This document shows, piece after piece, positions 1 to 64,000 of a stretch of DNA of 64,000 nucleotides. The notes under the pieces were generated by a model. That model searched no databases, was not told where the DNA came from, and saw only the letters and a program-made list of their open reading frames with translations. This stretch comes from Koleobacter methoxysyntrophicus (GTDB lineage Bacteria > Bacillota > Thermosediminibacteria > Koleobacterales > Koleobacteraceae), in the NCBI RefSeq assembly GCF_017301615.1, contig NZ_CP059066.1, positions 744,001-808,000 of the forward strand, in the 5' to 3' direction. The position numbers were made by a program, and so were the translations under genes. Position 1 is the first letter of the stretch. The number at the start of each line of letters is the position of its first letter.

Positions 1-1056
1 AAAGCCACCACCTAATTTCATTGTGGTAGCACTTAGGTTCTCAGCGTAATTTTTAACTAGATCGATAAGTCCTGCTTGATAAAAAGCACCTATCATCACA
101 CCAGCACACAGCTGAATTTGTATTGTCTTACTTACCTTTTTTATGCCCTCACTAATTACACTGGTAGCTTTTTTATTAACCTGAGGAAATATAAAACTAA
201 TTAAAAGAACTACAACAAGAGCTTCAACAACTCTAAAGGTTATCCCTTTGATAATAGGAATCTTCCCTAATATTTGGTTTATACTTACAAAGAATCCCCA
301 TTCATTAAATATGTTGTAATTAAATCCAGAAGCCAACACAACAATAAATATTAATACACCTAAAGGCACAAGGGTATGCCATTTTTCCATAAGGATCTCA
401 GAAGCGGTTTTTTTCGGAATTAGTTCTTCGGGAAGCTGTTTAATTTTTACATATCGCCATGAAGCTAAAATTGCAACTAATACTCCTAAACCTACGGTAA
501 AGTACCCGATTCTTATTAACGGGTCGGGAGATTCCAGCCCGACTAAAGACGCGGAAAGGAAAAAAGCCTGTGTAATTGGAGGCATTACAGAACCTAAAAT
601 TGCTCCTGATAAAATTACACTACCTATCTGTTCGCCTTTTAATCCTATTTCGAATAGACCCATTACAACCAGAACCCCTATAACTGTAGCTGCTGCAATA
701 GCATCTCCCAGCAGTGAACCTGCTAGAGTCAAGGTTAATATAACAGCGGCTATAAGCCCTTTAGGAGATTTGCCGAACAATGCTCGAAAGGTGTTTAAAA
801 CTGTATCCATTGTTCCAAGTTTAACCTGTGATTCGGCATATATACTCCCAAAGAAGGACAGCATTATAACCCATGCTATTCTGTCTATCCCGGAAATACT
901 TGCTTTCAATAATCCAACGATCCCTAGGCCACCCATGAGTGCTGCCGTAATACCTGCAATCAATAATCCTGCTCTAGGGTCACCTCCAATACGTGGAATT
1001 GAAGGTGTAAGAATTATAATAAAAAGCAGTGCTACAGGTATGAGAATTAATAACAT
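1..1056 (-). CDS. TRAP-type transporter large permease (DctM-like), partial
   Basis: The frame is open at the window edge, so the C-terminus lies outside. About 352 residues are visible, nearly all in hydrophobic helices. GSLLGDA near residue 113 and GSVMPP near residue 155 sit where the large membrane subunit of TRAP transporters has its conserved loops. Known members import carboxylates or similar small anions with a sodium gradient and a separate binding protein. The ATG at 1056 follows an AGGAGG site. It is divergent from the sigma-54 activator at 1673 and has its own -24/-12 promoter, so it probably imports the substrate sensed by that regulator. Binding protein and small subunit are not seen and may lie to the left. 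Another ion-transporter-superfamily member is possible. Confidence 0.7.
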   Translation of the reverse strand, partial: MLLILIPVALLFIIILTPSIPRIGGDPRAGLLIAGITAALMGGLGIVGLLKASISGIDRIAWVIMLSFFGSIYAESQVKLGTMDTVLNTFRALFGKSPKGLIAAVILTLTLAGSLLGDAIAAATVIGVLVVMGLFEIGLKGEQIGSVILSGAILGSVMPPITQAFFLSASLVGLESPDPLIRIGYFTVGLGVLVAILASWRYVKIKQLPEELIPKKTASEILMEKWHTLVPLGVLIFIVVLASGFNYNIFNEWGFFVSINQILGKIPIIKGITFRVVEALVVVLLISFIFPQVNKKATSVISEGIKKVSKTIQIQLCAGVMIGAFYQAGLIDLVKNYAENLSATTMKLGGGF

Positions 1057-1247
1057 TTTTAAAAACCTCCTCGGTTTTTACTTTAATATCTTTATTTTCC
1101 ATTTTTAGGGTATTGGCTTTTTGCCGTGAGTCTTTTTATTTTGTATCTATCTGATTTATTTACCCATACTGCTCCCCTCCTCCCTAAATAGAAATTCTTA
1201 TTTTCAGTTTTCAGGGAAGAATTTTTTTCTTTGTTAAATGATAAATA

Positions 1248-1263
1248 TGCATACACTGTGCCA
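1248..1263 (-). promoter_or_regulatory. sigma-54 (-24/-12) promoter of the TRAP permease
   Basis: Read on the minus strand the site is TGGCACAGTGTATGCA, with GG and GC exactly at the spacing of the consensus TGGCAC-N5-TTGC. Transcription would start near 1237, leaving a leader of about 180 bases before the permease ATG. The adjacent gene encodes a sigma-54 activator, which supports the call. Confidence 0.75.
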
Positions 1264-1530
1264 TATTTTCATGCTTTGCTTCTTAAACTTTGTAAAATAT
1301 TAAAAAAAGGCTTTGGAAAGCTTTTTACCTTTATAATCCTACTCATTGGAAATTCTATTTTTTCGAATCAAATTTCTCTAAAAACTTGCATAATTTATTG
1401 GTCAAATAAATTCTAAATTTTATAATTTCTTTCTAATTTTTATAAATTAGGCAGCAGTCAATATTTAGGTTTAACCCCTATTAGTAATCTTAAGAAAGTT
1501 ACCTCCTCCAAACTCCTCCAATCGTAGATA
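1264..1530. other. AT-rich divergent intergenic region, probable activator-binding zone
   Basis: This stretch between the sigma-54 promoter and the activator gene has no convincing gene. It is very AT-rich. A TTCTAAA motif near 1411 resembles arms of the inverted repeat at 3387-3456 upstream of the second target operon, so activator sites may be here. That is a weak inference. Confidence 0.3.
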
Positions 1531-1559
1531 TTGACATTGTTTCCTAGCTAGTATATTGT
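1531..1559 (+). promoter_or_regulatory. Housekeeping-type promoter of the first sigma-54 activator
   Basis: TTGACA at 1531-1536 and TATTGT at 1554-1559 are separated by 17 bases, which fits a sigma-A promoter reading toward the activator gene, with a leader of roughly 105 bases. Confidence 0.5.
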
Positions 1560-1672
1560 AATTATAAGTATACTAACGGCAAAAAATAAAAAATATATAA
1601 AAAACTAAGAAGGATACAACCAGTCATTGAAGAAGATATTAAAAATAAGTTTAAAGAATGGGGGACATAGCC

Positions 1673-3379
1673 TTGAAATCAATCAAGGTTTTGATAATAG
1701 GAGCCGGAAAAGGCGGCAGTTCTATACTGAGGTTCTTCTTGAAACAAAAAGCTATCAGAATAGTCGGTGTATCGGATATAAATCTTAATGCCCCGGCAAT
1801 AAAAATTGCCCTAGAAAATAACATACCTGTTTTTTCAGATTTCAAAAAAATGCTTTTTGAAAAGCGAAATGAAACAGACGTTATTATTGAAGCAACAGGC
1901 CTTTTGTCGGTTCAGGAAGAATTAAAAAGATTAAAACCAAATCGTGTTTCCGTGTTGGAAGCCGAAGCTGCAAGTTTAATGATGACAATCATAGAAGAAA
2001 ACTTACATCTATATAAAGTTAAAGAAACTGAAGAACTGCTTCAAACCATTCTCAATTCGGCCCAAGAAGGCATACAAGTAGTGGATAAAGACGGAAAAAT
2101 TGTATATATAAACAAAGCCTTTACAAACATAACAAAAATCCCCCCAGAAGAGCGCATTAATAAGAGTGTTTTTCAAGTCTCTCCAGATGGTGCTTTATGC
2201 GAAGTCCTGAGAACTGGAAAACCTGTATTTGGAAAACCAAATATTGTTAAAGGGTCAAATATTGAGGTTGTTTCAAATGCCTCACCAATTATAGTCAACG
2301 GTAAGATTACAGGAGCCGTAGTAATTTTCCGCGACGTAACTGATATGAAAAGGATATTGAAAAAACTTAATGAAAGGGAAGAACTTATTAAAAACCTAAA
2401 GGGCAGTATAAATAATCTTACAGCTGCCAAATATACCTTCGATGACTTAATAGGAGAAAATCCAGTTTTTAAAGAAAGTATCTCAATTGCAAAGAAGGCT
2501 GCCGAAGCTGATACAACGGTCCTTCTAACAGGTGAAAGCGGTACCGGAAAGGAACTCTTTGCCCACGCCATACACAATTACAGCTTTCGTAAAAATAAGC
2601 CTTTTATAAGGATCAACTGTGCAGCCATTCCGCCAAATCTCCTTGAAAGCGAATTGTTTGGATATGAAAAAGGAGCTTTCACTGGCGCAATTGAACGGAA
2701 AATTGGGAAATTTGAACTGGCTGACGGCGGTACTATATTTTTAGATGAAATAGGTGATATGGACACAAACCTCCAGGCTAAAATTTTAAGGGTGCTCCAG
2801 GAAAAGGAAATAGAACGTTTGGGAGGCAGTAAACCTGTTAGAATAAATGTCAGGGTGATTGCAGCTACAAACCGCAATCTTATTGACATGATAAGACAGG
2901 GCAACTTCAGGGAAGACCTGTTCTACAGGCTAAATGTTTTAAACATCTCTATACCTCCTCTTCGCGAAAGGATAAATGACATTCCTAAGCTTGCCGAAAG
3001 AATAATGATGAAATTAAATCAAAAATCAGGGAAAAAAATTGTGCGAATTAGTAATGACGCTTTAAAGTCATTGATGGCGTACTCATGGCCAGGTAATGTA
3101 AGGGAACTTGAAAATGTACTTGAAAGGGCAATAACCCTTGCTGACAGCGATGTTATAGATGATAATCTAATCAGGCCCTACCTGAAACCTGATATTCATA
3201 AAAATGATGAAGAGGATATACTCCCCCTTGATGAAGTTGAAAAAAGGGTCATAGAAAGCGCATTAAAAAAATACGGTACTAGCCTGCCAGCTAAAAAAAA
3301 GATCGCAGAAAAATTAAATATCTCCCTTGCTACCCTATATAATAAGCTGAAGAAATACAGACTCAATTATAAAATTTAG
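1673..3379 (+). CDS. Sigma-54-dependent activator with N-terminal Rossmann-like domain and PAS domain
   Basis: The protein (about 568 residues) begins with a nucleotide-binding-like segment, KVLIIGAGKGGSS, and the first 110 residues look like a Rossmann fold. A PAS domain follows (about 130-235). The AAA+ sigma-54 interaction domain has GESGTGKE (Walker A, near 287), GAFTGA (near 333) and an FLDEIGDM Walker B. A Fis-type helix-turn-helix ends the protein. I prefer the TTG at 1673 because GGGGGA lies 7 bases upstream; ATG at 1658 has no clear ribosome site. Both flanking transcription units carry -24/-12 promoters, so it likely activates the divergent permease and the downstream dehydrogenase operon. 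The ligand may be a substrate bound by PAS or a nucleotide cofactor bound by the Rossmann part; that is inference. Confidence 0.85.
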   Translation: MKSIKVLIIGAGKGGSSILRFFLKQKAIRIVGVSDINLNAPAIKIALENNIPVFSDFKKMLFEKRNETDVIIEATGLLSVQEELKRLKPNRVSVLEAEAASLMMTIIEENLHLYKVKETEELLQTILNSAQEGIQVVDKDGKIVYINKAFTNITKIPPEERINKSVFQVSPDGALCEVLRTGKPVFGKPNIVKGSNIEVVSNASPIIVNGKITGAVVIFRDVTDMKRILKKLNEREELIKNLKGSINNLTAAKYTFDDLIGENPVFKESISIAKKAAEADTTVLLTGESGTGKELFAHAIHNYSFRKNKPFIRINCAAIPPNLLESELFGYEKGAFTGAIERKIGKFELADGGTIFLDEIGDMDTNLQAKILRVLQEKEIERLGGSKPVRINVRVIAATNRNLIDMIRQGNFREDLFYRLNVLNISIPPLRERINDIPKLAERIMMKLNQKSGKKIVRISNDALKSLMAYSWPGNVRELENVLERAITLADSDVIDDNLIRPYLKPDIHKNDEEDILPLDEVEKRVIESALKKYGTSLPAKKKIAEKLNISLATLYNKLKKYRLNYKI

Positions 3380-3386
3380 AACTCGC

Positions 3387-3456
3387 TTTAAGTTTTAGAA
3401 ACCTATTTATAACCATCTAACAAAATAGTTTCACTGCTTTAGTTCTAAAATTTAAA
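3387..3456. promoter_or_regulatory. Long inverted repeat upstream of the sigma-54 promoter, possible enhancer site
   Basis: TTTAAGTTTTAGAA (3387-3400) and TTCTAAAATTTAAA (3443-3456) are inverted copies with 13 of 14 bases matching, 42 bases apart. They lie about 75-145 bases upstream of the -24/-12 promoter, the usual place for activator binding. The function is inferred from position. Confidence 0.4.
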
Positions 3457-3481
3457 AACTGTATATAACGATTGTAAGAAG

Positions 3482-3505
3482 CCCTTAATATATATAAGGG
3501 TTTTT
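3482..3505 (+). terminator. Rho-independent terminator after the activator gene
   Basis: CCCTTA (3482-3487) pairs with TAAGGG (3495-3500) around an ATATATA loop and is followed by TTTTT. It separates the activator from the sigma-54 promoter that starts at 3531. Confidence 0.6.
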
Positions 3506-3530
3506 CTAATTAAAAATATAGTTTTAAAAC

Positions 3531-3546
3531 TGGCATGAATTATGCA
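3531..3546 (+). promoter_or_regulatory. sigma-54 (-24/-12) promoter of the flavin/Fe-S dehydrogenase operon
   Basis: TGGCATGAATTATGCA has GG and GC at the exact -24/-12 spacing. Transcription would start near 3557, about 58 bases before the first ATG at 3615. It lies directly after the terminator of the sigma-54 activator gene. Confidence 0.78.
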
Positions 3547-3614
3547 TTTTTCTTAAAACAGTTAATATATCAGATTATTCAGGAAAACAGTTTAAGATTA
3601 AGGGAGGAATAACA

Positions 3615-3932
3615 ATGAGGGTAAAAAACCACCCGATATTAGGGGGGGATCGGCGCATGTCAACCGTTACAATTACCGTTGACGGCAGGGAAATAAAAGC
3701 CATTGCGGGGGAACCTATTGCGGCTGCTCTCCTGGCTGCAGGAATTAAAAAGTTCAGGATGACTGAAAAAACGGGGGAACCCAGAGGGGTATTTTGTGCA
3801 ATAGGGAGATGTACGGATTGTGTTATGACCGTCAACGGCATACCGAATATAAGAACCTGTGTTACCCCTGTAGAAAACGGAATGGTAATCGAGACTCAGA
3901 AGGGCCGTGGCACATGGAGGGAAAGCAGATGA
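3615..3932 (+). CDS. (2Fe-2S)-binding small subunit, HcnA/SoxA N-terminal type
   Basis: About 105 residues with CAIGRCTDC and a further Cys 11 residues on (C-x4-C-x2-C-x11-C), the ligand pattern of the small plant-ferredoxin-like subunits found in hydrogen cyanide synthase HcnA, opine oxidases and D-hydroxyproline dehydrogenase. In those complexes it carries electrons between flavin subunits. GGGAGG stands 7 bases before the ATG at 3615; an internal ATG at 3657 with a G-rich leader is the alternative start. It is the first gene of a five-gene run with overlapping ends and sits 70 bases after a sigma-54 promoter. The substrate of the complex cannot be told from the sequence. Confidence 0.8.
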   Translation: MRVKNHPILGGDRRMSTVTITVDGREIKAIAGEPIAAALLAAGIKKFRMTEKTGEPRGVFCAIGRCTDCVMTVNGIPNIRTCVTPVENGMVIETQKGRGTWRESR

Positions 3933-5032
3933 AAAGAACCCAAGTAGCAATTGTAGGTGCGGGCCCTGCCGGCCTTGCCGCCGCCATTGAAGTTGCCCGG
4001 GCCGGCGGGAAGGTAACCCTACTGGACGAAAACAGCAGACCCGGTGGGCAGCTGTTTAAACAGATACACAAGTTTTTTGGTTCGAGGGAACACAAAGCAG
4101 GAGTAAGAGGCTTTAGAATAGGAGAACAGCTTTTAGAAGATACGAAAAGATTAGGGGTAGAAGTCCTGCTGGATTCACCGGTTTACGGCATTTTCAGTGA
4201 TTTTACCATCGGATACATAAATGCCAATAAAGAATATTCAATTAAAGCTGAAAGGATAATACTCGCAACGGGTGCTTCCGAAAATGCCCTTGCCTTTCCC
4301 GGCGGAACCCTGCCGGGTGTTATGGGTGCAGGGGCAGCCCAGACCCTGATCAATGTCCATAGGGTACTTCCGGGCAAAAGGGTCATAATGGTAGGCTCGG
4401 GGAATGTGGGACTGATCGTTTCGTATCAATTGATGCAGGCAGGGGCTGATGTAGTAGCGCTAATCGAAGCCGCCCCTGAAATAGGAGGATACGGGGTTCA
4501 TGCCAGTAAAATACGGCGGGCTGGTGTTCCTATATATACATCTCATACCATAAAAGAAGTATTCGGCAAGGATTGTGTTGAAGGTGCTGTAATTGTCCAG
4601 CTCGGCAGGGACTGGCAGCCTATTGATGGGACTGAAAAAATCTTAAAAGCTGACACCGTCTGCATTGCAGTAGGGCTTAACCCGTTATCGGAACTGGCCT
4701 GGCTGGCAGGGTGCGAATTTGCCTTTATTCCAGAACTGGGAGGGCATGTTCCCAAGCATGACTTAAACATGGAAACTACTTTAAAGGGGCTTTATGTAGC
4801 CGGCGATATTACGGGGGTCGAAGAAGCGAGTTCGGCCATGGAAGAAGGCAGGCTTGCTGGGATAGCCTGTGCGGAAAGCCTCGGCCTTTACCCTCAGGAT
4901 GAAGCAGAAAGGCTGAAGCAGGAGGTTAGAGAAAGGCTGAATGCCTTAAGGACAGGGCCTTTTGGACAGAAAAGGCGGAATGCCAAAGACAGGCTTGTAA
5001 AACTATTTCTGGGTGGTGAACAGGTTGAATAA
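3929..5032 (+). CDS. FAD/NAD(P)-binding oxidoreductase, HcnB-like alpha subunit
   Basis: A protein of 367 residues with an N-terminal FAD-binding GAGPAG motif (VAIVGAGPAGLAAA), a second nucleotide site VMVGSGNVG near residue 155, and a C-terminal GDITGVEEA segment that normally contacts FAD. This matches the alpha subunit of HcnABC-like and opine or hydroxyproline dehydrogenases. The start ATG at 3929 overlaps the stop of the 2Fe-2S gene as ATGA, with GGAGG eight bases upstream; the frame is open further upstream, but that part overlaps the preceding gene. The coupling implies equal production of the two subunits. Larger family members carry extra domains that here are separate genes. Confidence 0.85.
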   Translation: MKRTQVAIVGAGPAGLAAAIEVARAGGKVTLLDENSRPGGQLFKQIHKFFGSREHKAGVRGFRIGEQLLEDTKRLGVEVLLDSPVYGIFSDFTIGYINANKEYSIKAERIILATGASENALAFPGGTLPGVMGAGAAQTLINVHRVLPGKRVIMVGSGNVGLIVSYQLMQAGADVVALIEAAPEIGGYGVHASKIRRAGVPIYTSHTIKEVFGKDCVEGAVIVQLGRDWQPIDGTEKILKADTVCIAVGLNPLSELAWLAGCEFAFIPELGGHVPKHDLNMETTLKGLYVAGDITGVEEASSAMEEGRLAGIACAESLGLYPQDEAERLKQEVRERLNALRTGPFGQKRRNAKDRLVKLFLGGEQVE

Positions 5033-5540
5033 AGGAATCAAAAAAACAGGTACACCTTCATGGGAAGAGCTTAAAGCCTCTCCCGGTTTGCCCGATGAAG
5101 ACAGGCTGGAAAAAGGCCCGGTGGCATTTATAGAATGCGTACAGGAAATCCCCTGCAACCCCTGTGAAGAAGCATGCCCCTTTAATGCCATAGAAGTGGG
5201 GACACCGATTACCAATCTCCCCAAGCTCAATGGGGAAAAGTGCACGGGATGTGGTTTGTGCATAGCAGCCTGTCCGGGCCTTGCTATATTTAGGGTCCAT
5301 AAAAACTATACTGATTCAACATCTCTCGTAGAATTCCCTTTTGAATATTACCCCCTGCCCGAGGAGGGAGAAACAGTAAACTGCGTCAACAGAGAAGGGA
5401 AATTCATTACAAAAGGCAGGGTTGTCAGAGTCAGAAACCCGGAACGGTTTGATTCAACCCCTTTGATTACGGTAGAAATCCCTAAAGAGTTCTATTTAGA
5501 AGTCCGCAGTATGGAAAGGAAGAGGTGTAAAGGATGTTAG
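5025..5540 (+). CDS. 4Fe-4S dicluster ferredoxin-like electron transfer subunit
   Basis: About 171 residues. Two cysteine clusters are visible: CNPCEEACP, and CTGCGLCIAACPG, the second a classic 4Fe-4S binding run; the first is a less regular C-x2-C-x3-C-P. The C-terminus carries KRCKGC. It probably feeds electrons from the flavin subunits to a cellular carrier. I place the start at TTG 5025 because GGTGGTGA lies 5 bases upstream and it overlaps the previous stop; GTG at 5013 is possible. A ferredoxin-type subunit in this cassette suggests that the acceptor is not oxygen, which suits an anaerobe. Confidence 0.75.
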   Translation: MNKGIKKTGTPSWEELKASPGLPDEDRLEKGPVAFIECVQEIPCNPCEEACPFNAIEVGTPITNLPKLNGEKCTGCGLCIAACPGLAIFRVHKNYTDSTSLVEFPFEYYPLPEEGETVNCVNREGKFITKGRVVRVRNPERFDSTPLITVEIPKEFYLEVRSMERKRCKGC

Positions 5541-5809
5541 AAAAAAAGCCGGTTTATATATGCCGCTGTCAGGAAGTTACAGAAGAAGAAATTAAAAAAG
5601 CTATTGAAGACGGGGCAAGGACTATTAAGGGGATAAAAAACCGAACCCATGCCACAATGGGATTATGTCAGGGCAGGACATGCCGCAGGCTGATAGAAAG
5701 GATGCTGGCACATTATACAGATGTTTCGGAATTGAAACCGGGTATTAGGCCCCCTGTAAGAACTATTAAGATCGCTGAAATTGTTGAAGGGGATGGTGAA
5801 AATGAATAA
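5534..5809 (+). CDS. BFD-like (2Fe-2S)-binding protein
   Basis: Ninety-one residues with ICRC near the start and GLCQGRTC near residue 43, the C-x-C...C-x4-C ligands of the BFD-like [2Fe-2S] fold (as in bacterioferritin-associated ferredoxin, NirB and the C-terminal part of HcnB-type proteins). It overlaps the end of the preceding ferredoxin gene by seven bases. In relatives this domain is fused to the FAD subunit; here it is free-standing. It most likely relays electrons within the complex. Confidence 0.8.
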   Translation: MLEKKPVYICRCQEVTEEEIKKAIEDGARTIKGIKNRTHATMGLCQGRTCRRLIERMLAHYTDVSELKPGIRPPVRTIKIAEIVEGDGENE

Positions 5810-6965
5810 AACCAGTGAAATCGTAATAATCGGCGGCGGGGTTATAGGTACTTCAACAGCATACTATCTTTCAAAGGCTAATAAAAGGGTAACCCTTATA
5901 GAAAAAGGCGACCTTGCCTCAGGGGCTTCAGGGGCCTGTGACCAGGATATAATCCTGCAGTCGAAAAATCCGGGAATCCATTTAAAACTGGCAATGGCAA
6001 GTGCCGAACTGTATAAGACCCTGGAGGCTGAGCTGGGTCATCCCATTGAATACGAAAATACGGGGGGAATGATTTTAATAGAAACAGAAGAAGAGATGGA
6101 AATAATGAAACGCTTTGTTAAAAGGCAGCAGGAAACCGGGCTGGAAGTTGAAATCCTGGATAGAAAGGAAGCTTCAAAACTCCAGAGGGGTCTTGCCGGC
6201 CATCTGCTTGGTTCCACTTACTGCCCGCAGGACGCCCATGTAAATTCAATAGAGCTTACTATAGGTTTTGCTAAAGCTGCAAAAAGGCTGGGGGCCCAAA
6301 TAATGCTTCATACGGAAATTACCGGGATCAAACAAAAAAACGGGAAAGTTACCGGAGTAAAGACAACGAAGGGAGATATAGACTGCGAACTGGTTGTAAA
6401 CTGCAGTGGGGCATGGGCACCAAAGATAGGAAAAATGGTAGGTATAGATATCCCGATAAAGCCCCGCAGGGGTCAGATCGTCGTGACAGAAGAGGTGCCC
6501 CCCTTTGTTATGGGTGATGTGCTTTCCGCAAGGTATATTGTAGCAAAGTATAATCCCGATACCCTGAAAGATTCCGATGACCCCGGAATTAAGCTGGGTG
6601 TCGGCCTTTCCCTGAGCCAGACCCAAAAGGGCAATATCCTGATAGGTGCAACCAGGGAATTTGTAGGTTACGATACGTCTGTGACACGAACCGGGTTGAA
6701 AGAGATCCTCAAAAACGCTACAAGGCTTGTTCCTGATTTGAAACAAATAAACATTATCCGCATGTTTTCAGGACTAAGGCCCTATACCCCTGACGGCCTG
6801 CCTATCATAGGCCCGGTTAATGAACCGGAAGGTTTCTTTATAGCAGCAGGCCATGAGGGGGACGGTATAGCCCTTGCACCGATTACAGGCAGGATAGTAT
6901 CAGGGCTCATATGCGGCGATAAACTGCCGTTTAATCTGGAAGAACTAAGCCCTTATAGATTCTAG
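5802..6965 (+). CDS. DAO-family FAD-dependent oxidoreductase, HcnC/SoxB-like beta subunit
   Basis: A 387-residue D-amino-acid-oxidase-fold flavoprotein: GGGVIGTSTAYYL near residue 10 binds the ADP part of FAD, LVVNCSGAWA and FSGLRPYTPDGLPIIG are typical of glycine oxidase, sarcosine oxidase beta and HcnC. It is the probable catalytic subunit oxidising the C-N bond of an amino or imino acid. ATG 5802 overlaps the preceding stop; a purine-rich GGTGA leader precedes it. It closes the operon, followed by a hairpin. Glycine, proline derivatives, sarcosine and opines are all possible substrates. Confidence 0.82.
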   Translation: MNKTSEIVIIGGGVIGTSTAYYLSKANKRVTLIEKGDLASGASGACDQDIILQSKNPGIHLKLAMASAELYKTLEAELGHPIEYENTGGMILIETEEEMEIMKRFVKRQQETGLEVEILDRKEASKLQRGLAGHLLGSTYCPQDAHVNSIELTIGFAKAAKRLGAQIMLHTEITGIKQKNGKVTGVKTTKGDIDCELVVNCSGAWAPKIGKMVGIDIPIKPRRGQIVVTEEVPPFVMGDVLSARYIVAKYNPDTLKDSDDPGIKLGVGLSLSQTQKGNILIGATREFVGYDTSVTRTGLKEILKNATRLVPDLKQINIIRMFSGLRPYTPDGLPIIGPVNEPEGFFIAAGHEGDGIALAPITGRIVSGLICGDKLPFNLEELSPYRF

Positions 6966-6997
6966 CCATTGCATTTTGAAGCCTATGCAATGGCTAG
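6962..6997 (+). terminator. Strong hairpin at the end of the dehydrogenase operon
   Basis: CTAGCCATTGCAT (6962-6974) pairs with ATGCAATGGCTAG (6985-6997), a perfect 13-bp stem with a 10-base loop that includes the stop codon region. No T run follows, so it may stabilise the transcript or end it weakly. Confidence 0.5.
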
Positions 6998-7070
6998 CTA
7001 TAATCTTATATAAAAATGAACAAAAATCTTAACGTATTTGTCCGATCAAACAATATAATCACCAAGCTGG

Positions 7071-8093
7071 TCAGTCTGTCATATCTATACCTTCTAAAAT
7101 ATCAAAGCATGACAAAGGGTCTCCATCAAGGAAAAGCCACGGATTAACAAACACCCGGCCTATACTTATAGTCCAGTGGAGATGGGGGCCCGTTGAAAAA
7201 CCCGTTGAACCTACCTCACCTATTATGTCCCCTTTTTCCACCATCTGGCCTTCTACTACATGCAGTTTATCAAGGTGGCTGTAAGACGAAAATACATTCA
7301 TGCCATGGTCGATTATAATTGTATTACCCGTTACATTTAACTCTTTTGAAAGGGCAACCCGGCCCCTGTTAGCGGCTTTAACGGGTGTCCCTTTTTCTGC
7401 TGCAATATCCAAACCCGAATGTCTGCTTGATTCAACATTGTTGATATAGCGGATGACACCGAATTCAGTGGAGATCCTCCCTTCAACGGGCATCAAAAAA
7501 ACTCCTTCCCATAAAGGGTAATCTGCCGTTTTAGACTTAGCCCTAACGGTATGTTCCAGATCCTCTAATAAAAGCTTTTCACTGCGCTTTGACTGCAGGC
7601 TGGCCGTAACCTTTAGATATTGGGTTTCAAAGTCTTTTAAGGAAACGGTTATGACTTCTTCCCTTTCCATAATTACAGTATCGTCCCTAATAACTTTTAC
7701 ACAGAAAGCATAATCACCCGGGTTCGTCCGGTAACTGACTCCAACAATAGCTAGCCTATCATCACTGTAACTGTAAAAAACAGGGGTATTTATTGCTAAG
7801 TCTGTACTGCAGATTATTTCGTCCCCTTCTTGGATGTTTCTTAATCGGACCGAAAAAAAATCCCCCTGAAGTATCTCCGTAGCAGAGAAGTTGACCTCCG
7901 GTATTACCTCTTCCACTTCTTCATAACTTTGGTTCTGTTCTTCTATTACCGCCCCATTTTCGTTCAGCTTATTTCCCTCTCCCCTATTTCCCAGAGAAGA
8001 ACAGCTCATCAAAAACAGAGAGACCCCTACCAACAGACAGAAGATGAAAAAACCTTTTTTTGAACGGAAACCTGAAATTCGGTACATACTCAC
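7071..8093 (-). CDS. M23-family (LytM-type) peptidase lipoprotein
   Basis: About 340 residues. A signal peptide ends in LMSC, a lipobox, so the protein is probably anchored outside the membrane. The C-terminal half is an M23 zinc endopeptidase domain: SRHSGLDIAA supplies the H and D ligands, SSYSHLDKL and GPHLHW the remaining histidines. All expected metal and catalytic positions appear present, so it should cut peptidoglycan cross-bridges. The N-terminal half (about 60-170) is beta-rich and unassigned. The GTG start at 8093 has AGGGG about 7 bases upstream. Confidence 0.88.
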   Translation of the reverse strand: MSMYRISGFRSKKGFFIFCLLVGVSLFLMSCSSLGNRGEGNKLNENGAVIEEQNQSYEEVEEVIPEVNFSATEILQGDFFSVRLRNIQEGDEIICSTDLAINTPVFYSYSDDRLAIVGVSYRTNPGDYAFCVKVIRDDTVIMEREEVITVSLKDFETQYLKVTASLQSKRSEKLLLEDLEHTVRAKSKTADYPLWEGVFLMPVEGRISTEFGVIRYINNVESSRHSGLDIAAEKGTPVKAANRGRVALSKELNVTGNTIIIDHGMNVFSSYSHLDKLHVVEGQMVEKGDIIGEVGSTGFSTGPHLHWTISIGRVFVNPWLFLDGDPLSCFDILEGIDMTD

Positions 8094-8208
8094 GGCAGCA
8101 CCCCTAACCTACTATTGCCAATTTTTATAGAGTATATTGCCATCTTGATCAAAAGCAGTTACATTTGTTTCAAAGCCGGATGTGTTTTCTGAAAATAAAT
8201 AGTATAAT

Positions 8209-8697
8209 TTAGATTTTCTTATCGTTTACATAAAAATCTTTAGTTTCAGCTTCTTTATAGAATTCCCCATCTTTACTGCTTACAATCACCTTTGCTACTG
8301 CCGGATTGTTAATATATCCGTAGAAAACGGCCCCAACTTCATAATTTTCTTCAACAGGAGGATTACAAAGCAAAGACCATGACCAGCTAATAGCATCTCC
8401 TTTTTCTACTTCACCGGGGGTTGCTACCTTAACTTCCCATTTGTCATCTATCCTGGCTATCCTCGCAATATTGATTAAACCCCTTTTGCTAAGATAGAAA
8501 ACTATCGTTTCGTTGTCATTAATCCCCCGTTTATAAAGAATTTTACATAATTGCCACGTGGATGAAGCATCTTTGAACTTGTCATTTATAGTTTTCTCAA
8601 CATTTAAATCTTCAATTGTCCCCGTTTTATTTATGCAGCCGTTCATCAAAAATGCTGTAAATATAATTAAACCTATAATAAATACCATTTTTTTCAT
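8209..8697 (-). CDS. Small lipoprotein of unknown function
   Basis: A 162-residue protein with a lysine-rich start, a hydrophobic segment and an MNGC lipobox near residue 21. The rest is mixed hydrophilic with no motif I recognise. AAGGAGAG lies just upstream of the ATG. It stands in a group of minus-strand envelope genes, next to the degraded IscB element. A surface-exposed or stress-related lipoprotein is all that can be said. Confidence 0.65.
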   Translation of the reverse strand: MKKMVFIIGLIIFTAFLMNGCINKTGTIEDLNVEKTINDKFKDASSTWQLCKILYKRGINDNETIVFYLSKRGLINIARIARIDDKWEVKVATPGEVEKGDAISWSWSLLCNPPVEENYEVGAVFYGYINNPAVAKVIVSSKDGEFYKEAETKDFYVNDKKI

Positions 8698-8763
8698 TTA
8701 GATCTCTCCTTGACATAAGGCAGCAAAACTAACGTTTCTCCTTGATCAGGTTATAAGATTTAT

Positions 8764-8985
8764 TTAAAAAGCCTGGGCTGCCTGTTTCATCAATCCCATC
8801 AATAGCACTAATGCTGCAATAGAGCAATAAACATAGGTATAAACAAGAGTGCCATTATCGAAGGAAAACCCACACTTAAAAATAAAAAGACCATCATGGC
8901 TATTGATACATAGCAGTTTCCGCGCTTTTGACGGTTTATACGGCATCAACAACCGGCCATGTTTGTTGATTGCATACACTAACAT
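8764..8985 (-). pseudogene. iscB: iscB stub (RRXRR N-terminus only), rest deleted
   Basis: The first 25 codons read MLVYAINKHGRLLMP then KPSKARKLL, the start of RRXRR-domain proteins of the IscB family (RNA-guided HNH/RuvC nucleases carried by IS200/605 elements). After KARKLL the match stops abruptly at about 8911 and the frame runs into unrelated hydrophobic sequence up to a stop at 8764. No RuvC, bridge helix or HNH domain remains, against 400-500 residues normally. The open frame should therefore be treated as a deletion remnant. The tail in another frame reads like part of a membrane protein, perhaps the other side of the deletion junction. Confidence 0.65.
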
Positions 8986-9233
8986 AAAGTGTACCTCTTT
9001 CCAGAGTTATTTGCCCTTCGCCAATGTTACCCGTGCTTGCACGTCCATATCACTGTTCCTACCCCCGGAACTATTTAGATTACGGACGATAGAGCTTCAG
9101 ACTAGGGCATCATCCGAAGGTATCATGACACAGGTAACGTAGCCCAATAGGAAGTTCGATGACCTCCCCTAGCTGAGGCTAGTCAACTCGAGGCTCTTAC
9201 AGGCCTCCGCCTCTATAGGCGGGAGTGGTTGAC
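8986..9233 (-). ncRNA. IscB omega RNA (HEARO-type)
   Basis: This 248-base stretch directly precedes the iscB start, where omega RNAs lie. Read on the minus strand it begins GTCAAC, which pairs with GTTGAC (9182-9187 on the top strand) around a CCGCC/GGCGG hairpin (9207-9222) and a GAGGCC..GAGCCTC hairpin. Further in it has a CTTCGGATGATGC segment, a CGTGC/GCACG hairpin and a CTCT-GGAA-AGAG hairpin shortly before the ATG. These features agree with my memory of the HEARO/omega RNA family; a covariance search was not run. The scaffold looks complete although its nuclease gene is not. The guide would be the bases immediately 5', from about 9250 to 9234. Confidence 0.7.
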
Positions 9234-9920
9234 CTTACTCAATTCGATTATAACAGGTCTTTCACCGTTACCGGGAGTTTTATATGTGAAGCTAATCTCG
9301 TCCCCCGGTTCTAGACCATATTTGTCAAAACCTTCTTTGATGCTGTCTCCTAATTGAAAAGCCCTTAGCGATATGCCTTCAGGGACACCGCTTACTTTGA
9401 CTTCAATAGAATTGCTGTCAATCTGCCCCATAAATCTTCCCGTATCTTTGCGAATATCGGATTCTTTTGGTTCAACATTTCCTTCAATCCCTCCAAAGAC
9501 CAGCTGTCTTCCGTCTTCAGCAATACGTACAAGAAGATGGGGATATGAAAAAGCCATAGTTACGATTTCATCTTTCCCGGGCGCATGCAGTTTGGCCTTA
9601 ACCTCGATTTCTTTTTCCCTGCCCAAAATTACTAAATTTTCAAGATAATATCCACCTGTCGGCTTTTCGCCCGCACTCAAAAGCAGGTAGCGCTCTTTAC
9701 CATCGGTAAAAGAATGGAGCCCCTCTACCTTATGATTTTCATCATACCATCCGGCAAATTCACCCTGATATAATTTTTCAAATTCTGCAGAGGGTATTTT
9801 GATAATCTCATATGTTATTTCACCCATTTCCAAATTCTTCCCTTTGTCGGTTCCGCACCCGAATAATATAACAGGTACTGCAAGCAACAAAACAAGAAGC
9901 TTCAATTTTCTGCTTAACAA
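9213..9920 (-). CDS. PrcB-like lipoprotein, 3' end altered by IscB element
   Basis: A lipoprotein (LFGC lipobox near residue 22) with LLSAGEKPTGGYYLEN near residue 80, the core motif of the PrcB C-terminal domain found in secreted or surface proteins. The likely start is TTG at 9920 with AAAGGAG eight bases upstream; GTG at 9929 touches the ribosome site. The last codons, reading VNHSRL then stop, are made of the 5' end of the omega RNA, so insertion of the element at about 9233 replaced the original C-terminus. The beta-rich body is otherwise intact. Confidence 0.75.
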   Translation of the reverse strand: MLSRKLKLLVLLLAVPVILFGCGTDKGKNLEMGEITYEIIKIPSAEFEKLYQGEFAGWYDENHKVEGLHSFTDGKERYLLLSAGEKPTGGYYLENLVILGREKEIEVKAKLHAPGKDEIVTMAFSYPHLLVRIAEDGRQLVFGGIEGNVEPKESDIRKDTGRFMGQIDSNSIEVKVSGVPEGISLRAFQLGDSIKEGFDKYGLEPGDEISFTYKTPGNGERPVIIELSKVNHSRL

Positions 9921-10009
9921 GATAACCACTCCTTTTGTCTATTATGTGTCTATTATGTTTTCTCTGTTACTGTAGACGAAAAAGGCTTCTTGTTTGTTCC
10001 AGGGTTTGA

Positions 10010-10675
10010 TTAAGCATTTAAATCCTTTTTCTTTCCCGTAACCTGGAAGATAACCCATTCCCCCAGGTTTGTTGCGTGGTCGGCAATCCTTTCTAATGCC
10101 CTTGCCGAGAACAGAAGCTGGGTAGCCTGTTTTATGGTCCTCGGGTCCTGCATCATTATGATTAGGAGTTCATTAAATATCTGCTTGTAAAGATGGTCAA
10201 TTTCATCATCATCGGCACATACCTGCCGGGCAAGCTCTGTATCTTCATGAACATAGGCATCAAGGGCATCCTTGACCATCTTCCTTGTTTTCTCCGACAT
10301 CCGCGGAATATCTATTAAGGGTTTAACATATTTCTCTCCCAGGAGCCTTATGGTAAATTTTGCAATATCCGTTGCATAATCGGACATCCTTTCAAGGTCA
10401 GTAACAATCTTTATCCCTGTAAATATTATTCTCAAATCCTTCGCAATAGGCTGCTGCCTGGCGATAAGTTTGATACACTTATCCTCAATGCTTGTTTCAA
10501 GATTATCCACTATATCATCATCTTTTATAACCTTTTCGGCAAGCTCTTTATCCTTGTTTTTCAGGGACTCAACGGCATTGAAAATCTGCTGTTCAACGAT
10601 ACTGCCCATTTTTAAAACGTCCTGATAAAGCTCATCCAGTTCCCTCTGAAAGCCGGAACGCATAGTTGATGTCAT
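10010..10675 (-). CDS. phoU: Phosphate signalling regulator PhoU
   Basis: About 221 residues, all helical, with the two PhoU repeats: the first contains DDIVDNLE and DLRIIFTGIK..DLERMSDYATDIAK, the second ADDDEIDHLYKQIF and ALERIADHATNLGEW. The paired ERxxDxA runs bind metal in known structures. PhoU links the Pst transporter to the PhoR kinase and represses the Pho response when phosphate is ample. It is the last gene of pstS-C-A-B-phoU, all on the minus strand. Confidence 0.95.
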   Translation of the reverse strand: MTSTMRSGFQRELDELYQDVLKMGSIVEQQIFNAVESLKNKDKELAEKVIKDDDIVDNLETSIEDKCIKLIARQQPIAKDLRIIFTGIKIVTDLERMSDYATDIAKFTIRLLGEKYVKPLIDIPRMSEKTRKMVKDALDAYVHEDTELARQVCADDDEIDHLYKQIFNELLIIMMQDPRTIKQATQLLFSARALERIADHATNLGEWVIFQVTGKKKDLNA

Positions 10676-10696
10676 TTTCGAACTCCCCCTCTTTTT

Positions 10697-11452
10697 TTAA
10701 CCGAATCTCCCGGTTATATAATCTTCAGTCCTCCGGTCCCTTGGATTGTAAAACATCTCTTCTGTAAGGCCCACTTCTACCACTTCCCCGTTGAGGAAGA
10801 ATGCTGTATAATCAGAAATCCTGCCTGCCTGCTGCATATTATGGGTTACAATTACTATAGTATATTCCTTCTTCAACTCCACCATGAGTTCCTCTATCTT
10901 CAAAGTTGAAATAGGATCAAGGGCAGAACAGGGTTCATCCAAAAGGATAACCTCCGGTTCGACTGCTAAGACCCTGGCTATGCAGAGCCTTTGCTGCTGC
11001 CCGCCGGAAAGACCCAGGGCTGAATTTTTCAGTCTATCCTTAACTTCCTCCCACAGAGCAGCATCTTTTAAACTCCGTTCAACTATATCATCCAGAATCC
11101 TTCTGTTTTTTATTCCGTGAACTCTGGGCCCGTAAGCAATATTATCATATATAGACATGGGGAAGGGGTTCGGTTTCTGAAATACCATTCCCACCCTTTT
11201 TCTTAAATTCACCACATCTATACCATTGCTGTATATGTCCCTTCCATCCAGCAGGACCTTACCTTTAATATTCACACCTTCTATTAAATCATTCATTCTA
11301 TTAAGAGACCTCAAAAACGTCGATTTTCCGCAGCCCGAAGGCCCGATTAGAGCAGTTATCCTATGTTCCTTGATATCCAGGTTTATATCCTTTAATGCCT
11401 GTATGCTGCCGTAAAACAGGTTTAATTTTTCTACCTTCATCTTGTCTTTCAC
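10697..11452 (-). CDS. pstB: Phosphate ABC transporter ATP-binding protein PstB
   Basis: About 251 residues with Walker [10 protein letters not shown], the LSGGQQQR signature, Walker [14 protein letters not shown] and an H-loop VTHNMQQA. The segments RMNDLI and [13 protein letters not shown] are characteristic of PstB. It powers high-affinity phosphate uptake through PstCA. GTG at 11452 has a G-rich site 7 bases upstream; the ATG 12 bases inside is an alternative. Confidence 0.96.
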
Positions 11453-11469
11453 CCAATTACCCCCCCTTT

Positions 11470-12285
11470 TCAGATACCTCTGGAAAACACCTTTTTAATA
11501 ACAAAGGTTGAGAAGAGATTTATCATGAGAACCAAGACAACTAATACGGTCGCCGTTGCATAAGCCTTTTCAAGGGAAATCCCCTCCGCTGCCAGCACAT
11601 AAAGGTGAACGGACATGGTCCTGGCAGGGTCCATTATAGATGTGGGCATCCTCAAGGAGCTGCCGGCAGTTAAGAATACTGCTGCCGTTTCACCCACCGC
11701 TCTGCCTATGCTAAGAATTATCCCCGTAACAATTCCCGAAATAGCTGAAGGGAGTACCACCCTGACTGTTGTCTGCCACCGGGTCGCCCCGAGGGAAAGA
11801 CTACCTTCTCTGTATGAATCGGGAACGGCTCTAATCGCTTCTTCCGAGGTTCTCACTATAGTCGGCAGTATCATAAAGGCAAGAGTCAGCCCCCCTGAAA
11901 GCAGCGACCAGCTGAAGCCCATATATATAACAAAAAACACGTATCCGAAGAGGCCGAATATTATGGAGGGAATCCCTGCCAGTGTTTCCGTAGAAAAACG
12001 AATAAAATTCAATATTCTTCCCTTTCGAGCATATTCCGTCAGATACACAGCGGCACCGATCCCGATAGGTGAAGCAATCAATATGGAAATAGCGGTCAGA
12101 TATACAGTTCCCACTATTGCAGGGGAGATCCCCCCTTCCCGCCCCATACTCCTTGGATACTCCAGCAGGAACTCTAGGTTTACAGCATGCAGCCCCTTCC
12201 CTATGATATGCCCTAATATGGCTATTAATATAAATATGGTGAAAAGGGCAGAAGCCCATAGAAATATCCTTATCAACCGTTCCAA
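11470..12285 (-). CDS. pstA: Phosphate ABC transporter permease PstA
   Basis: A 271-residue inner-membrane protein with six predicted helices and the permease loop [24 protein letters not shown], which docks with the ATPase. It begins at a TTG three bases after the pstC stop, with AGGTGA close upstream, so translation is probably coupled. Together with PstC it forms the phosphate channel. Confidence 0.95.
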
Positions 12286-12287
12286 AA

Positions 12288-13151
12288 CTATTCACCTGCC
12301 CTTTTAGGTCTTAAGTTTACCATGAAATTCAGCACCATAATCATTATAAACAGAATAATCCCTGTTACAAACAGAGCCCGCTGGTGGTCCCCTACGGCAT
12401 AACCCATTTCTATAGCAATATTGCCGGTAAGGGTTCTTACCGGGTCAAAAATGGATTTAGGGAATGCAGCAACATTCCCTGCCACCATAATAACCGCCAT
12501 CGTTTCTCCTAAAGCTCTGCCCATGCCGAGAATTACAGAAGTTATAATCCCCGAGCGGGCAGCAGGAATAATAACAAACCGGACGGTATACCAGTGGGTT
12601 GCACCTAAAGCCAGGGACCCTTCCTTATATTCTTTAGGAACTGAACGAATGGCATCTTCGGAGATATTTATTATTGTGGGCAGTATCATTATAGCAAGTA
12701 TTATTGAAGCAGCAGTAATGCTAAATCCAGGCGGTCCGAAGTATCTCCTGAGCAGGGGCACGAGGACTATTAAACCGTAAAAACCGTATATAACCGAGGG
12801 TATTCCCGCCAGCAGGTGTATGCATGGTCTGAAAATCTCTGCTGCTTTTTTAGGGGCTATTTCTGCCAGAAATACAGCTGTAAAAAGACCTAAAGGGACC
12901 CCTAAAATCAGGGAACCCAGGGTTACATAGATCGAACCAGCGATCATGGGCAACAGCCCAAAACTGCCATCCAGCGGGTGCCATATGTGCCCGCCCACAA
13001 AGTGTAAGATACCCGTTTTCTTAATAAGAGGGAATCCCTCTTTTAAAATAAAATAAGTTATGAGGATAATCACAGCTATAGCAATTGAAGCACAGCAAAA
13101 AAGAAGCCATTTGATATATTCTTCTTTAAATTTAAACCTTTGCCTTATCAC
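12288..13151 (-). CDS. pstC: Phosphate ABC transporter permease PstC
   Basis: A 287-residue membrane protein with the loop EDAIRSVPKEYKEGSLALGA and the GMGRALGETMAV helix typical of PstC. GTG start at 13151 follows a run of seven G. It lies 53 bases after pstS and before pstA. Confidence 0.95.
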   Translation of the reverse strand: MIRQRFKFKEEYIKWLLFCCASIAIAVIILITYFILKEGFPLIKKTGILHFVGGHIWHPLDGSFGLLPMIAGSIYVTLGSLILGVPLGLFTAVFLAEIAPKKAAEIFRPCIHLLAGIPSVIYGFYGLIVLVPLLRRYFGPPGFSITAASIILAIMILPTIINISEDAIRSVPKEYKEGSLALGATHWYTVRFVIIPAARSGIITSVILGMGRALGETMAVIMVAGNVAAFPKSIFDPVRTLTGNIAIEMGYAVGDHQRALFVTGIILFIMIMVLNFMVNLRPKRAGE

Positions 13152-13204
13152 TGAAAAATTCCCCCCCTCAGGGCAATGGGCGGCCTTAAACCGGCCGCCT
13201 TTCT

Positions 13205-14038
13205 CTACTTAACCCTTATCAGCCCTTCCGATTCCATTATTTTTTGTCCTTCTTCACTGAGGACAAAATCGATAAAGGCTTTAACTAATCCCTGTGGCTC
13301 TTCTTTTGTTACATAATTGAAGGGTCTTGCAACTTTATATGTGCCTTTCTTTATGTTTTCTGCGGTAGCTTCTATACCATCTACCTTAACGGCCTTTACC
13401 TCACTGCTTAGACTCGCAAGAGAAATATAACCTATGGCATTTTTATCACCTGCTACCGTTGCCTTTACTGCTCCCGTTGACGGCTGCACTATAGCAGTTT
13501 CAACATAGGGCACTTCACCCATTACGATCTCCGTAAATGCCCCTCTCGTTCCCGAGCCTTCTTCCCTGTTAACCGGAACTATGGGTTCGTCGTTTCCTCC
13601 TACATGCTTCCAGTTCGTTATTTTACCTGCAAAGATATCTTGGATCTGCTGAAGGGTGAGGTCTGAAACGGGGTTTTCGGGATGAACAACAATCGCTATA
13701 CCGTCGAGCGCTATTGTGAAGCAGTGTAAGCTCTTTTCACTCTCTTTCAGTTTTCTGGAAGCAGCACCTATGTCGGCTGCACCGGTCATAGCCGCTTTTG
13801 TACCTGCACTGGAGCCGCCGCCCTGAACATTTACTGTTACTTTAGGATGTTTTTCCTGAAAGGCTTCTGCCAACACCTCTGAGATGGGTTGTACAGATGT
13901 AGAACCGGCAGTAGTTATAGTTCCGCTGAGTTCTTCGGATTTTGTTTCTTGAGGCTTCCCTTCTTCCTTACCTCCACAAGCTGCAGCTGATACCAGCAAT
14001 GCTGTAATAAGCACTAATAACAAAACCTTTTTAAACAT
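13205..14038 (-). CDS. pstS: Phosphate-binding lipoprotein PstS
   Basis: A signal peptide with an SAAACGG lipobox, then TTAGSTSVQPISEVLAEAF and NVQGGGSSAGTKAAMTGAADIG, the phosphate-contacting loops of PstS. GSGTRGAF supplies the second phosphate-binding loop. ATG 14038 follows GGGAGGG. It is first in the pst operon, directly behind four PhoP half-sites, and should be strongly induced by phosphate starvation. Confidence 0.95.
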   Translation of the reverse strand: MFKKVLLLVLITALLVSAAACGGKEEGKPQETKSEELSGTITTAGSTSVQPISEVLAEAFQEKHPKVTVNVQGGGSSAGTKAAMTGAADIGAASRKLKESEKSLHCFTIALDGIAIVVHPENPVSDLTLQQIQDIFAGKITNWKHVGGNDEPIVPVNREEGSGTRGAFTEIVMGEVPYVETAIVQPSTGAVKATVAGDKNAIGYISLASLSSEVKAVKVDGIEATAENIKKGTYKVARPFNYVTKEEPQGLVKAFIDFVLSEEGQKIMESEGLIRVK

Positions 14039-14093
14039 CAAATTCCCTCCCTTAATTTTCGTCGATTTCCTACAATCATTCTACAGCTTTATT

Positions 14094-14131
14094 ATTAAAC
14101 CCCTATTAACGGTATGTTAATTCTACGTTAA
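14094..14131 (-). promoter_or_regulatory. Pho box: four TTAAC/TTAAT repeats at 11-bp period
   Basis: On the minus strand TTAAC, TTAAC, TTAAT and TTAAT end at 14127, 14116, 14105 and 14094, an exact 11-bp spacing. This is the arrangement bound by PhoP dimers in Bacillus, and it sits upstream of pstS. A TAGAAT -10-like hexamer follows downstream. Confidence 0.8.
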
Positions 14132-14158
14132 CAAAAAAACGACCAATTGAAGGTCGTT
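14130..14158 (-). terminator. Terminator between phoPR and pstS
   Basis: On the minus strand AACGACC and GGTCGTT form a 7-bp stem, followed by a run of T. It would stop transcripts coming from phoR before the pst promoter and abuts the Pho box. Confidence 0.65.
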
Positions 14159-14201
14159 AGATTGCTTGTGCGTTTATCCACCGCTTCTTCAGTCCAAATA
14201 T

Positions 14202-14340
14202 GCCAGTTCTATATGGCAGTAATGCTGGCAGCAATCCTGGTTTCGGGGGGAGGTAGATGACGTAGCCTTTGCCCATTTCGGCACCGTCGGGTATGTTTTA
14301 TCAGGGCTCATCGGAAAATGGTTCGGTCAGGTTGTTTCAT
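14202..14340 (+). pseudogene. Remnant of a rhomboid protease C-terminus
   Basis: The plus strand between phoR and pstS reads WQQSWFRGEVDDVAFAHFG then TVGYVLSGLIGKWFGQ without a start codon. AFAHFG resembles the catalytic-histidine helix (AxxAHxGGF) of rhomboid intramembrane proteases. A nearby upstream piece in another frame, PVLYMAVMLA, looks like the preceding helix, so at least one frameshift is present. Only about 45 codons survive, so it is non-functional. Identity is moderately uncertain. Confidence 0.45.
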
Positions 14341-16088
14341 TTTTTGAATTTAACCGTAAAAGTACTCCCTTTCCCAACCTGGCTTTTAACGGAAACCTCC
14401 CCATCCATAGCTTTTACCGCATGTTTAACAATGGCAAGGCCCAGGCCCGTTCCTCCCATCACCCTGGATCTGGCCTTGTCCACCCTGTAAAATCTCTCAA
14501 AGAGCCTGGGGATATCCTCTTCGGGGATCCCTATTCCGGTATCTTCCACTTCAACAATTATATAATCCCCTGCTTCTTTGGCTGAAACCCGGATTTTACC
14601 GCTGTCAGGGGTATATTTTACTGCATTGTCCACCAGGTTAATCATCACCTGTTCAGCCCACAGCCTATCGCCTATTAACGGCGGAAGTTCATCCTGGATG
14701 TTAATATCCAGTGAAAGGTTTTTCGCTGTCAATCTATTTTTGAAAATTATCGACAGGCGTTCGATGATTTCCTTTAAATCTACCTTTTCCTTCTTAAAGT
14801 TCTCCTGGCTGTTTTCGATTTCGGAGAGGTTTAACAGATCTTCGATCATATTGCTCAGCCTCGTTGCTTCAAAATCGATAATCTCCAGAAACCTCCTGCT
14901 GACCTTTTCATCATTTTTTGCTCCTGAAAGAAGGGTCTCCACAAAACCCTTTATAGATGTCAGAGGGGTCTTTAATTCATGGGATACATTTGCCACAAAA
15001 TCCCTCCTGACCCTTTCAAGCCTTCTAATCTCCGTTATATCACGCATAACCGCAACGGCGCCCATCATTTTATCCCCATCTTTAAGAGGGGTTATATGAA
15101 CCCTGAGAATCCTCTCTTTAGGTGACAGTATCCTTAATTCCTTAAAAGAGACCTCACCGCTTTTCAAGACTTCCTGCAGAAACTCGTAAAGCTCATAGTT
15201 CCTTATTATCTCAAGGAAATGCCTGCCCATAATATTATCTTTTTCTACTCTAAACATGGCTTCCGCCGATGGGTTTGTCAGTATTATCCTGCCATCGATG
15301 CTTACGGCTATTACCCCGTCAACCATGCTGGTAAGAATTGCTTCGATCTCCTTTTTCTTGTCAGTAAGTTCTTGAAGGGTATTATTGAGCCTCTCCGCCA
15401 TATAGTTAAATGCTTCCGACAGTTCTTTCAGCTCGTCCTTTGTCTTTATTTTAATACGGCGGGAATAGTTTCCCATAGCAATATCCTTTACCGCTATGGT
15501 CATTTCTCTGATGGGTCTTATTATTTCCTTTGAAAACTTAATACCTATAAAGAAGGTGGTCAAAGTTCCTAATAATATCGCCAGGAAAACTACGGTCCAG
15601 ATACCCTTTATTATTCTCTTTATTTCCCCAAGTGGTAATGATAACCTAACCACCGCTTCTATCCCGCTGTCTCTGTAAAGGGGCAGGGCTATATACATCA
15701 TATTTGTGTTAATGGATTTACTGTAACGGGTGCTTTTACCTATCCGGCCTTGAAGGGCTTCAACTATTTCAGGGCGATTCTTATGGTTGTCCATTGTTTC
15801 CGCGTCCTTTGCCGAATCACTCAGCACTATCCCGGTTTTGTCTATTATCGTTACTCTGGCCCCCGAATCAACGGCTAATCGGGAGGTAACTTCTTCAAGG
15901 TATCTTCTGCCAAATCTATCTTCTCCTATTTGTTGTATTAAATCCCTGGCCATTCGGGCATTGGAAATAAGTTTGTCTTCCACATTTTTGACATAATAGT
16001 TCTCGATGGCTTTTATTGAAAATATGCCCGTTATGCTTACACCTATAAGGGTAATGATAATATAGGTTATAATAAGCTTTTTCTGCAT
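14337..16088 (-). CDS. phoR: Phosphate sensor histidine kinase PhoR
   Basis: About 583 residues: two membrane helices (about 5-25 and 165-190) enclose an extracellular sensor region, then a HAMP domain, a PAS domain (about 250-350), HisKA with VSHELKTPLTSIKGFVETL (the phospho-acceptor His), and HATPase with N-box LVDNAVKYT and GIGIPEEDIPRLFERFYRVDKAR. It is the partner of the response regulator upstream. The Pho box at pstS and the adjacent pst genes identify phosphate as the signal. Confidence 0.93.
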   Translation of the reverse strand: MQKKLIITYIIITLIGVSITGIFSIKAIENYYVKNVEDKLISNARMARDLIQQIGEDRFGRRYLEEVTSRLAVDSGARVTIIDKTGIVLSDSAKDAETMDNHKNRPEIVEALQGRIGKSTRYSKSINTNMMYIALPLYRDSGIEAVVRLSLPLGEIKRIIKGIWTVVFLAILLGTLTTFFIGIKFSKEIIRPIREMTIAVKDIAMGNYSRRIKIKTKDELKELSEAFNYMAERLNNTLQELTDKKKEIEAILTSMVDGVIAVSIDGRIILTNPSAEAMFRVEKDNIMGRHFLEIIRNYELYEFLQEVLKSGEVSFKELRILSPKERILRVHITPLKDGDKMMGAVAVMRDITEIRRLERVRRDFVANVSHELKTPLTSIKGFVETLLSGAKNDEKVSRRFLEIIDFEATRLSNMIEDLLNLSEIENSQENFKKEKVDLKEIIERLSIIFKNRLTAKNLSLDINIQDELPPLIGDRLWAEQVMINLVDNAVKYTPDSGKIRVSAKEAGDYIIVEVEDTGIGIPEEDIPRLFERFYRVDKARSRVMGGTGLGLAIVKHAVKAMDGEVSVKSQVGKGSTFTVKFKK

Positions 16089-16125
16089 CTTCTCACCCTA
16101 ATCCCTGAATTCCCGGGAATTTTCA

Positions 16126-16270
16126 GGATAACTGCTACCAACCGCTCAACTTCGGCAGCTTCGCTGCCTCGTTTCGCGGGGTAGCAGTTTTCCCCGTCCA
16201 TATCGGGATAACTGCTACCAACCGCTCAACTTCGGCAGCTTCGCTGCCTCGTTTCGCGGGGTAGCAGTTT
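16126..16270. repeat. Two identical 65-bp palindromic REP-like units, 80-bp period
   Basis: The 65 bases at 16126-16190 recur exactly at 16206-16270, with a 15-base spacer. Each unit is bounded by AACTGCTACC and GGGTAGCAGTT and contains the hairpin GGCAGC-TTC-GCTGCC. The first copy lies between phoR and phoP; the second lies inside the phoP reading frame and supplies its stop codon. No other copy was noticed in the window. Confidence 0.9.
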
Positions 16271-16960
16271 ATACCCTACACCCCGGATGGTTTCTATATA
16301 GTGGGGTAAATCTTCGTCCCCTATTTTCTGCCTTATATGCCTGATATGGACATCTACCGTCCTTGTGTCACCGGCATATTCATATCCCCAGATTTTTTCT
16401 AACAGATAATCTCTGGAAAATACCTTGCCTTTGTTAATAGCTAAAAACTTCAATAATTCGAACTCTTTAGGGGTAAAGTCAATTTTCTTACCCTTTATAT
16501 ATACCTCGAATTTCTGGGAATCGATTTTTATATCTCCGATCTCTATAATTTCCTCCGGTTCGACCTCTTCCCGCCCTGTGTTTTCGTTAACCCTTCTAAG
16601 CACTGCCTTTACCCTCGCTATAAGTTCCCTCGGGCTGAAGGGTTTTGTAACATAATCATCAGCCCCCATTTCAAGGCCTATCACTTTATCGACCTCTTCT
16701 CCTTTAGCCGTCAACATTATTACCGGTATTTTTCTGGTAGCCTTTTCCTCACGCAGGCAGCGGATTACCTCATAGCCGTCCCTCTCAGGAAGCATAAGGT
16801 CCAAAATCAACAAATCGGGGATTTCCCTCTTTGCAATTTTCAATGCTTCCTCTCCATTAAATGCCTCAATGACCTGAAAACCACCAGCTGCAAGGTTGTA
16901 CTTTATTAGCTCCACTATATGATGTTCATCATCGACAACCAGGATTTTCCTTTTGTTCAT
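16226..16960 (-). CDS. phoP: Response regulator PhoP (OmpR family)
   Basis: A receiver domain with VVDDEHH, LLILDLMLPERDG (phospho-accepting Asp) and MLTAKGEE and VTKPFSPREL, followed by an OmpR/PhoB-type winged helix (FTPKEFELLKFLAINKGKV, VDVHIRHIRQKIG, YIETIRGVGYKL). Normally such proteins end just after GVGYK; here about 12 extra residues, LPRETRQRSCRS, come from the palindromic repeat. ATG 16960 has GGGGGT seven bases upstream. It activates pst and other phosphate-starvation genes. Confidence 0.94.
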   Translation of the reverse strand: MNKRKILVVDDEHHIVELIKYNLAAGGFQVIEAFNGEEALKIAKREIPDLLILDLMLPERDGYEVIRCLREEKATRKIPVIMLTAKGEEVDKVIGLEMGADDYVTKPFSPRELIARVKAVLRRVNENTGREEVEPEEIIEIGDIKIDSQKFEVYIKGKKIDFTPKEFELLKFLAINKGKVFSRDYLLEKIWGYEYAGDTRTVDVHIRHIRQKIGDEDLPHYIETIRGVGYKLLPRETRQRSCRS

Positions 16961-17036
16961 CGTAGAGACCCCCATTTATTTAAAAAAATCGTTTTATATA
17001 ACCAGAGGCGGTAAAGCGGTAAAAAGGTGCCGTACG

Positions 17037-17087
17037 GCAAGTTTAGTTGAATAAATGGCAAACACATAAGTGACTGTTAATTTGGCT
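17037..17087 (+). repeat. Partial copy of the MITE-like repeat
   Basis: GCAAGT-xx-AGTTGAAT-x-AATGGCAAA followed nine bases later by GACTGTTAATTTGGCTC matches 36724-36775 in the middle element at the same spacing. Only the left third is present. It lies between the HAD gene and phoP. Confidence 0.75.
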
Positions 17088-17106
17088 CCTATAACTTCAT
17101 TTTACA

Positions 17107-17865
17107 CTAAAGTGCAGATTGTCTCAATAAGCCCCTTAAATTAGTAACATCGCTAACAACCTCTGCTGCAATACCCTTCAACACATCCAGCCTTCCGGAA
17201 CCCGTCAATACTCCAATGCCAATACAGCCGGCAGCCTCCGCCATTTCCATATCTGATAGGGTGTCGCCGACCATTACCAATTTCTCATAAGGAATATTTA
17301 ATTTGCGTGAGATGAGTTCTATCATTTCGGGTTTGGGTTTGCCCTGTTCAACCATATCCCTGCCCACTACAATATCGATTTGCTCCAGAAGCCCGGCCGA
17401 ATCCAGCATTTTTTCTGCTCTCTCCGTCGTATCGGTAGTTGCTACGGCAAGTTTTAGACCCGCTCCCTTCAGGTCTTCAAGCAACCTCTTTACTCCCGGA
17501 AAAGCACGGCTTATCCTATCAATATCAAGTTCTTTCTCTACCCTGTTATAAATCTCTTCCACCATAAGCCTGGCCTTATCCCAATGGTAACCGTTCTGGT
17601 ATAAAACCGTTGCAGTCACTATAACCTCTTCCGCCCGGGAACCAAGTGCCAGCGGCCCGTCAGGGTCAATACCCCCGTCAGGAAGCTGGCCTAATGTGCG
17701 TCTGCAGCTTTTAAGCACCAATTCTTCTATACCTTTTAACGCGAGGCCTTTCATCCTCGCCTCCAGCAGCTCGGGCCAGAAAAATTGTGTATCCAGCAGG
17801 GTGCCGTCCTTATCAAATATAATACCATCAATATTATAGTCGATATTTCTTATTGTGATTATCAT
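17107..17865 (-). CDS. HAD-superfamily hydrolase (phosphoglycolate phosphatase-like)
   Basis: About 253 residues from ATG 17865. FDKDGTLLDTQ gives the two catalytic aspartates; LAVATTDTTERAEKML is motif II, KPKPEMI holds the motif III lysine and VGDTLSDMEMAEAAG is motif IV. The helical cap lies between residues 20 and 90. I reject the upstream in-frame extension because it has no ribosome site, while GGGGAAGGG precedes this ATG. The substrate may be phosphoglycolate, pyrophosphate or another small phosphate ester. Next to phoP, a link to phosphate scavenging is possible. Confidence 0.85.
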   Translation of the reverse strand: MIITIRNIDYNIDGIIFDKDGTLLDTQFFWPELLEARMKGLALKGIEELVLKSCRRTLGQLPDGGIDPDGPLALGSRAEEVIVTATVLYQNGYHWDKARLMVEEIYNRVEKELDIDRISRAFPGVKRLLEDLKGAGLKLAVATTDTTERAEKMLDSAGLLEQIDIVVGRDMVEQGKPKPEMIELISRKLNIPYEKLVMVGDTLSDMEMAEAAGCIGIGVLTGSGRLDVLKGIAAEVVSDVTNLRGLLRQSAL

Positions 17866-18025
17866 AAAAACCCTTCCCCTTTCTCCCTCAAATTCAAATT
17901 TGAAGTCAGGACTTAATTCGACATTAAAATCATTTTTACCTCTCAAATCTGAAGATTAAATAAAAAGATTAAATGAACACCCTATATCCAGGGCTGCGGA
18001 GCCAGGAGGGAGAACCGGGGATAAT

Positions 18026-18406
18026 TCACAGAATATTTTCTAAACTCAGTCGTTCGTTTTCAGGAATATGCTCAAGGAATAGACGTAAACCTGCAATTTC
18101 AGCACGGGATTCCGGCGTATTCTTAACCCCGATATATTCTCTGATGTGATTAATACTTAATTCAATATTATCTATTTCATCATGATTTATAAGGATAGAC
18201 CAGTAAGCCTTATTTTTGTTCCAGCTTTCATCCAGGGCCTTTAAATATCCTTCCGCAACGGTCCAGTTCCCTTTATTGACAGCCCTGTCAATCTTATCCA
18301 GTAAATCAACCATCTCAGAAGAAGTTTCGGAGAGATAAACGACTGTATAAAAGCCGAAACCGACTAATAATATAAACAGCACGAAAGTAAAAACAAGAAC
18401 ACGCAT
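18026..18406 (-). CDS. DUF4363 family protein
   Basis: A 126-residue protein with one N-terminal membrane helix (about 3-25) followed by helical segments, LDESWNKNKAYWSILINHDE and NHIREYIGVKNTPES, that match my recollection of the DUF4363 family. It starts nine bases after the DUF421 stop, a pairing common in Clostridia and spore-forming Bacilli. Its function is unknown; it presumably faces outward and works with the DUF421 protein. Confidence 0.75.
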   Translation of the reverse strand: MRVLVFTFVLFILLVGFGFYTVVYLSETSSEMVDLLDKIDRAVNKGNWTVAEGYLKALDESWNKNKAYWSILINHDEIDNIELSINHIREYIGVKNTPESRAEIAGLRLFLEHIPENERLSLENIL

Positions 18407-18415
18407 TTTTTCACC

Positions 18416-19108
18416 TCAACTATTATTTCTTGTACTAGCATCCTTTGCCTGGGCATAAAAAGTCCCGTTCGTATCGAGTATGGCAATAAAGGCATCCCGC
18501 GGATCGTTAATATTGAAGGCCTTAAGCTGGTTTAAAAGCCATTCTTCGCTCAGATTTATTGATTTTATATTTTTAGTCTGTACTATACCATCTAAGATTA
18601 AAGTTACCGGGAGTTTAACCTGTGGAGGCTGTTTATTAATATCTTTTAAGGTAACAGGACTGTATTGGGCTTTAGGAATGACACTGAGATTACCATTCGT
18701 TTCTAATATAGCAAATTCAACCTCGGTTAAATTAGGATAATTTTTTATCCTTAATTGTTCCAGCAAATCATTGATGCTGTATCCAAGACGCCATAATTCC
18801 TTTTCAAGGACTTTACCGTTTTTAATCACTATACTGGGGGTACCGCATATCAAGCCCCGGAAGGGTTGGTATTTAAGGTTTAAATATGATATGGCAACCT
18901 GAGCCGTCAAAAGGACGATAATCGGGGTTATACCCCTTATCAATGGGATACCCGTATCCTGCATCGGAATAGAAGCCAATTCGGCAATCATTATGGTAAC
19001 TGCAAACTCAAAAGGTTGAAGCTGGCCGATCTGCCTTTTCCCCATCAGCCTCATGACAATAATTACCATTATATAAATTATTACGGTCCTGAAAATAGAT
19101 ATTAAAAT
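18416..19108 (-). CDS. DUF421 family membrane protein (YetF-like), probable ATT start
   Basis: The sequence MRLMGKRQIGQLQPFEFAVT is the hallmark of the DUF421 family, which has N-terminal membrane helices and a C-terminal alpha/beta domain. The only in-frame ATG (19069) cuts the first helix in half. Thirteen codons upstream, an ATT at 19108 follows AAGGAGG by seven bases and restores the usual start, ILISIFRTVIIYI. No ATG, GTG or TTG is available there. I therefore take AUU as the likely start, giving 230 residues. Role unknown. Confidence 0.8.
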   Translation of the reverse strand: MLISIFRTVIIYIMVIIVMRLMGKRQIGQLQPFEFAVTIMIAELASIPMQDTGIPLIRGITPIIVLLTAQVAISYLNLKYQPFRGLICGTPSIVIKNGKVLEKELWRLGYSINDLLEQLRIKNYPNLTEVEFAILETNGNLSVIPKAQYSPVTLKDINKQPPQVKLPVTLILDGIVQTKNIKSINLSEEWLLNQLKAFNINDPRDAFIAILDTNGTFYAQAKDASTRNNS

Positions 19109-19191
19109 AAAAACCCCTCCTTTCTAAGATTTTGCAGCCATATTTTTATTTTTGCCAAATTCACCCGAATTTATTATTATTTACTCTTTTA

Positions 19192-19582
19192 CGGTTATCT
19201 GCAGATCGGCCAGATAGTATGCATACCGCGGCAGCCGATTTTCCCTCCCTGCCCGGAAGGTAATTACTATAGAATTAAACCGGGAGATACTCTGTATTCA
19301 CTGGCCAGATTCTTCAACGTTTCTCTGGATGATTTAATTGAAGCTAATCCGGGGATTGATCCAAATAGACTGATGGTAGGGCAGATAATTTGTATCCCCT
19401 TAGCCGTACCACCGGTTGTTTGCCCTCCGGGAACAATACCTTATATCATAAGGTCAGGAGATACCTTTTATTCTATCGCCCGCAGGTTTAAGACAACGGT
19501 AGAAGCTTTAAAGAAGGCTAATCCCGGAGTTAATCCTGATGCTCTACTTATAGGTCAGAGAATATGCATCCCCAGGTCCTAA
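19192..19582 (+). pseudogene. 5'-truncated LysM-repeat protein
   Basis: The plus strand encodes the tail of one LysM repeat (YLQIGQIVCIP), one full repeat (YYRIKPGDTLYSLARFF to MVGQIICIP) and another (YIIRSGDTFYSIARRF to LIGQRICIPRS). No start codon precedes the first two; the only ATG (19373) is at the end of the second repeat. The homologous reading begins abruptly near 19192, 80 bases from the divergent DUF421 gene, so the promoter, start and first repeat appear deleted. LysM proteins of this kind bind peptidoglycan, often on spores. Confidence 0.7.
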
Positions 19583-19590
19583 AAAAATAG

Positions 19591-19619
19591 TCACAATTTC
19601 TTAATAAAAATAATATAAT
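19591..19619 (+). promoter_or_regulatory. Possible promoter of the orphan riboswitch
   Basis: A perfect TATAAT at 19614-19619 lies 17 bases after TCACAA, a poor -35 match. It would start transcription about 10-20 bases before the riboswitch aptamer. Confidence 0.4.
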
Positions 19620-19635
19620 AAAAACAAAACAGTAT

Positions 19636-19808
19636 ATACAAAGGGGAGTAGCTAGCAGATATATTACATCTGCTGTTAAGTTCGACATGCTGGCATTATT
19701 TGCCCGGACTTAGCACAAGAATTTTTTCTTGGTAGTGAGACCTTTGTTTCATCCAACTTTAATTATAATTATATTATCAGGTTGGTGAAATGAAGGTCTC
19801 ATTTTTAT
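19636..19808 (+). ncRNA. yybP-ykoY manganese riboswitch with terminator, no downstream gene
   Basis: AAAGGGGAGTAGC (from 19640), TTCGACATGCTGGCATT and TTTGCCCGG, then GTGAGACCTTTG are the conserved elements of the Mn2+-sensing yybP-ykoY family. The 3' part folds into a long terminator: GAGACCTT near 19737 pairs with AAGGTCTC ending at 19800, followed by TTTTT. The next gene on this strand is absent; feoB lies convergent 50 bases on. Normally the element precedes TerC, MntP or P-type ATPase genes. I call it an orphan. No covariance search was run. Confidence 0.75.
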
Positions 19809-19810
19809 AA

Positions 19811-19840
19811 TAAAAAGCCTGCAGGGGAACCCTGCAGGGA
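19811..19840 (-). terminator. Terminator of the feoAB operon
   Basis: On the minus strand CCCTGCAGG and CCTGCAGG form a strong stem with a short loop, followed by CTTTTTATTAT. It lies 15 bases past the feoB membrane gene and is back-to-back with the riboswitch terminator. Confidence 0.75.
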
Positions 19841-19854
19841 ACCGAGCTTTAATT

Positions 19855-21249
19855 TTAAACCAGATTCAGAAGTTTCGCCGATTGGTAAACAATGAAACAG
19901 GTGATAGCCGCTGTCGAAGTCGTGATTAAGGCACCGAGAACAGGCCATTTCAGGCTCTGGGTTTCCTTTTTAATTGTCAGCAGCGTTGTTCCGCACGGAA
20001 AATGAAGCAGCGAAAATAGCATTGTACACAGAGCCGTAATCGGGGTCCACCCGTTGCTAATCAGAACATTCCGTAACCCTTCCAGACTATCCGGTTCGGT
20101 CATCGTTCCTTCTGCCAGATAAGCCATAACGATTATCGGCACTACTATTTCATTGGCAGGTAAACCTAAAATGAAAGCCAGCAATATTACCCCATCCAGT
20201 CCCATCAATCGGGCAAAAGGATCCAGCCAGCCCGCTATAAGGACAATAATGCTCTTGTCACCTAACATTGTATTAGCAAGCATCCATGTTACGGCCCCGG
20301 CAGGAGCAGCCACTATGACTGCCCGGCTTAATACGAACAGGGTTCTATCTATAAGGGACCGAATTAGTATCTTCCCGATCTGGGGTTTTCTAAAAGGAGG
20401 AAGCTCTAATGTAAAAGAAGAGGGAATATTTTTAAACATTGTTGTGGCCAGTATACGGGAAACTATAAAGGTTGTTACTACTCCAAAAACTACCAGAAAA
20501 ACTACTGTCAATGATGCTATAATGCTGCCGGAAACTGGAACCGTTAAACGGCTAAAGAATATCGAACTGAGGGCGATTAATGCCGGAAATCTGCCGTTGC
20601 ATGGAACAAAATTATTTGTCAGGACAGCAATTAACCGCTCTTTAGGCGAGTGAATAATCCTGCAGGCAATTACCCCTGCAGCATTACAGCCAAACCCCAT
20701 ACACATAGTAAGGGCCTGTTTCCCATGAGCACCGGCCATTTTAAAAAATCTATCGAGGTTAAAGGCTATTCTGGGTAAATACCCTAGATCCTCCAGCAGG
20801 GTAAACAACGGAAAAAATATAGCCATAGGTGGGAGCATAACCGATATAACCCAGGCCATACACCGGTATAATCCTAAAACAACAACCCCGTGGAGCCATG
20901 GTGGAGAATTAAGTGAAACAAACAAACCCGTCAGTTTGGTTTCTATCCCGAACAAAATATCCGAAAGAAAGGCTGAAGGGTAATTTGCCCCTATCAATGT
21001 AATCCAGAATACCACGCCTAAAAGCAGCAGCATTATAGGAACTCCCAGCCATTTCGATGTTAAAATATCATCAATTCTTCTATCCCAGTCGGCTGCATTT
21101 CCCTTCTGTTTTATATAGGTTTCGGCAAGGGTCTCTGCCCTCTCATAAATGGTCTTTACAATCCTGTCACCCAGAGTTCTATCTTTCTGCCGTATCTTAT
21201 TTACTTCTTCCAAAATGTTTTTATAATCGCCATACCTATAAACCTTCAT
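19855..21249 (-). CDS. feoB: FeoB membrane domain (ferrous iron permease, split form)
   Basis: About 464 residues from ATG 21249 with SKWLGVPIMLLLLGVVFW, then two Gate-like parts: GFGCNAAGVIACRII and NNFVPCNGRFPALIAL, and further on LHFPCGTTLLTI. The conserved cysteines of the pore (GCNAAG, PCNGR, PCGTT) are all present. It lacks the GTPase, which is encoded by the gene just upstream with a 14-base overlap and GAAGGAG before the ATG, so the two are probably translated together. It should transport Fe2+ with its partner. Confidence 0.9.
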   Translation of the reverse strand: MKVYRYGDYKNILEEVNKIRQKDRTLGDRIVKTIYERAETLAETYIKQKGNAADWDRRIDDILTSKWLGVPIMLLLLGVVFWITLIGANYPSAFLSDILFGIETKLTGLFVSLNSPPWLHGVVVLGLYRCMAWVISVMLPPMAIFFPLFTLLEDLGYLPRIAFNLDRFFKMAGAHGKQALTMCMGFGCNAAGVIACRIIHSPKERLIAVLTNNFVPCNGRFPALIALSSIFFSRLTVPVSGSIIASLTVVFLVVFGVVTTFIVSRILATTMFKNIPSSFTLELPPFRKPQIGKILIRSLIDRTLFVLSRAVIVAAPAGAVTWMLANTMLGDKSIIVLIAGWLDPFARLMGLDGVILLAFILGLPANEIVVPIIVMAYLAEGTMTEPDSLEGLRNVLISNGWTPITALCTMLFSLLHFPCGTTLLTIKKETQSLKWPVLGALITTSTAAITCFIVYQSAKLLNLV

Positions 21250-21985
21250 AGCGAAAACACTCCTTCGAAAACACCCCTTCTTTGAAACAAAGGTCACCGG
21301 TAAAACAGCCGGATATTTTCTCAATGATCGCTGTATCTCCATCCAGCAGCCTTAATGCAACCCATCTTGGGTTCAGATGTTTTGGAATGAGGGGCAGAAG
21401 TTTGGATTCCAAATTTTTTACAGCTTTTTCAAGTTCGGAATCATACTCTATTTTTAACGGTTTGGTATAACGTTTCCTAACAGCTACATCGTATATAGCA
21501 TCTTTCAAAAACTTTAAACCCTCACCACTGCGGGCAGCTGTAGGTACTACCGGCACTCCTAATTCTTTAGAAATTCCGGTAACATCTATCTCAATGTTTT
21601 TTCTCCTGGCTTCATCAATCAGATTCAAACAAACAACGACTCTATCGGTAATTTCCAGGACCTGCAGAACCAGATTGAGATTCCGTTCCAAACAGGTGGC
21701 ATCGGTTACCACAACGGTAGCATCAGGCCGGGCAAAACAGATAAAATCTCTGGCCACTTCTTCCTCGGCTGAATTGGCCAGTAGGGAATAGGTCCCCGGC
21801 AGGTCGATAATTTTAAAGACTTTATCCTTATGAACGAATCTGCCCTCGGCGCGAAGTACGGTTTTGCCCGGCCAATTACCCGTATGCTGTTTTAGACCGG
21901 TGAGGGCATTGAATATTGTGCTTTTTCCGGTATTGGGATTACCGGCAAGAGCTACTACAGGCTCGCTTTTATTTAATATAGACAT
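21236..21985 (-). CDS. feoB: FeoB GTPase domain (split form)
   Basis: About 249 residues, only the cytosolic part of FeoB: G1 GNPNTGKSTIFNAL, the switch I segment QHTGNWPGKTV, G3 DLPGTYSLL, G4 NLIDEA, then the helical GDI-like region (SKLLPLIPKHLNPRWVALRLLDGD). It ends at a true stop (21236), in a different frame from the membrane gene. The break falls in the linker where fused FeoB joins its first membrane helix, so both halves look complete rather than damaged. Confidence 0.9.
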   Translation of the reverse strand: MSILNKSEPVVALAGNPNTGKSTIFNALTGLKQHTGNWPGKTVLRAEGRFVHKDKVFKIIDLPGTYSLLANSAEEEVARDFICFARPDATVVVTDATCLERNLNLVLQVLEITDRVVVCLNLIDEARRKNIEIDVTGISKELGVPVVPTAARSGEGLKFLKDAIYDVAVRKRYTKPLKIEYDSELEKAVKNLESKLLPLIPKHLNPRWVALRLLDGDTAIIEKISGCFTGDLCFKEGVFSKECFRYEGL

Positions 21986-22202
21986 GATCTGCCTCTTCCT
22001 TTCTTAAAGCAATTACAGCACCCTTTATTAGATAGGCTGTAGGGTCACCGGCAAGACTCCTTCTAATAACCTCTACTTTAGCACCTTCAACCAGGCCTAA
22101 ATCTAACAACCTCCTCCTTACCGGCCCATCAGCCGTCAGATGGCTTACAATACCTCTGTTTCCTAAAGGCAGCTGGGAAAGCTTTCTAACAGACCCGTTC
22201 AT
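21969..22202 (-). CDS. feoA: FeoA (SH3-like ferrous transport accessory protein)
   Basis: From ATG 22202, preceded by GGAGGG, the protein is 77 residues: LSQLPLGNRGIVSHLTADG, RRLLDLGLVEGAKVEVIRR and GDPTAYLIKGAVIALRKEEA are the beta strands of the FeoA fold. Its stop overlaps the feoB GTPase start. It is thought to modulate FeoB activity. An in-frame extension of 18 codons upstream lacks a ribosome site. Confidence 0.9.
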   Translation of the reverse strand: MNGSVRKLSQLPLGNRGIVSHLTADGPVRRRLLDLGLVEGAKVEVIRRSLAGDPTAYLIKGAVIALRKEEADHVYIK

Positions 22203-22338
22203 TTTTAATTCCCTCCTCCATAAAAAATACATCCAGTGCCTATTCTTTTGATTCAAAGAAACGGGATTCTTTTAAAACCAAAGCAATATTAAAGTTATTT
22301 TATATTATTCTTTAAAACAAAAAAATGTTAAACGGAAA

Positions 22339-22387
22339 GGCATTAAAAAACAACTTCTCATCTAAGGAGAAGCTGTTTTTTAATGCC
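22339..22387. terminator. Bidirectional terminator hairpin
   Basis: GGCATTAAAAAACA pairs with TGTTTTTTAATGCC around an inner stem CTTCTC/GAGAAG. The A and T runs in the arms make it function in both directions. It ends the XRE-cupin gene transcribed from the right. Confidence 0.8.
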
Positions 22388-22400
22388 TTCAATTTCCCAC

Positions 22401-22940
22401 TTAAAAAGAAGGGGGTGTAGTACAGCTGAGGATAACCCCCTGCCCATCTCCTATATTCTTGAATTTGTGAGGGATGTTGCAGTTAAAATACATGGAATCT
22501 CCCTCTTCAAGGATATATGTTTCAACACCCAGAGAAACTTCAAAGGTGCCCTTCATGCAGAAAACCACTTCATCCCCTTCATGACCGTAAGGTTTATTAA
22601 AGGTTTGTTCCCCTTTTCCCAAAGTAATCAATACCATTTCCATCTTGCGGTTCAGGTCCGGTGTAAGGAGTTCAAACACGACCTTAGAACCCGGCATGGT
22701 AAACTTCCTTCTTTCGGATTTCTTTACTACAACCCCCAGATTCCCGGATTCTATCAGGAAGAACAGGGGAACATCAAGGACCCTTGCTATCTCCTTTAAG
22801 GAAGCGATAGAAGGGCTGACCAGGTCCCTCTCCACCTGGCTTATAAAACTGGAACTCAATTTCGTTTTTTCCGACAGCTCCCTTATTGATATGTTCTTTT
22901 CCTTTCGTATGCGCCTGATATTATTACCTAAACTGTTCAT
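22401..22940 (-). CDS. XRE-cupin transcriptional regulator
   Basis: About 179 residues: an N-terminal helix-turn-helix (IRELSEKTKLSSSFISQVER), then a cupin beta-barrel (GHEGDEVVFCMKGTFEVSL, EEGDSMYFNCNIPHKFKN) with the usual metal or ligand site residues. Such HTH-cupin proteins (PuuR/SutR-like) sense small metabolites such as amines or acids. GGGGAA precedes the ATG. It lies 29 bases downstream of another regulator gene, so the two may be co-transcribed. The target is not evident. Confidence 0.88.
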   Translation of the reverse strand: MNSLGNNIRRIRKEKNISIRELSEKTKLSSSFISQVERDLVSPSIASLKEIARVLDVPLFFLIESGNLGVVVKKSERRKFTMPGSKVVFELLTPDLNRKMEMVLITLGKGEQTFNKPYGHEGDEVVFCMKGTFEVSLGVETYILEEGDSMYFNCNIPHKFKNIGDGQGVILSCTTPPSF

Positions 22941-22969
22941 CGTATTCCCCCGGCTCCGAGTATCTTCAT

Positions 22970-23665
22970 TTATCCTGCAACCATGAGGGCTTCATCCAAA
23001 AACTCGCCAAGCAGTATTTTCTCCTTTAAACTAACCTTATTAAGCTGGTTTTGAAACATATCGATGTAAGCATTCAACTTTACCTGCGGAATAAGATTAA
23101 GCTCCTTTTTGATGATAGCACCGAAGGCAGTGCCGACGAAAAGCAGTAGCTTCATTTCGGGCTTCGGCGAAATCAAAAGTATACCACTTATGGCATTTAT
23201 ACTCCCCTGACTTATAGCAATTAATAGGGTTAAAAAAAGTATTATAACATAGGCATTGTAGAGAAGGGGTAATTCTATTTCCTGAATCTCCCCTACAAGC
23301 TCCTCAATAAACTTATGGACATCACGGGTTTTCTTCTCCTTAAACCTCTTTAACAGATGGTTCCTTGTACTATTCCATTCTTCTCTGTGGGGTAATTCAC
23401 TTTCAAACATCTCCAGGGCTTCATACGCCTTTTGGGTAGGGGAAAATAAAATATTAGACCTCCCCGGAGAACTGTTTTTTGACATTACCGAATATTCTGA
23501 TTTGATTAGCCCCTGTTGTTCCAGTATCTTTAATACATCATAGGCCGTCCACTTGCTCACATTTAAAGCCCGGGCTATATCCCCATAATGAACAGGCTCC
23601 CCCGTCTCATTGAAAATTTGTATCACAGAAGTAAGAAACTGCTTCCTCCTTTTTGTTAACGACAT
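22970..23665 (-). CDS. Winged-helix regulator with a membrane segment
   Basis: About 231 residues. The first 75 form a winged helix (IARALNVSKWTAYDVLKILEQ), the middle is charged and helical, and residues about 136-160 are strongly hydrophobic (YVIILFLTLLIAI), with a second hydrophobic piece near 160-185. A DNA-binding protein tied to the membrane is suggested. I do not recognise a named family. AGGGGTGA lies upstream of the ATG. It precedes the XRE-cupin gene and follows the radical SAM gene in the same direction. Confidence 0.65.
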   Translation of the reverse strand: MSLTKRRKQFLTSVIQIFNETGEPVHYGDIARALNVSKWTAYDVLKILEQQGLIKSEYSVMSKNSSPGRSNILFSPTQKAYEALEMFESELPHREEWNSTRNHLLKRFKEKKTRDVHKFIEELVGEIQEIELPLLYNAYVIILFLTLLIAISQGSINAISGILLISPKPEMKLLLFVGTAFGAIIKKELNLIPQVKLNAYIDMFQNQLNKVSLKEKILLGEFLDEALMVAG

Positions 23666-23887
23666 ATTCTACTTATCACCCCTGGATTTATGAATATATG
23701 TAATAATTCATTAATATATTTTTATTATACCCTTTTTGCCCCCTATGTCAACTTTTATAACTGACCATATACCGAAACCTATACCCAATTTATATGGCGG
23801 ATTAATACTGTGACTGCCATTGGTATGCTGCTATAAACCACATCAGGCATATTCTTAAGCTCTTCCATATTGGCGATAATCAGGGAA

Positions 23888-23920
23888 TATAAAGGCATCA
23901 GCCGTACGGCTAATGCCTTG
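23888..23920 (-). terminator. Hairpin overlapping the stop of the radical SAM gene
   Basis: GGCATTAGCC and GGCTGATGCC form a 10-bp stem (one mismatch) with GTAC loop, followed by TTTATATT on the minus strand. The stem includes the TAG stop of the radical SAM gene. Confidence 0.6.
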
Positions 23921-25253
23921 GCGCACAAGTAATTTCTTCAGATACCTTTTGCCATTCCTCCGCATAGGGAAATAGCTTTTTCGCAAATTCTTCAACAGAT
24001 TCGTCAGATTTCAATTGGGTTGATAGTGCCCTCGATTCTCTTACCATTTCAGCTATTGCTTCAGGGTGATCTATCAGGGGACACGGCCTCAGCAGATTCT
24101 TATCAAAAGGCTGGCGCTTCTGATAGGCCTTGAAAAGGGGATTCTGCAGGGCTTTTTTCAAAGAGATGTCCTTGATATTACATGTTGAATAGTGCACAAA
24201 AGCACAGGGTTCTACATCTCCTGCAGCATTTATGTGGAAATACCTCCTCCCGCCGGCAATGCATCCATTGCTGGCTTCTCCATCATTCCAGAAATCTACG
24301 AGGAATATGGGTTTTTCATCCCTGATTCTGCGAACCCTTTCATACATATATGCACGCTGCTCCGGTGTTGCCATAAACTCAAGGTCAACATCCTTCCCTA
24401 TAGGTATATAGGTAAACAACCAGCCGAAAACCGCTCCTTTTTCTATCATAAGGTCTATGAATTCATCACTCGCTAATTCCTCGGTATTATTCCTGGTGTA
24501 GGTTGCTGAGAAACCGAATATGCAGCCGTTTTCCCTTAATAGGTCCATCGCTTCCATTATCTTTTTAAATACTCCCTTCCCGCGCCTTTCATCGGTTTTT
24601 TCTTCAAACCCCTCTATGCTTATGGCAAAGGTAATATTCCCAACCCTCACCACTTCTTTTACCAGATTATCATCGATTAGGGTTCCATTTGTGAAGATAT
24701 GGAACACCTGCTCATTATGTTTTTCCGCCAGTTTAATTATATCATCTTTTCTTATCAGGGGTTCTCCTCCTGACAGTACTGTAAAGTATATACCGAGTTC
24801 TTCCCCTTCTGTAAGGATGCGGTCAATTGTCTCAAAATCCAGCTCTTTTGTCCTCTGATAATCACCTGCCCAGCAGCCTTTACAGTTTAAATTACACCTT
24901 TCGGTAGGGTCTATTAGAATTGCCCATGGCACCGAAGCACCTATTTTTTGAGCTGCTTCCTTTTGCTTGGGAACTCCTAACAAAGACGCATTCAAAAAGA
25001 AGTTTACTGCAATTTTCTTTTTTATGTTCGGGTGGGTATTTCTAAAGAGTCTTCTTGCAAATTTATACCAGTTCGAATCCTTGTTCTCCAAAACCCTGCG
25101 TATGTTCTTGATATTGTTTTTATGATTCGGGTCCTTAGCTGCTATTTCGCCTATATGAAGCAAAAACGGAAGTTTTTCTTCGGTACCGTTAACAAGATAC
25201 CTGATACCCTGTTCTAAAACCTTTTCCCCCAGTATACTCCTTGCAAGATTCAT
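23910..25253 (-). CDS. Radical SAM / SPASM-type protein
   Basis: About 447 residues. The CNLNCKGC motif near residue 118 binds the 4Fe-4S/SAM cluster; FTVLSGGEPLIRKDD is the SAM-binding GGEP motif. Cysteines late in the protein (GCIAGGRRYFHINAAGDVEPC, then LRPCPL) form the auxiliary-cluster region typical of SPASM/twitch proteins. A 90-residue N-terminal extension is helical. Family members modify peptides or act in cofactor synthesis, but no peptide substrate gene was seen nearby. GGGAGGAG stands 6 bases before the ATG. Confidence 0.8.
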   Translation of the reverse strand: MNLARSILGEKVLEQGIRYLVNGTEEKLPFLLHIGEIAAKDPNHKNNIKNIRRVLENKDSNWYKFARRLFRNTHPNIKKKIAVNFFLNASLLGVPKQKEAAQKIGASVPWAILIDPTERCNLNCKGCWAGDYQRTKELDFETIDRILTEGEELGIYFTVLSGGEPLIRKDDIIKLAEKHNEQVFHIFTNGTLIDDNLVKEVVRVGNITFAISIEGFEEKTDERRGKGVFKKIMEAMDLLRENGCIFGFSATYTRNNTEELASDEFIDLMIEKGAVFGWLFTYIPIGKDVDLEFMATPEQRAYMYERVRRIRDEKPIFLVDFWNDGEASNGCIAGGRRYFHINAAGDVEPCAFVHYSTCNIKDISLKKALQNPLFKAYQKRQPFDKNLLRPCPLIDHPEAIAEMVRESRALSTQLKSDESVEEFAKKLFPYAEEWQKVSEEITCAPRH

Positions 25254-25362
25254 GAGAATCTCCTCCCTTTTGGGCTTTATAATATCATAAAAAAGCTACA
25301 TCTTGGGTATAACAAAAAATATCTTTTTAATTAACCCATCCCCTATTCCCCCTTGTAGATAT

Positions 25363-25382
25363 CTTTTGGGAAATCCCAAAAG
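25363..25382. promoter_or_regulatory. Palindrome upstream of the radical SAM gene
   Basis: CTTTTGGGA and TCCCAAAAG are perfect inverted arms separated by AA, 110 bases upstream of the radical SAM start. It could be an operator, perhaps for one of the two neighbouring regulators, or a short hairpin. Confidence 0.35.
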
Positions 25383-25711
25383 GCCAAAAAAATTGTTCAT
25401 ATACACCCAAAAAACCAAAATATCCTATAGAAATTTTAACTTAATTACCTGTTAGTGTCAAGCCCGTGGAATGTATTTTTCCTCCCTGCTACCTACTTAA
25501 ATTTACACTGCCTAAAGATTTTGTGTGATTATCTACCCTGAAAATAAAGTATTACCATTTTCATCCATGGGATGGTGAGGCCAGGGCTTCAAGAAAGTCT
25601 TGTGATAATGTCACCTTGTAGAGTATCGTAATAAAATGTCACCCTTTATGTATATTTTGACCGGGCCGGGAAACGCTATCTTTTTTTGCATTTCTTTATA
25701 CCTGTAATTAT
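25383..25711. other. Non-coding stretch with possible insertion-sequence debris
   Basis: No gene is supported here. Two AATGTCACC motifs (25607 and 25635) repeat 28 bases apart, a pattern sometimes seen at IS21-family ends, but there is no transposase. Otherwise AT-rich sequence. Confidence 0.25.
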
Positions 25712-25741
25712 TTGATTTTTCCCCTTGAATTAGGATATAAT
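25712..25741 (+). promoter_or_regulatory. Promoter of the second sigma-54 activator
   Basis: TTGATT (25712-25717) and a perfect TATAAT (25736-25741) are 18 bases apart. The promoter lies inside the upstream part of the open frame, which argues that translation starts later, at 25847. Confidence 0.6.
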
Positions 25742-25846
25742 TCTTTTAAGGTTACATCAGATAAAACATATAAACATAAGGATTCCAAAAAACAGGAGGC
25801 ACAAGGCAGCAGAGAGCAAATAATAAAAAAGGGGGAGGAAATTCCT

Positions 25847-27577
25847 ATGACCGAACTGTTAGGAAAACGCTACGAGGAACAGCTGCGGACGGCTTTTGAA
25901 GCAGCATATAACGGGATAGTCCTTGTAGACACCGATATACGCATCCTTGCATTAAATTCAGCTGCCGAGAAAATCCTGGGTATTTCAAAGCGAGAAGCTG
26001 TAGGACGATCGTTTCTTGAATTGGTACCCGAAAGCGGTTTCCCCGAAGTCCTGAGCCGGAAGAAAAGCCAGGCCGCTTGCAGTGTGAAAATAGGTGATAA
26101 GGTTTACCTTAGCAACAGGAGCCCGGTTATTGTTGACGGTGAACTGGTCGGTGCAGTGGCCGTTCTGCAGGATATTACGGAGTTAAACCGGATTAAATCC
26201 CAGCTTGAGGAAACGAGGAGATTAAAAAATATCCTCGAAGTAATTTTGGATTCCGCTTATGAAGGTATCGTGGTTGTCGATGAAAACGGAATTATCACAA
26301 TGTTCAATGATGCATACTGCCGATTCCTTAAAGTAAGGAAGGAAGACATGGTAGGCAGACACGTAACCGATGTCATTGAAAACACGAGAATGCACATTGT
26401 CGTAAAAACGGGTCAGCCGGAAATCCGTCAAATCCAACACATACAAGGCCATGATATGATATGTGACAGGATACCCATAAAGAAGGACGGAAAAATAATA
26501 GGCGCAGTAGGTAAGGTTTTATTCAGGGATGTTTCGGAAGTAGACGAGCTGCTTAAACAGACCGAACAGCTGAAGGAACAGCTGAAATATTACAAAAGAG
26601 AACTGGAAAATGAACGTAAAACGAGATACTCACTGGAGAACATTATCGGCGAAAGCCCCATGATGGCAAATTTGAAAGAACTGGTCAAAAAGGTTGCTAA
26701 AAGCCCTTCTACCGTGTTGATACGGGGTGAAAGCGGAACCGGAAAAGAACTTCTTGCCCATGCCATACACAACCTCAGTCCGAGACGGTCGTGCCCATTC
26801 GTGAAAGTCAACTGCGCTGCCGTTCCGGAAAACCTGCTGGAGTCTGAATTATTCGGGTACGAGGAAGGCGCTTTTACAGGGGCAAAAAAAGGCGGAAAAC
26901 CGGGAAAGTTTGAGCAGGCTCACGGAGGTACCATTTTTTTGGACGAAATCGGTGACATGCCGCTGAAAATGCAGATAAAAATCCTCCGGGTCCTCCAGGA
27001 AAAGGAAGTTGAGCGTTTGGGCAGTACAAAAACCATAAATGTTGATGTAAGGGTAATAGCCGCCACTAACAGGAATCTAGAAAGGTTGATTAATGAAAGG
27101 AAGTTCAGGGAAGACCTGTTCTACAGGCTAAACGTGGTCAACCTGGAAATACCCCCGCTGCGCGAAAGAAAGGAAGATATACCTCTGCTGGCTGACTTTC
27201 TGGTAAAAAAGTTATGTAAAAGCCTCGGTATAGGTGAAAAAAACATCAGCCAGTCCACATATAATGTGTTGCTTAGATACAAATGGCCGGGAAATGTCAG
27301 GGAGCTTGAAAATGCCCTGGAAAGGGCACTTAATGTAATTGACAGCGACATTATACAGCCGGAACATCTGCCGTATTATATACGCCAGTCCGGGAATTCA
27401 CTGAAAGATGGGGTATTTAACTTGAAGTCGATTGTTGAGGAAACCGAAAAGGAAACGATTAAGAGAGCGTTAAATGCTGCCGGTGGCAGTTCCCTGGAAG
27501 CAGCAAAACTGCTGGGAATAAGTAAATCTACCTTTTATGATAAACTTGCTAAATACGGGATAAAATGTTTCCGATAA
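25847..27577 (+). CDS. Sigma-54-dependent activator with two PAS domains
   Basis: About 576 residues from ATG 25847, which follows GGAGG by eight bases. Two PAS domains (about 15-120 and 135-245) are joined by a short linker, then a coiled coil, the AAA+ domain (GESGTGKELLAHAIHN, GAFTGA, FLDEIGDM, REDLFYRLNV) and a C-terminal Fis-type helix-turn-helix (EAAKLLGISKSTFYDKL). Three inverted-repeat sites and a -24/-12 promoter lie just downstream, so it most likely activates the permease-CoA transferase operon. PAS ligands may be short-chain acids or their CoA esters (inference). Confidence 0.93.
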   Translation: MTELLGKRYEEQLRTAFEAAYNGIVLVDTDIRILALNSAAEKILGISKREAVGRSFLELVPESGFPEVLSRKKSQAACSVKIGDKVYLSNRSPVIVDGELVGAVAVLQDITELNRIKSQLEETRRLKNILEVILDSAYEGIVVVDENGIITMFNDAYCRFLKVRKEDMVGRHVTDVIENTRMHIVVKTGQPEIRQIQHIQGHDMICDRIPIKKDGKIIGAVGKVLFRDVSEVDELLKQTEQLKEQLKYYKRELENERKTRYSLENIIGESPMMANLKELVKKVAKSPSTVLIRGESGTGKELLAHAIHNLSPRRSCPFVKVNCAAVPENLLESELFGYEEGAFTGAKKGGKPGKFEQAHGGTIFLDEIGDMPLKMQIKILRVLQEKEVERLGSTKTINVDVRVIAATNRNLERLINERKFREDLFYRLNVVNLEIPPLRERKEDIPLLADFLVKKLCKSLGIGEKNISQSTYNVLLRYKWPGNVRELENALERALNVIDSDIIQPEHLPYYIRQSGNSLKDGVFNLKSIVEETEKETIKRALNAAGGSSLEAAKLLGISKSTFYDKLAKYGIKCFR

Positions 27578-27673
27578 GCCGGAAAAAGTCCGTAAATCCG
27601 GAAACGGGAGCCAGTTTGCTGAATTCGTGCAATTGTCGTTTAATTCACAAAATTGTTTTCCGGAAAACCGGAA
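27569..27673 (+). promoter_or_regulatory. Three enhancer-type inverted repeats (TTCCGG-N4-CCGGAA)
   Basis: TTCCGA-TAAG-CCGGAA (27569-27584), GTCCGT-AAAT-CCGGAA (27588-27603) and TTCCGG-AAAA-CCGGAA (27658-27673) share one pattern with a 4-base centre; the third is perfect. The first overlaps the stop codon of the activator gene. Positioned 43-147 bases upstream of the -24/-12 promoter, they fit activator-binding sites. Confidence 0.7.
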
Positions 27674-27715
27674 TAATCGAATCGCTTACCGCCTGTAAAA
27701 ACAGGCTTTTTTTAT

Positions 27716-27731
27716 TGGCATTGAATTTGCG
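27716..27731 (+). promoter_or_regulatory. sigma-54 (-24/-12) promoter of the short-chain acid operon
   Basis: TGGCATTGAATTTGCG matches TGGCA-N7-TTGC with the correct 10-base gap between GG and GC. Transcription would start near 27742, 158 bases before the permease. Confidence 0.78.
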
Positions 27732-27899
27732 TGTTTTAAATCGTAAGTAAAAATTGAAAGGTTTTTAATATCAAGAATAGTAAGAATAGCAGTAAATGTA
27801 GGAATTATATTGGTTATTTTTGATAGAGGGGAGGGAGTTAAGGAGGTAGTTAATAGTTTTTTAAAAAACTAATAAAAGGAAAAGGAGTGATAAGTTCTA

Positions 27900-29189
27900 A
27901 TGTTTGGAATCATTCTTGGATTAGCCTTATTGATGTTTGTAACTATGAAGGGGGCCAGCATCCTTATTGCAGGGCCTGTACTTGCATTGGTTGTAGCCTT
28001 GTTCGGAAAAGTGCCTTTATTGGAGGCTTATTCAAAACACTTTATGGGCGGGGCTGCAGGTTACTTCGAATCGTGGTTCCCGACTTTTATGTTAGGCGCA
28101 ATCTTCGGGAAGATCATGGATGATACCGGTGCTGCCGAATCAATAGCCCATTTCATTACATCTAAAATCGGAAAGGAAAGGGCTATAATAGCCATAGTAG
28201 CTGCAACCGCAATTCTTACTTACGGAGGTATAAGCCTTTTTGTGGTAGTTTTCACCATGTATCCCCTTGCAATGGCAATGTTCAAGGAAGCAAACCTGCC
28301 TAAACGCCTCATCCCCGGCTGCATAGCATTAGGCGCCTTTACGTTCACCATGACGGCAATTCCCGGGACGCCGCAGATACAAAATATAATCCCCACCAAA
28401 TATTTTGGGACCGATGCCATGGCCGCCCCCATTGTCGGACTGGTAGCTGCAGTAATAATGGCAGTCGGCGGAACCTATTATATGTCAGTGCGGGCCAAAC
28501 AGGCAAAAGAAATGGGAGAAGGCTTTGTGCCCGGTCCAAAGGACGAACGTTACCTGCAGGAAGCAAAAAACGAGGCAAAAGACCTCCCAAATCCCGGATT
28601 AGCTTTAATTCCACTTCTTATTATACTATTTCTCCTTGACATATTAAAATTAAACATTGTAGTATCCCTTACGGGCGGCGTTCTGGCAGCTGTTATATTG
28701 TTCTTCAAGAAAATGCCTAACCCGCTGAACACCTTGAATCAGGGGGCTATAAGCTCACTTATAGCCATAATGAACACTGCAAGTGCTGTCGGTTTCGGAA
28801 CGGTCGTAAAGGTTGTACCGGGATTTAAGGACCTGGTAGACCTGCTTTCCCGTGTTTCCATGGGTAACGGCCTGGTATATGACGCGATTGCAACCAATAT
28901 ACTGGCTGGCTCCACCGGTTCCGCATCCGGCGGTATGAGCATTGCCCTAGAGGCAATGGCAGAAAAGTTCCTGGCAACCGGTGCCGACCCTGAGCTTCTG
29001 CACCGTGTAGCTTCCCTGGCATCGGGCGGTCTCGATACCCTTCCTCACAACGGTGCGGTATTAACACTCCTGGCAGTGTGCGGTTTGACCCATAAGGATT
29101 CTTACAGAGATATATTTGTTGTCTCGCTACTGATCCCGATTTTATCGGTTATTGCCGCAATTATCCTGGGAAGTATGGGTATTAAATAA
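27900..29189 (+). CDS. GntP-family permease
   Basis: About 429 residues with around 12 hydrophobic helices. FMLGAIFGKIMDDTGAAESIA and FVVVFTMYPLAMAMF, LIPGCIALGAFTFTMTAIPGTPQIQN and LAGSTGSASGGMSIALEAM are characteristic of GntP-type carboxylate:proton symporters, the family containing gluconate and D-beta-hydroxybutyrate permeases. Its place before a CoA-transferase and hydroxybutyryl-CoA dehydrogenase suggests import of hydroxybutyrate or another short-chain acid. GGAGTGA precedes the ATG. It is the first gene of the sigma-54-controlled operon. Confidence 0.85.
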   Translation: MFGIILGLALLMFVTMKGASILIAGPVLALVVALFGKVPLLEAYSKHFMGGAAGYFESWFPTFMLGAIFGKIMDDTGAAESIAHFITSKIGKERAIIAIVAATAILTYGGISLFVVVFTMYPLAMAMFKEANLPKRLIPGCIALGAFTFTMTAIPGTPQIQNIIPTKYFGTDAMAAPIVGLVAAVIMAVGGTYYMSVRAKQAKEMGEGFVPGPKDERYLQEAKNEAKDLPNPGLALIPLLIILFLLDILKLNIVVSLTGGVLAAVILFFKKMPNPLNTLNQGAISSLIAIMNTASAVGFGTVVKVVPGFKDLVDLLSRVSMGNGLVYDAIATNILAGSTGSASGGMSIALEAMAEKFLATGADPELLHRVASLASGGLDTLPHNGAVLTLLAVCGLTHKDSYRDIFVVSLLIPILSVIAAIILGSMGIK

Positions 29190-29255
29190 TCAGGATATTT
29201 CATCGGGGCGCTTTTACGGCGCCCTCAATACTGATATTGAAAGGGGAATACTTAT

Positions 29256-30818
29256 ATGGCCGTAAAGTTTTTATCTGCAAAAGAAGCCGTAAAATTCATC
29301 AAAGACGGCGACACCCTGGCCTGTGAGGGCTTTGTCGGCAACGGTCACCCGGAAGAACTTACAAAGGCTTTAGAAAAGCTTTATTTGGAAACGGGTTCAC
29401 CGAGGGAGCTTACCATAGTATATGCAGCCGGACAGGGTGACGGTAAAGAAAGGGGTATGAACCACCTGGCTCACGACGGACTTGTAAAAAGGGTAATAGG
29501 AGGGCATTGGAACCTGGCCCCTAAACTTGGAAAGATGGCTGTTGACAACAAAATCGAAGCCTATAACCTGCCCCAGGGTGTTATATCCCATCTGTTCAGG
29601 GAAATTGCAGCAAAACGCCCGGGCCTTATAACCCACGTCGGACTGAAAACCTTCGTTGACCCCAGGGTAGAGGGTGGAAAACTCAATTCGGTTACTAAAG
29701 AGGATATAGTGAAAGTAATAAACATTGACGGTCAGGAAAGGCTCTTCTATAAATGCTTTCCTATCAATGTGGCATTTATTCGGGGGACTACTGCTGACGA
29801 ACGTGGTAATATCAGCCTGGAAAAGGAAGCAAATACACTGGAAGTTTTGTCTATTGCTCAAGCTGTAAAAAATTGCGGTGGAACAGTAATAGTGCAGGTA
29901 GAAAGGGTTGCCAAAGCAGGAACTTTAGAACTTAGTAAGGTGAAAATTCCGGGAATACTTGTCGATATAGTTGTAGTCGCTGAACCCGAAAATCATGTTC
30001 AAACCTTCGGTGAAATCTACAACCCGTCCTACACCGGCGAAATTAGGATCCCTGCAGGTCGGATACCGCCCATACCGCTGGATGAACGCAAAGTTATAGC
30101 AAGACGGGCCTCCTTTGAACTCTATCCCGACACCGTAGTAAATTTAGGTATAGGGGTCCCTGAGGCTGTTGCAGCAGTCGCCTTTGAAGAAGGTATGGGT
30201 GATTACATGACCCTTACCGTCGAATCCGGCCCAATCGGAGGTATTCCCGCCGGCGGGTTGAGCTTCGGTGCAGCTGTTAATCCCGATTGTATTATCGATC
30301 AGCCCTATCAGTTCGATTTTTACGACGGGGGCGGCATAGACATTGCCTTCCTGGGCATGGCCCAGATGGATGCTGCGGGCAATGTAAATGTAAGCAGATT
30401 TGGACCGAGAATTGCCGGCTGCGGCGGGTTTATAAACATTACACAGAATGCAAAAAAGGTTATTTTCTGCGGTACCTTTACAGCAGGGGGTGCTGAATAT
30501 TCAATAGAAAATGGCAGTCTTAAAATACTGAAAGAAGGCAGGTTTAAAAAAATACTGGCAAATGTAGAGCAGATAACCTTCAGCGGTGAATACGCCAGGG
30601 AACAGGGTCAAACGGTTAAATATATAACCGAACGTGCAGTTTTTGAACTAAAGGCAGATGGCATATGGTTGACCGAAATAGCCCCTGGAGTAGACCTTGA
30701 AAAACACATACTTGCACAGATGGATTTTGAACCAAAAATTCAAAGCGATTTAAAGACAATGGACAAAAGAATATTTTCGGAAGGCCCCATGAATATTCAC
30801 AGTAACAATAAAAAATAG
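29256..30818 (+). CDS. Acyl-CoA:carboxylate CoA-transferase (fused alpha-beta)
   Basis: About 520 residues, both halves of family I CoA-transferase in one chain: [18 protein letters not shown] in the alpha part, and [15 protein letters not shown] in the beta part, whose Glu in ESG carries the CoA thioester. Length and layout match YdiF-type propionate, acetoacetate or butyrate CoA-transferases. It would activate the imported acid by taking CoA from another acyl-CoA. The gene follows the permease by 66 bases, with a GGGCGC/GCGCCC hairpin (29206-29224) between them. AGGGGAAT precedes the ATG. Confidence 0.9.
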
Positions 30819-30844
30819 GATAATACCACTAGTCCAGTTCAAAT

Positions 30845-30906
30845 TTTGGCAGGCAGCCTGTAAAACTGACGGCATCCCCATTGAATATTTGCAGGCAGCC
30901 TGCAAA
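30845..30906. repeat. Two palindromes 42 bp apart, before the dehydrogenase gene
   Basis: TTTGCAGGCAGCCTGCAAA (30888-30906) is a perfect 19-bp palindrome. A near copy, GGCAGGCAGCCTGT flanked by T and A runs, is centred at 30855, 42 bases upstream, close to four DNA helical turns. Such spacing suits a dimeric protein binding one face. A hairpin role is also possible. Confidence 0.6.
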
Positions 30907-30962
30907 ATCAATGAGCTTAAAGGGTTTACCGCATGTCAGAACTCATAAAGGAGGGACTTGTC

Positions 30963-31802
30963 TTGAAAGTTGGTATCATAGGTGCCGGCACAATGGGTTC
31001 AGGTATTGCACAGGTTTTTGCTCAAGGTGGTTACAGGGTTGTTTTAAGGGATATAAACAGTGATTTAATACAGAAAGGAATAAATACTATAGCAAAGAAT
31101 CTGCAGCGGAACGTTGAAAAAGGGAAAATTACAGCCGAAAAAAGAGATGAAATTTTAAACAGGATGCAGGGGAGCGAGGATATAGAAGAACTGAAGGATT
31201 GTTTTCTGGTTGTAGAAGCCGCTACGGAGAATATGGAAATTAAGAAGGATATATTCAGACTCCTTGATAAAACATGTAAAGAAGATACAATACTAGCTTC
31301 CAATACCTCTTCCCTGTCAATTACCGAACTCGGCAGCGTAACCAAGCGGCCGGATAGGGTTATAGGAATGCATTTTTTTAACCCAGTTCCGGTTATGAAG
31401 CTGGTTGAAGTTATAAAGGGCATTAAAACCTCAGAAGAAGTAAAACAAAAGATAATACAGATTTCGAAAGAAATAGGAAAAACCCCTGTAGAAGTGGCCG
31501 AAGCCCCGGGGTTTTTGGTCAATCGGATACTCGTTCCGATGATAAACGAAGCAGTAGGAATCCTGGCCGATGGAGTTGCTTCTGCGGAAGATATAGACGA
31601 AGCAATGAAATTAGGGGCGAATCATCCTATAGGGCCGTTAGCCCTTGCCGATTTAATAGGAAATGATGTATGCCTTGCTATAATGGAAGTTTTATACAAA
31701 GAATTTGGAGACCCGAAATACAGGCCACATCCTCTGCTACGTAAAATGGTAAGAGGAGGGCTGTTAGGAAGAAAAACCGGCAAAGGCTTTTATTCATATT
31801 GA
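30963..31802 (+). CDS. hbd: 3-hydroxybutyryl-CoA dehydrogenase
   Basis: About 280 residues: Rossmann motif [14 protein letters not shown], the conserved [27 protein letters not shown] with the catalytic His, and a C-terminal dimerisation domain [18 protein letters not shown]. It interconverts 3-hydroxybutyryl-CoA and acetoacetyl-CoA with NAD(P). TTG at 30963 has AAGGAGGG seven bases upstream, better than the ATG at 30933. Position in the operon suggests oxidation of imported hydroxybutyrate after CoA transfer. Confidence 0.93.
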
Positions 31803-31865
31803 TGCAATAAAGGTATTTTGATACCATAAAGGCATCAGATTACTTTACCTAGGGGGTGTTAGTCT

Positions 31866-32465
31866 ATGAATGTTTTAGCCATAAATGGAAGCCCAAAGAT
31901 TAGGGGAACAGCAGCTCTGCTTAAAAAGGCGATGGAGGGAGCAGAAAAAATTGAAGGGATAACAGCTGAATTAGTAAATCTATGCGAATACAGGATCGCG
32001 CAATGTGAAGGGTGCAACACCTGCTTGAAAAAACCCTGTCCGATAAATGATGACATGGAAAAAATAAACGAAAAACTGTTAGCAGCAGATGGAATTATTA
32101 TAGGCTCACCTTCACATTTCGCCAATGTAACTGGGCTTCTAAAAAATTTCTTTGACAGAACAAGGTACCTAAAGATGTCGGGTATGAAGTTGAAAAATAA
32201 AATCCTTTCTGCTGTTATCACTTCAGGGCTTATACACGGCGGTTCTGACCCGGTAATTCAAGCTATCAACAACTTCGGGTTAATACACGGTATGATAATC
32301 GTTGGGGTCGCTGCCAGTCCTGTTTTAGATCCGATTTATCCTGTAGCAACCCTGCAAAAGGAAAGAAAAATGTTTAGAGATATAACTGAGGATGAATTTG
32401 CTATGAAGATAGCAGAAGAATTAGGAAAAAGGGTAGCTGAAATAGTTGTTAAATTGTCAAAATAA
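31866..32465 (+). CDS. NADPH-dependent FMN reductase / flavodoxin-fold protein with CxxC
   Basis: About 199 residues. LAINGSPKIRGTAALLKKA is the FMN phosphate loop, GSPSHFANVTGLLKNFFDR a typical isoflavin site. CEGCNTCLKKPCPINDDM adds cysteines seen in multimeric flavodoxin-fold (iron-sulfur flavoprotein) family members, where they can hold a 4Fe-4S cluster. It presumably moves electrons in this anaerobic oxidation pathway. A GGGGGTG leader precedes the ATG. Confidence 0.82.
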   Translation: MNVLAINGSPKIRGTAALLKKAMEGAEKIEGITAELVNLCEYRIAQCEGCNTCLKKPCPINDDMEKINEKLLAADGIIIGSPSHFANVTGLLKNFFDRTRYLKMSGMKLKNKILSAVITSGLIHGGSDPVIQAINNFGLIHGMIIVGVAASPVLDPIYPVATLQKERKMFRDITEDEFAMKIAEELGKRVAEIVVKLSK

Positions 32466-32503
32466 ACACCTATACTTGACAAATAACAATCTTACAAATC
32501 ACT

Positions 32504-32530
32504 ATCTTATCAATCTTATCAATCTTATCA
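32504..32530 (+). repeat. Three tandem 9-bp repeats (ATCTTATCA)
   Basis: ATCTTATCA occurs three times head to tail in the 258-base gap before the SDR gene. A related TCTTA lies nearby. Simple tandem duplication is the likely origin; a binding-site role is possible but unsupported. Confidence 0.7.
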
Positions 32531-32723
32531 ATGAAAATAGATTTTCTAAAACTTTTAATGCACCGTCTCAGATAACCTTTCACATTTTCTTATCATTTTA
32601 CTCAGTGTTTGTTTTTATCTCAAATCGTTTTAAAGATAAGCATTTATGAATCAATAATTAAACCGTCTTGTATCAAATCTTTCTATAATTTGAAAATAAT
32701 TGAAAAAGAGGAGGAATCAGATA

Positions 32724-33464
32724 ATGAGGCTAGAAGGGAAAGTTGCAATAATAACCGGTTCCGGCAGGGGTATAGGTAAGGCAACAGCGGTAAAGTTTGC
32801 ACAAGAAGGTGCAAGGGTAGTAGTATGTGATGTAAATCTGGAAGATGCTGCTAAAACGGCTGAAAAAATCAAGGAGTTAGGAGGTGAGGCATTAGCTCTT
32901 AAGATAGATGTAACAAGGATAGAGGAAGTTGAAGAGATGGTACAAAAAACCGTCAATGAGTTTAAAAAATTAGATATTCTGGTAAATAATGCCGGTATAA
33001 CGGCCGATGCCAAACTAGTTAAAATGACTCAGGAGCAATTTGATAAAGTGATATCGGTAAATTTAAAGGGTGTATTTAACTGTGGCCAGGCAGCGGCAAA
33101 GGTTATGGTAGAACAGGGAAACGGAGTTATATTAAATGCAGCATCGGTTGTAGGGCTGTACGGCAACTTCGGACAGACCAACTATGCTGCAACAAAATTC
33201 GGTGTAATCGGAATGACAAAAACCTGGGCCAAGGAATTAGGACCTAAGGGTATAAGGGTTAATGCCGTAGCACCGGGTTTCATAGTGACACCAATGACGG
33301 AAAAAATGCCCGAAAAGGTATTGGAAATGATGAAGGAAAAGGCACCATTAAAGAGGCTGGGTACAGCCGAAGATGTGGCTAATGCTTACGCATTTTTAGC
33401 TTCGGATGAAGCAAGCTTTATAACAGGCGCCGTTTTAAGTGTTGACGGTGGAATAGTTCTTTGA
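32724..33464 (+). CDS. SDR-family 3-oxoacyl reductase / 3-hydroxybutyrate dehydrogenase-like
   Basis: About 246 residues from ATG 32724, which GAGGAGG precedes. GSGRGIGKATA is the cofactor loop, LVNNAGI and the triad S (AASVVG), YAATK with Tyr and Lys are present, and FITGAVLSVDGG ends the chain. The family includes FabG, PhaB acetoacetyl-CoA reductase and D-3-hydroxybutyrate dehydrogenase. With Hbd and thiolase nearby, the last two are more likely than fatty-acid synthesis. It may use the opposite stereoisomer to Hbd. Confidence 0.9.
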   Translation: MRLEGKVAIITGSGRGIGKATAVKFAQEGARVVVCDVNLEDAAKTAEKIKELGGEALALKIDVTRIEEVEEMVQKTVNEFKKLDILVNNAGITADAKLVKMTQEQFDKVISVNLKGVFNCGQAAAKVMVEQGNGVILNAASVVGLYGNFGQTNYAATKFGVIGMTKTWAKELGPKGIRVNAVAPGFIVTPMTEKMPEKVLEMMKEKAPLKRLGTAEDVANAYAFLASDEASFITGAVLSVDGGIVL

Positions 33465-33479
33465 TAAGGGGGATTCTAT

Positions 33480-34664
33480 ATGGGTGTAAGTGTAATCGGA
33501 ACGTACCACACTAAAGTCGGGCGTCTGGACGATAGTCTGTATGAACTGCTGGTCAAAGCTGGCAAAGGGGCTTTAGAAGATGCCGGTGTGGAGGCTAAAG
33601 ATATCGGCGGAATCTGGGTCGGAAACTACAGTGGGGGCGGATTCAATAATCAGGAACACCTTGCTCCTTATGCCCTTGAAATTGACCCTGAACTGCGTTT
33701 TATCCCGGCAGTCAGGGTTGAAAACGCCTGTGCGTCCGGTTCTGCTGCAATCGAGGGTGCAAAAAACGCTATTGAATCAGGGGAAGTAGATTTTGCTTTG
33801 GTTATTGGAGTAGAGAAGATGACTTCCCTCGATACAAAAGGCGTAACCAAAACCCTTGCTATGGCTTCTTTCTGGCCGGAAGAAGGCGCTAAAGGAGTAA
33901 CCTTCCCGGGTTTATTTGCTGAATATGCAAAGGGTTACAAAGACAGGTACGGTTTTTCCGATGAAGAACTGCGAACGATGCTTGCAAAAGTGGCAGCAAA
34001 AAACCATACCAATGCTGCTGCTAATCCATTAGCCCAACGGCCGTGGAAATGCAGCTATGAAGATATACTGAACCTTCCGGATGAAAAAAACCCTGTGATT
34101 GCCGCCCCTTTAAGGCTGTATGACTGCTCGCTAGTTTCAGACGGAGCTGCAGCGTTAGTCCTGACTACTACCGAAAGAGCCAGGAAACTGAAAGATAAGG
34201 TTGTAGAAATATCGGCTCTGGTCCATACTACGGATTACCTAGCCCTTAAAAAAAGGTCGAATTCAGAGTTTGAAGCAGGTAAACGTGCCATTCATAGAGC
34301 CTATGAAATGGCCGGCATAACTGTAGATGACCTGGATTTTGCCGAAGTCCACGACTGTTTTACAATCGCCGAAATACTAGCATATGAGGCTATGGGTCTT
34401 GCACCTGACGGCAAAGGGTGGACATTGCTGGATGATGGAATTGTAGAGGTCGGAGGTAAATTACCTGTAAACCCATCCGGCGGCTTGAAAGCCAAGGGCC
34501 ATCCAGTAGGTGCTACGGGAGCATCCATGGCCGTGCTGGCAGCAAGGCAGCTGTTGGGTGATGCGATTGGTCACCAGGTAAGCGGTGCAGAAATCGGCTT
34601 AACCTTTAACATAGGCGGAAGCGCTGCAAGCAATTATGCCCTGGTATTTAAAAGGGTAAAATAA
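33480..34664 (+). CDS. Acetyl-CoA acetyltransferase (thiolase, SCP-x/archaeal type)
   Basis: About 394 residues. The nucleophilic cysteine is in VENACASGSAA; HDCFTIAE carries the catalytic His and NPSGGLKAKGHPVGATG the second cysteine-activating loop. The family resembles the archaeal and SCP2-type thiolases that work on acetoacetyl-CoA or longer 3-ketoacyl-CoA. It follows the SDR gene by 15 bases. It would cut acetoacetyl-CoA to two acetyl-CoA, completing hydroxybutyrate use. HxGH at KGHPVG is intact. Confidence 0.9.
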   Translation: MGVSVIGTYHTKVGRLDDSLYELLVKAGKGALEDAGVEAKDIGGIWVGNYSGGGFNNQEHLAPYALEIDPELRFIPAVRVENACASGSAAIEGAKNAIESGEVDFALVIGVEKMTSLDTKGVTKTLAMASFWPEEGAKGVTFPGLFAEYAKGYKDRYGFSDEELRTMLAKVAAKNHTNAAANPLAQRPWKCSYEDILNLPDEKNPVIAAPLRLYDCSLVSDGAAALVLTTTERARKLKDKVVEISALVHTTDYLALKKRSNSEFEAGKRAIHRAYEMAGITVDDLDFAEVHDCFTIAEILAYEAMGLAPDGKGWTLLDDGIVEVGGKLPVNPSGGLKAKGHPVGATGASMAVLAARQLLGDAIGHQVSGAEIGLTFNIGGSAASNYALVFKRVK

Positions 34665-34702
34665 TTCTAATAGGTAAATAAAGCTAAAAATCCCTCTAAT
34701 TC

Positions 34703-34735
34703 AAAAGCTGCTAATGCTTTAGCAGCTTTTATTTT
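34703..34735 (+). terminator. Terminator of the short-chain acid operon
   Basis: AAAGCTGCTAA and TTTAGCAGCTTT form an 11-bp stem with a short TGC loop, followed by TTATTTTAT. It lies 40 bases after the thiolase stop. Confidence 0.8.
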
Positions 34736-34799
34736 ATACATTTGTTAAATCCCTCTATATTTCTTGGTATATTGCTTCCATTCATAATTTCTTTCTCTT

Positions 34800-35125
34800 T
34801 TAAAATTTCATACATTTCCAAAAGTATAGGTTTTTTTTAAAATCACTCCAATCAAATTCTTTTTCGTCAGTAAAAACAATTCTCGGTTTACCTTTTGCCA
34901 CAACTTCATGGGCAGTTTCTACAAGAGCACTGCGTAAAGCTTTATTACCTTTTTTGGTGCGCCTTGATTTACGCTTACCGGCACTTTCACTGTTACCTGG
35001 AGCCGTTCCCGCCCATGATGATAGATGGGCATCTGATGGGAAGCGATCCATCAGCTACTACGGTTTCTGCAGTTCTTCGGCCTACACCGGGAACAGTATC
35101 GATATCGATAAGCTCCAGCATTTGC
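34800..35125 (-). pseudogene. IS110-family transposase remnant
   Basis: On the minus strand LELIDIDTVPGVGRRTAETVVA (written here as a run of two pieces, ELIDIDTV and PGVGRRTAETVVA) is followed, after a frameshift or small deletion, by DRFPSDAHLSSWAGTAPGN and AGKRKSRRTKKGNKALRSAL, the C-terminal transposase domain of IS110/IS1111-like elements. The catalytic N-terminal DEDD part is missing. Six extra bases (a doubled ATCGAT) distinguish it from the second copy at 37794. Non-functional. Confidence 0.8.
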
Positions 35126-35329
35126 CATCTTCTGCTATCTCCAGTGTGGCTGATGTTTTGTCCTAAGAACGGTTTACATGTCCGCCCCTTCCCTCCACCA
35201 TCATTACCGGCTTCTTTGGTACTATGAGCGAATCCGACTCCTTGCATACCGTTTCTCCCGCCTTGGACGAAATGCTCCTTGTGCGGAAAATACTCTTTCG
35301 AGAATATGCAAGGCCTCCCAGGTACGCTG
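35126..35329 (-). pseudogene. Possible group II intron reverse transcriptase remnant
   Basis: A minus-strand frame contains GMQGVGFAHSTKEAGNDGG and GKGRTCKPFLGQN, similar to what I remember of N-terminal segments of clostridial group II intron maturases. It is fused at about 35125 to the IS110 remnant. The frame continues on the far side of the ISAs1 element (36954 onward). No catalytic YADD domain remains. Identity is uncertain. Confidence 0.35.
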
Positions 35330-35450
35330 CAGGGCAAAATCATTTGGAATTTGCAAAAGCGACACATGCAAAAAAATAGGACTGGACAACCTTAAACACC
35401 TGTGATACAGTAGTTTACGAAAATATATTTACTGTATGGCAGGTGATAGA

Positions 35451-36593
35451 ATGACGACGAAAATAGAAGAATATTTTGGAGAAATTGAGGACCCAAGAGC
35501 TGATAATAAACGGCATAAATTAATTGATATTATATTTATGACAATATGTGCAGTTTTATGTGGTATAGAAGATTGGGATGAGATAGCTTTTTACTGTCAG
35601 AAAAGAGAAAAATGGTTTTCAAATTTTTTAGAATTACCACATGGAGTGCCATCGAAAGATACCTTTAGAAGGGTAATTCAAAGGATCAGGCCTGAAGAGT
35701 TTCAAAAATGTTTTTTGAAGTGGGTAGAGGCAGTCAGAGTGATGACAAAAGGTGAGATTGTAGCGATAGATGGAAAAAGGGTAAAACGTTCGTATAATAA
35801 GGTTGAAGGTAAAGCTGCAATACACCTTATAAGCGCATGGGCGAGTGAAAACAAACTGGTTTTAGCTCAAATAAAGACAGAAGAAAAATCAAATGAGATA
35901 ACAGCAATACCTGAACTTCTTAGAATGATAGCTATAGAAGGGTGTATAGTAACAATTGACGCGATGGGAACACAGAAGGAAATCACAAAAGAAATAGTAG
36001 GGCATAATGCGGATTATGTATTAGCTCTTAAGGGGAACCAAGGTACTCTTCATGATGAGGTTGTAGAATTTTTTGATAAGGAAGTCATAAATAAAAGTGA
36101 TAAATTACTTGAGCAGGATCTGGCGAAACATGGCTGTATAATGGATCATTTAAGAACAATAGATAAAGGTCATGGAAGGATAGAAATACGCGACTATTAT
36201 ATTACTGACTATGTTAGTTGGTTAAGCCAGAAAGATGATTGGACTAAATTACAAGCAATTGGAATGGTAAAGTCAGAGAGGATTATAGGTGACGAAAAAA
36301 GTATAGAATATCGCCATTTCATAGCAAGTATAGGACCTGATGCCAAAGAATTTGAGAGAGCTGTACGAGGTCACTGGGGAGTAGAAAACAAGGTACACTG
36401 GGTTTTGGATGTTACATACAATGAAGATGGTAGCAGGATAAGAAAAGATTATGGAGCAGAGAACATGGCATTGTTGAGGCGATTAACCATGAATTTACTG
36501 AGAAAAGATGATACAAAATATATGAGCCTAAAGAAAAAAAGATTAAATTGTATGATTGATGAAGAGTATCTGAAGTATATATTATTTGAATAA
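35451..36593 (+). CDS. ISAs1-family transposase
   Basis: About 380 residues: EEYFGEIEDPRADNKRHKL is the DDE_Tnp_1-associated N-terminal domain, VAIDGKRVKRSYNK carries the first catalytic Asp, VTIDAMGTQKEITKEIV the second, and VHWVLDVTYNEDGSRIRKDYGAENMALLRR the conserved C-terminal Glu region. No stop or frameshift breaks it, so it may be active. ATG 35451 has AGGTGATA five bases upstream. Confidence 0.93.
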   Translation: MTTKIEEYFGEIEDPRADNKRHKLIDIIFMTICAVLCGIEDWDEIAFYCQKREKWFSNFLELPHGVPSKDTFRRVIQRIRPEEFQKCFLKWVEAVRVMTKGEIVAIDGKRVKRSYNKVEGKAAIHLISAWASENKLVLAQIKTEEKSNEITAIPELLRMIAIEGCIVTIDAMGTQKEITKEIVGHNADYVLALKGNQGTLHDEVVEFFDKEVINKSDKLLEQDLAKHGCIMDHLRTIDKGHGRIEIRDYYITDYVSWLSQKDDWTKLQAIGMVKSERIIGDEKSIEYRHFIASIGPDAKEFERAVRGHWGVENKVHWVLDVTYNEDGSRIRKDYGAENMALLRRLTMNLLRKDDTKYMSLKKKRLNCMIDEEYLKYILFE

Positions 36594-36696
36594 AACAGGG
36601 ATTCGCAAGGTGAAGTATACTTGTACATAAAAATTGTTTTACTAATTCACAAATTTCATAAAAACAACATGGTAAGACGTCCGATTAAAATAAAAT

Positions 36697-36887
36697 ATGA
36701 CTATATACTTTACTCAGGACACAGCAAGTCCAGTTGAATTAATGGCAAATCCCGGAGCGACTGTTAATTTGGCTCGGAGCCATGGATGGCGGAGAGCCAA
36801 ATTCCAGAGTGAGCGGAGCATGGATGCGGAGCGAACGGCAAGCGGAGGGATGCCATTTAATTCTCCCTGAGCTAAGGGGATAGTCAT
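36697..36887. repeat. 191-bp MITE-like imperfect palindrome inside the ISAs1 element
   Basis: The ends ATGACTAT..CTCAGG (36697-36718) and the reverse of CCTGAGC..ATAGTCAT (36866-36887) match at 17 of 22 bases. Further in, GAATTAATGGC faces GCCATTTAATTC, and in the centre AATTTGGCTC faces GAGCCAAATT. The interior has repeated GGAGC, ATGGATG units. No coding capacity is evident. Partial copies occur at 17037-17087, 56584-56612 and 57373-57406, so this is a dispersed element rather than part of the IS. Confidence 0.75.
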
Positions 36888-37058
36888 AAAATAAAATTTA
36901 AAAAAAAGCCAAGTTAAAATTTGGGTAGAAGCTTTTTAAATGATTTTGCCCTGGGTACGCTGTGAATAACAACTCATGCTCGCCATGCTCTCAGACCCCA
37001 GTGAAATCCGTTTGTTCTCGCCCCTTCTGTTTAAATTTCATGAATAAATCATAAGTAA

Positions 37059-37087
37059 TTGAAAAATAATAAATCATGTATTATAAT
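37059..37087 (+). promoter_or_regulatory. Promoter of the VapBC-like pair
   Basis: TTGAAA (37059-37064) and a perfect TATAAT (37082-37087) are exactly 17 bases apart, 30 bases upstream of the antitoxin ATG. Confidence 0.75.
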
Positions 37088-37116
37088 CTAAGTAAAAGAT
37101 GTGTGGAGGTGAAAAA

Positions 37117-37401
37117 ATGATACATGCTACGTCTACAATTACAGGAAAAGGGCAAATTCAATTGCCTGCAGAAATCAGAAAAGCTATTGGTGCTGATATA
37201 GGAGATAACGTCATCTTTATAGTACAAGACAACAAAGAAACAGTGTTGAAATTAATAAAAAAGAAAAAGCTTTCACAATTGGGTGGAACGTTAAAATCTC
37301 AGGTAAAATTCAAAAGCATTGATGAAGAAACAGAAAATACAAAAGAAATTTGGGTAAATAAAAGAGTAAGGAGAAATAACAATGGAGAAAATATGGATTG
37401 A
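37117..37401 (+). CDS. AbrB/MazE-like antitoxin
   Basis: A 94-residue protein whose first 45 residues form a swapped-hairpin DNA-binding domain (TSTITGKGQIQLPAEIRKAIGADIGDNV). The C-terminal tail is charged and would embrace the toxin. ATG 37117 follows GGAGGTGA. It overlaps the PIN gene by 20 bases, the standard layout of an antitoxin-toxin operon, and is likely autoregulated at the promoter just upstream. Confidence 0.87.
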   Translation: MIHATSTITGKGQIQLPAEIRKAIGADIGDNVIFIVQDNKETVLKLIKKKKLSQLGGTLKSQVKFKSIDEETENTKEIWVNKRVRRNNNGENMD

Positions 37402-37783
37402 CGCCAATGCCATTTTGAGATTCCTTTTAAAGGACAATGAAGAATTTTATGCAAAAGCGTATGAAATTATGAAAAAAGCGGACAGCGGAGAATTAAAACT
37501 TCTCGTATCTCCTCTCACTATTGCAGAAGTAGTATGGACACTTGAGTCTTTCTACAAAATATCAAAGGATCAAATATCTGATACGCTTATTACCTTTATA
37601 TGTTCTGAATCTGTGGAAGCAGAAGAACGGGACACATTAATTCTATCTCTAAACAGCTATAGAGAAAATAATGTTGATTTTATTGATGCGTATATAGCTG
37701 CCCATGCAATAAATTCAGGAAACAAAAAAGTATTTACTTTTGATAAAAAACATTTCTCAAGGCTTAACGTAGAATTATTTTAA
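37382..37783 (+). CDS. PIN-domain toxin (VapC-like ribonuclease)
   Basis: A 133-residue PIN protein: WIDANAILRFLL gives the first acidic residue, SPLTIAEVVW the Glu, and NNVDFIDAYIAAHA the later aspartates of the metal site. All appear intact. In the VapC family such proteins cleave tRNA or rRNA. It is paired with the AbrB-type antitoxin and sits between two IS110-debris regions, in mobile-rich DNA. Confidence 0.87.
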   Translation: MEKIWIDANAILRFLLKDNEEFYAKAYEIMKKADSGELKLLVSPLTIAEVVWTLESFYKISKDQISDTLITFICSESVEAEERDTLILSLNSYRENNVDFIDAYIAAHAINSGNKKVFTFDKKHFSRLNVELF

Positions 37784-37793
37784 TCAATACCAA

Positions 37794-37906
37794 TCTCAGC
37801 TACTACGGTTTCTGCAGTTCTTCGGCCTACACCGGGAACAGTATCGATAAGCTCCAGTCCTTCCTCAAAAGGACGCAGACGTTCTCCTATCTCCCGGTCT
37901 AATTGC
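37794..37906 (-). pseudogene. Second IS110-family transposase fragment
   Basis: The minus strand reads QLDREIGERLRPFEEGLEL then IDTVPGVGRRTAETVVA, the conserved central region of IS110 transposases. About 55 bases are identical to the copy at 35050-35105 except for the doubled ATCGAT. It abuts the stop codon of the DUF401 gene. Only about 37 codons remain. Confidence 0.8.
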
Positions 37907-39150
37907 TATATCAGGACAAAAGTAGTCACTAGGGCTGTAATTGTAATGACTATCATAGGGATTATTAATTCCCTGTAAACCCCCGCAATATTTGCCTTAA
38001 AATACTCCTTCGTAAGGGCAATGCACAGGTGCATGGGTGATACCAGATATCCCATTTTGCTGCTGACAAAAAGCAGCCCGATATAGCCGAGACCGGCCGT
38101 TCCTCCCGGAAGAAGGTGGAGAAATATGGGGATGGTTAAACCTACTGATGCAAGATTGAGGCCTGTAGCAAAACTGGCCATAAACGGGATTATAAAAACA
38201 AGCAGCCATAAGGGTATGCCCATCCGGAGGAGAAAGTCAGAAAAAACAGGTATTGAACCGGATTCTTCTACTACCCTCCTGAACATCATTATCCCTGCCA
38301 CCGAGTAAATCAATCCCCTGTTTATACCGGGTATAATCATAGTTTTTGCCCTATTCCACCCTGTGCTAAAAATCTGAACGAAGTCTCTTTTGTTATCCTG
38401 TGCCGGATCGTTTAAAAGGGCTGTAAGTATTCCGACAGCCAGGGCAGGAATGAAGTGTATCTTAAAAACCAAACTTAAAACCAGCACTAATATCAAGGGT
38501 AAAAGACTCTTCACTAGATTCATGATGTCTTTTAGGTCCCTTTTTTTGTTTATGCCGAAATTACCGCTTACATTTTTGAAATTTATATAATAGCTTGCAG
38601 CTATACCTGCCATCATAGCCGGAAAATTATATGCTATAATAGAGAGTTTGTCATATCCGCTTAAGTTGCTTGCTAATATAAGGGTTTGATATAACGGATA
38701 GCACATGTACCAGATATGCCTGTAGATTATATTTATTGATGTCTTGTTTTCCGGTGAAAGGTCTAACTTATTGCCGATTTCATCTACCATGGGCGCCGAT
38801 ATGATTGCCCCTCCGGGAACGCTCAAGAGACTTATCAGCCCCGGTGCCGACATAAGCAGGACCTTAGGATTGTTTATCAGGGCCAACAGGGAATCCAGCA
38901 TCTTCTTCAGGCTTCCCGTTTCCTTCATGATATAGCCCAGGATACCGATCATCACGACTATTGCCAGGAGTTCCAGGGTTGATTTATCAATAAGACCTTC
39001 CCAGAGCAGTGTTACCGTCGTCAATCCCAGACCAGAAGCAATTCCGACCATGATTCCGCCGACAACCATGGCCATGCCCAGATTGACCTTATACTTCAGC
39101 AGCAGTATTATAGTTAAAAAGGCTAAAATGAGACCCGTAACAGAAAGCAT
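37906..39150 (-). CDS. DUF401 family membrane protein
   Basis: About 414 residues with roughly ten hydrophobic helices. LSVPGGAIISAPMVDEIGNKL, NIIYRHIWYMCYPLYQTLILAS and GLNLASVGLTIPIF are the conserved stretches I associate with DUF401 transporters of the ion-transporter superfamily. The substrate is not known. Its last codons meet an IS110 fragment, so the natural C-terminus might have been lost, though the length appears normal. GGAGGG precedes the ATG. Confidence 0.78.
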   Translation of the reverse strand: MLSVTGLILAFLTIILLLKYKVNLGMAMVVGGIMVGIASGLGLTTVTLLWEGLIDKSTLELLAIVVMIGILGYIMKETGSLKKMLDSLLALINNPKVLLMSAPGLISLLSVPGGAIISAPMVDEIGNKLDLSPENKTSINIIYRHIWYMCYPLYQTLILASNLSGYDKLSIIAYNFPAMMAGIAASYYINFKNVSGNFGINKKRDLKDIMNLVKSLLPLILVLVLSLVFKIHFIPALAVGILTALLNDPAQDNKRDFVQIFSTGWNRAKTMIIPGINRGLIYSVAGIMMFRRVVEESGSIPVFSDFLLRMGIPLWLLVFIIPFMASFATGLNLASVGLTIPIFLHLLPGGTAGLGYIGLLFVSSKMGYLVSPMHLCIALTKEYFKANIAGVYRELIIPMIVITITALVTTFVLI

Positions 39151-39245
39151 TTAAAACCCTCCATCGCTGTTTGATTAAATGTTCCCTTTTATTGAAAAGA
39201 TTTCTCTGCTAAAATTATTATAGGTCTTTAAAGGAGTGAAAACAA

Positions 39246-41162
39246 GTGTTAATTTTATCGGCAGCAGAAATTAAAAAGAGCTATGGCGCTGAAGAGGTAT
39301 TATCGGGTATTTCATTCCAGGTAAATGATGGGGATAAAATCGGGCTCATCGGGATAAACGGTGCCGGCAAATCTACCCTCCTCAAGATAATAGCGGGGGA
39401 AATTTACCCCGATGAAGGGGAAATAACTAAAGGTAAGGATATCTCCATCGGCTATCTGGCTCAGGAATCGAATCTTGAAGGCGATAACACCCTTTGGCAG
39501 GAAACGGCAGGGGTCTTTGACTATCTCAAAGACATGGAGAAAAACCTGAGGGAACTGGAAAGGAAAATGGGTGAAAGACAGGCTTTGGAAGATAAAGCAT
39601 ATCTGAATAAGCTTATGGAGGAATATTCCTCTCTCGTGGACAGATTCCATAAAAGTGAAGGCTATGAGTATGAAAGCAGGATAAGGGGTGTCCTTTCAGG
39701 CCTGGGATTCACCCCTGAGGAATACGAAAAACCCGTCAGTACCTTGAGCGGAGGGCAGAAAACAAGGCTGGCACTAGGGAAGCTCCTTTTAAAAAAGCCC
39801 TCTCTCCTTCTCCTTGATGAACCAACAAATTACCTCGATATGGAAACCACCGAATGGCTGGAGGATTATTTAAAGGACTACAGGGGGGCGATTATAATCA
39901 TTTCCCATGACCGCTTTTTCCTCGATTCCCTTGTAACCAGGGTGTTTGAAATAGAAGGCCGTCGCCTTCTGGAATTCAAAGGCAATTATACGGATTATGT
40001 AAGGCAGAAAGAAAAACTGAGGGAACAGGAGCAGAAAATGTACTCCCGCCAGCAGGAAGAGATTCAGCGTCTTAAGGAACAGATACGCCGTCAGAAGGCA
40101 TGGAGGAATTTCAGCCAGGCCAACAGCCGGATAAAGACCCTTGAACGGATAGAAATCATGGATAGACCTCCCCTGCCGCCAAAGAAAGCCAGGATATCCT
40201 TCGACCCGGAAATTAAGAGCGGGAAGGAAGTTCTAAAGGTTGAAAACCTGTCAAAAGAATTTAACGGCCGGTTACTGTTCAAAGGTGTTTCATTCAAGAT
40301 TGTTAAAGGTGACCGGATAGGCCTGATCGGCCCTAACGGCACTGGGAAATCTACCCTTTTAAAGATACTGGCAGGTTTCATTCCGCCTTCAGAGGGCGCA
40401 ATAACCCCCGGTCATAATGTACGGGTTTCCTATTATCATCAGGAGCTGGAAGATTTGAATCCCGAAAATACGGTCCTGGATGAAGTCTGGCAGGTGGTAC
40501 CTAAAATGCCCCAGGGTCAGCTCAGAACCATCCTCGGAAGCTTCCTTTTTTCTGGGGAGGACGTATTTAAAAAGATTCATACCTTAAGCGGCGGAGAAAA
40601 GAGCCGGGTCTCACTGGCAAAGCTCATGCTGTCAAGGGGTAATTTCCTGCTAATAGATGAACCTACAAATCATCTGGATATGGTTTCAAAGGAATCCCTG
40701 GAAAGGGCTTTATTAAACTATACCGGAACCCTGTTCATGGTATCCCATGACCGTTATTTTCTAAACAGGGTTGCTACGAGGATATTTGAACTCAAGGATA
40801 ATACATTGAATATATATAACGGGAATTATTCATATTACCTTGAAAAGAAGAAGGCTTTGGAAAAAAAAGAACAGGAAAAGATAATAGAGGTCAGGGAAAA
40901 CAAGAAAAAGGAAAACGCACTTAAGGAACAGGCAGAAAGGGAAAAGAAAAAGAAGGAAAGGGAAATAAAGCAGATTGAAGAAGAAATACTGGAGCTGGAA
41001 GAACGGCTAAAGCACCTGGAAGAACTCCTTTGTCAGGAAGATGTATATTCCGACGAAACAAAAGCCGGGGAAATAAACAGGGAATATCAGAATACCAGAA
41101 AGGAACTGGAAAACCTGTATTCCCTGTGGGCAAAACGGCTGGAATCCGATGATACCGGATAA
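39246..41162 (+). CDS. ABC-F family ATPase
   Basis: About 638 residues with two ABC cassettes: Walker A GINGAGKST and GPNGTGKST, signatures TLSGGQKTRLALGKLLL and TLSGGEKSRVSLAKLML, Walker B LLLDEPTNYLD and LLIDEPTNHLD. Between them is the charged linker (about 245-300, EEIQRLKEQIRRQKAW) typical of ABC-F, and the C-terminus is a coiled coil of about 90 residues. No membrane domain exists, so it acts on the ribosome, in translation rescue or antibiotic resistance. GTG start at 39246 after AAAGGAGTGA. Confidence 0.92.
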   Translation: MLILSAAEIKKSYGAEEVLSGISFQVNDGDKIGLIGINGAGKSTLLKIIAGEIYPDEGEITKGKDISIGYLAQESNLEGDNTLWQETAGVFDYLKDMEKNLRELERKMGERQALEDKAYLNKLMEEYSSLVDRFHKSEGYEYESRIRGVLSGLGFTPEEYEKPVSTLSGGQKTRLALGKLLLKKPSLLLLDEPTNYLDMETTEWLEDYLKDYRGAIIIISHDRFFLDSLVTRVFEIEGRRLLEFKGNYTDYVRQKEKLREQEQKMYSRQQEEIQRLKEQIRRQKAWRNFSQANSRIKTLERIEIMDRPPLPPKKARISFDPEIKSGKEVLKVENLSKEFNGRLLFKGVSFKIVKGDRIGLIGPNGTGKSTLLKILAGFIPPSEGAITPGHNVRVSYYHQELEDLNPENTVLDEVWQVVPKMPQGQLRTILGSFLFSGEDVFKKIHTLSGGEKSRVSLAKLMLSRGNFLLIDEPTNHLDMVSKESLERALLNYTGTLFMVSHDRYFLNRVATRIFELKDNTLNIYNGNYSYYLEKKKALEKKEQEKIIEVRENKKKENALKEQAEREKKKKEREIKQIEEEILELEERLKHLEELLCQEDVYSDETKAGEINREYQNTRKELENLYSLWAKRLESDDTG

Positions 41163-41167
41163 TACTG

Positions 41168-42223
41168 TTATTTTATCTCCCTGGATACCCCGGCATCATC
41201 AAAGGTTGCCATTTCTCTGATGATTTTAGTTGCAGCCTCCACCATGTTAAAGGCCAGGGCAGCCCCGGTTCCCTCTCCAAGCCTCATCTTCATATGGATC
41301 ATAGGCTCAAGCCCCATCAGCCGGAGCATAATCCCGTGGCCCGGTTCCTGGGATACATGGGATGCTATCATATAGTCGATACAGCGCGGCTCTATCCTGC
41401 CCGCTATCAAAGCCCCGGCCGTGGAGATAAATCCGTCGATAACAACGGGTACCCTTCGGGAAGCAGCTCCAAGGATACAGCCTGCAATTGCCCCGATTTC
41501 CAGACCGCCTACCTTAGCAAGTACCCCTACAGGGTCCCGCGGGTCCGGTTGGTTTATTTCAAGTGCCCTTTTAATTGCCCGAAGCTTTAAATTCAGCCGG
41601 TCGTCCCCTATTCCCGTACCTCTACCGACAAGTTCCTCCAGAGGTCTTTCTGAATATACGGCTAGGATAGCACTGCTGGGTGTGGTATTGCCGATACCCA
41701 TCTCACCGGTGCCTATAAGGTCTGCTCCCCTATCTATCTCCTGCCATACCACCTCAATACCCGCTTCTATGCATCTTACAGCTTCTTCCCTGGACATAGC
41801 AGGGCCCCTGGCTATATTATCCGTCCCCCGTTTGACCTTCTTTGAAACCAGACTTTCGTGGTAAACATCAGCGGCTGACCCCACATCCACACATACGATT
41901 CTTGCCCCTGCATGGCGGGCGAGGACATTTATAGCCGCTCCCCCAGAAAGGAAGTTCAATATCATCTGCGGGGTGACTTCCTGCGGATAGGCGCTCACCC
42001 CCTCCTCTACTACACCGTGATCCCCGGCCATAACAATAATGACCTTATCCTTGATTTCGTGCATGGATTCCTTTTTTATCCCTGCCAGTTTTACAGCCAG
42101 TTCTTCAAGTACCCCCAGACTCCCTTTAGGTTTGGTCAGGCTGTCCAGGCGTTTTTTTGCCCTCTCCATTGAATCCTTATCCAGCCCGTCTATCCCTTTT
42201 AATGCCTTTTCTATGAGTTTCAA
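41168..42223 (-). CDS. cobT: Nicotinate-nucleotide:dimethylbenzimidazole phosphoribosyltransferase
   Basis: About 351 residues. KRLDSLTKPKGSLGVLEELA opens the protein; VIVMAGDHGVVEEGVSAYPQEVT, GEMGIGNTTPSSA and IDGFISTAGALIA are CobT hallmarks. It makes alpha-ribazole phosphate for the lower ligand of cobalamin. I choose TTG 42223 because GGGAGAGG lies six bases upstream; the frame stays open further upstream into the terminator. It is governed by the cobalamin riboswitch upstream, alone and without other cob genes. Confidence 0.93.
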   Translation of the reverse strand: MKLIEKALKGIDGLDKDSMERAKKRLDSLTKPKGSLGVLEELAVKLAGIKKESMHEIKDKVIIVMAGDHGVVEEGVSAYPQEVTPQMILNFLSGGAAINVLARHAGARIVCVDVGSAADVYHESLVSKKVKRGTDNIARGPAMSREEAVRCIEAGIEVVWQEIDRGADLIGTGEMGIGNTTPSSAILAVYSERPLEELVGRGTGIGDDRLNLKLRAIKRALEINQPDPRDPVGVLAKVGGLEIGAIAGCILGAASRRVPVVIDGFISTAGALIAGRIEPRCIDYMIASHVSQEPGHGIMLRLMGLEPMIHMKMRLGEGTGAALAFNMVEAATKIIREMATFDDAGVSREIK

Positions 42224-42244
42224 GCTGAACCTCTCCCTTCTTTT

Positions 42245-42292
42245 TTTAATTAAAAAAGCCCCTAACTGCAATATAAATCACAGCTAGGGACT
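42245..42292 (-). terminator. Riboswitch-controlled terminator before cobT
   Basis: On the minus strand AGTCCCTAGCTG and CAGTTAGGGGCT form a stem followed by TTTTTT. It lies between the cobalamin aptamer and cobT, suggesting transcription attenuation when cobalamin is bound. Confidence 0.78.
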
Positions 42293-42304
42293 TTACCATC
42301 ATCC

Positions 42305-42490
42305 CAACTTGCCTTACTGCCCGACAGGCAGGTCTCCTGGCTTACGGATCACAGCTTAACCTTCCCCTTCCCGGCTAGAGCCAGTGGTAACGGAAGGCCG
42401 CTTCCCGTTTACAGTGGCGGGACCGCTCAGGACTTACACCTGATTCCCTATTCTCCCCCTTCAAGGGGGCACCTATCAGGATAATTTTAA
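42305..42490 (-). ncRNA. Cobalamin riboswitch
   Basis: Read on the minus strand it contains GATAGGTGCC, GAATAGGGAATCAGGTG, GTCCCGCCACTGTAA and AAGCCAGGAGACCTGCC, the conserved parts including the B12 box. The total span fits the class. It sits between the 2-hydroxyacid dehydrogenase gene and cobT, upstream of a terminator. Confidence 0.93.
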
Positions 42491-42528
42491 AGTTTGTACA
42501 GCAATTATACCAAACATTCAATAAAATT

Positions 42529-43482
42529 TCAATAACCCCTTCTTAGGTCGACAATATTTTTCATAGGAGTGCCTTCCTGATAAGCCTTCAGATTAAAGGT
42601 AAAAACTTCCATTGCCCTGGTTATGTACATCGGCGATAGTGCCGCATTGTGGGGGGTAATTATCACATTTTCCATCCCGTAAAGAGGGCTGTCTTCAGGC
42701 AGGGGTTCTGTTGAAAATACATCTAACCCTGCCCCTGCTATCCTTCCTTCACGCAGCACCTTAATCAGGGCCTGTTCATCTATTACATCACCCCGTGATA
42801 TGTTTATTAGATATGCAGAGGGCTTCATGGCAGCCAGCTCTTTTTCACCTATCATATGGTAGGTTTCCTTAGTTAAAGGTACCGATAACACTACAAAGTC
42901 GCTCATGGAAAGGACCCTTTTCAGGTCTTCGGAGGGATAAACCCTATCTATCCCTTCAACAGGTTCAGGATTTCTCTTCACGGCTATTACTTCCATGCCG
43001 AAGGCTTTACCCCTTTTGGCTATTTCCGTTCCTATGCTCCCCGCCCCTATAATGCCCAGGGTCTTACCCCAAACTTCCTGGGTTTTATTCTTTTTCCATT
43101 TCCGGCCTATCTGCTGTCTTATCAGGATATTGAACCCCCTGACAAAGGACAGGATGAATGCAAAGACATGCTCGGCAATAGGGATACCGTGAATCCCCCG
43201 GGAGTTCGTTACCAGAATCCCTCTGTTAATCAGATCATCAAAGGGAAGCCTCTCTATCCCCGCGCTCAGCACGTGCAGCCATTTCAGGTTAGGTGATTTG
43301 GCCAGCATTTCGGGAGTCACCTCACCGCTGAATCCCCATGCCGCCAGGACCTCCATTTCCTGCAAAACCCTGTCATCTACTTCCTTTATATTTTCCGCTG
43401 TAATGCACCTCCCCCCCGGCAGGATGGATTTTATTTTTTCAAGGTGTTTCTGTTTAAGGTCGCTCAATATTACGATTACCAT
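42529..43482 (-). CDS. D-2-hydroxyacid dehydrogenase (NAD-dependent)
   Basis: About 317 residues. GKTLGIIGAGSIGTEIAKRGKAFGMEV is the NAD-binding motif; NSRGIHGIPIAEHVFAFIL, INISRGDVIDE, the Glu in AGLDVFSTEPLPEDSPLY and TPHNAALS (catalytic His) complete the family pattern. Probable substrates are 2-oxo acids or glyoxylate/hydroxypyruvate. The start is uncertain; ATG 43482 has only a weak AGG site and TTG 43500 is possible. Confidence 0.85.
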   Translation of the reverse strand: MVIVILSDLKQKHLEKIKSILPGGRCITAENIKEVDDRVLQEMEVLAAWGFSGEVTPEMLAKSPNLKWLHVLSAGIERLPFDDLINRGILVTNSRGIHGIPIAEHVFAFILSFVRGFNILIRQQIGRKWKKNKTQEVWGKTLGIIGAGSIGTEIAKRGKAFGMEVIAVKRNPEPVEGIDRVYPSEDLKRVLSMSDFVVLSVPLTKETYHMIGEKELAAMKPSAYLINISRGDVIDEQALIKVLREGRIAGAGLDVFSTEPLPEDSPLYGMENVIITPHNAALSPMYITRAMEVFTFNLKAYQEGTPMKNIVDLRRGY

Positions 43483-43594
43483 AGTTTTGACCTGGTTCAA
43501 AAAACTTAACTGTTTTTAAAAACAGCCAAGCGGCCATGACCAGGATTTCACTCCTTTCGGATTGGATTTACAAGTGCAAAATTAAATCTATACA

Positions 43595-44941
43595 TTATAT
43601 TATTTCTACCTTTATACCGGTGTAACCTTCAATTTCCAAAAAAAATTTCCCCAGAAGGTCCCTGCCGCTATGGTCAAAAGGCACAGAGGGTATAACAATA
43701 AGGTCAGGGGTAAAATCCACATCTTTTAGTGCATGGATGAAATCATCCACTACCAGAAGCCCGCCGCAGGATATAGTTCCGCCGAAAAAACGGTTTTCTA
43801 CAGGCTTTATGGCCAGATTATCGCCGTGAAATCCCTTTGAGATATATCTCTTTAACAGGGCCTTTATGATTCCCTCCCCTAAAATCGAGGTCATTATAAG
43901 GGGCCGGCGGGCTCTGTTCCTTTCTACAGCCTTTTTTATATATTCTCCGATAATAGGGTCGATATCTAAGGGAAAAACGATACCAGGTGCTTCTCCCCTT
44001 TCCTTTTTGATATATCTGTCTATAACCTCCCGGCCTCTCCTGACCTTAATATTAACGCTGCCGGCAGATTTTATTTTATTGAAGGCATCTAACCGTGTCA
44101 GTGGCCTAATACCATTTATATATTCTATTATATCCCCTTTAAATATTTCTGCATGCCAAGCAGGCGAGCCTCGTATAACCCCTTCTACTACAGGGGATAG
44201 GTCCTCTATAACCGCAGGCTCAAGCAGTATAGGAACATCCACCGAATTTTTAATAACACAAAGGGCATCGAGTATTTTATTATATACTGTAAAAAATCCA
44301 TTTTTCCCGGGGAATAAATGGGTGTATCCGGGTATATATACCTTGATGGTCCTTGAACCCACAGCAGCCAGAAACTTTATTGTTTCCACAGCATCAATAT
44401 ATTCTCCATCCTCTGCCTCTACTGCAACCAGACTGCCTTCAAAGGGGATATCGTGCAGGCCCATGTATTCTATACCTTCAATTACATGGTCTTCTTTTAA
44501 GCCGGGCATCAATCTGTGTCTGTTAAAGATATCGGAACTGTTCAAGGACAGGTTTATTCCTATGGGCTTAAGGTCCGCCAGCTTCATGACCGTTCCTTTA
44601 TCCAGCGAAAAACCGCTGGTAGTAATCTGAATCGGGGTACTAGGAAACCGCTTCCTGATATATTCCAGAACCTGTATTAAATCAGGATATGTAAAGGGCT
44701 CTCCCTCAATTATGCGGGTTGCCGATTCCCCGATAATTATCTTTCTATCAGGGGATAAAAATTCCGCCAGTTCCATTACATCCTCCGGTGAAAGCTTCGG
44801 AAGCATGAATACCTCCACTCCCGGCGGATTCCCTTTATGGCTGCAGAAGATACAGCAGCCGTTGCATTCGGATGTGAGGGGAAGGATATTAAATTCTGCA
44901 ACGGTTTTTAGTATCAGCCCTTTATAGGCAGTTTTCGGCAC
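43595..44941 (-). CDS. Radical SAM protein with PDZ and DUF512-like domain
   Basis: About 448 residues. The cluster motif CNGCCIFCSHKG near residue 26 is followed by radical SAM barrel sequence. Residues 240-300 form a PDZ domain (VVEGVIRGSPAWHAEIFKGDIIEYINGIRPLT), and the C-terminal part with GGTISCGGLLVVDDFIHAL is like DUF512. Related clostridial proteins carry PDZ at the N-terminus; here it is internal. GTG start after GGGAGGAT, overlapping the stop of the upstream TIGR01906 gene or nearly so. Substrate unknown. Confidence 0.75.
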   Translation of the reverse strand: MPKTAYKGLILKTVAEFNILPLTSECNGCCIFCSHKGNPPGVEVFMLPKLSPEDVMELAEFLSPDRKIIIGESATRIIEGEPFTYPDLIQVLEYIRKRFPSTPIQITTSGFSLDKGTVMKLADLKPIGINLSLNSSDIFNRHRLMPGLKEDHVIEGIEYMGLHDIPFEGSLVAVEAEDGEYIDAVETIKFLAAVGSRTIKVYIPGYTHLFPGKNGFFTVYNKILDALCVIKNSVDVPILLEPAVIEDLSPVVEGVIRGSPAWHAEIFKGDIIEYINGIRPLTRLDAFNKIKSAGSVNIKVRRGREVIDRYIKKERGEAPGIVFPLDIDPIIGEYIKKAVERNRARRPLIMTSILGEGIIKALLKRYISKGFHGDNLAIKPVENRFFGGTISCGGLLVVDDFIHALKDVDFTPDLIVIPSVPFDHSGRDLLGKFFLEIEGYTGIKVEII

Positions 44942-44947
44942 CGGGAT

Positions 44948-45655
44948 TTATCCTCCCTTCGGGAAATACCTTTTCGCAAAACCGGTAAACACTGCAATAA
45001 GGCTCAACTGAAGGAATGTCTTTTTCAGAACCCTAAAAGCCGTATCAAAGAAAAACCTTTCCGGAAACATCTTTATCAGGTTTTCAGTAGCAGGGTCCAA
45101 TAACCACAGATCGTTGTCGAAGAATATTAAATGGAAATACGTAAAGGATGTACTGAAATTCAACAATACTGTCGAAATAAATAAGATTAAAATCAAAAGT
45201 GCCGCTATGCATGACCTGAAAAGGGCTTTTGAAACTGTCGGGAGCGGATCAGGCCGTCCCGAAAAATACAGCCCTATTAGGAGTAAAACGGAAGCTGCAA
45301 ATGAAAACCCTTTTAGAACAAATCCTTTCTTAAATAGCTCCCTCACATCTTCTAAATGGGCCAGTTCCCTTTCACCGAAGATATCTACACGTTTACTTTT
45401 TATTGTTACTTCAGACTGAGGGGTAACCCTTTCCCCTTTTAAATATTCAAGAAGGTTTTGAACAGCAGTCATAAGGTCACCGTCATGGACCTCCATTTTC
45501 CTCTGTATATCGTATTTTTCAAACTCGCTTATGTAAAACCGAACATCAAAAACCGTTTGTTCCAGATTGAAAAGCAGGAGTGTTAAAGGAAGAAAAAAGG
45601 ATAGGATAACCCAACAGACCGTTGTTAATATAATCCTTTTCTTATCACTGTTCAA
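44948..45655 (-). CDS. TIGR01906 family integral membrane protein
   Basis: About 235 residues with hydrophobic helices near 8-30, 115-135, 145-170 and 205-225. FHLIFFDNDLWLLDPATENL and IKMFPERFFFDTAF are the conserved hallmark of TIGR01906 proteins. An extracellular loop lies between residues 35 and 110. TTG start with GGGGGGCGA upstream. It is immediately upstream of the radical SAM-PDZ gene, so they are probably co-transcribed. Function unknown. Confidence 0.75.
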   Translation of the reverse strand: MNSDKKRIILTTVCWVILSFFLPLTLLLFNLEQTVFDVRFYISEFEKYDIQRKMEVHDGDLMTAVQNLLEYLKGERVTPQSEVTIKSKRVDIFGERELAHLEDVRELFKKGFVLKGFSFAASVLLLIGLYFSGRPDPLPTVSKALFRSCIAALLILILFISTVLLNFSTSFTYFHLIFFDNDLWLLDPATENLIKMFPERFFFDTAFRVLKKTFLQLSLIAVFTGFAKRYFPKGG

Positions 45656-45793
45656 GTTATCGCCCCCCTTTTTATCCTTTTACGTCTCATAAGCATATTT
45701 TAAAGGCAAAACAGACAAAAAGAATACACATTAATTTGATATAGATTATTGCATTTTATGGTAAATATTATGTCCCCTAGATAATATTCTGAC

Positions 45794-45900
45794 ATATCCA
45801 CAATATCCACAGAGTTATCCACAGGTGGAAACCCCTGTCCCTAGCCTTGTCCCTATTTTTATTCCCATTATCCACATAGTTCTTATCCCCATTATCCACA
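45794..45900 (+). other. Cluster of six DnaA-box-like 9-mers
   Basis: TTATCCACA occurs perfectly at 45815, 45868 and 45892; one-mismatch versions lie at 45794 and 45803 (ATATCCACA) and 45883 (TTATCCCCA). All six are on the top strand in 107 bases, in the only gap between tsaD and the TIGR01906 gene. No dnaA, dnaN or oriC-type AT-rich unwinding region is nearby, so a DnaA-titrating or transcription-controlling cluster is more likely than an origin. Confidence 0.7.
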
Positions 45901-45950
45901 TCGGGGAGTTACCATAACACCTTCAGACTAACATTTATCGGTAATATATC

Positions 45951-46970
45951 TTACAGCCCGAGATTTGCAACGGCATTCAAGCTGAGGGCCGAACGTTCCC
46001 CTTTTACATAATGGAAATATGCACAGGAGGCAATCATTGCTGCATTATCCGTGCATAAAACAGGGCTGGGATACCTTACCTTTAGGTCCATCCTATCTGC
46101 TCTTTCCATTAACAGCCCCCTTAAGCGGCTGTTAGCCGCAACTCCACCTGCAAGCACTATTGTGCCGGCATTCTTCCTTTCTGCAGCCCTTAGGGTCTTT
46201 TCCACAAGGACCTCTACCACGGCCTCCTGGAAGCTGGCAGCCACATCGGCCGTATTTACCTCCCGGCCCTTCTGCTTCATGCTGTTTATGAGATTAAGGA
46301 CAGCGGTCTTCACCCCGCTGAAACTGAAATCCAGGGAATCGGGCTCAAGATAAGCCCTCGGGAAGGCATAGGCCTCCGGATTCCCTTCAGCCGCCAGTTT
46401 GTCGATGACAGGCCCTCCGGGATAACCTAAGCCTAAAACCCTTGCCGTTTTATCGAAGGCCTCCCCTGCGGCATCATCCCTTGTAATACCTAAAATCTCG
46501 TATTCTCCATAGTCCTTCATGTAAACCAGATGGGTGTGCCCTCCAGAAACAATTAGACACACAAAGGGCGGGGCAAGTTCGGGGTCTTCAAGGAAATTGG
46601 CATATATATGGCCCTCTATATGATTTACTCCGATAAGAGGGATATTCCGGCCGTAGGCTACAGCCTTGGCGGTAGAAAGCCCCACCAGCAGCGCCCCTAC
46701 AAGCCCCGGCCCATAGGTTACACCTATCGAATTTATATCATTAAGGGTTACACCCGCCGTATCTAACGCTTCCTGAATTATTGGTATAATATTTTCAATA
46801 TGCTTCCTTGAAGCTATTTCGGGCACAACCCCGCCGTACTTCTTGTGCAGTTCCACCTGGGATGAGATTACATTGGACAGTATCTTTTTCCCGCCGTCCA
46901 GCACCGCAGCCGATGTTTCATCACATGATGTCTCTATACCCAGTGTTAAATGTGTAAACCTGTTTGCCAC
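45951..46970 (-). CDS. tsaD: tRNA threonylcarbamoyltransferase TsaD
   Basis: About 339 residues: [13 protein letters not shown] at the start, [20 protein letters not shown] with the metal-binding histidines, [27 protein letters not shown], and [11 protein letters not shown]. It transfers threonylcarbamoyl from TC-AMP to A37 of ANN-decoding tRNAs. The GTG at 46970 has GAAGGAGG seven bases upstream. The TC-AMP synthase (Sua5) is encoded at 59129 in this window, but TsaB and TsaE are not. Confidence 0.97.
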
Positions 46971-47257
46971 CCGTAATCCTCCTTCATTTTTATAATAGGC
47001 TGTTGTATATTTCTATTTTTCTTTTATAATATCATAAACCTGGTTTTATTTAAATTGTTTTGTCCAATACCACACCCGGAAGGATATCTGATGTATTTTA
47101 AAAAAGGGAAAAAAGCAACAAAGAGAGAAAAAATAATAGGCTTAATGAAACATTTTTATTAGATTTTTCGTCTATTTTATGGTAAGAACCTTTCAATTCA
47201 ACCTTTGTGAAACTGAGAGGTGTAAGAAAAACTTTAACCTACAAGGAGGAACCAAAA

Positions 47258-48346
47258 ATGAATTATTTTAAATTCATAGGGATAGTTTTAGTTACAATTT
47301 TTACCCTTACCCTTATACAGGGAAATGTCTTTTCGAGTGAGAATGGGGAATCTCCAAAGGAGTATATAAACCTGTTAATACAGCTCGGGGATAATATCGA
47401 AGAAGAAGGATATAAAACCTACTACCTGGGGAGTACAGATGCCTTTTTAAATGATAATAAATTAAACCTCAATATAGAACCTTTTATTTATAGATGGACT
47501 ACCTATATCCCCATCAGAGACATCTCCAGCGTATTCGGCTTTCCAATTGATTATGATGAAAAAGATGACCTGCTCCTGATAAGCCAGGGTGATCATTTAT
47601 TGATTTTGAGCAAAACCGGCGGTATAAAGCACTATGGAAATAGAATAGAACCGGTTAATGAAAGTTATATAGTAAGACGGGACAGGGCATATATTCCCTT
47701 AAGATTAGTGTGTGAAGGGCATGACTTTGACGTTACTTATATCGGTGAAAAAAATCAAGTTGTAATAAGGGGATATAAAATTAAAGGAACTTTGAACAAA
47801 CCCGCTTTCCCTTCAGATGCCCTTGAAGTCATAGAAGCCGTTAATAATACATACAGAATGGAACGGTATGAATTTTCCGCAAAGCTGAAAGACCCTCAGG
47901 GGAAAGAAGAAAATCTGACGGGCATTCGTAATAAGACAGCCCTTGATGAGGGTTATGAGGTGGAAAACAGGGTAATGGTAGAAGGGAGGGTCTTTGTGAC
48001 CCGTGAAAAATTCTCTAATAACGGCAGGAGTGCATCAGCATTTGAAATAAAAAACGGGTTAAAAGAATATATAAACCTTTTGCCCTATGGAGGATATCAC
48101 CCATATATGGCATTAACGGATATTAATTTCCAAGGATTAAGTAAATATTCTATAGAAGGCGTAAAACTACTCGACCAGAAGGACTCTATAAAGACATATG
48201 AAATTAAATGGAAGGAAGGCAGTTATAAAAAGTGGAAAGACCAGAGCTTAATTTGTACTATTGATATAGATAAAAAACTGCTCCTTTTATACAAAGTCAT
48301 GGATAGGTCGGGGGAATTATTAAAAGAAATAGAATTTAAATATTAA
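47258..48346 (+). CDS. Secreted stalk-domain (copper amine oxidase N-like) protein
   Basis: About 362 residues from ATG 47258, after AAGGAGG. A signal peptide (about 1-27) leads to a stalk domain: YIPIRDISSVFGFPIDYDEKD and YIPLRLVCEGHDFDVTYIGE with beta strands between, as in copper-amine-oxidase N-like surface proteins of Firmicutes. The C-terminal 200 residues are beta-rich and I cannot assign them. Probably cell-wall associated. It does not contain the amine oxidase catalytic domain. Confidence 0.75.
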   Translation: MNYFKFIGIVLVTIFTLTLIQGNVFSSENGESPKEYINLLIQLGDNIEEEGYKTYYLGSTDAFLNDNKLNLNIEPFIYRWTTYIPIRDISSVFGFPIDYDEKDDLLLISQGDHLLILSKTGGIKHYGNRIEPVNESYIVRRDRAYIPLRLVCEGHDFDVTYIGEKNQVVIRGYKIKGTLNKPAFPSDALEVIEAVNNTYRMERYEFSAKLKDPQGKEENLTGIRNKTALDEGYEVENRVMVEGRVFVTREKFSNNGRSASAFEIKNGLKEYINLLPYGGYHPYMALTDINFQGLSKYSIEGVKLLDQKDSIKTYEIKWKEGSYKKWKDQSLICTIDIDKKLLLLYKVMDRSGELLKEIEFKY

Positions 48347-48363
48347 CAAAAAATGGGAAAACC

Positions 48364-49104
48364 TTAATAAGCATACAATTTTCCATAAGGCCTTTTGTTA
48401 TAAGCATAAAGTTTTGTAAAAGTTTTTGAGATAACTTTTTTAAGGTCTATCCCCATAACATCACAATAATCTGAAAGGTGTTTTTTCAAAACTTTCATAT
48501 CACTTTCAGCAAGGGCTTCCGATTTTATCCCTTTACCTAGTTTATACGGGGCCACATCGCCTCTAATATACATTACTCCTCCGTGCATACCTGTTCCACA
48601 ATAGCTACCCACTATTTCTTCGTCAGCAGATACATCCAAACCAAGGACTATATTGATTCCTCCTGCCATGTACTCACCCAAAAAATCTCCTACCCTGCCA
48701 CCTATTATTATAACCGGTATTTTATCCTGATACTGTTTTAGATGGATACCAACACGATATCCTGCATAAGACTTTATATATATCTTGCCCCCACGCATGG
48801 AATATCCCACAGTATCCCCTGCATGACCGTGAACAACTAGGATGCCGTCATTCATTGTGTTCCCTACAGCATCCTGAGCATTGCCTTTTACTGTTATATT
48901 TACTCCATCCGAAAAAGCAGCAAGGTCATTTCCCGGAGTCCCTTCAATAACTATGTTCGGCTTACCGTGAATTCCACTTCCAATATATCTCTGTCCGCTT
49001 ACCCTTTTCACTCGGAATTCTCGTACGCCTTTTTCATGATATTTTTTTATCATGTTGTTTAAGTCTTTATAATGAAGCCCATAAGCATCTATTGTTTTTA
49101 CCAT
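48364..49104 (-). CDS. Glutamate synthase GXGXG-domain subunit (split GltB3 type)
   Basis: About 246 residues with the right-handed beta-helix pattern of glutamate synthase alpha C-terminal domains: GHAGDTVGYSMRGGKIYIKSYAGYRVGIH, IIGGRVGDFLGEYMAGGINIVLG and GTGMHGGVMYIRG. In fused GltB it follows the FMN domain; here it is separate, third in the operon. It braces the ammonia tunnel. AGTG leader precedes the ATG. Confidence 0.88.
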   Translation of the reverse strand: MVKTIDAYGLHYKDLNNMIKKYHEKGVREFRVKRVSGQRYIGSGIHGKPNIVIEGTPGNDLAAFSDGVNITVKGNAQDAVGNTMNDGILVVHGHAGDTVGYSMRGGKIYIKSYAGYRVGIHLKQYQDKIPVIIIGGRVGDFLGEYMAGGINIVLGLDVSADEEIVGSYCGTGMHGGVMYIRGDVAPYKLGKGIKSEALAESDMKVLKKHLSDYCDVMGIDLKKVISKTFTKLYAYNKRPYGKLYAY

Positions 49105-49125
49105 TTTTTCACTCCTCCGCTACAG

Positions 49126-50631
49126 CTATTCACCTGCATGGGATATTCCCAGAATTTTTAATTCAACTTGATTAAGACTAATACCCCGAAGCATCAGACG
49201 ATTGCCTTTCAAACTTTCTATGGCATTTATGCCCATTCCCCCGAGCATTTCTTTTATTTCAACGGCCCATGCCCTGAGCAGGTTTACAAGTCTGTGCGCA
49301 GCTTCATCCGGGTCTAATCGTTTGACAAGTTCAGGATTTTGTGTAGTTATTCCCCAGTTGCATTTTCCCGTATAACATTTCTGGCACATATGGCAGCCCA
49401 TGGCAATTAAAGCCGCTGTGGCAATAGATACTGCATCCGCGCCAAGTGCTATAGCTTTTATCACATCACTGCTGTTCCTGATTCCACCTGAAGCTACAAT
49501 TGATACCTCATTTCTTATCCCTTCATCTTTTAGCCTGTCATCAACAGCTGCAATAGCCAACTCTATAGGTATCCCCACATTGTCACGTATTCGTGTGGGT
49601 GCTGCACCTGTACCAGCGCGGAATCCATCTATAACGATAATATCAGCTCCTGCACGAGCTATTCCTGAAGCAATTGCTGCCACATTGTGTACTGCAGCTA
49701 TCTTCACAAGAACGGGTTTTTTATAGTCCGTTGTCTCTTTTATTGCATATATTAACTGCCGCAAGTCTTCAATCGAATATATATCGTGATGAGGAGCCGG
49801 TGAAATTGCATCTGACCCAACGGGAATCATTCTTGTTTTCGAGACTTCATCACCAACTTTTTCCCCAGGAAGATGACCTCCAATCCCCGGTTTGGCCCCT
49901 TGGCCTATTTTTATTTCCACTGCTGCGGAATGATCAAGATATTCCTGATTCACCCCAAATCTCCCTGAGGCCACCTGAACTATCGTGTTACCGGCAAAAT
50001 CATAAAAATCCCTATGCAGCCCACCTTCACCTGTGTTAAAATAAGTTCCTGCTTCCTTTGCTGCTATTGCCAGTGCTTTAAAAGCATTATAACTTATTGA
50101 CCCAAAAGACATTCCGCCAAACATCACAGGAATCTCCAGTTCTAACTGTGGTGGCATATGACTGATGAGGTTTCCCTTATTATCGACCTCTAACCTCCTG
50201 GGTTTTTTACCCAAAAATGTTTTCAGTTCCATTGGTTCCCTTAATGGGTCTATAGAAGGATTTGTAACCTGACTGGCATTCAAAACCATTTTATCCCAGT
50301 ATATAGGAAATTTTTTGTCATTTCCCATTCCAGTAAGAAGAACCCCTCCAGTTTCAGCCTGTTTATATATTTCATTTATGGACGTACCGTTCCAGTATTC
50401 ACGCTGTCGAAATTCCAAAGGATGCTTCTTAACAATAAGGGCATTTTTCGGGCACTTTACTACACAATATTGACAGTTTACACATCTTTTATCATTAGAA
50501 ACCACGCGTTGTAGTTTTTCATCATAAAAATTTACCTCAAATGAACAAAGTTTTATACAAAGACCGCAGTTATTACACCGTTCTCGGTCGCGAATGACGA
50601 TAAACTCTGGTGCTAAAAAACTTAAACTCAT
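49126..50631 (-). CDS. Glutamate synthase FMN subunit with N-terminal ferredoxin domain (GltB2 type)
   Basis: About 501 residues. The N-terminus has CNNCGLCIKLC and CVNCQYCVVKCP, two 4Fe-4S clusters. The body is the FMN/glutamate synthase barrel: EIPVMFGGMSFGSISYNAFKAL, GEGGLHRDFYD, GQGAKPGIGGHLPGEKV, RAGADIIVIDGFRAGTGAAPT and a cysteine cluster CHMCQKCYTGKCNWG for the 3Fe-4S centre. Archaeal-type enzymes have this layout. It overlaps the amidotransferase gene by four bases. Confidence 0.92.
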   Translation of the reverse strand: MSLSFLAPEFIVIRDRERCNNCGLCIKLCSFEVNFYDEKLQRVVSNDKRCVNCQYCVVKCPKNALIVKKHPLEFRQREYWNGTSINEIYKQAETGGVLLTGMGNDKKFPIYWDKMVLNASQVTNPSIDPLREPMELKTFLGKKPRRLEVDNKGNLISHMPPQLELEIPVMFGGMSFGSISYNAFKALAIAAKEAGTYFNTGEGGLHRDFYDFAGNTIVQVASGRFGVNQEYLDHSAAVEIKIGQGAKPGIGGHLPGEKVGDEVSKTRMIPVGSDAISPAPHHDIYSIEDLRQLIYAIKETTDYKKPVLVKIAAVHNVAAIASGIARAGADIIVIDGFRAGTGAAPTRIRDNVGIPIELAIAAVDDRLKDEGIRNEVSIVASGGIRNSSDVIKAIALGADAVSIATAALIAMGCHMCQKCYTGKCNWGITTQNPELVKRLDPDEAAHRLVNLLRAWAVEIKEMLGGMGINAIESLKGNRLMLRGISLNQVELKILGISHAGE

Positions 50632-51761
50632 GCAGTAACCTCCCTGATATAGTTATGTTCAATATATGTGGATACTGTTTTACCAAGTAACCCTATTACA
50701 GGTTCTCCTCCTCTAGGATGCCATACCTTTTGGGGGTTTTCACAAACCGCTCTTATGGCTGATTCCTCACTTGCAATAAATATCATATCTCCTTTTTCCG
50801 CAACAACTAACGGCCTTAACTTAATCCGGTCATTCAGTGCGATTAAACCTGTACCTGTAGAAATTATGACTGAGAAAGGCCCGTTCATTAAACCCAATCC
50901 ATACACTGCCCTCAGTGATTTATAGAGCCTCTTCTGCTCTCTAGGCATCCGGTTTATCTCATCCCACATCGGCGGCGCCAGAATTTTACATACAATCTCA
51001 ATTGGAAGCTTATGTTTCCTGTAATACAAGTCAAATAAATATGCCACAACTTCTGTGTCAGTTTGAAGGCTGCATTCATAGCCGTTTTGTCTTAAATATT
51101 CACGATTGCTGCCATATGATGAAAGTTCGCCATTATGAACTACCGAATAACCCAATAAGTTAAAAGGATGTGCTCCACCCCACCAACCGGGTGTGTTTGT
51201 AGGAAAACGCCCATGAGCAGTCCAGATATAACCATAGATGTTTTCAAGTTTATAGAACTCCCCAATATCTTCGGGATATCCTACTGCTTTAAATACTCCC
51301 ATGTTTTTACCGCTTGATACAACAAAGGCCCCATCAATTCCATTGTTTACTTTGAAAACAAACTTTACTGTAAAATCATCCTCGTTAAACCCGCTTTGAT
51401 AAAGTTCATCGATTTTAGGTTTGGCAAAATACCTCATAATTATAGGAGAATCTTTAATTGCAGAAACCTTTCGTGTTGGAATTGCTTCTACGAGTTCAAT
51501 ATCATAATATTTTTTTAATAACTCCTCAGTCTCCCTCTGGGCAACTTTGCTGTCATAAAACAGATGAAACGCAAAACTGTCTTTATGGTCAGGATATATT
51601 CCATATGCGGCAAACCCTCCACCCAGGCCGTTTGAACGCTCATGCATTACTGAAATTGAATCTATAATCATTTCCCCTGAAAATCTCTTCCCTTTTTTAT
51701 CCATTATTCCGCTAATTGCACAACCTGCTGGTATTCTTATTTGCCCCTCTTTTTTTAACAT
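50628..51761 (-). CDS. Glutamate synthase glutaminase subunit (GltB1 type)
   Basis: About 377 residues of class II glutamine amidotransferase. CAISGIMDKKGKRFS carries the nucleophilic Cys after a 13-residue propeptide; GRFPTNTPGWWGGAHPFNLLGYSVVHNGELSSYG gives the N and G residues of the active site (cut in two parts at positions 176-210). It would release ammonia for the FMN subunit. First in the operon, with AAAGGGGG before the ATG and a palindromic operator candidate 66 bases upstream. Confidence 0.88.
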   Translation of the reverse strand: MLKKEGQIRIPAGCAISGIMDKKGKRFSGEMIIDSISVMHERSNGLGGGFAAYGIYPDHKDSFAFHLFYDSKVAQRETEELLKKYYDIELVEAIPTRKVSAIKDSPIIMRYFAKPKIDELYQSGFNEDDFTVKFVFKVNNGIDGAFVVSSGKNMGVFKAVGYPEDIGEFYKLENIYGYIWTAHGRFPTNTPGWWGGAHPFNLLGYSVVHNGELSSYGSNREYLRQNGYECSLQTDTEVVAYLFDLYYRKHKLPIEIVCKILAPPMWDEINRMPREQKRLYKSLRAVYGLGLMNGPFSVIISTGTGLIALNDRIKLRPLVVAEKGDMIFIASEESAIRAVCENPQKVWHPRGGEPVIGLLGKTVSTYIEHNYIREVTA

Positions 51762-51826
51762 GGTTAAGCCCCCTTTTTAAAATTTTCGGTTCTTATTGTA
51801 TGTATGTATTTTTGTGTATTTGTATT

Positions 51827-51838
51827 ATTGTATACAAT
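51827..51838. promoter_or_regulatory. Palindrome ATTGTATACAAT upstream of glutamate synthase
   Basis: A perfect 12-bp palindrome lies 66 bases upstream of the first glutamate synthase gene, with further TTGTAT half-sites around it. GntR-type repressors use operators like this, but no regulator is adjacent, so the assignment is only by form. Confidence 0.4.
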
Positions 51839-52116
51839 TGTCTTTTTAATAAATTATACTCTCATATTATTTTTTTGTCAATCAGTCAGGCGATATGATT
51901 AAAATTTAAATATGGTTGCCCGCCGGACCAGAGAGTGTAAAAACAGCAATATAGGTTAGAAAATGGCAGTACAGAAGTGAGCCGTACATTTAATAATGTT
52001 TCACAAGAGAACAAGCGGCTTTCTCAAAAAAAATAAGCAGCTAAAGAAACTGCCGTAAGAAAAAGAACTTTTTATAAAAGTTTTAAAAAATCGCGAGATA
52101 AGATTATGCTAGTGCA
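51839..52116. other. Non-coding gap with decayed coding-like sequence
   Basis: Between glutamate synthase and threonine synthase nothing is firmly recognisable. A stretch near 52000-52110 reads in-frame as charged residues (ENKRLSQK, later KRTFYKSFKKSRDK) broken by a stop, perhaps an old gene tail. Confidence 0.3.
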
Positions 52117-53109
52117 CTACTTTTTTAACCCCGTTCCCGTAAGAGGGGCTACCTTAACCATGTTTTCAGCAATGGAGTTTTCTTTACAGTACTTAACTGC
52201 ACCTGCTATTACAGCTGCCGCCGTTTGTTCAACGTAGATTCCCATCCTCCCTAGTAACTTATAGAACTCGTTTATTTCATCTTCCGTAACTTTAACCATA
52301 TCCCCCTCACTTTCCTTTACTGCATCTATTATTTCATCAATCCTTGCCGGTTTTTTTACCGCTATCCCTTCAGCCAGGGTACTTCTCACTTCCATATCTT
52401 CTTTCCCATAGAATTTATTGTATACAGGACAGCAGTTTCCGCTCTGGATTCCGATGATACGGGGAAGTTTCCCGATTTCCGAAAACCCTAAGTAGATTCC
52501 CAAAAGCATCGTACCGTTTCCGACAGGTGAAAATATAAAATCGGGTACACCTATTTGTTCATATATCTCGTATGCGATGGTTTTTGTCCCCTCAAAAAAC
52601 AAAGGGTTATAAACGTGGGAGGCATAGTAAATATTTCGAGCAGCTTCTAAAACCCGGTTAGCGGTATCATCTCTTGTCCCGGGAATTCTTATTACTCTGG
52701 CTCCATATGCCTTGATCTGTTTTATCTTCCCTTCCGAAGTATTCTCCGGGATATAAATATTGCATTTAATTTTTGCTGCTGCACAATAGGCAGCTATAGA
52801 AGCCCCCGCATTCCCGGATGAATCTTCGACTATTTCAGTGATCCCGAGTTGTTTCAGGGCATTTATTAAAACCAGTGCCCCTCTGTCTTTAAATGAACCC
52901 GTAGGCATCAAATAATCGAACTTTAGATGTAATTTTACACCCTCTATTTCCTTCATTATGATGGGTGTTCTGACTTCTCCTAAAGATATCTCTATATCTA
53001 CTTTCTCTTCATTGCCTTTTTTAAGCCGGAACAGCCCTCCGCACTCACATTTGTAATCAAGACCATTTAGCGGATATTCCTTTTTACACTTCAGACAATA
53101 AAACTTCAT
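52117..53109 (-). CDS. thrC: Threonine synthase-like PLP enzyme
   Basis: About 330 residues with an N-terminal zinc-ribbon-like part (CLKCKKEYPLNGLDYKCECGG), the PLP lysine in PTGSFKDRGA, SSGNAGASIAAY as the phosphate-binding Asn/Gly loop and PVGNGTMLLGIYLGF near the cofactor. It matches threonine synthase family enzymes, with a possible threonine dehydratase or other role. GGGAGAGA precedes the ATG. Confidence 0.78.
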   Translation of the reverse strand: MKFYCLKCKKEYPLNGLDYKCECGGLFRLKKGNEEKVDIEISLGEVRTPIIMKEIEGVKLHLKFDYLMPTGSFKDRGALVLINALKQLGITEIVEDSSGNAGASIAAYCAAAKIKCNIYIPENTSEGKIKQIKAYGARVIRIPGTRDDTANRVLEAARNIYYASHVYNPLFFEGTKTIAYEIYEQIGVPDFIFSPVGNGTMLLGIYLGFSEIGKLPRIIGIQSGNCCPVYNKFYGKEDMEVRSTLAEGIAVKKPARIDEIIDAVKESEGDMVKVTEDEINEFYKLLGRMGIYVEQTAAAVIAGAVKYCKENSIAENMVKVAPLTGTGLKK

Positions 53110-53282
53110 ACTATCTCTCCCTCTTTAATTTTAAATGAATCCAGATTTAAAAATAAAAGCCGCCCTTTCTTTGTTCCTGGTTAATAATACCATATAAGGG
53201 TGGCTTATCAAACTACTTCTAAGAACCCTTCTATTTTGGGAAGGTTTCTATATTTTTTATATGCTTATAAGCTCACAGACCT

Positions 53283-54950
53283 TTATATCTTCAACACCGC
53301 TCCTTTGCTGGCAGATGTAACCAATTTACTGTAACGCTCTAAATAAGTGCCTTCCGGTGCTTTTGATGGAGGCTTCTTCCAGTTGGCCAGCCGCTGTCTA
53401 ATCTCTTCATCGGTAAGCCGCACATTAAGAGCCCTCTTGGGTAAATCAATCTCTATAATGTCCCCGTCCTCTATGATAGCTATAGGACCGCCTTCCGAAG
53501 CCTCGGGCGAAATGTGGCCTATACACGGGCCTCTTGTACCCCCTGAAAAGCGCCCATCGGTCAACAAGGCTACGGATTTTTCCAATCCCATCCCTGTAAT
53601 GGCTGAAGTAGGGCTCAGCATTTCCCTCATGCCGGGGCAGCCTTTAGGCCCTTCATATCGGATAACCACCACATCTCCCTTTTGAATCTTCCTGTCCATA
53701 ATGGCTGCAAAAGCTTCTTCCTCTGATTCAAACACCCTTGCCGGTCCTGTATGGCGCATCATTTCTTTTTCTACAGCGGACTGCTTAATTACCGCCCCTT
53801 CAGGTGCCAGGTTGCCCTTCAAGATGGCTATACCGCCTTCGGCTTTATAAGGGTCATCTAAAGGTCTGATTACCGATGGATCCAGGACTTTGGCCCCTGA
53901 AACGTTCTGACCTAATGTCTTACCTGTGACAGTTATCCCGTCAGGATTAATCAAATCGGCTTTAATCAGCAGGTTTATCACAGCCGAAATCCCGCCGGCC
54001 CGGTTCAAATCCTCCATAGTGTGTATTCCTGCCGGGCTGATCTTTGTTATATTGGGTACCTTCCTGCTTATTCTGTCGAATTCATCCAGTTCCAGTTCGA
54101 TTTTTGCTGAACCGGCTATTGCCATAAGGTGTAAAACGGTATTGGTAGAACCGCCTATAGCCATATCAAGGGCAATAGCATTTTTGAAAGCTTCCAGGGT
54201 CATGATATCCCTGGGCCGCAGGTTGCGTCTGACCAGTTCCACGATTTGCATACCGGCCCGTTTCGCCAGCTGCTTCCTTCTGCCATAAGGAGCCGGTATT
54301 GTCCCGTTCCCGGGCAGCGCCATACCCAGGGCCTCTGCCAGGCAGTTCATGCTGTTGGCAGTAAATAGGCCCGCACAGCTTCCACAGGTCGGGCATGACG
54401 AATGTTCCAGTTCTTTTAATTCCTCTTCACTGATCTTCCCGTCAGTATAAGATCCCACCCCCTCGAAAGCCCCCCTTACGAGGTCAACCGGCTTACCCCT
54501 GTGCTGCCCTGCCAGCATCGGTCCACCGCTTATATAGACTGCGGGAATATTAAGCCTGGCTGCAGCCATCAGCATACCCGGCACTATTTTATCGCAATTA
54601 CCTACCAGGACAAGACCATCAAATTTATGGGCAACGGTCATGGCTTCAATAGAATCAGCAATCAGTTCCCTGCTGGCCAGAGGGTATTTCATCCCGCTGT
54701 GATTCATAGCTATCCCGTCGCATATGCCGATTACTGGAAATTCAATAGGGGTCCCTCCTGCAGCACTAACCCCTAATTTCACCGATTGAGCTATTTCATC
54801 TAAATGAAAATGGCCGGGGATGATTTCATTATGGGCATTCACGACCCCTATTAAAGGCTTTTCCAGGTCTTCCGGCAGATAGCCCATAGCATAGAATAAA
54901 GAACGATGAGGTGCACGGGCTATACCTTGTGTTACTTCATAGCTGTTCAT
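53283..54950 (-). CDS. ilvD: Dihydroxy-acid dehydratase IlvD
   Basis: About 555 residues. Cluster and site residues appear in [64 protein letters not shown] and [17 protein letters not shown]. It catalyses the fourth step of valine and isoleucine synthesis. ATG 54950 has GGAGTGG six bases upstream. Other ilv genes are not seen in the window. Confidence 0.96.
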
Positions 54951-55097
54951 ATTCAACCACTCCCTAAAGAGATTATTTTGCCTTTAAGGTTAGTTTACAC
55001 TAATAAAAAAATCCTAACAATATTCATTAATGCTACATATTTTGTACTTTTTGTTTTAAGAAAATACTACTTTTTGCGGGAAAATACAAAATATTTG

Positions 55098-55215
55098 CTA
55101 TTCATTATCCTGCAGGTTTTTTCTATACAAGCTGGGAAGGCAGCCTACATATCTTACAAAAACTGAACTGAAGTAGCTTAAATTTTCATACCCTACCATT
55201 TCAGAAATCTCTTTT
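55098..55215 (-). pseudogene. AraC-family regulator C-terminal fragment
   Basis: The minus strand encodes KEISEMVGYENLSYFSSVF then VRYVGCLPSLYRKNLQDNE and a stop at 55098, the last helix-turn-helix of an AraC/YesN regulator. The 5' end coincides with the left inverted repeat of the ISL3 element, so the element cut the gene. The remaining N-terminal part was not found on the far side. A 38-codon piece cannot be functional. Confidence 0.8.
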
Positions 55216-56437
55216 GGTTCATCTCCATTTCCGTTGGTAAAAAACAGCTAAAATAGAAGGACATCTGCATACCTCGTCGTAATTAGATATTGACTAAACA
55301 TCTAAGGAGGTATTACAGATGTCCAATATAAGTATAACATCATTATTCCCCTTTCGTCGACTGAAATTTATAGGTTCAGAGGATATAGATTTCGAGCAGG
55401 GCAGTGGGACAGTAGTTGAATTAAGACCAGACCTGCGTTTTGCGCCCATTTGTTCTAGCTGTAAAACCAAAGGAGTTGGTAAGCATTCTAACCATCAGCG
55501 TTTTTTAAGAGACCTTTCCTTAGGTCCTCATAAAACACTAATCCATCTATATTACCGCAAGATAAAGTGTCCCCACTGCGGTCAAATAGTTGTAGAAGAA
55601 CTGGATATAGCAGAGCCTGGCGGGCCGAGGGTAACCCGGCGTTTGGCTGTCTACATACAGGAACTCTGTAAATTAATGACCGTAAAGGATGTGGCAGAAC
55701 ATCTGAAAACGGTCAAAGAAATTGATAAACAAGGTCTTAAGCAGGAATTTGCCCATACAGACTGCAACGGATTACGGTATTTAGCAGTAGATGAAATCCC
55801 TTATGGAAAACACCACCGGTATCTGACCACTGTCATCGATTTTGAGACCGGCCGCATTGTTTGGGTTGGTAAAGACCGTATTTTGCCCCCAGGCTGCCAT
55901 TGTCTTTGATGTATTCCATATAGTCGCTCAATACAATAAAGTAATTGACGGGGTCCGTAGAGCAGAAGCCAGGGCTGCAATGGAAACTGATAAAAATGTC
56001 ATTAAGGGCAGCCGCTGGCTCCTGCTGAAAAATCCGGAGAATCTTAAAGAAAAGGAAATACCTCGTTTGGAAAAACTGCTTTCGATTAATAAGAATCTTT
56101 CTACCGTATACATTTTGAAAGATGAGCTTAAAACAATCTGGCAGTGTAATGACCGCCAGCAGATGTCAAAAGCACTTGATATGTAGTGCACAAAAGCACT
56201 AGAATCCGGCATACCTGCATTAAAACGGTTTGTGAAAACCTTACGACGCTATGAATACGGCATCCTTAATCACGCTGATTATCCAATACATACAAGCAAG
56301 CTGGAAGGGATAAACAACAAAATCAAGGTTATCAAACGTCAAGCTTATGGCTTCCATGACCTTGAGTATTTTATCTTAAAAGTTAAACAAGCCTGCTCAT
56401 GAAAACATTAGTTCACCAACGGTTTTGGAGATGATCC
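55216..56437 (+). mobile_element. Degenerate ISL3-family insertion sequence
   Basis: Left end GGTTCATCTCCATTTCCGTTGG (55216-55237) and the reverse complement of the right end (56416-56437) agree except at a few bases, marking the terminal repeats. In between lies a broken ISL3 transposase. I see no 8-bp target duplication, which suggests a deletion or rearrangement after insertion. Confidence 0.75.
55319..56402 (+). pseudogene. ISL3-family transposase with deletion and stop
   Basis: The 5' part has a zinc-finger-like region (CSSCKTKGVGKHS..CPHCGQ), then YLAVDEIPYGKHHRYLTTV with the first catalytic Asp. After VGKDR the frame shifts near 55880 to AAIVFDVFHIVAQYNKVI; about 40 codons of the usual sequence are missing there. 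An in-frame stop at 56184 interrupts KALDM; the tail YEYGILNHADYPIHTSK and YGFHDLEYFILKVKQACS is still legible. Not active. Confidence 0.85.
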
Positions 56438-56583
56438 CATATAATTATGCTATCTTACTTTTTAAGTATAACCTTATTATAGCTTGTTTTTATCTTAAGT
56501 TCAATACATTTCGACAAACACAGAGCTGACGCATGAAAAATGCTTAAAATCCTTTATCTTTCGCAATTTTATGCTGAAACTAG

Positions 56584-56612
56584 CGCTCCCTGAGCCAAAG
56601 GAATAGTCATAA
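56584..56612 (+). repeat. Terminal fragment of the MITE-like repeat
   Basis: CTCCCTGAGC-x-AAxGG-x-ATAGTCATAAA matches the right terminus of the 191-bp element at 36863-36890 in the same orientation, with several substitutions. It lies between the ISL3 remnant and the phosphatase gene. Confidence 0.65.
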
Positions 56613-56640
56613 AAAAATAAAGGGCTATTATTGCCCTTTT
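56611..56640 (-). terminator. Terminator overlapping the phosphatase stop
   Basis: On the minus strand GGGC and GCCC form a short stem with an AATAATA loop containing the stop codon, followed by a T-rich run. Confidence 0.55.
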
Positions 56641-57338
56641 TTAATCTTCTCTAAAACCTCTTTCAATGCCTTTTTAATCTCTTCAGCTGATTTCTTATAC
56701 ACATCCATCGGCTGGCCAAAGGGGTCAGTTATATCAAGGTCATCGATCATATATTCAAGCTTCATAAGTTCCCGTCTTTCCTCACAGGTTTCCTCTTCAA
56801 GGGTTTTGTTCAGCTGCTTTATTTTTTCCTCTATTTCGTCTAATTCCTTCTTTAATTTTTCCCTCTTTTTAATAAGGTCTTCTAATTTTCCTCTGTTCCT
56901 TCCCTCAAAGGCCTTTTGTTTTTCTCTGATCCTATCATTGATTTCCTGCAGTTTTTTTTCGTAATCAGCAATGCCCCCTTTATAGGCAAACTCCTTCAGG
57001 GTAAATACCTTATCCTTCGCCCCGGGTACCATGGAAATTATCGATTCTTTATGCCGCCTTGTCATTGTCAGGATCAGATCTGCTTCCTCAATCATTGCAG
57101 CGGTTACCTGCTTCGACCTGTGCTTAGAAAGGTCAAGCCCCTCTTCGGCCATTGCGCTTACAGCCTGAGGTGAAGCCCGTTGGCCTTCTATAGCACCTGT
57201 ACCTGCCGACATGACTTCTATATCACTGCCCTCTTCCCCTATGTCTGCCAGCATCTTTTTAAAAAGGGCTTCGGCCATACTGCTCCTGCACGTATTACCG
57301 GTACATACAAATAATACCTTTTTTCTTATTATAATCAC
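56628..57338 (-). CDS. Low-molecular-weight protein-arginine/tyrosine phosphatase with coiled-coil insert
   Basis: The first 118 residues are a classic LMW phosphatase: the P-loop VCTGNTCRSSMAEALF (Cys and Arg of C-x5-R), GLDLSKHRSKQ, ADLILTMTRRH. The general acid is in DITDPFGQPMDVYKKSAEEI near the end. Between them, residues about 125-190 form a highly charged heptad-like coil (QEINDRIREKQKAFEG, REKLKKELDEIEEKIKQ). YwlE-type proteins are about 150 residues; this has 236. The start is uncertain: GTG 57338 crowds its ribosome site. Confidence 0.82.
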   Translation of the reverse strand: MIIIRKKVLFVCTGNTCRSSMAEALFKKMLADIGEEGSDIEVMSAGTGAIEGQRASPQAVSAMAEEGLDLSKHRSKQVTAAMIEEADLILTMTRRHKESIISMVPGAKDKVFTLKEFAYKGGIADYEKKLQEINDRIREKQKAFEGRNRGKLEDLIKKREKLKKELDEIEEKIKQLNKTLEEETCEERRELMKLEYMIDDLDITDPFGQPMDVYKKSAEEIKKALKEVLEKIKKGQ

Positions 57339-57372
57339 CTTCCTTATTTCAATTATAATTTTATATCTGTCG

Positions 57373-57406
57373 TTTAATTCTCCCTGAGCTGAGGGGTAGT
57401 CATAAA
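57373..57406 (+). repeat. Terminal fragment of the MITE-like repeat
   Basis: TTTAATTCTCCCTGAGCT-x-AGGGG followed by TAGTCATAAA is nearly identical to 36856-36890, with one base missing. It lies between the phosphatase gene and mntP. Confidence 0.75.
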
Positions 57407-57409
57407 TCT

Positions 57410-57958
57410 TTATAACAGTATTTTAACACCTATCAAAACAAGAACTATCCCCCCCGCAATCTCAGCCTTGTCTCCCAGGGCTTTTCCGACCCTTTTACCG
57501 AGAAGCAATCCCGCTGCCGTCATTAAAGCTGCCACAATTCCTATGGTAATAACGGTAGTGGATGTTCTCAGCTTTGAAAAAGTTCCCAGACTGAAGCCGA
57601 CACTGAATGAATCAAGGCTAACACTAAGGGCAAGTACACCTAAGCCCCATCCCTTTATACAATTTGCAGAGGGGATGTCTTTTTTATTATTTGAAAGGGC
57701 CTCTTTTACCATAATTATACCGATAATGACTAAAATAACTGCCCCTATTAGCCCTGCAATATTCCCTGCTATAGTGCCGAAGATCCTGCCCAAAGACAGA
57801 CCTGCCAGCGGCATAAATATATGAAAAATCCCAACCGTAATACTCGTTTTTGAAATTTCCCCGGCTTCAACCCCGCTCATCCCTATACCTAAGGCCATTG
57901 AAGTAGCATCTGTCCCCAGGGCACCTGCCAAAATCAGCAGAGTGATAAATTCGTCCAT
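57410..57958 (-). CDS. mntP: Manganese efflux pump MntP
   Basis: About 182 residues with six hydrophobic helices. GTDATSMALGIGMSG and SVSLDSFSVGFSLGT are the two duplicated acidic metal-binding motifs of MntP (YebN). It exports Mn2+. ATG 57958 has AGGAGG six bases upstream. MntP genes are often preceded by a yybP-ykoY riboswitch; here the leader is only a few bases after the PHP gene, and the riboswitch of the window lies elsewhere (19636). Confidence 0.9.
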   Translation of the reverse strand: MDEFITLLILAGALGTDATSMALGIGMSGVEAGEISKTSITVGIFHIFMPLAGLSLGRIFGTIAGNIAGLIGAVILVIIGIIMVKEALSNNKKDIPSANCIKGWGLGVLALSVSLDSFSVGFSLGTFSKLRTSTTVITIGIVAALMTAAGLLLGKRVGKALGDKAEIAGGIVLVLIGVKILL

Positions 57959-57968
57959 CTTCATCCTC

Positions 57969-59018
57969 CTATTTTACATAAATCGGATTGGATATTATCC
58001 ACGGTTTTGTTGCATCTGCAAACTTTATCAAATCCGCTTCAATCCTATATGTTCCCTGTTTTTCAGCTTTATACTGCAAACCGTTACCTCTAATTCTCTC
58101 TATCACCTTCCCGTCTCGTATCAACCTTATTTCGCCCCTGCGGGGCAAAAGCACCTCAAGTGTAACTGAAGAAGAACTCCGGGCAATTTCCTCACCCATA
58201 ATAACCTGCGCGTCTTTATTATACCCGTAAAATAAGAAGCCCCGGGAATCTGCGTAAAGGTCAAAACCGATAAAACAGTTCCCCCTTTTTAATGCACTAT
58301 AGACCAGTTTTTTATCATACGAAAGGTCCTTTTTAAATGGTTCCCGCAAAATTATATGGGTATTCACGGTCCTGAAATAATACTCATAGGGGAATATCAC
58401 GGGCTTTAAAACAGGGATATCAAGTTTTACGGCATGGGCATCACTGCATCCTATGGCCACTACCCTGCGTTTACGGGTCAGTTCATCCCACTTTTTTAAG
58501 GAATCACAGCATGGACCCGCATGTCCGTTCCTGTTTACATAATATGCATATAAGCCCCTGACAGTGGTATTGATACCTGCCTTCCACTGTGAAGAGTAAT
58601 TCCAAACTGAAAGCCCGGTAAAACCGGTTACGTTCCAGTTCAGCCAGGGGAAGGTTTTACCGTTTAAAAAAAGCCTTGAACCCTTTTCAAAGGGATGAGC
58701 TATAAAGCCGAATCCCCCGGCGGCATTTACTTCATCTATGGTTTTTTGCGGGTCATCGGTGTAGTCTCCTATGTCCCTTTTAATATCGAATGCCAAATAG
58801 TGGTTATAATCTCTGTTCAGCTCAACCCCTATCAAAGCCAGGACATCGCCGTACCAGCCCTCTTTATTGTCAAATAAGCCTTTGAGGGTATAGTGGTCGG
58901 TAATCCCTATAAAATCCAAGCCGGATTTTTGGGCTGCTTTTATTACCTCTTCTACAGTACCCGACCCGTCGGAATATGTAGTATGGATATGGATGTTCCC
59001 CACATATTCATATAACAC
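57969..59018 (-). CDS. PHP-domain hydrolase
   Basis: About 349 residues. NIHIHTTYSDGSGT near the N-terminus and GITDHYTLKG supply the metal-binding His and Asp residues; CSDAHAVKLDIPV the C-terminal His. The last 70 residues look like a beta-rich extra domain. Possible activities are phosphoester or nucleic-acid hydrolysis. GTG start, AAGGGAA upstream. It precedes mntP by 11 bases. Confidence 0.8.
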   Translation of the reverse strand: MLYEYVGNIHIHTTYSDGSGTVEEVIKAAQKSGLDFIGITDHYTLKGLFDNKEGWYGDVLALIGVELNRDYNHYLAFDIKRDIGDYTDDPQKTIDEVNAAGGFGFIAHPFEKGSRLFLNGKTFPWLNWNVTGFTGLSVWNYSSQWKAGINTTVRGLYAYYVNRNGHAGPCCDSLKKWDELTRKRRVVAIGCSDAHAVKLDIPVLKPVIFPYEYYFRTVNTHIILREPFKKDLSYDKKLVYSALKRGNCFIGFDLYADSRGFLFYGYNKDAQVIMGEEIARSSSSVTLEVLLPRRGEIRLIRDGKVIERIRGNGLQYKAEKQGTYRIEADLIKFADATKPWIISNPIYVK

Positions 59019-59128
59019 TTTATAAATTCCCTTCTTTTTGAAACTAATCGCTTTTACCTTTTATGTGCCGTAGATATTAAACATGATTTGTTTTCGCTTA
59101 ATTTTAAAAAAACCTTATCTCATATCTT

Positions 59129-60214
59129 TTATCTTTCACCGGATTCTAAATAGGCATCAGCATCTACAATATTAAACCCCGATGCCTTTTTAAGCCTGTT
59201 CATTACAGCCAGACCAATCCCCTTTTCGTCAATTCCTTCAGCCACAATAACATCGACACCTCTGTCATCAAACTCCCTAATGACCGCAAAAAGATTCGAT
59301 GCAATTGTTGAAGGGTTATCCCTATCACCGACAGAAATAATCTCACCTGCAGAATAGCAATGCAATGTCTGTTCGGTAGCCATGATCCCTACCCTTTTAC
59401 CTCGGGCTATTTCCCGCTTGGCTATGGCCTGCACTACCTGCCGTATCTTTTCTATAGAGCCCCCCACCAAAATGACCGCTGCTCTGGGCGAATAATGGGT
59501 ATATTTCATGCCCGGGGCTCTCGGGACATACTTTTCAGGCAAAAGACCGGGGTCTATATCTACCTCCCCCAGAATACTTTTGAGCTCCTCATAGGTAACC
59601 CCTCCCGGTCTCAAAATCACCGGCACCCGCCCCGTCAGGTCGATAACCGTTGATTCCAATCCTACCTCTGTTTGGCCTCCATCAAGGATAACGGGAATCT
59701 TTCCGGCCAGGTCCCTTATTACGTGCTCAGCTGCAGTAGGGCTTGGTCTGCCGGAAAGATTGGCACTGGGTGCTGCAACAGGAAATCCTGCTTCACGGAT
59801 TAACTCAAGGGCTACGGGATGGGCCGGCATTCTAAGGGCCACCGTATCCAAGCCTGCCGTAACCTCCATTGGGACGATCTCCTTTTTAGGGAGGATGATG
59901 GTCAGGGGGCCGGGCCAGAATTGTTTAATAAGGGGCCATGTGCTGTCGGGGAATCTGCCTGCAAGGTATTTTATTGCTTCCGGTTCAGAGATATGAACTA
60001 TTAGGGGATTATCTGCAGGCCTCCCCTTAGCTGCAAAAATCTTCTTTACCGCTTTTGGATCCAGGGCATTGGCCCCCAGGCCGTAAACGGTTTCCGTAGG
60101 GAAGGCAACAACCTCCCCTTGTATGAGGTAACGGGCAGCTTCACGGATTTTCTCCTTCTGCGGATTACATCTGTCAACTTTAATTATCTTAGTGTCTTTA
60201 ATAATGTTATCCAT
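59129..60214 (-). CDS. L-threonylcarbamoyladenylate synthase (Sua5 type)
   Basis: About 361 residues: EVVAFPTETVYGLGANALD, KIFAAKGRPADNPLIVHI, and SANLSGRPSPTAAEHV are the YrdC catalytic core; the C-terminal Sua5 domain (about 220-361) marks the long form of the family. It forms TC-AMP from threonine, bicarbonate and ATP for tRNA t6A synthesis with TsaD at 45951. Confidence 0.93.
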   Translation of the reverse strand: MDNIIKDTKIIKVDRCNPQKEKIREAARYLIQGEVVAFPTETVYGLGANALDPKAVKKIFAAKGRPADNPLIVHISEPEAIKYLAGRFPDSTWPLIKQFWPGPLTIILPKKEIVPMEVTAGLDTVALRMPAHPVALELIREAGFPVAAPSANLSGRPSPTAAEHVIRDLAGKIPVILDGGQTEVGLESTVIDLTGRVPVILRPGGVTYEELKSILGEVDIDPGLLPEKYVPRAPGMKYTHYSPRAAVILVGGSIEKIRQVVQAIAKREIARGKRVGIMATEQTLHCYSAGEIISVGDRDNPSTIASNLFAVIREFDDRGVDVIVAEGIDEKGIGLAVMNRLKKASGFNIVDADAYLESGER

Positions 60215-60334
60215 AGCTAATCCCTTTCAATAAACTTACTGACTATATACTATCCTATCCTGAAAATATTACATTAAATTTTCATCATCTCCTGCTAGTG
60301 TCGCATTTGCTGCATGGATGTCTACTCAGGAAAC

Positions 60335-60727
60335 CTAGGAGACAGATCCATCTTCTGTTGGTTCATTTTTCTGGTTAAGATAATGTCCCAAAGCCCCTCC
60401 CCTGAAAAACTCAACAGGGACAAAAAAGAAAATACCCGTCCCCGGCACCGTCAAATCCCCAACTATTTCTTCTATCCTATCGGCAGCCTTTAGCGCTATC
60501 TCCTTTGATTCTACCACCGAAAATATGGTCCTGTTGTGAGGGTATCCATTTTCTAAAACCCTCATAAGCCCTCCAACCAGTGGAATATAATGGCCGTCCA
60601 GGTTTCTCATCCGGCCCGCACCTATACTATCGAGAATGGTAGCACCCTTTATCCCCAGTTCCGTAAATGCCTTCAAAACCTCCCTCAAATATTCAGTTTT
60701 ATTTAACACCAGAACTATTAGGTACAT
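60335..60727 (-). CDS. PII-like small signalling protein, partner of antiporter
   Basis: A 130-residue protein with a ferredoxin-like layout: YLIVLVLNKTEYLREVLKAFTELGIKGATI, then VESKEIALKAADRIEEIVGD and GTGIFFFVPVEFFRGG. This fits the PII superfamily, which bind nucleotides and gate transporters, though the residues of classical GlnB sites are not obvious. It ends four bases away from the antiporter gene in the same operon, suggesting it controls that protein. GGAGGG precedes the ATG. Confidence 0.68.
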   Translation of the reverse strand: MYLIVLVLNKTEYLREVLKAFTELGIKGATILDSIGAGRMRNLDGHYIPLVGGLMRVLENGYPHNRTIFSVVESKEIALKAADRIEEIVGDLTVPGTGIFFFVPVEFFRGGALGHYLNQKNEPTEDGSVS

Positions 60728-60731
60728 TTGT

Positions 60732-61877
60732 TTATCCCTCCTGATAGGTTTCTTTTGTCTTAAAAACCGTTTTTAACAAAATGGGTGTTACCAGTGTGGT
60801 GAAAATTACCATAACCACTATTATGCTGAAAATAGATTTGTCAATAATGCCCATTTTTAGGCCCAGAGAGCCGACAATAAGAGCTACCTCACCCCTTGCT
60901 ATCATGCCGGTTCCTATTCTAATGGCACCCATAGGATTAAATCCCGATAAATAGGCACCTATACCGCAGCCTATTGCTTTTGACAAAACGGCAACAGCAA
61001 TAAACAGCAAAACGAACGGTACAGAGACAGCAGCCATTTTGATTTGGGCCCTTACACCAATGCTGATGAAAAAAATCGGGACGAACAGGGAATATGCTAT
61101 AACATGCATTCTATGGGAAATCTTATCTCTGTAAGGAGCATTGCTGAATAAAAGGCCTGCCATGTAAGCCCCTATTATCGCTGCAATACCGGCACGCTCG
61201 GCAAGGTATGCGAATACAAATATTATCACAAGGGTTATAGTGGTTAAACCCTCTTTTATTGGAGCATGGGCAAAAAGCCTGGCTAGTTTTCTAACGAGAA
61301 CCCTGCCGAAGATATAGGTCAGGACAAAAAAGCCCGTCATCTTTATAATTAGCAAACCTAAGCTGTTCGTTCCCATAATATAACCGGCTACCATTGTCAA
61401 TATGATTATCCCCAGTATATCGTCGATAACCGCCGCCCCTAAAATGGTAATCCCTTCCCGGGATTTAAGCTTATTCATCTCCATAAGTGTTTGAACAGAG
61501 ATACTGACACTTGTAGCGGTTAATACGGTACCGAGAAAGAGGCTCTGAGTTAAGGTTTTTCCAAAATAAAGAGCAAAAAGGGTTCCCCCTGCCAGAGGTA
61601 ATATTACCCCTCCTAATGCAGTAAGGGATGAACTTTTACCCGATTCTGCAAGCTCCTGAACATCAGTCTCCAAACCTGCAATAAACATAAGCAAAATTAC
61701 TCCGATTTCTGCCAGATCCCTCAGCATGGATGAATCCTTTATTATACCCAATAGGGATGGGCCTAATATTAAACCGGCTAAAAGCTCACCGAGCACTGCC
61801 GGCTGGGCAAATCGTTTGCTTATAAAGCCCATTATTTTGGTGGTTAATAAAATTACAGCCAGTTCGAGTAACGACAT
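60732..61877 (-). CDS. CPA2-family cation:proton antiporter (Kef/NapA-like)
   Basis: About 381 residues with 12 or so helices. PAVLGELLAGLILGPSLLG, GVILLMFIAGLETD, and the core AAVIDDILGIIILTMV with the paired aspartates of electrogenic antiporters; EVALIVGSLGLKMG closes the chain. No TrkA/RCK domain is attached, unlike many KefB proteins, so the adjacent PII-like protein may be the regulator. ATG 61877 has AGGAG nine bases upstream. Confidence 0.88.
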   Translation of the reverse strand: MSLLELAVILLTTKIMGFISKRFAQPAVLGELLAGLILGPSLLGIIKDSSMLRDLAEIGVILLMFIAGLETDVQELAESGKSSSLTALGGVILPLAGGTLFALYFGKTLTQSLFLGTVLTATSVSISVQTLMEMNKLKSREGITILGAAVIDDILGIIILTMVAGYIMGTNSLGLLIIKMTGFFVLTYIFGRVLVRKLARLFAHAPIKEGLTTITLVIIFVFAYLAERAGIAAIIGAYMAGLLFSNAPYRDKISHRMHVIAYSLFVPIFFISIGVRAQIKMAAVSVPFVLLFIAVAVLSKAIGCGIGAYLSGFNPMGAIRIGTGMIARGEVALIVGSLGLKMGIIDKSIFSIIVVMVIFTTLVTPILLKTVFKTKETYQEG

Positions 61878-61910
61878 CTGCATCATCTCCTAATCCACGA
61901 AATTCAAACC

Positions 61911-62846
61911 TCAATCCTTTACTGACAGATCGGGTGAATAAACATGTTTGATTCCTGTTATAACCCTATCATAACCGGAATAGTCCTTAATAATGCTTAT
62001 GTTTTTAAAGGAATTCGAATCCTCCATCAGGGCTTTTACCTTTTTGCCCTGGTTATATCCTATCTCAAGGGCCAGGATCCCCCCGCTTACAAGGTATCCG
62101 GGTGCTTTCGATATAATCTTTTTAAAGTAAACCATACCATCACTGCCGCCATCAAGGGCTGTTACGGGTTCATGGTCCTTAATTTCCCTCTGCAGAGATT
62201 CTAATTCACCCGTAGGTATATAAGGCGGATTAGAAACAACAGCGTGGGTATTGCCCTCCAGAGAAAATGTCTTTAGTGGGGAAAACAGGTCACCTTTCAA
62301 AAGGGTCACAGACCCTAACACCCCCATTCTCTTCGCATTTTCCCGGGCCACTTCCAGAGCCTTTTCTGATATATCCACACCGTAGACATGACACCCTGAA
62401 AGGTGTTTTGCTATTGAAATACCTATTATACCGCTGCCTGTACCCAAATCGATCACATTTATGGTTTCCCGTTCCCGTTTTTCAGGAGGGAATTGTTGGT
62501 TAAGCAATTTCAGTGCCTCTTCTACCAGGACCTCCGTTTCGGGTCTGGGGATCAGCACCCCCGGAGTTACAATAAAGTCCATAGATAGAAATTCACGGAC
62601 ACCTGTCAAATAGCTTGTGGGAACCCCTTCACTCCTTTTTATTATCAGGCTCCTGTAGTGTGAAAGTTCCTTCGGGGACAGAACCGTCTCCTTATTAACA
62701 TATAGGTCTACCCTTTCCCATTTCAGTACACTGGCCAGCAGAACTTCCGCCTCCAGGCGAGGGTTTTGAATCCCTTTCTCCTTTAAAAAAGTCTCTCCAG
62801 CCTTTAGGGCCCCTATACAGTCTGTTTCCTTTAATTCCAACCTCAA
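61911..62846 (-). CDS. prmC: Release factor glutamine methyltransferase PrmC
   Basis: About 311 residues: an N-terminal helical release-factor-binding part, [10 protein letters not shown] and [19 protein letters not shown] (SAM site), [12 protein letters not shown] with the NPPY catalytic motif, and a C-terminal [10 protein letters not shown]. It methylates the GGQ glutamine of the release factor encoded just upstream. The start TTG overlaps the prfA stop by four bases. Confidence 0.94.
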
Positions 62847-63910
62847 TCCACCTTCTTCAGCTTCTCGGCTTCTTCTTTCATAACCAGGGCTTCAATCAAT
62901 TCGTCCAGGTCCCCATCCAGTATCAGGTCCAGCTTGTGCAGGGTAAGACCGATGCGGTGGTCCGTTACTCTGCCCTGGGGGAAATTGTACGTCCTGATCC
63001 TCTCACTCCTGTCCCCCGTCCCAACCTGGTTCTTCCTGTTTTGGGCGATTTCCGCATTTTTTTCTTCCTGAACCTTATCCAGGAGACGGGCTCTGAGGAT
63101 TTTCATAGCCTTTTCACGGTTTTTATGCTGAGATTTTTCATCCTGACATGAAACTACCATTCCCGTAGGGATATGTGTAATCCTGACGGCAGAATCGGTA
63201 GTGTTAACACTCTGTCCGCCCGGGCCTGAAGACCGGAAAACATCGATCCTGAGATCACTCGGGTCGATTTCCACATCTACTTCTTCAGCTTCAGGCAGAA
63301 CGGCTACCGTAGCCGTCGAGGTATGGATTCTTCCTCCTGACTCGGTTGTCGGAATCCGCTGGACCCTGTGCACACCGCTCTCATACTTGAGCTTGCTGAA
63401 GGCTCCCTGACCTGAAATCATAAAGATTACTTCCTTGAATCCGCCTATATCGGTATAATGAGCACTCATCATTTCCAGCTTCCATCCCTGACGTTCGGCA
63501 TACCTGGAGTACATCCGAAACAGATCCCCCGCAAAAAGGGCCGCCTCCTCACCCCCGGCACCGGCTCTGATCTCCATAATAACGTTTTTTTCATCATTGG
63601 GGTCCTTAGGAATGAGCAGCCTTTTCAGGGTTTCCTTTAATCCCTTTTCCCTCTCTTTAAGTTCTTCCAGTTCAAGCTGGGCAAGCTGTCTTAACTCTCC
63701 ATCTGTTTCGTTCCTTAAAAGCTCTTCGGTTTCAACTATCCCATCCAGGACCTTTTTATATTCCCTGAAGGTAGTTACTGTATCTTCCAGGCCGGCATGC
63801 TCTTTAACCAGTTTCTGCCATTCAGCCTGATTGGAAATTATCTCGGGGTCCCCTATCAACCGGGTTAATTCCTCATATCTTTCTTCGATTCCCTTTAGCT
63901 TTTCAAGCAT
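62843..63910 (-). CDS. prfA: Peptide chain release factor 1
   Basis: About 355 residues. [20 protein letters not shown] has the GGQ motif; [20 protein letters not shown] lies in the same domain, and the anticodon-like PxT recognition is in the RIPTTE region. It ends translation at UAG and UAA. GGTGAGG before ATG 63910. The prfA-prmC pair is standard in Firmicutes. Confidence 0.96.
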
Positions 63911-63941
63911 ATATTCAACCTCACCACCTGTATCTGTATTT

Positions 63942-64000
63942 TTACTGCAGGACTCCTTTTAAAGCCCGTATGGCTACTTCAATCTGCCTGTCGTCAGGTT
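63942..64000 (-). CDS. C-terminal tail of a DUF1385-family gene, partial
   Basis: Only the last 19 codons are visible, ending [17 protein letters not shown] and TAA at 63942. The PDDxQxEVAIxALKxVL ending is that of DUF1385 (YqhQ-like) proteins, which in Clostridia lie directly upstream of prfA. The rest continues past the window. Confidence 0.6.

What the first reader, a model, noticed from the sequence alone, without database searches (positions are those of the whole stretch)
8764..9233. Intact-looking IscB omega RNA with its nuclease gene deleted
The omega RNA scaffold keeps its outer pairing and inner hairpins, while iscB stops after 25 recognisable codons. An RNA that once guided a nuclease now stands alone. 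It may be a fossil, or it may be used by an IscB elsewhere in the genome.
Basis: partly seen in the sequence, partly recalled or inferred. Interest (0 to 1): 0.75.

Follow-up and report, generated by a model that had tools for sequence, protein, structure and literature searches.

The report
Orphan IscB guide RNA, nuclease lost
A bacterial mobile element lost almost all of its DNA-cutting gene and its right end but kept a well-preserved guide RNA fused to the end of a host lipoprotein gene; such leftovers are common, and a complete related nuclease elsewhere in this genome could in principle still use the RNA.

Summary
Window 9233-9006 (minus) is a full-length HEARO/omega RNA (Rfam RF02033, 124.6 bits, E 2.4e-25). 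It is followed by 25 recognisable iscB codons (8985-8911), after which homology stops. The rest of iscB is not displaced: the genome's only other RRXRR-domain matches lie 2.2 Mb away. The scaffold keeps 57 of 65 scorable pairs, with 11-13 compensatory changes against relatives; two omega RNAs next to intact IscB keep 61 of 66. The left end sits inside a PrcB_C-domain lipoprotein gene, whose last native codons it replaces. The right-end hairpin that relatives carry was not found, so the remnant is probably immobile. The genome does encode an intact 440-aa IscB with its own omega RNA (73% identical), so use in trans is possible but unshown. In 399 genomes of the phylum, about 15 of 44 above-threshold HEARO RNAs have no adjacent iscB or only a stub; some are 343-395 nt RNA-only elements in several copies. 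Standalone omega RNAs that work with IscB have been reported. Best reading: a one-ended degenerate IscB element whose RNA has not yet decayed. Real, but a new member of a known kind.

The parts
9006..9233 (-). omega RNA (HEARO, RF02033) scaffold; the element's left end is its first base, 9233 (GTCAAC)
   Evidence: Rfam cmscan 124.6 bits, E 2.4e-25; the left boundary coincides with the point where L012, L033 and the window stop aligning
9234..9250 (-). putative guide segment (TAATCGAATTGAGTAAG), i.e. the last native codons of the lipoprotein gene
   Evidence: position immediately 5' of the scaffold (established for IscB omega RNAs); no other site in the genome with fewer than 3 mismatches
8911..8985 (-). 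iscB stub, 25 codons (MLVYAINKHGRLLMPYKPSKARKLL)
   Evidence: tblastn 73% to the resident IscB and the Fervidicola IscB; RRXRR profile positions 1-23
8764..8910 (-). non-IscB sequence that prolongs the stub frame into a 73-codon chimeric ORF; origin unknown
   Evidence: no second copy in the genome, no convincing relative of the hydrophobic alternative-frame peptide, no right-end hairpin
9213..9929 (-). PrcB_C-domain lipoprotein gene invaded by the left end; its last 6 codons and stop (VNHSRL*) come from the omega RNA left-end hairpin
   Evidence: Pfam PF14343; homologues end ..ELKKMP* or ..GIKKKP* where this one reads ..ELSK-VNHSRL*

Best explanation
An IS200/IS605-type element carrying omega RNA + iscB (no transposase gene seen beside the elements examined) inserted at the 3' end of a PrcB_C-domain lipoprotein gene, replacing its last few codons. 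A later deletion removed iscB after codon 25 together with the right end and the original right-hand flank. What is left is a left end plus an omega RNA, probably unable to transpose (inferred: no right end found). The RNA starts inside the lipoprotein reading frame with no terminator-like site before it, so it is probably still transcribed as the 3' end of that mRNA (inferred). Its guide is the host's own lipoprotein sequence, so with an IscB it would address only an allele without the insertion. The scaffold is still foldable because the loss is recent relative to its divergence from sister elements; it is most likely drifting and not maintained. Shown: RNA, stub, left end, fusion, absence of the remainder of iscB, an intact IscB elsewhere. 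Inferred: order of events, immobility, transcription, lack of selection.
For: HEARO hit. Continuous 73% DNA alignment through the RNA and ORF start to the resident iscB. Left end shared exactly with L012 and L033, and the right-end hairpin present in both but not found in the window. Lipoprotein tail replaced. Window omega RNA has 8 broken pairs of 65, against 5 of 66 in the two relatives with IscB. Stub: 6 synonymous and 6 nonsynonymous codon differences from the resident copy, whereas the resident and Fervidicola copies differ by 13 synonymous and 0 nonsynonymous (counts; Fisher P 0.005), in line with relaxed constraint. Truncated or iscB-less HEARO loci are common.
Against: Far fewer pairs are broken than if the observed substitutions fell at random (8 against about 21), which could also mean continued selection. 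Relative-rate tests against the resident RNA depend on the outgroup (P 0.003 to 1), so faster evolution of the orphan is not established. No orthologous locus in a congener was available to show decay directly.
Confidence: 0.7

Rival explanations
1. Working trans guide: the orphan omega RNA is transcribed with the lipoprotein mRNA, loaded by the resident intact IscB 2.2 Mb away, and directs cleavage of DNA that carries the lipoprotein 3' end without the insertion, so that repair copies the remnant in (homing or retention).
For: An intact 440-aa IscB with RRXRR and HNH domains that aligns to solved structures such as TbaIscB and OgeuIscB is present. Its own omega RNA is 73% identical, with compensatory changes keeping the same fold. 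PMC9581776 states that standalone omega RNAs that can function with IscB have been found, citing Altae-Tran 2021.
Against: No target other than the locus itself within 2 mismatches in the genome and none in viral contigs for 18 nt. The remnant seems to lack a right end, so there is no excised site to cut in its own cell. Cross-recognition at 73% identity and expression are untested.
Confidence: 0.15
2. Co-opted 3' end of the lipoprotein mRNA: the compact omega RNA fold serves as a stabilising or terminating structure for that transcript, independent of any nuclease.
For: The RNA begins inside the reading frame and supplies its stop codon; the fold is stable (-79.6 kcal/mol, z -1.96).
Against: No terminator-like site was found on this strand in 8600-10100. 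The fold is explained by ancestry alone, and nothing else points to co-option.
Confidence: 0.05
3. Non-autonomous RNA-only mobile element (MITE-like), as seen in other genomes of the phylum, mobilised in trans by a resident Y1 transposase.
For: G225 has three copies of a 395-nt and G138 three of a 343-nt element with little or no iscB that begin exactly at the omega RNA 5' end. This genome has six Y1 transposase genes.
Against: The window element has no detectable right end and no second copy of its downstream part; only two HEARO RNAs exist in the genome.
Confidence: 0.06
4. Assembly error hiding a full iscB.
For: Raw reads cannot be inspected here.
Against: The genome is one 3.10 Mb contig at 100% completeness; the flanking genes are intact and no loose iscB remainder exists genome-wide.
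Confidence: 0.04

Closest known systems
HEARO / omega RNA (Rfam RF02033) of IscB, OMEGA systems
   Same: Full-length covariance match, left end at the first base of the RNA, guide position 5' of the scaffold, iscB start right downstream
   Different: iscB is cut after 25 codons and the right end is not found
Standalone omega RNAs that can function with IscB (Altae-Tran 2021, cited in PMC9581776)
   Same: omega RNA without its own iscB in a genome that holds an intact IscB with a related RNA
   Different: Those were reported to work with IscB; here function in trans is untested, and a stub marks a recent origin by deletion
Resident IscB element at C1:2971.5-2972.3 kb (L012) and the Fervidicola ferrireducens element (L033)
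   Same: 73% identical omega RNA and ORF start, same left end
   Different: Those carry complete iscB (440 and 442 codons in the open frame) and the right-end hairpin
iscB-less 343-395 nt HEARO elements in G138 and G225
   Same: omega RNA without an intact iscB
   Different: Those are multi-copy with common boundaries, so mobile; the window remnant appears single-ended and single-copy

Membership tests
HEARO / omega RNA (RF02033) | Covariance match over the whole model above the gathering score | tested here: met
   124.6 bits, GA 83, positions 1-211
HEARO / omega RNA (RF02033) | Consensus pairing kept with compensatory changes | tested here: met
   57 of 65 pairs; 11 and 13 double changes against two relatives
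HEARO / omega RNA (RF02033) | Transcribed and processed guide RNA | not testable with these tools
   no RNA-seq available
IscB element of the IS200/IS605 superfamily | Complete iscB with RuvC and HNH domains | tested here: not met
   only 25 codons remain
IscB element of the IS200/IS605 superfamily | Defined left end | tested here: met
   GTCAAC at 9233, shared with L012 and L033
IscB element of the IS200/IS605 superfamily | Right-end hairpin | tested here: not met
   present in L012 and L033; not found next to the stub
Standalone trans-acting omega RNA | omega RNA without adjacent nuclease gene, with an IscB of related omega RNA in the same genome | tested here: met
   intact IscB with a 73% identical omega RNA
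Standalone trans-acting omega RNA | Guides that IscB to cleave DNA | not testable with these tools
   needs biochemistry

The most novel reading that the evidence does not exclude
The genome's single intact IscB is served by two omega RNAs, its own and this orphan embedded in the 3' end of a host lipoprotein gene, so that a truncated and immobile mobile-element remnant persists as a chromosomal trans guide that drives its own retention by attacking insertion-free alleles.
Probability: 0.12. Interest if true: 0.5.

Novelty: new member of a known kind. Interest (0 to 1): 0.3.

Why it matters
It gives a clean case of how a guide RNA is orphaned from its nuclease: well-kept scaffold, short stub, and a resident IscB with a related RNA in the same genome. 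The phylum survey suggests that roughly a third of above-threshold HEARO RNAs lack an adjacent usable iscB, so counting HEARO hits overstates the number of working IscB systems, and it offers natural pairs for testing how far IscB accepts diverged omega RNAs in trans.

Tried and rejected
Altae-Tran 2021 and Weinberg 2009 are not held in the library, so both are known here only through other papers or from memory. Looking for a displaced remainder of iscB: none genome-wide. Looking for a right end in the window by hairpin, pattern and folding: none. Origin of the 8764-8910 segment: no copy in the genome, no convincing relative of its hydrophobic alternative frame (best E 0.41). Guide targets in the genome and in viral contigs: none below 3 mismatches / none. 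Close DNA relatives on plasmids or phages: none. Relative-rate test for faster decay of the orphan: outgroup-dependent, so not used as evidence. Terminal branch lengths of RNAs with and without iscB do not differ (P 0.26); bit scores are slightly lower without iscB (medians 114 and 129, P 0.04), but the sorting into the two classes was by hand.

Full report
What is there. Rfam's HEARO model matches window 9233-9006 on the minus strand over its full length with 124.6 bits (gathering score 83, E 2.4e-25 for the window). Directly downstream, from ATG 8985, 25 codons read MLVYAINKHGRLLMPYKPSKARKLL, the start of IscB. A single DNA alignment runs from the first base of the RNA into iscB of another locus in the same genome (73% of 326 nt, E 2e-51), so RNA and stub belong to one ancestral element. 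Protein similarity stops about 95 nt after the RNA. From 8910 on the frame continues to 8764 in sequence with no IscB similarity, no second copy in the genome and no convincing relative.

The genome. The window lies in a complete 3.10 Mb single-contig genome. One relative, G006, appears to be Fervidicola ferrireducens: its contig C13 and record NZ_LOED01000013.1 have the same length and the IscB matches coincide. The window's organism may be Koleobacter; that is my inference from genome size and the kinship labels and was not tested. The genome has a second HEARO RNA at 2972091-2972311 (142.4 bits), followed by an intact 440-codon IscB frame with RRXRR (4e-69) and HNH domains, alignable to TbaIscB and OgeuIscB. 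By eye the RuvC and HNH motifs (GIDAGSKNTG, VVEVARFD, DHIIPRSKGGTNNPTNL, HINDAIVIA) look complete. A third IscB-like gene at 3002622-3003222 is split over two frames. Six Y1 transposase genes are present.

Boundaries. Aligning the window, L012 and the Fervidicola copy L033 gives the left end: similarity begins exactly at GTCAAC, window 9233. L012 and L033 share a right-end hairpin, TCATCTCCAYCTTRTAGAAGRTGGAGACTTCTYGC, overlapping the end of iscB. Nothing like it was found near the stub. The left end lies inside a PrcB_C-domain lipoprotein gene: homologues in related genomes end in ELKKMP or GIKKKP followed by stop, whereas here ELSK is followed by VNHSRL and a stop read from the omega RNA's first hairpin.

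State of the RNA. Mapped on the Rfam structure, the window RNA forms 57 standard pairs with 8 broken and 2 gapped; the two omega RNAs with intact IscB form 61 with 5 broken and 1 gapped. Against them 11 and 13 pairs differ on both sides while still pairing. If the same substitutions fell at random in the stems, about 21 pairs would be broken. Most of that constraint can have acted before iscB was lost, so it dates the loss as recent and does not prove present use. In the stub, codon differences from the resident copy are 6 synonymous and 6 nonsynonymous, against 13 and 0 between the two intact copies (Fisher P 0.005), which hints at relaxed constraint on the protein part; the sample is 24 codons. 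Relative-rate tests on the RNA vary with the outgroup from P 0.003 to 1 and decide nothing. A nucleotide tree puts the window RNA next to the resident and Fervidicola RNAs with low support (0.6) and a longer terminal branch.

How common. In 399 genomes drawn across the phylum, 44 HEARO matches exceed the gathering score. Set against RRXRR matches in the same genomes and tblastn of the downstream DNA, 12 have no adjacent RRXRR match and 3 more (window, G114, G234a) only a stub; G195 is cut by a contig end, and in G371 the nuclease lies 1.8 kb away. The 12 include G339:C1, which keeps an internal fragment of iscB. G114 keeps the first 29 profile positions and the last about 157 residues, an internal deletion. 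G225 carries three 395-nt and G138 three 343-nt copies that begin exactly at the RNA's 5' end and have lost iscB entirely or nearly so (the G138 copies fall just below the gathering score and are not among the 44); these look like RNA-only mobile elements. The window remnant differs from them in lacking a recognisable right end. The sorting was by hand from coordinates.

Function. The presumed guide, 9234-9250, is the end of the lipoprotein gene itself. No other place in the genome matches it with fewer than 3 mismatches, and 18 nt of it are absent from viral contigs. With an IscB it would therefore address only insertion-free alleles of its own site. No terminator-like site precedes the RNA on its strand, so read-through transcription with the lipoprotein gene is likely but not shown. 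Standalone omega RNAs that can function with IscB are mentioned in PMC9581776, citing Altae-Tran 2021, so trans use by the resident IscB would not be a new principle. PMC9755519 reports that only a few HEARO nucleases lie near TnpA, in line with the absence of a transposase gene next to the elements seen here.

Verdict. I put 0.70 on a recently orphaned, one-ended remnant and 0.15 on a working trans guide. It is a new member of a known kind.

Noticed in passing
L013 (C1:2999500-3006500), about 3343-3987 minus: A divergent IscB-like gene split by one frameshift, preceded by about 258 nt that begin with the same left-end hairpin (GGTCAACTACCGCCCGCCTATAGAGGCGG) yet give no Rfam match even at E up to 1: perhaps a divergent omega RNA.
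   Followed up: partly
Genomes G225 (C49, C81, C36) and G138 (C4, C1, C15): Multi-copy 395-nt and 343-nt elements made of an omega RNA and a right end with little or no iscB; G225 has no RRXRR match at all, so its omega RNAs have no evident IscB.
   Followed up: partly
L012:1159-7501: The intact IscB element sits among genes with weak RAMP/DevR (CRISPR type) similarity and a ResIII-domain protein, and its insertion seems to have split a neighbouring gene.
   Followed up: no
window 42310-42491 minus: Cobalamin riboswitch, 129.3 bits.
   Followed up: no
G371:C3:481055-483636: HEARO RNA and IscB about 1.8 kb apart on the same strand, possibly separated by an insertion.
   Followed up: no
G006:C36 and C62, G010:C44, G200:C1, G337:C45, G338:C1, G402:C1: RRXRR proteins whose profile match spans about 600 nt instead of about 520 and which have no HEARO match beside them: a subgroup whose guide RNA may not be covered by Rfam.
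   Followed up: no
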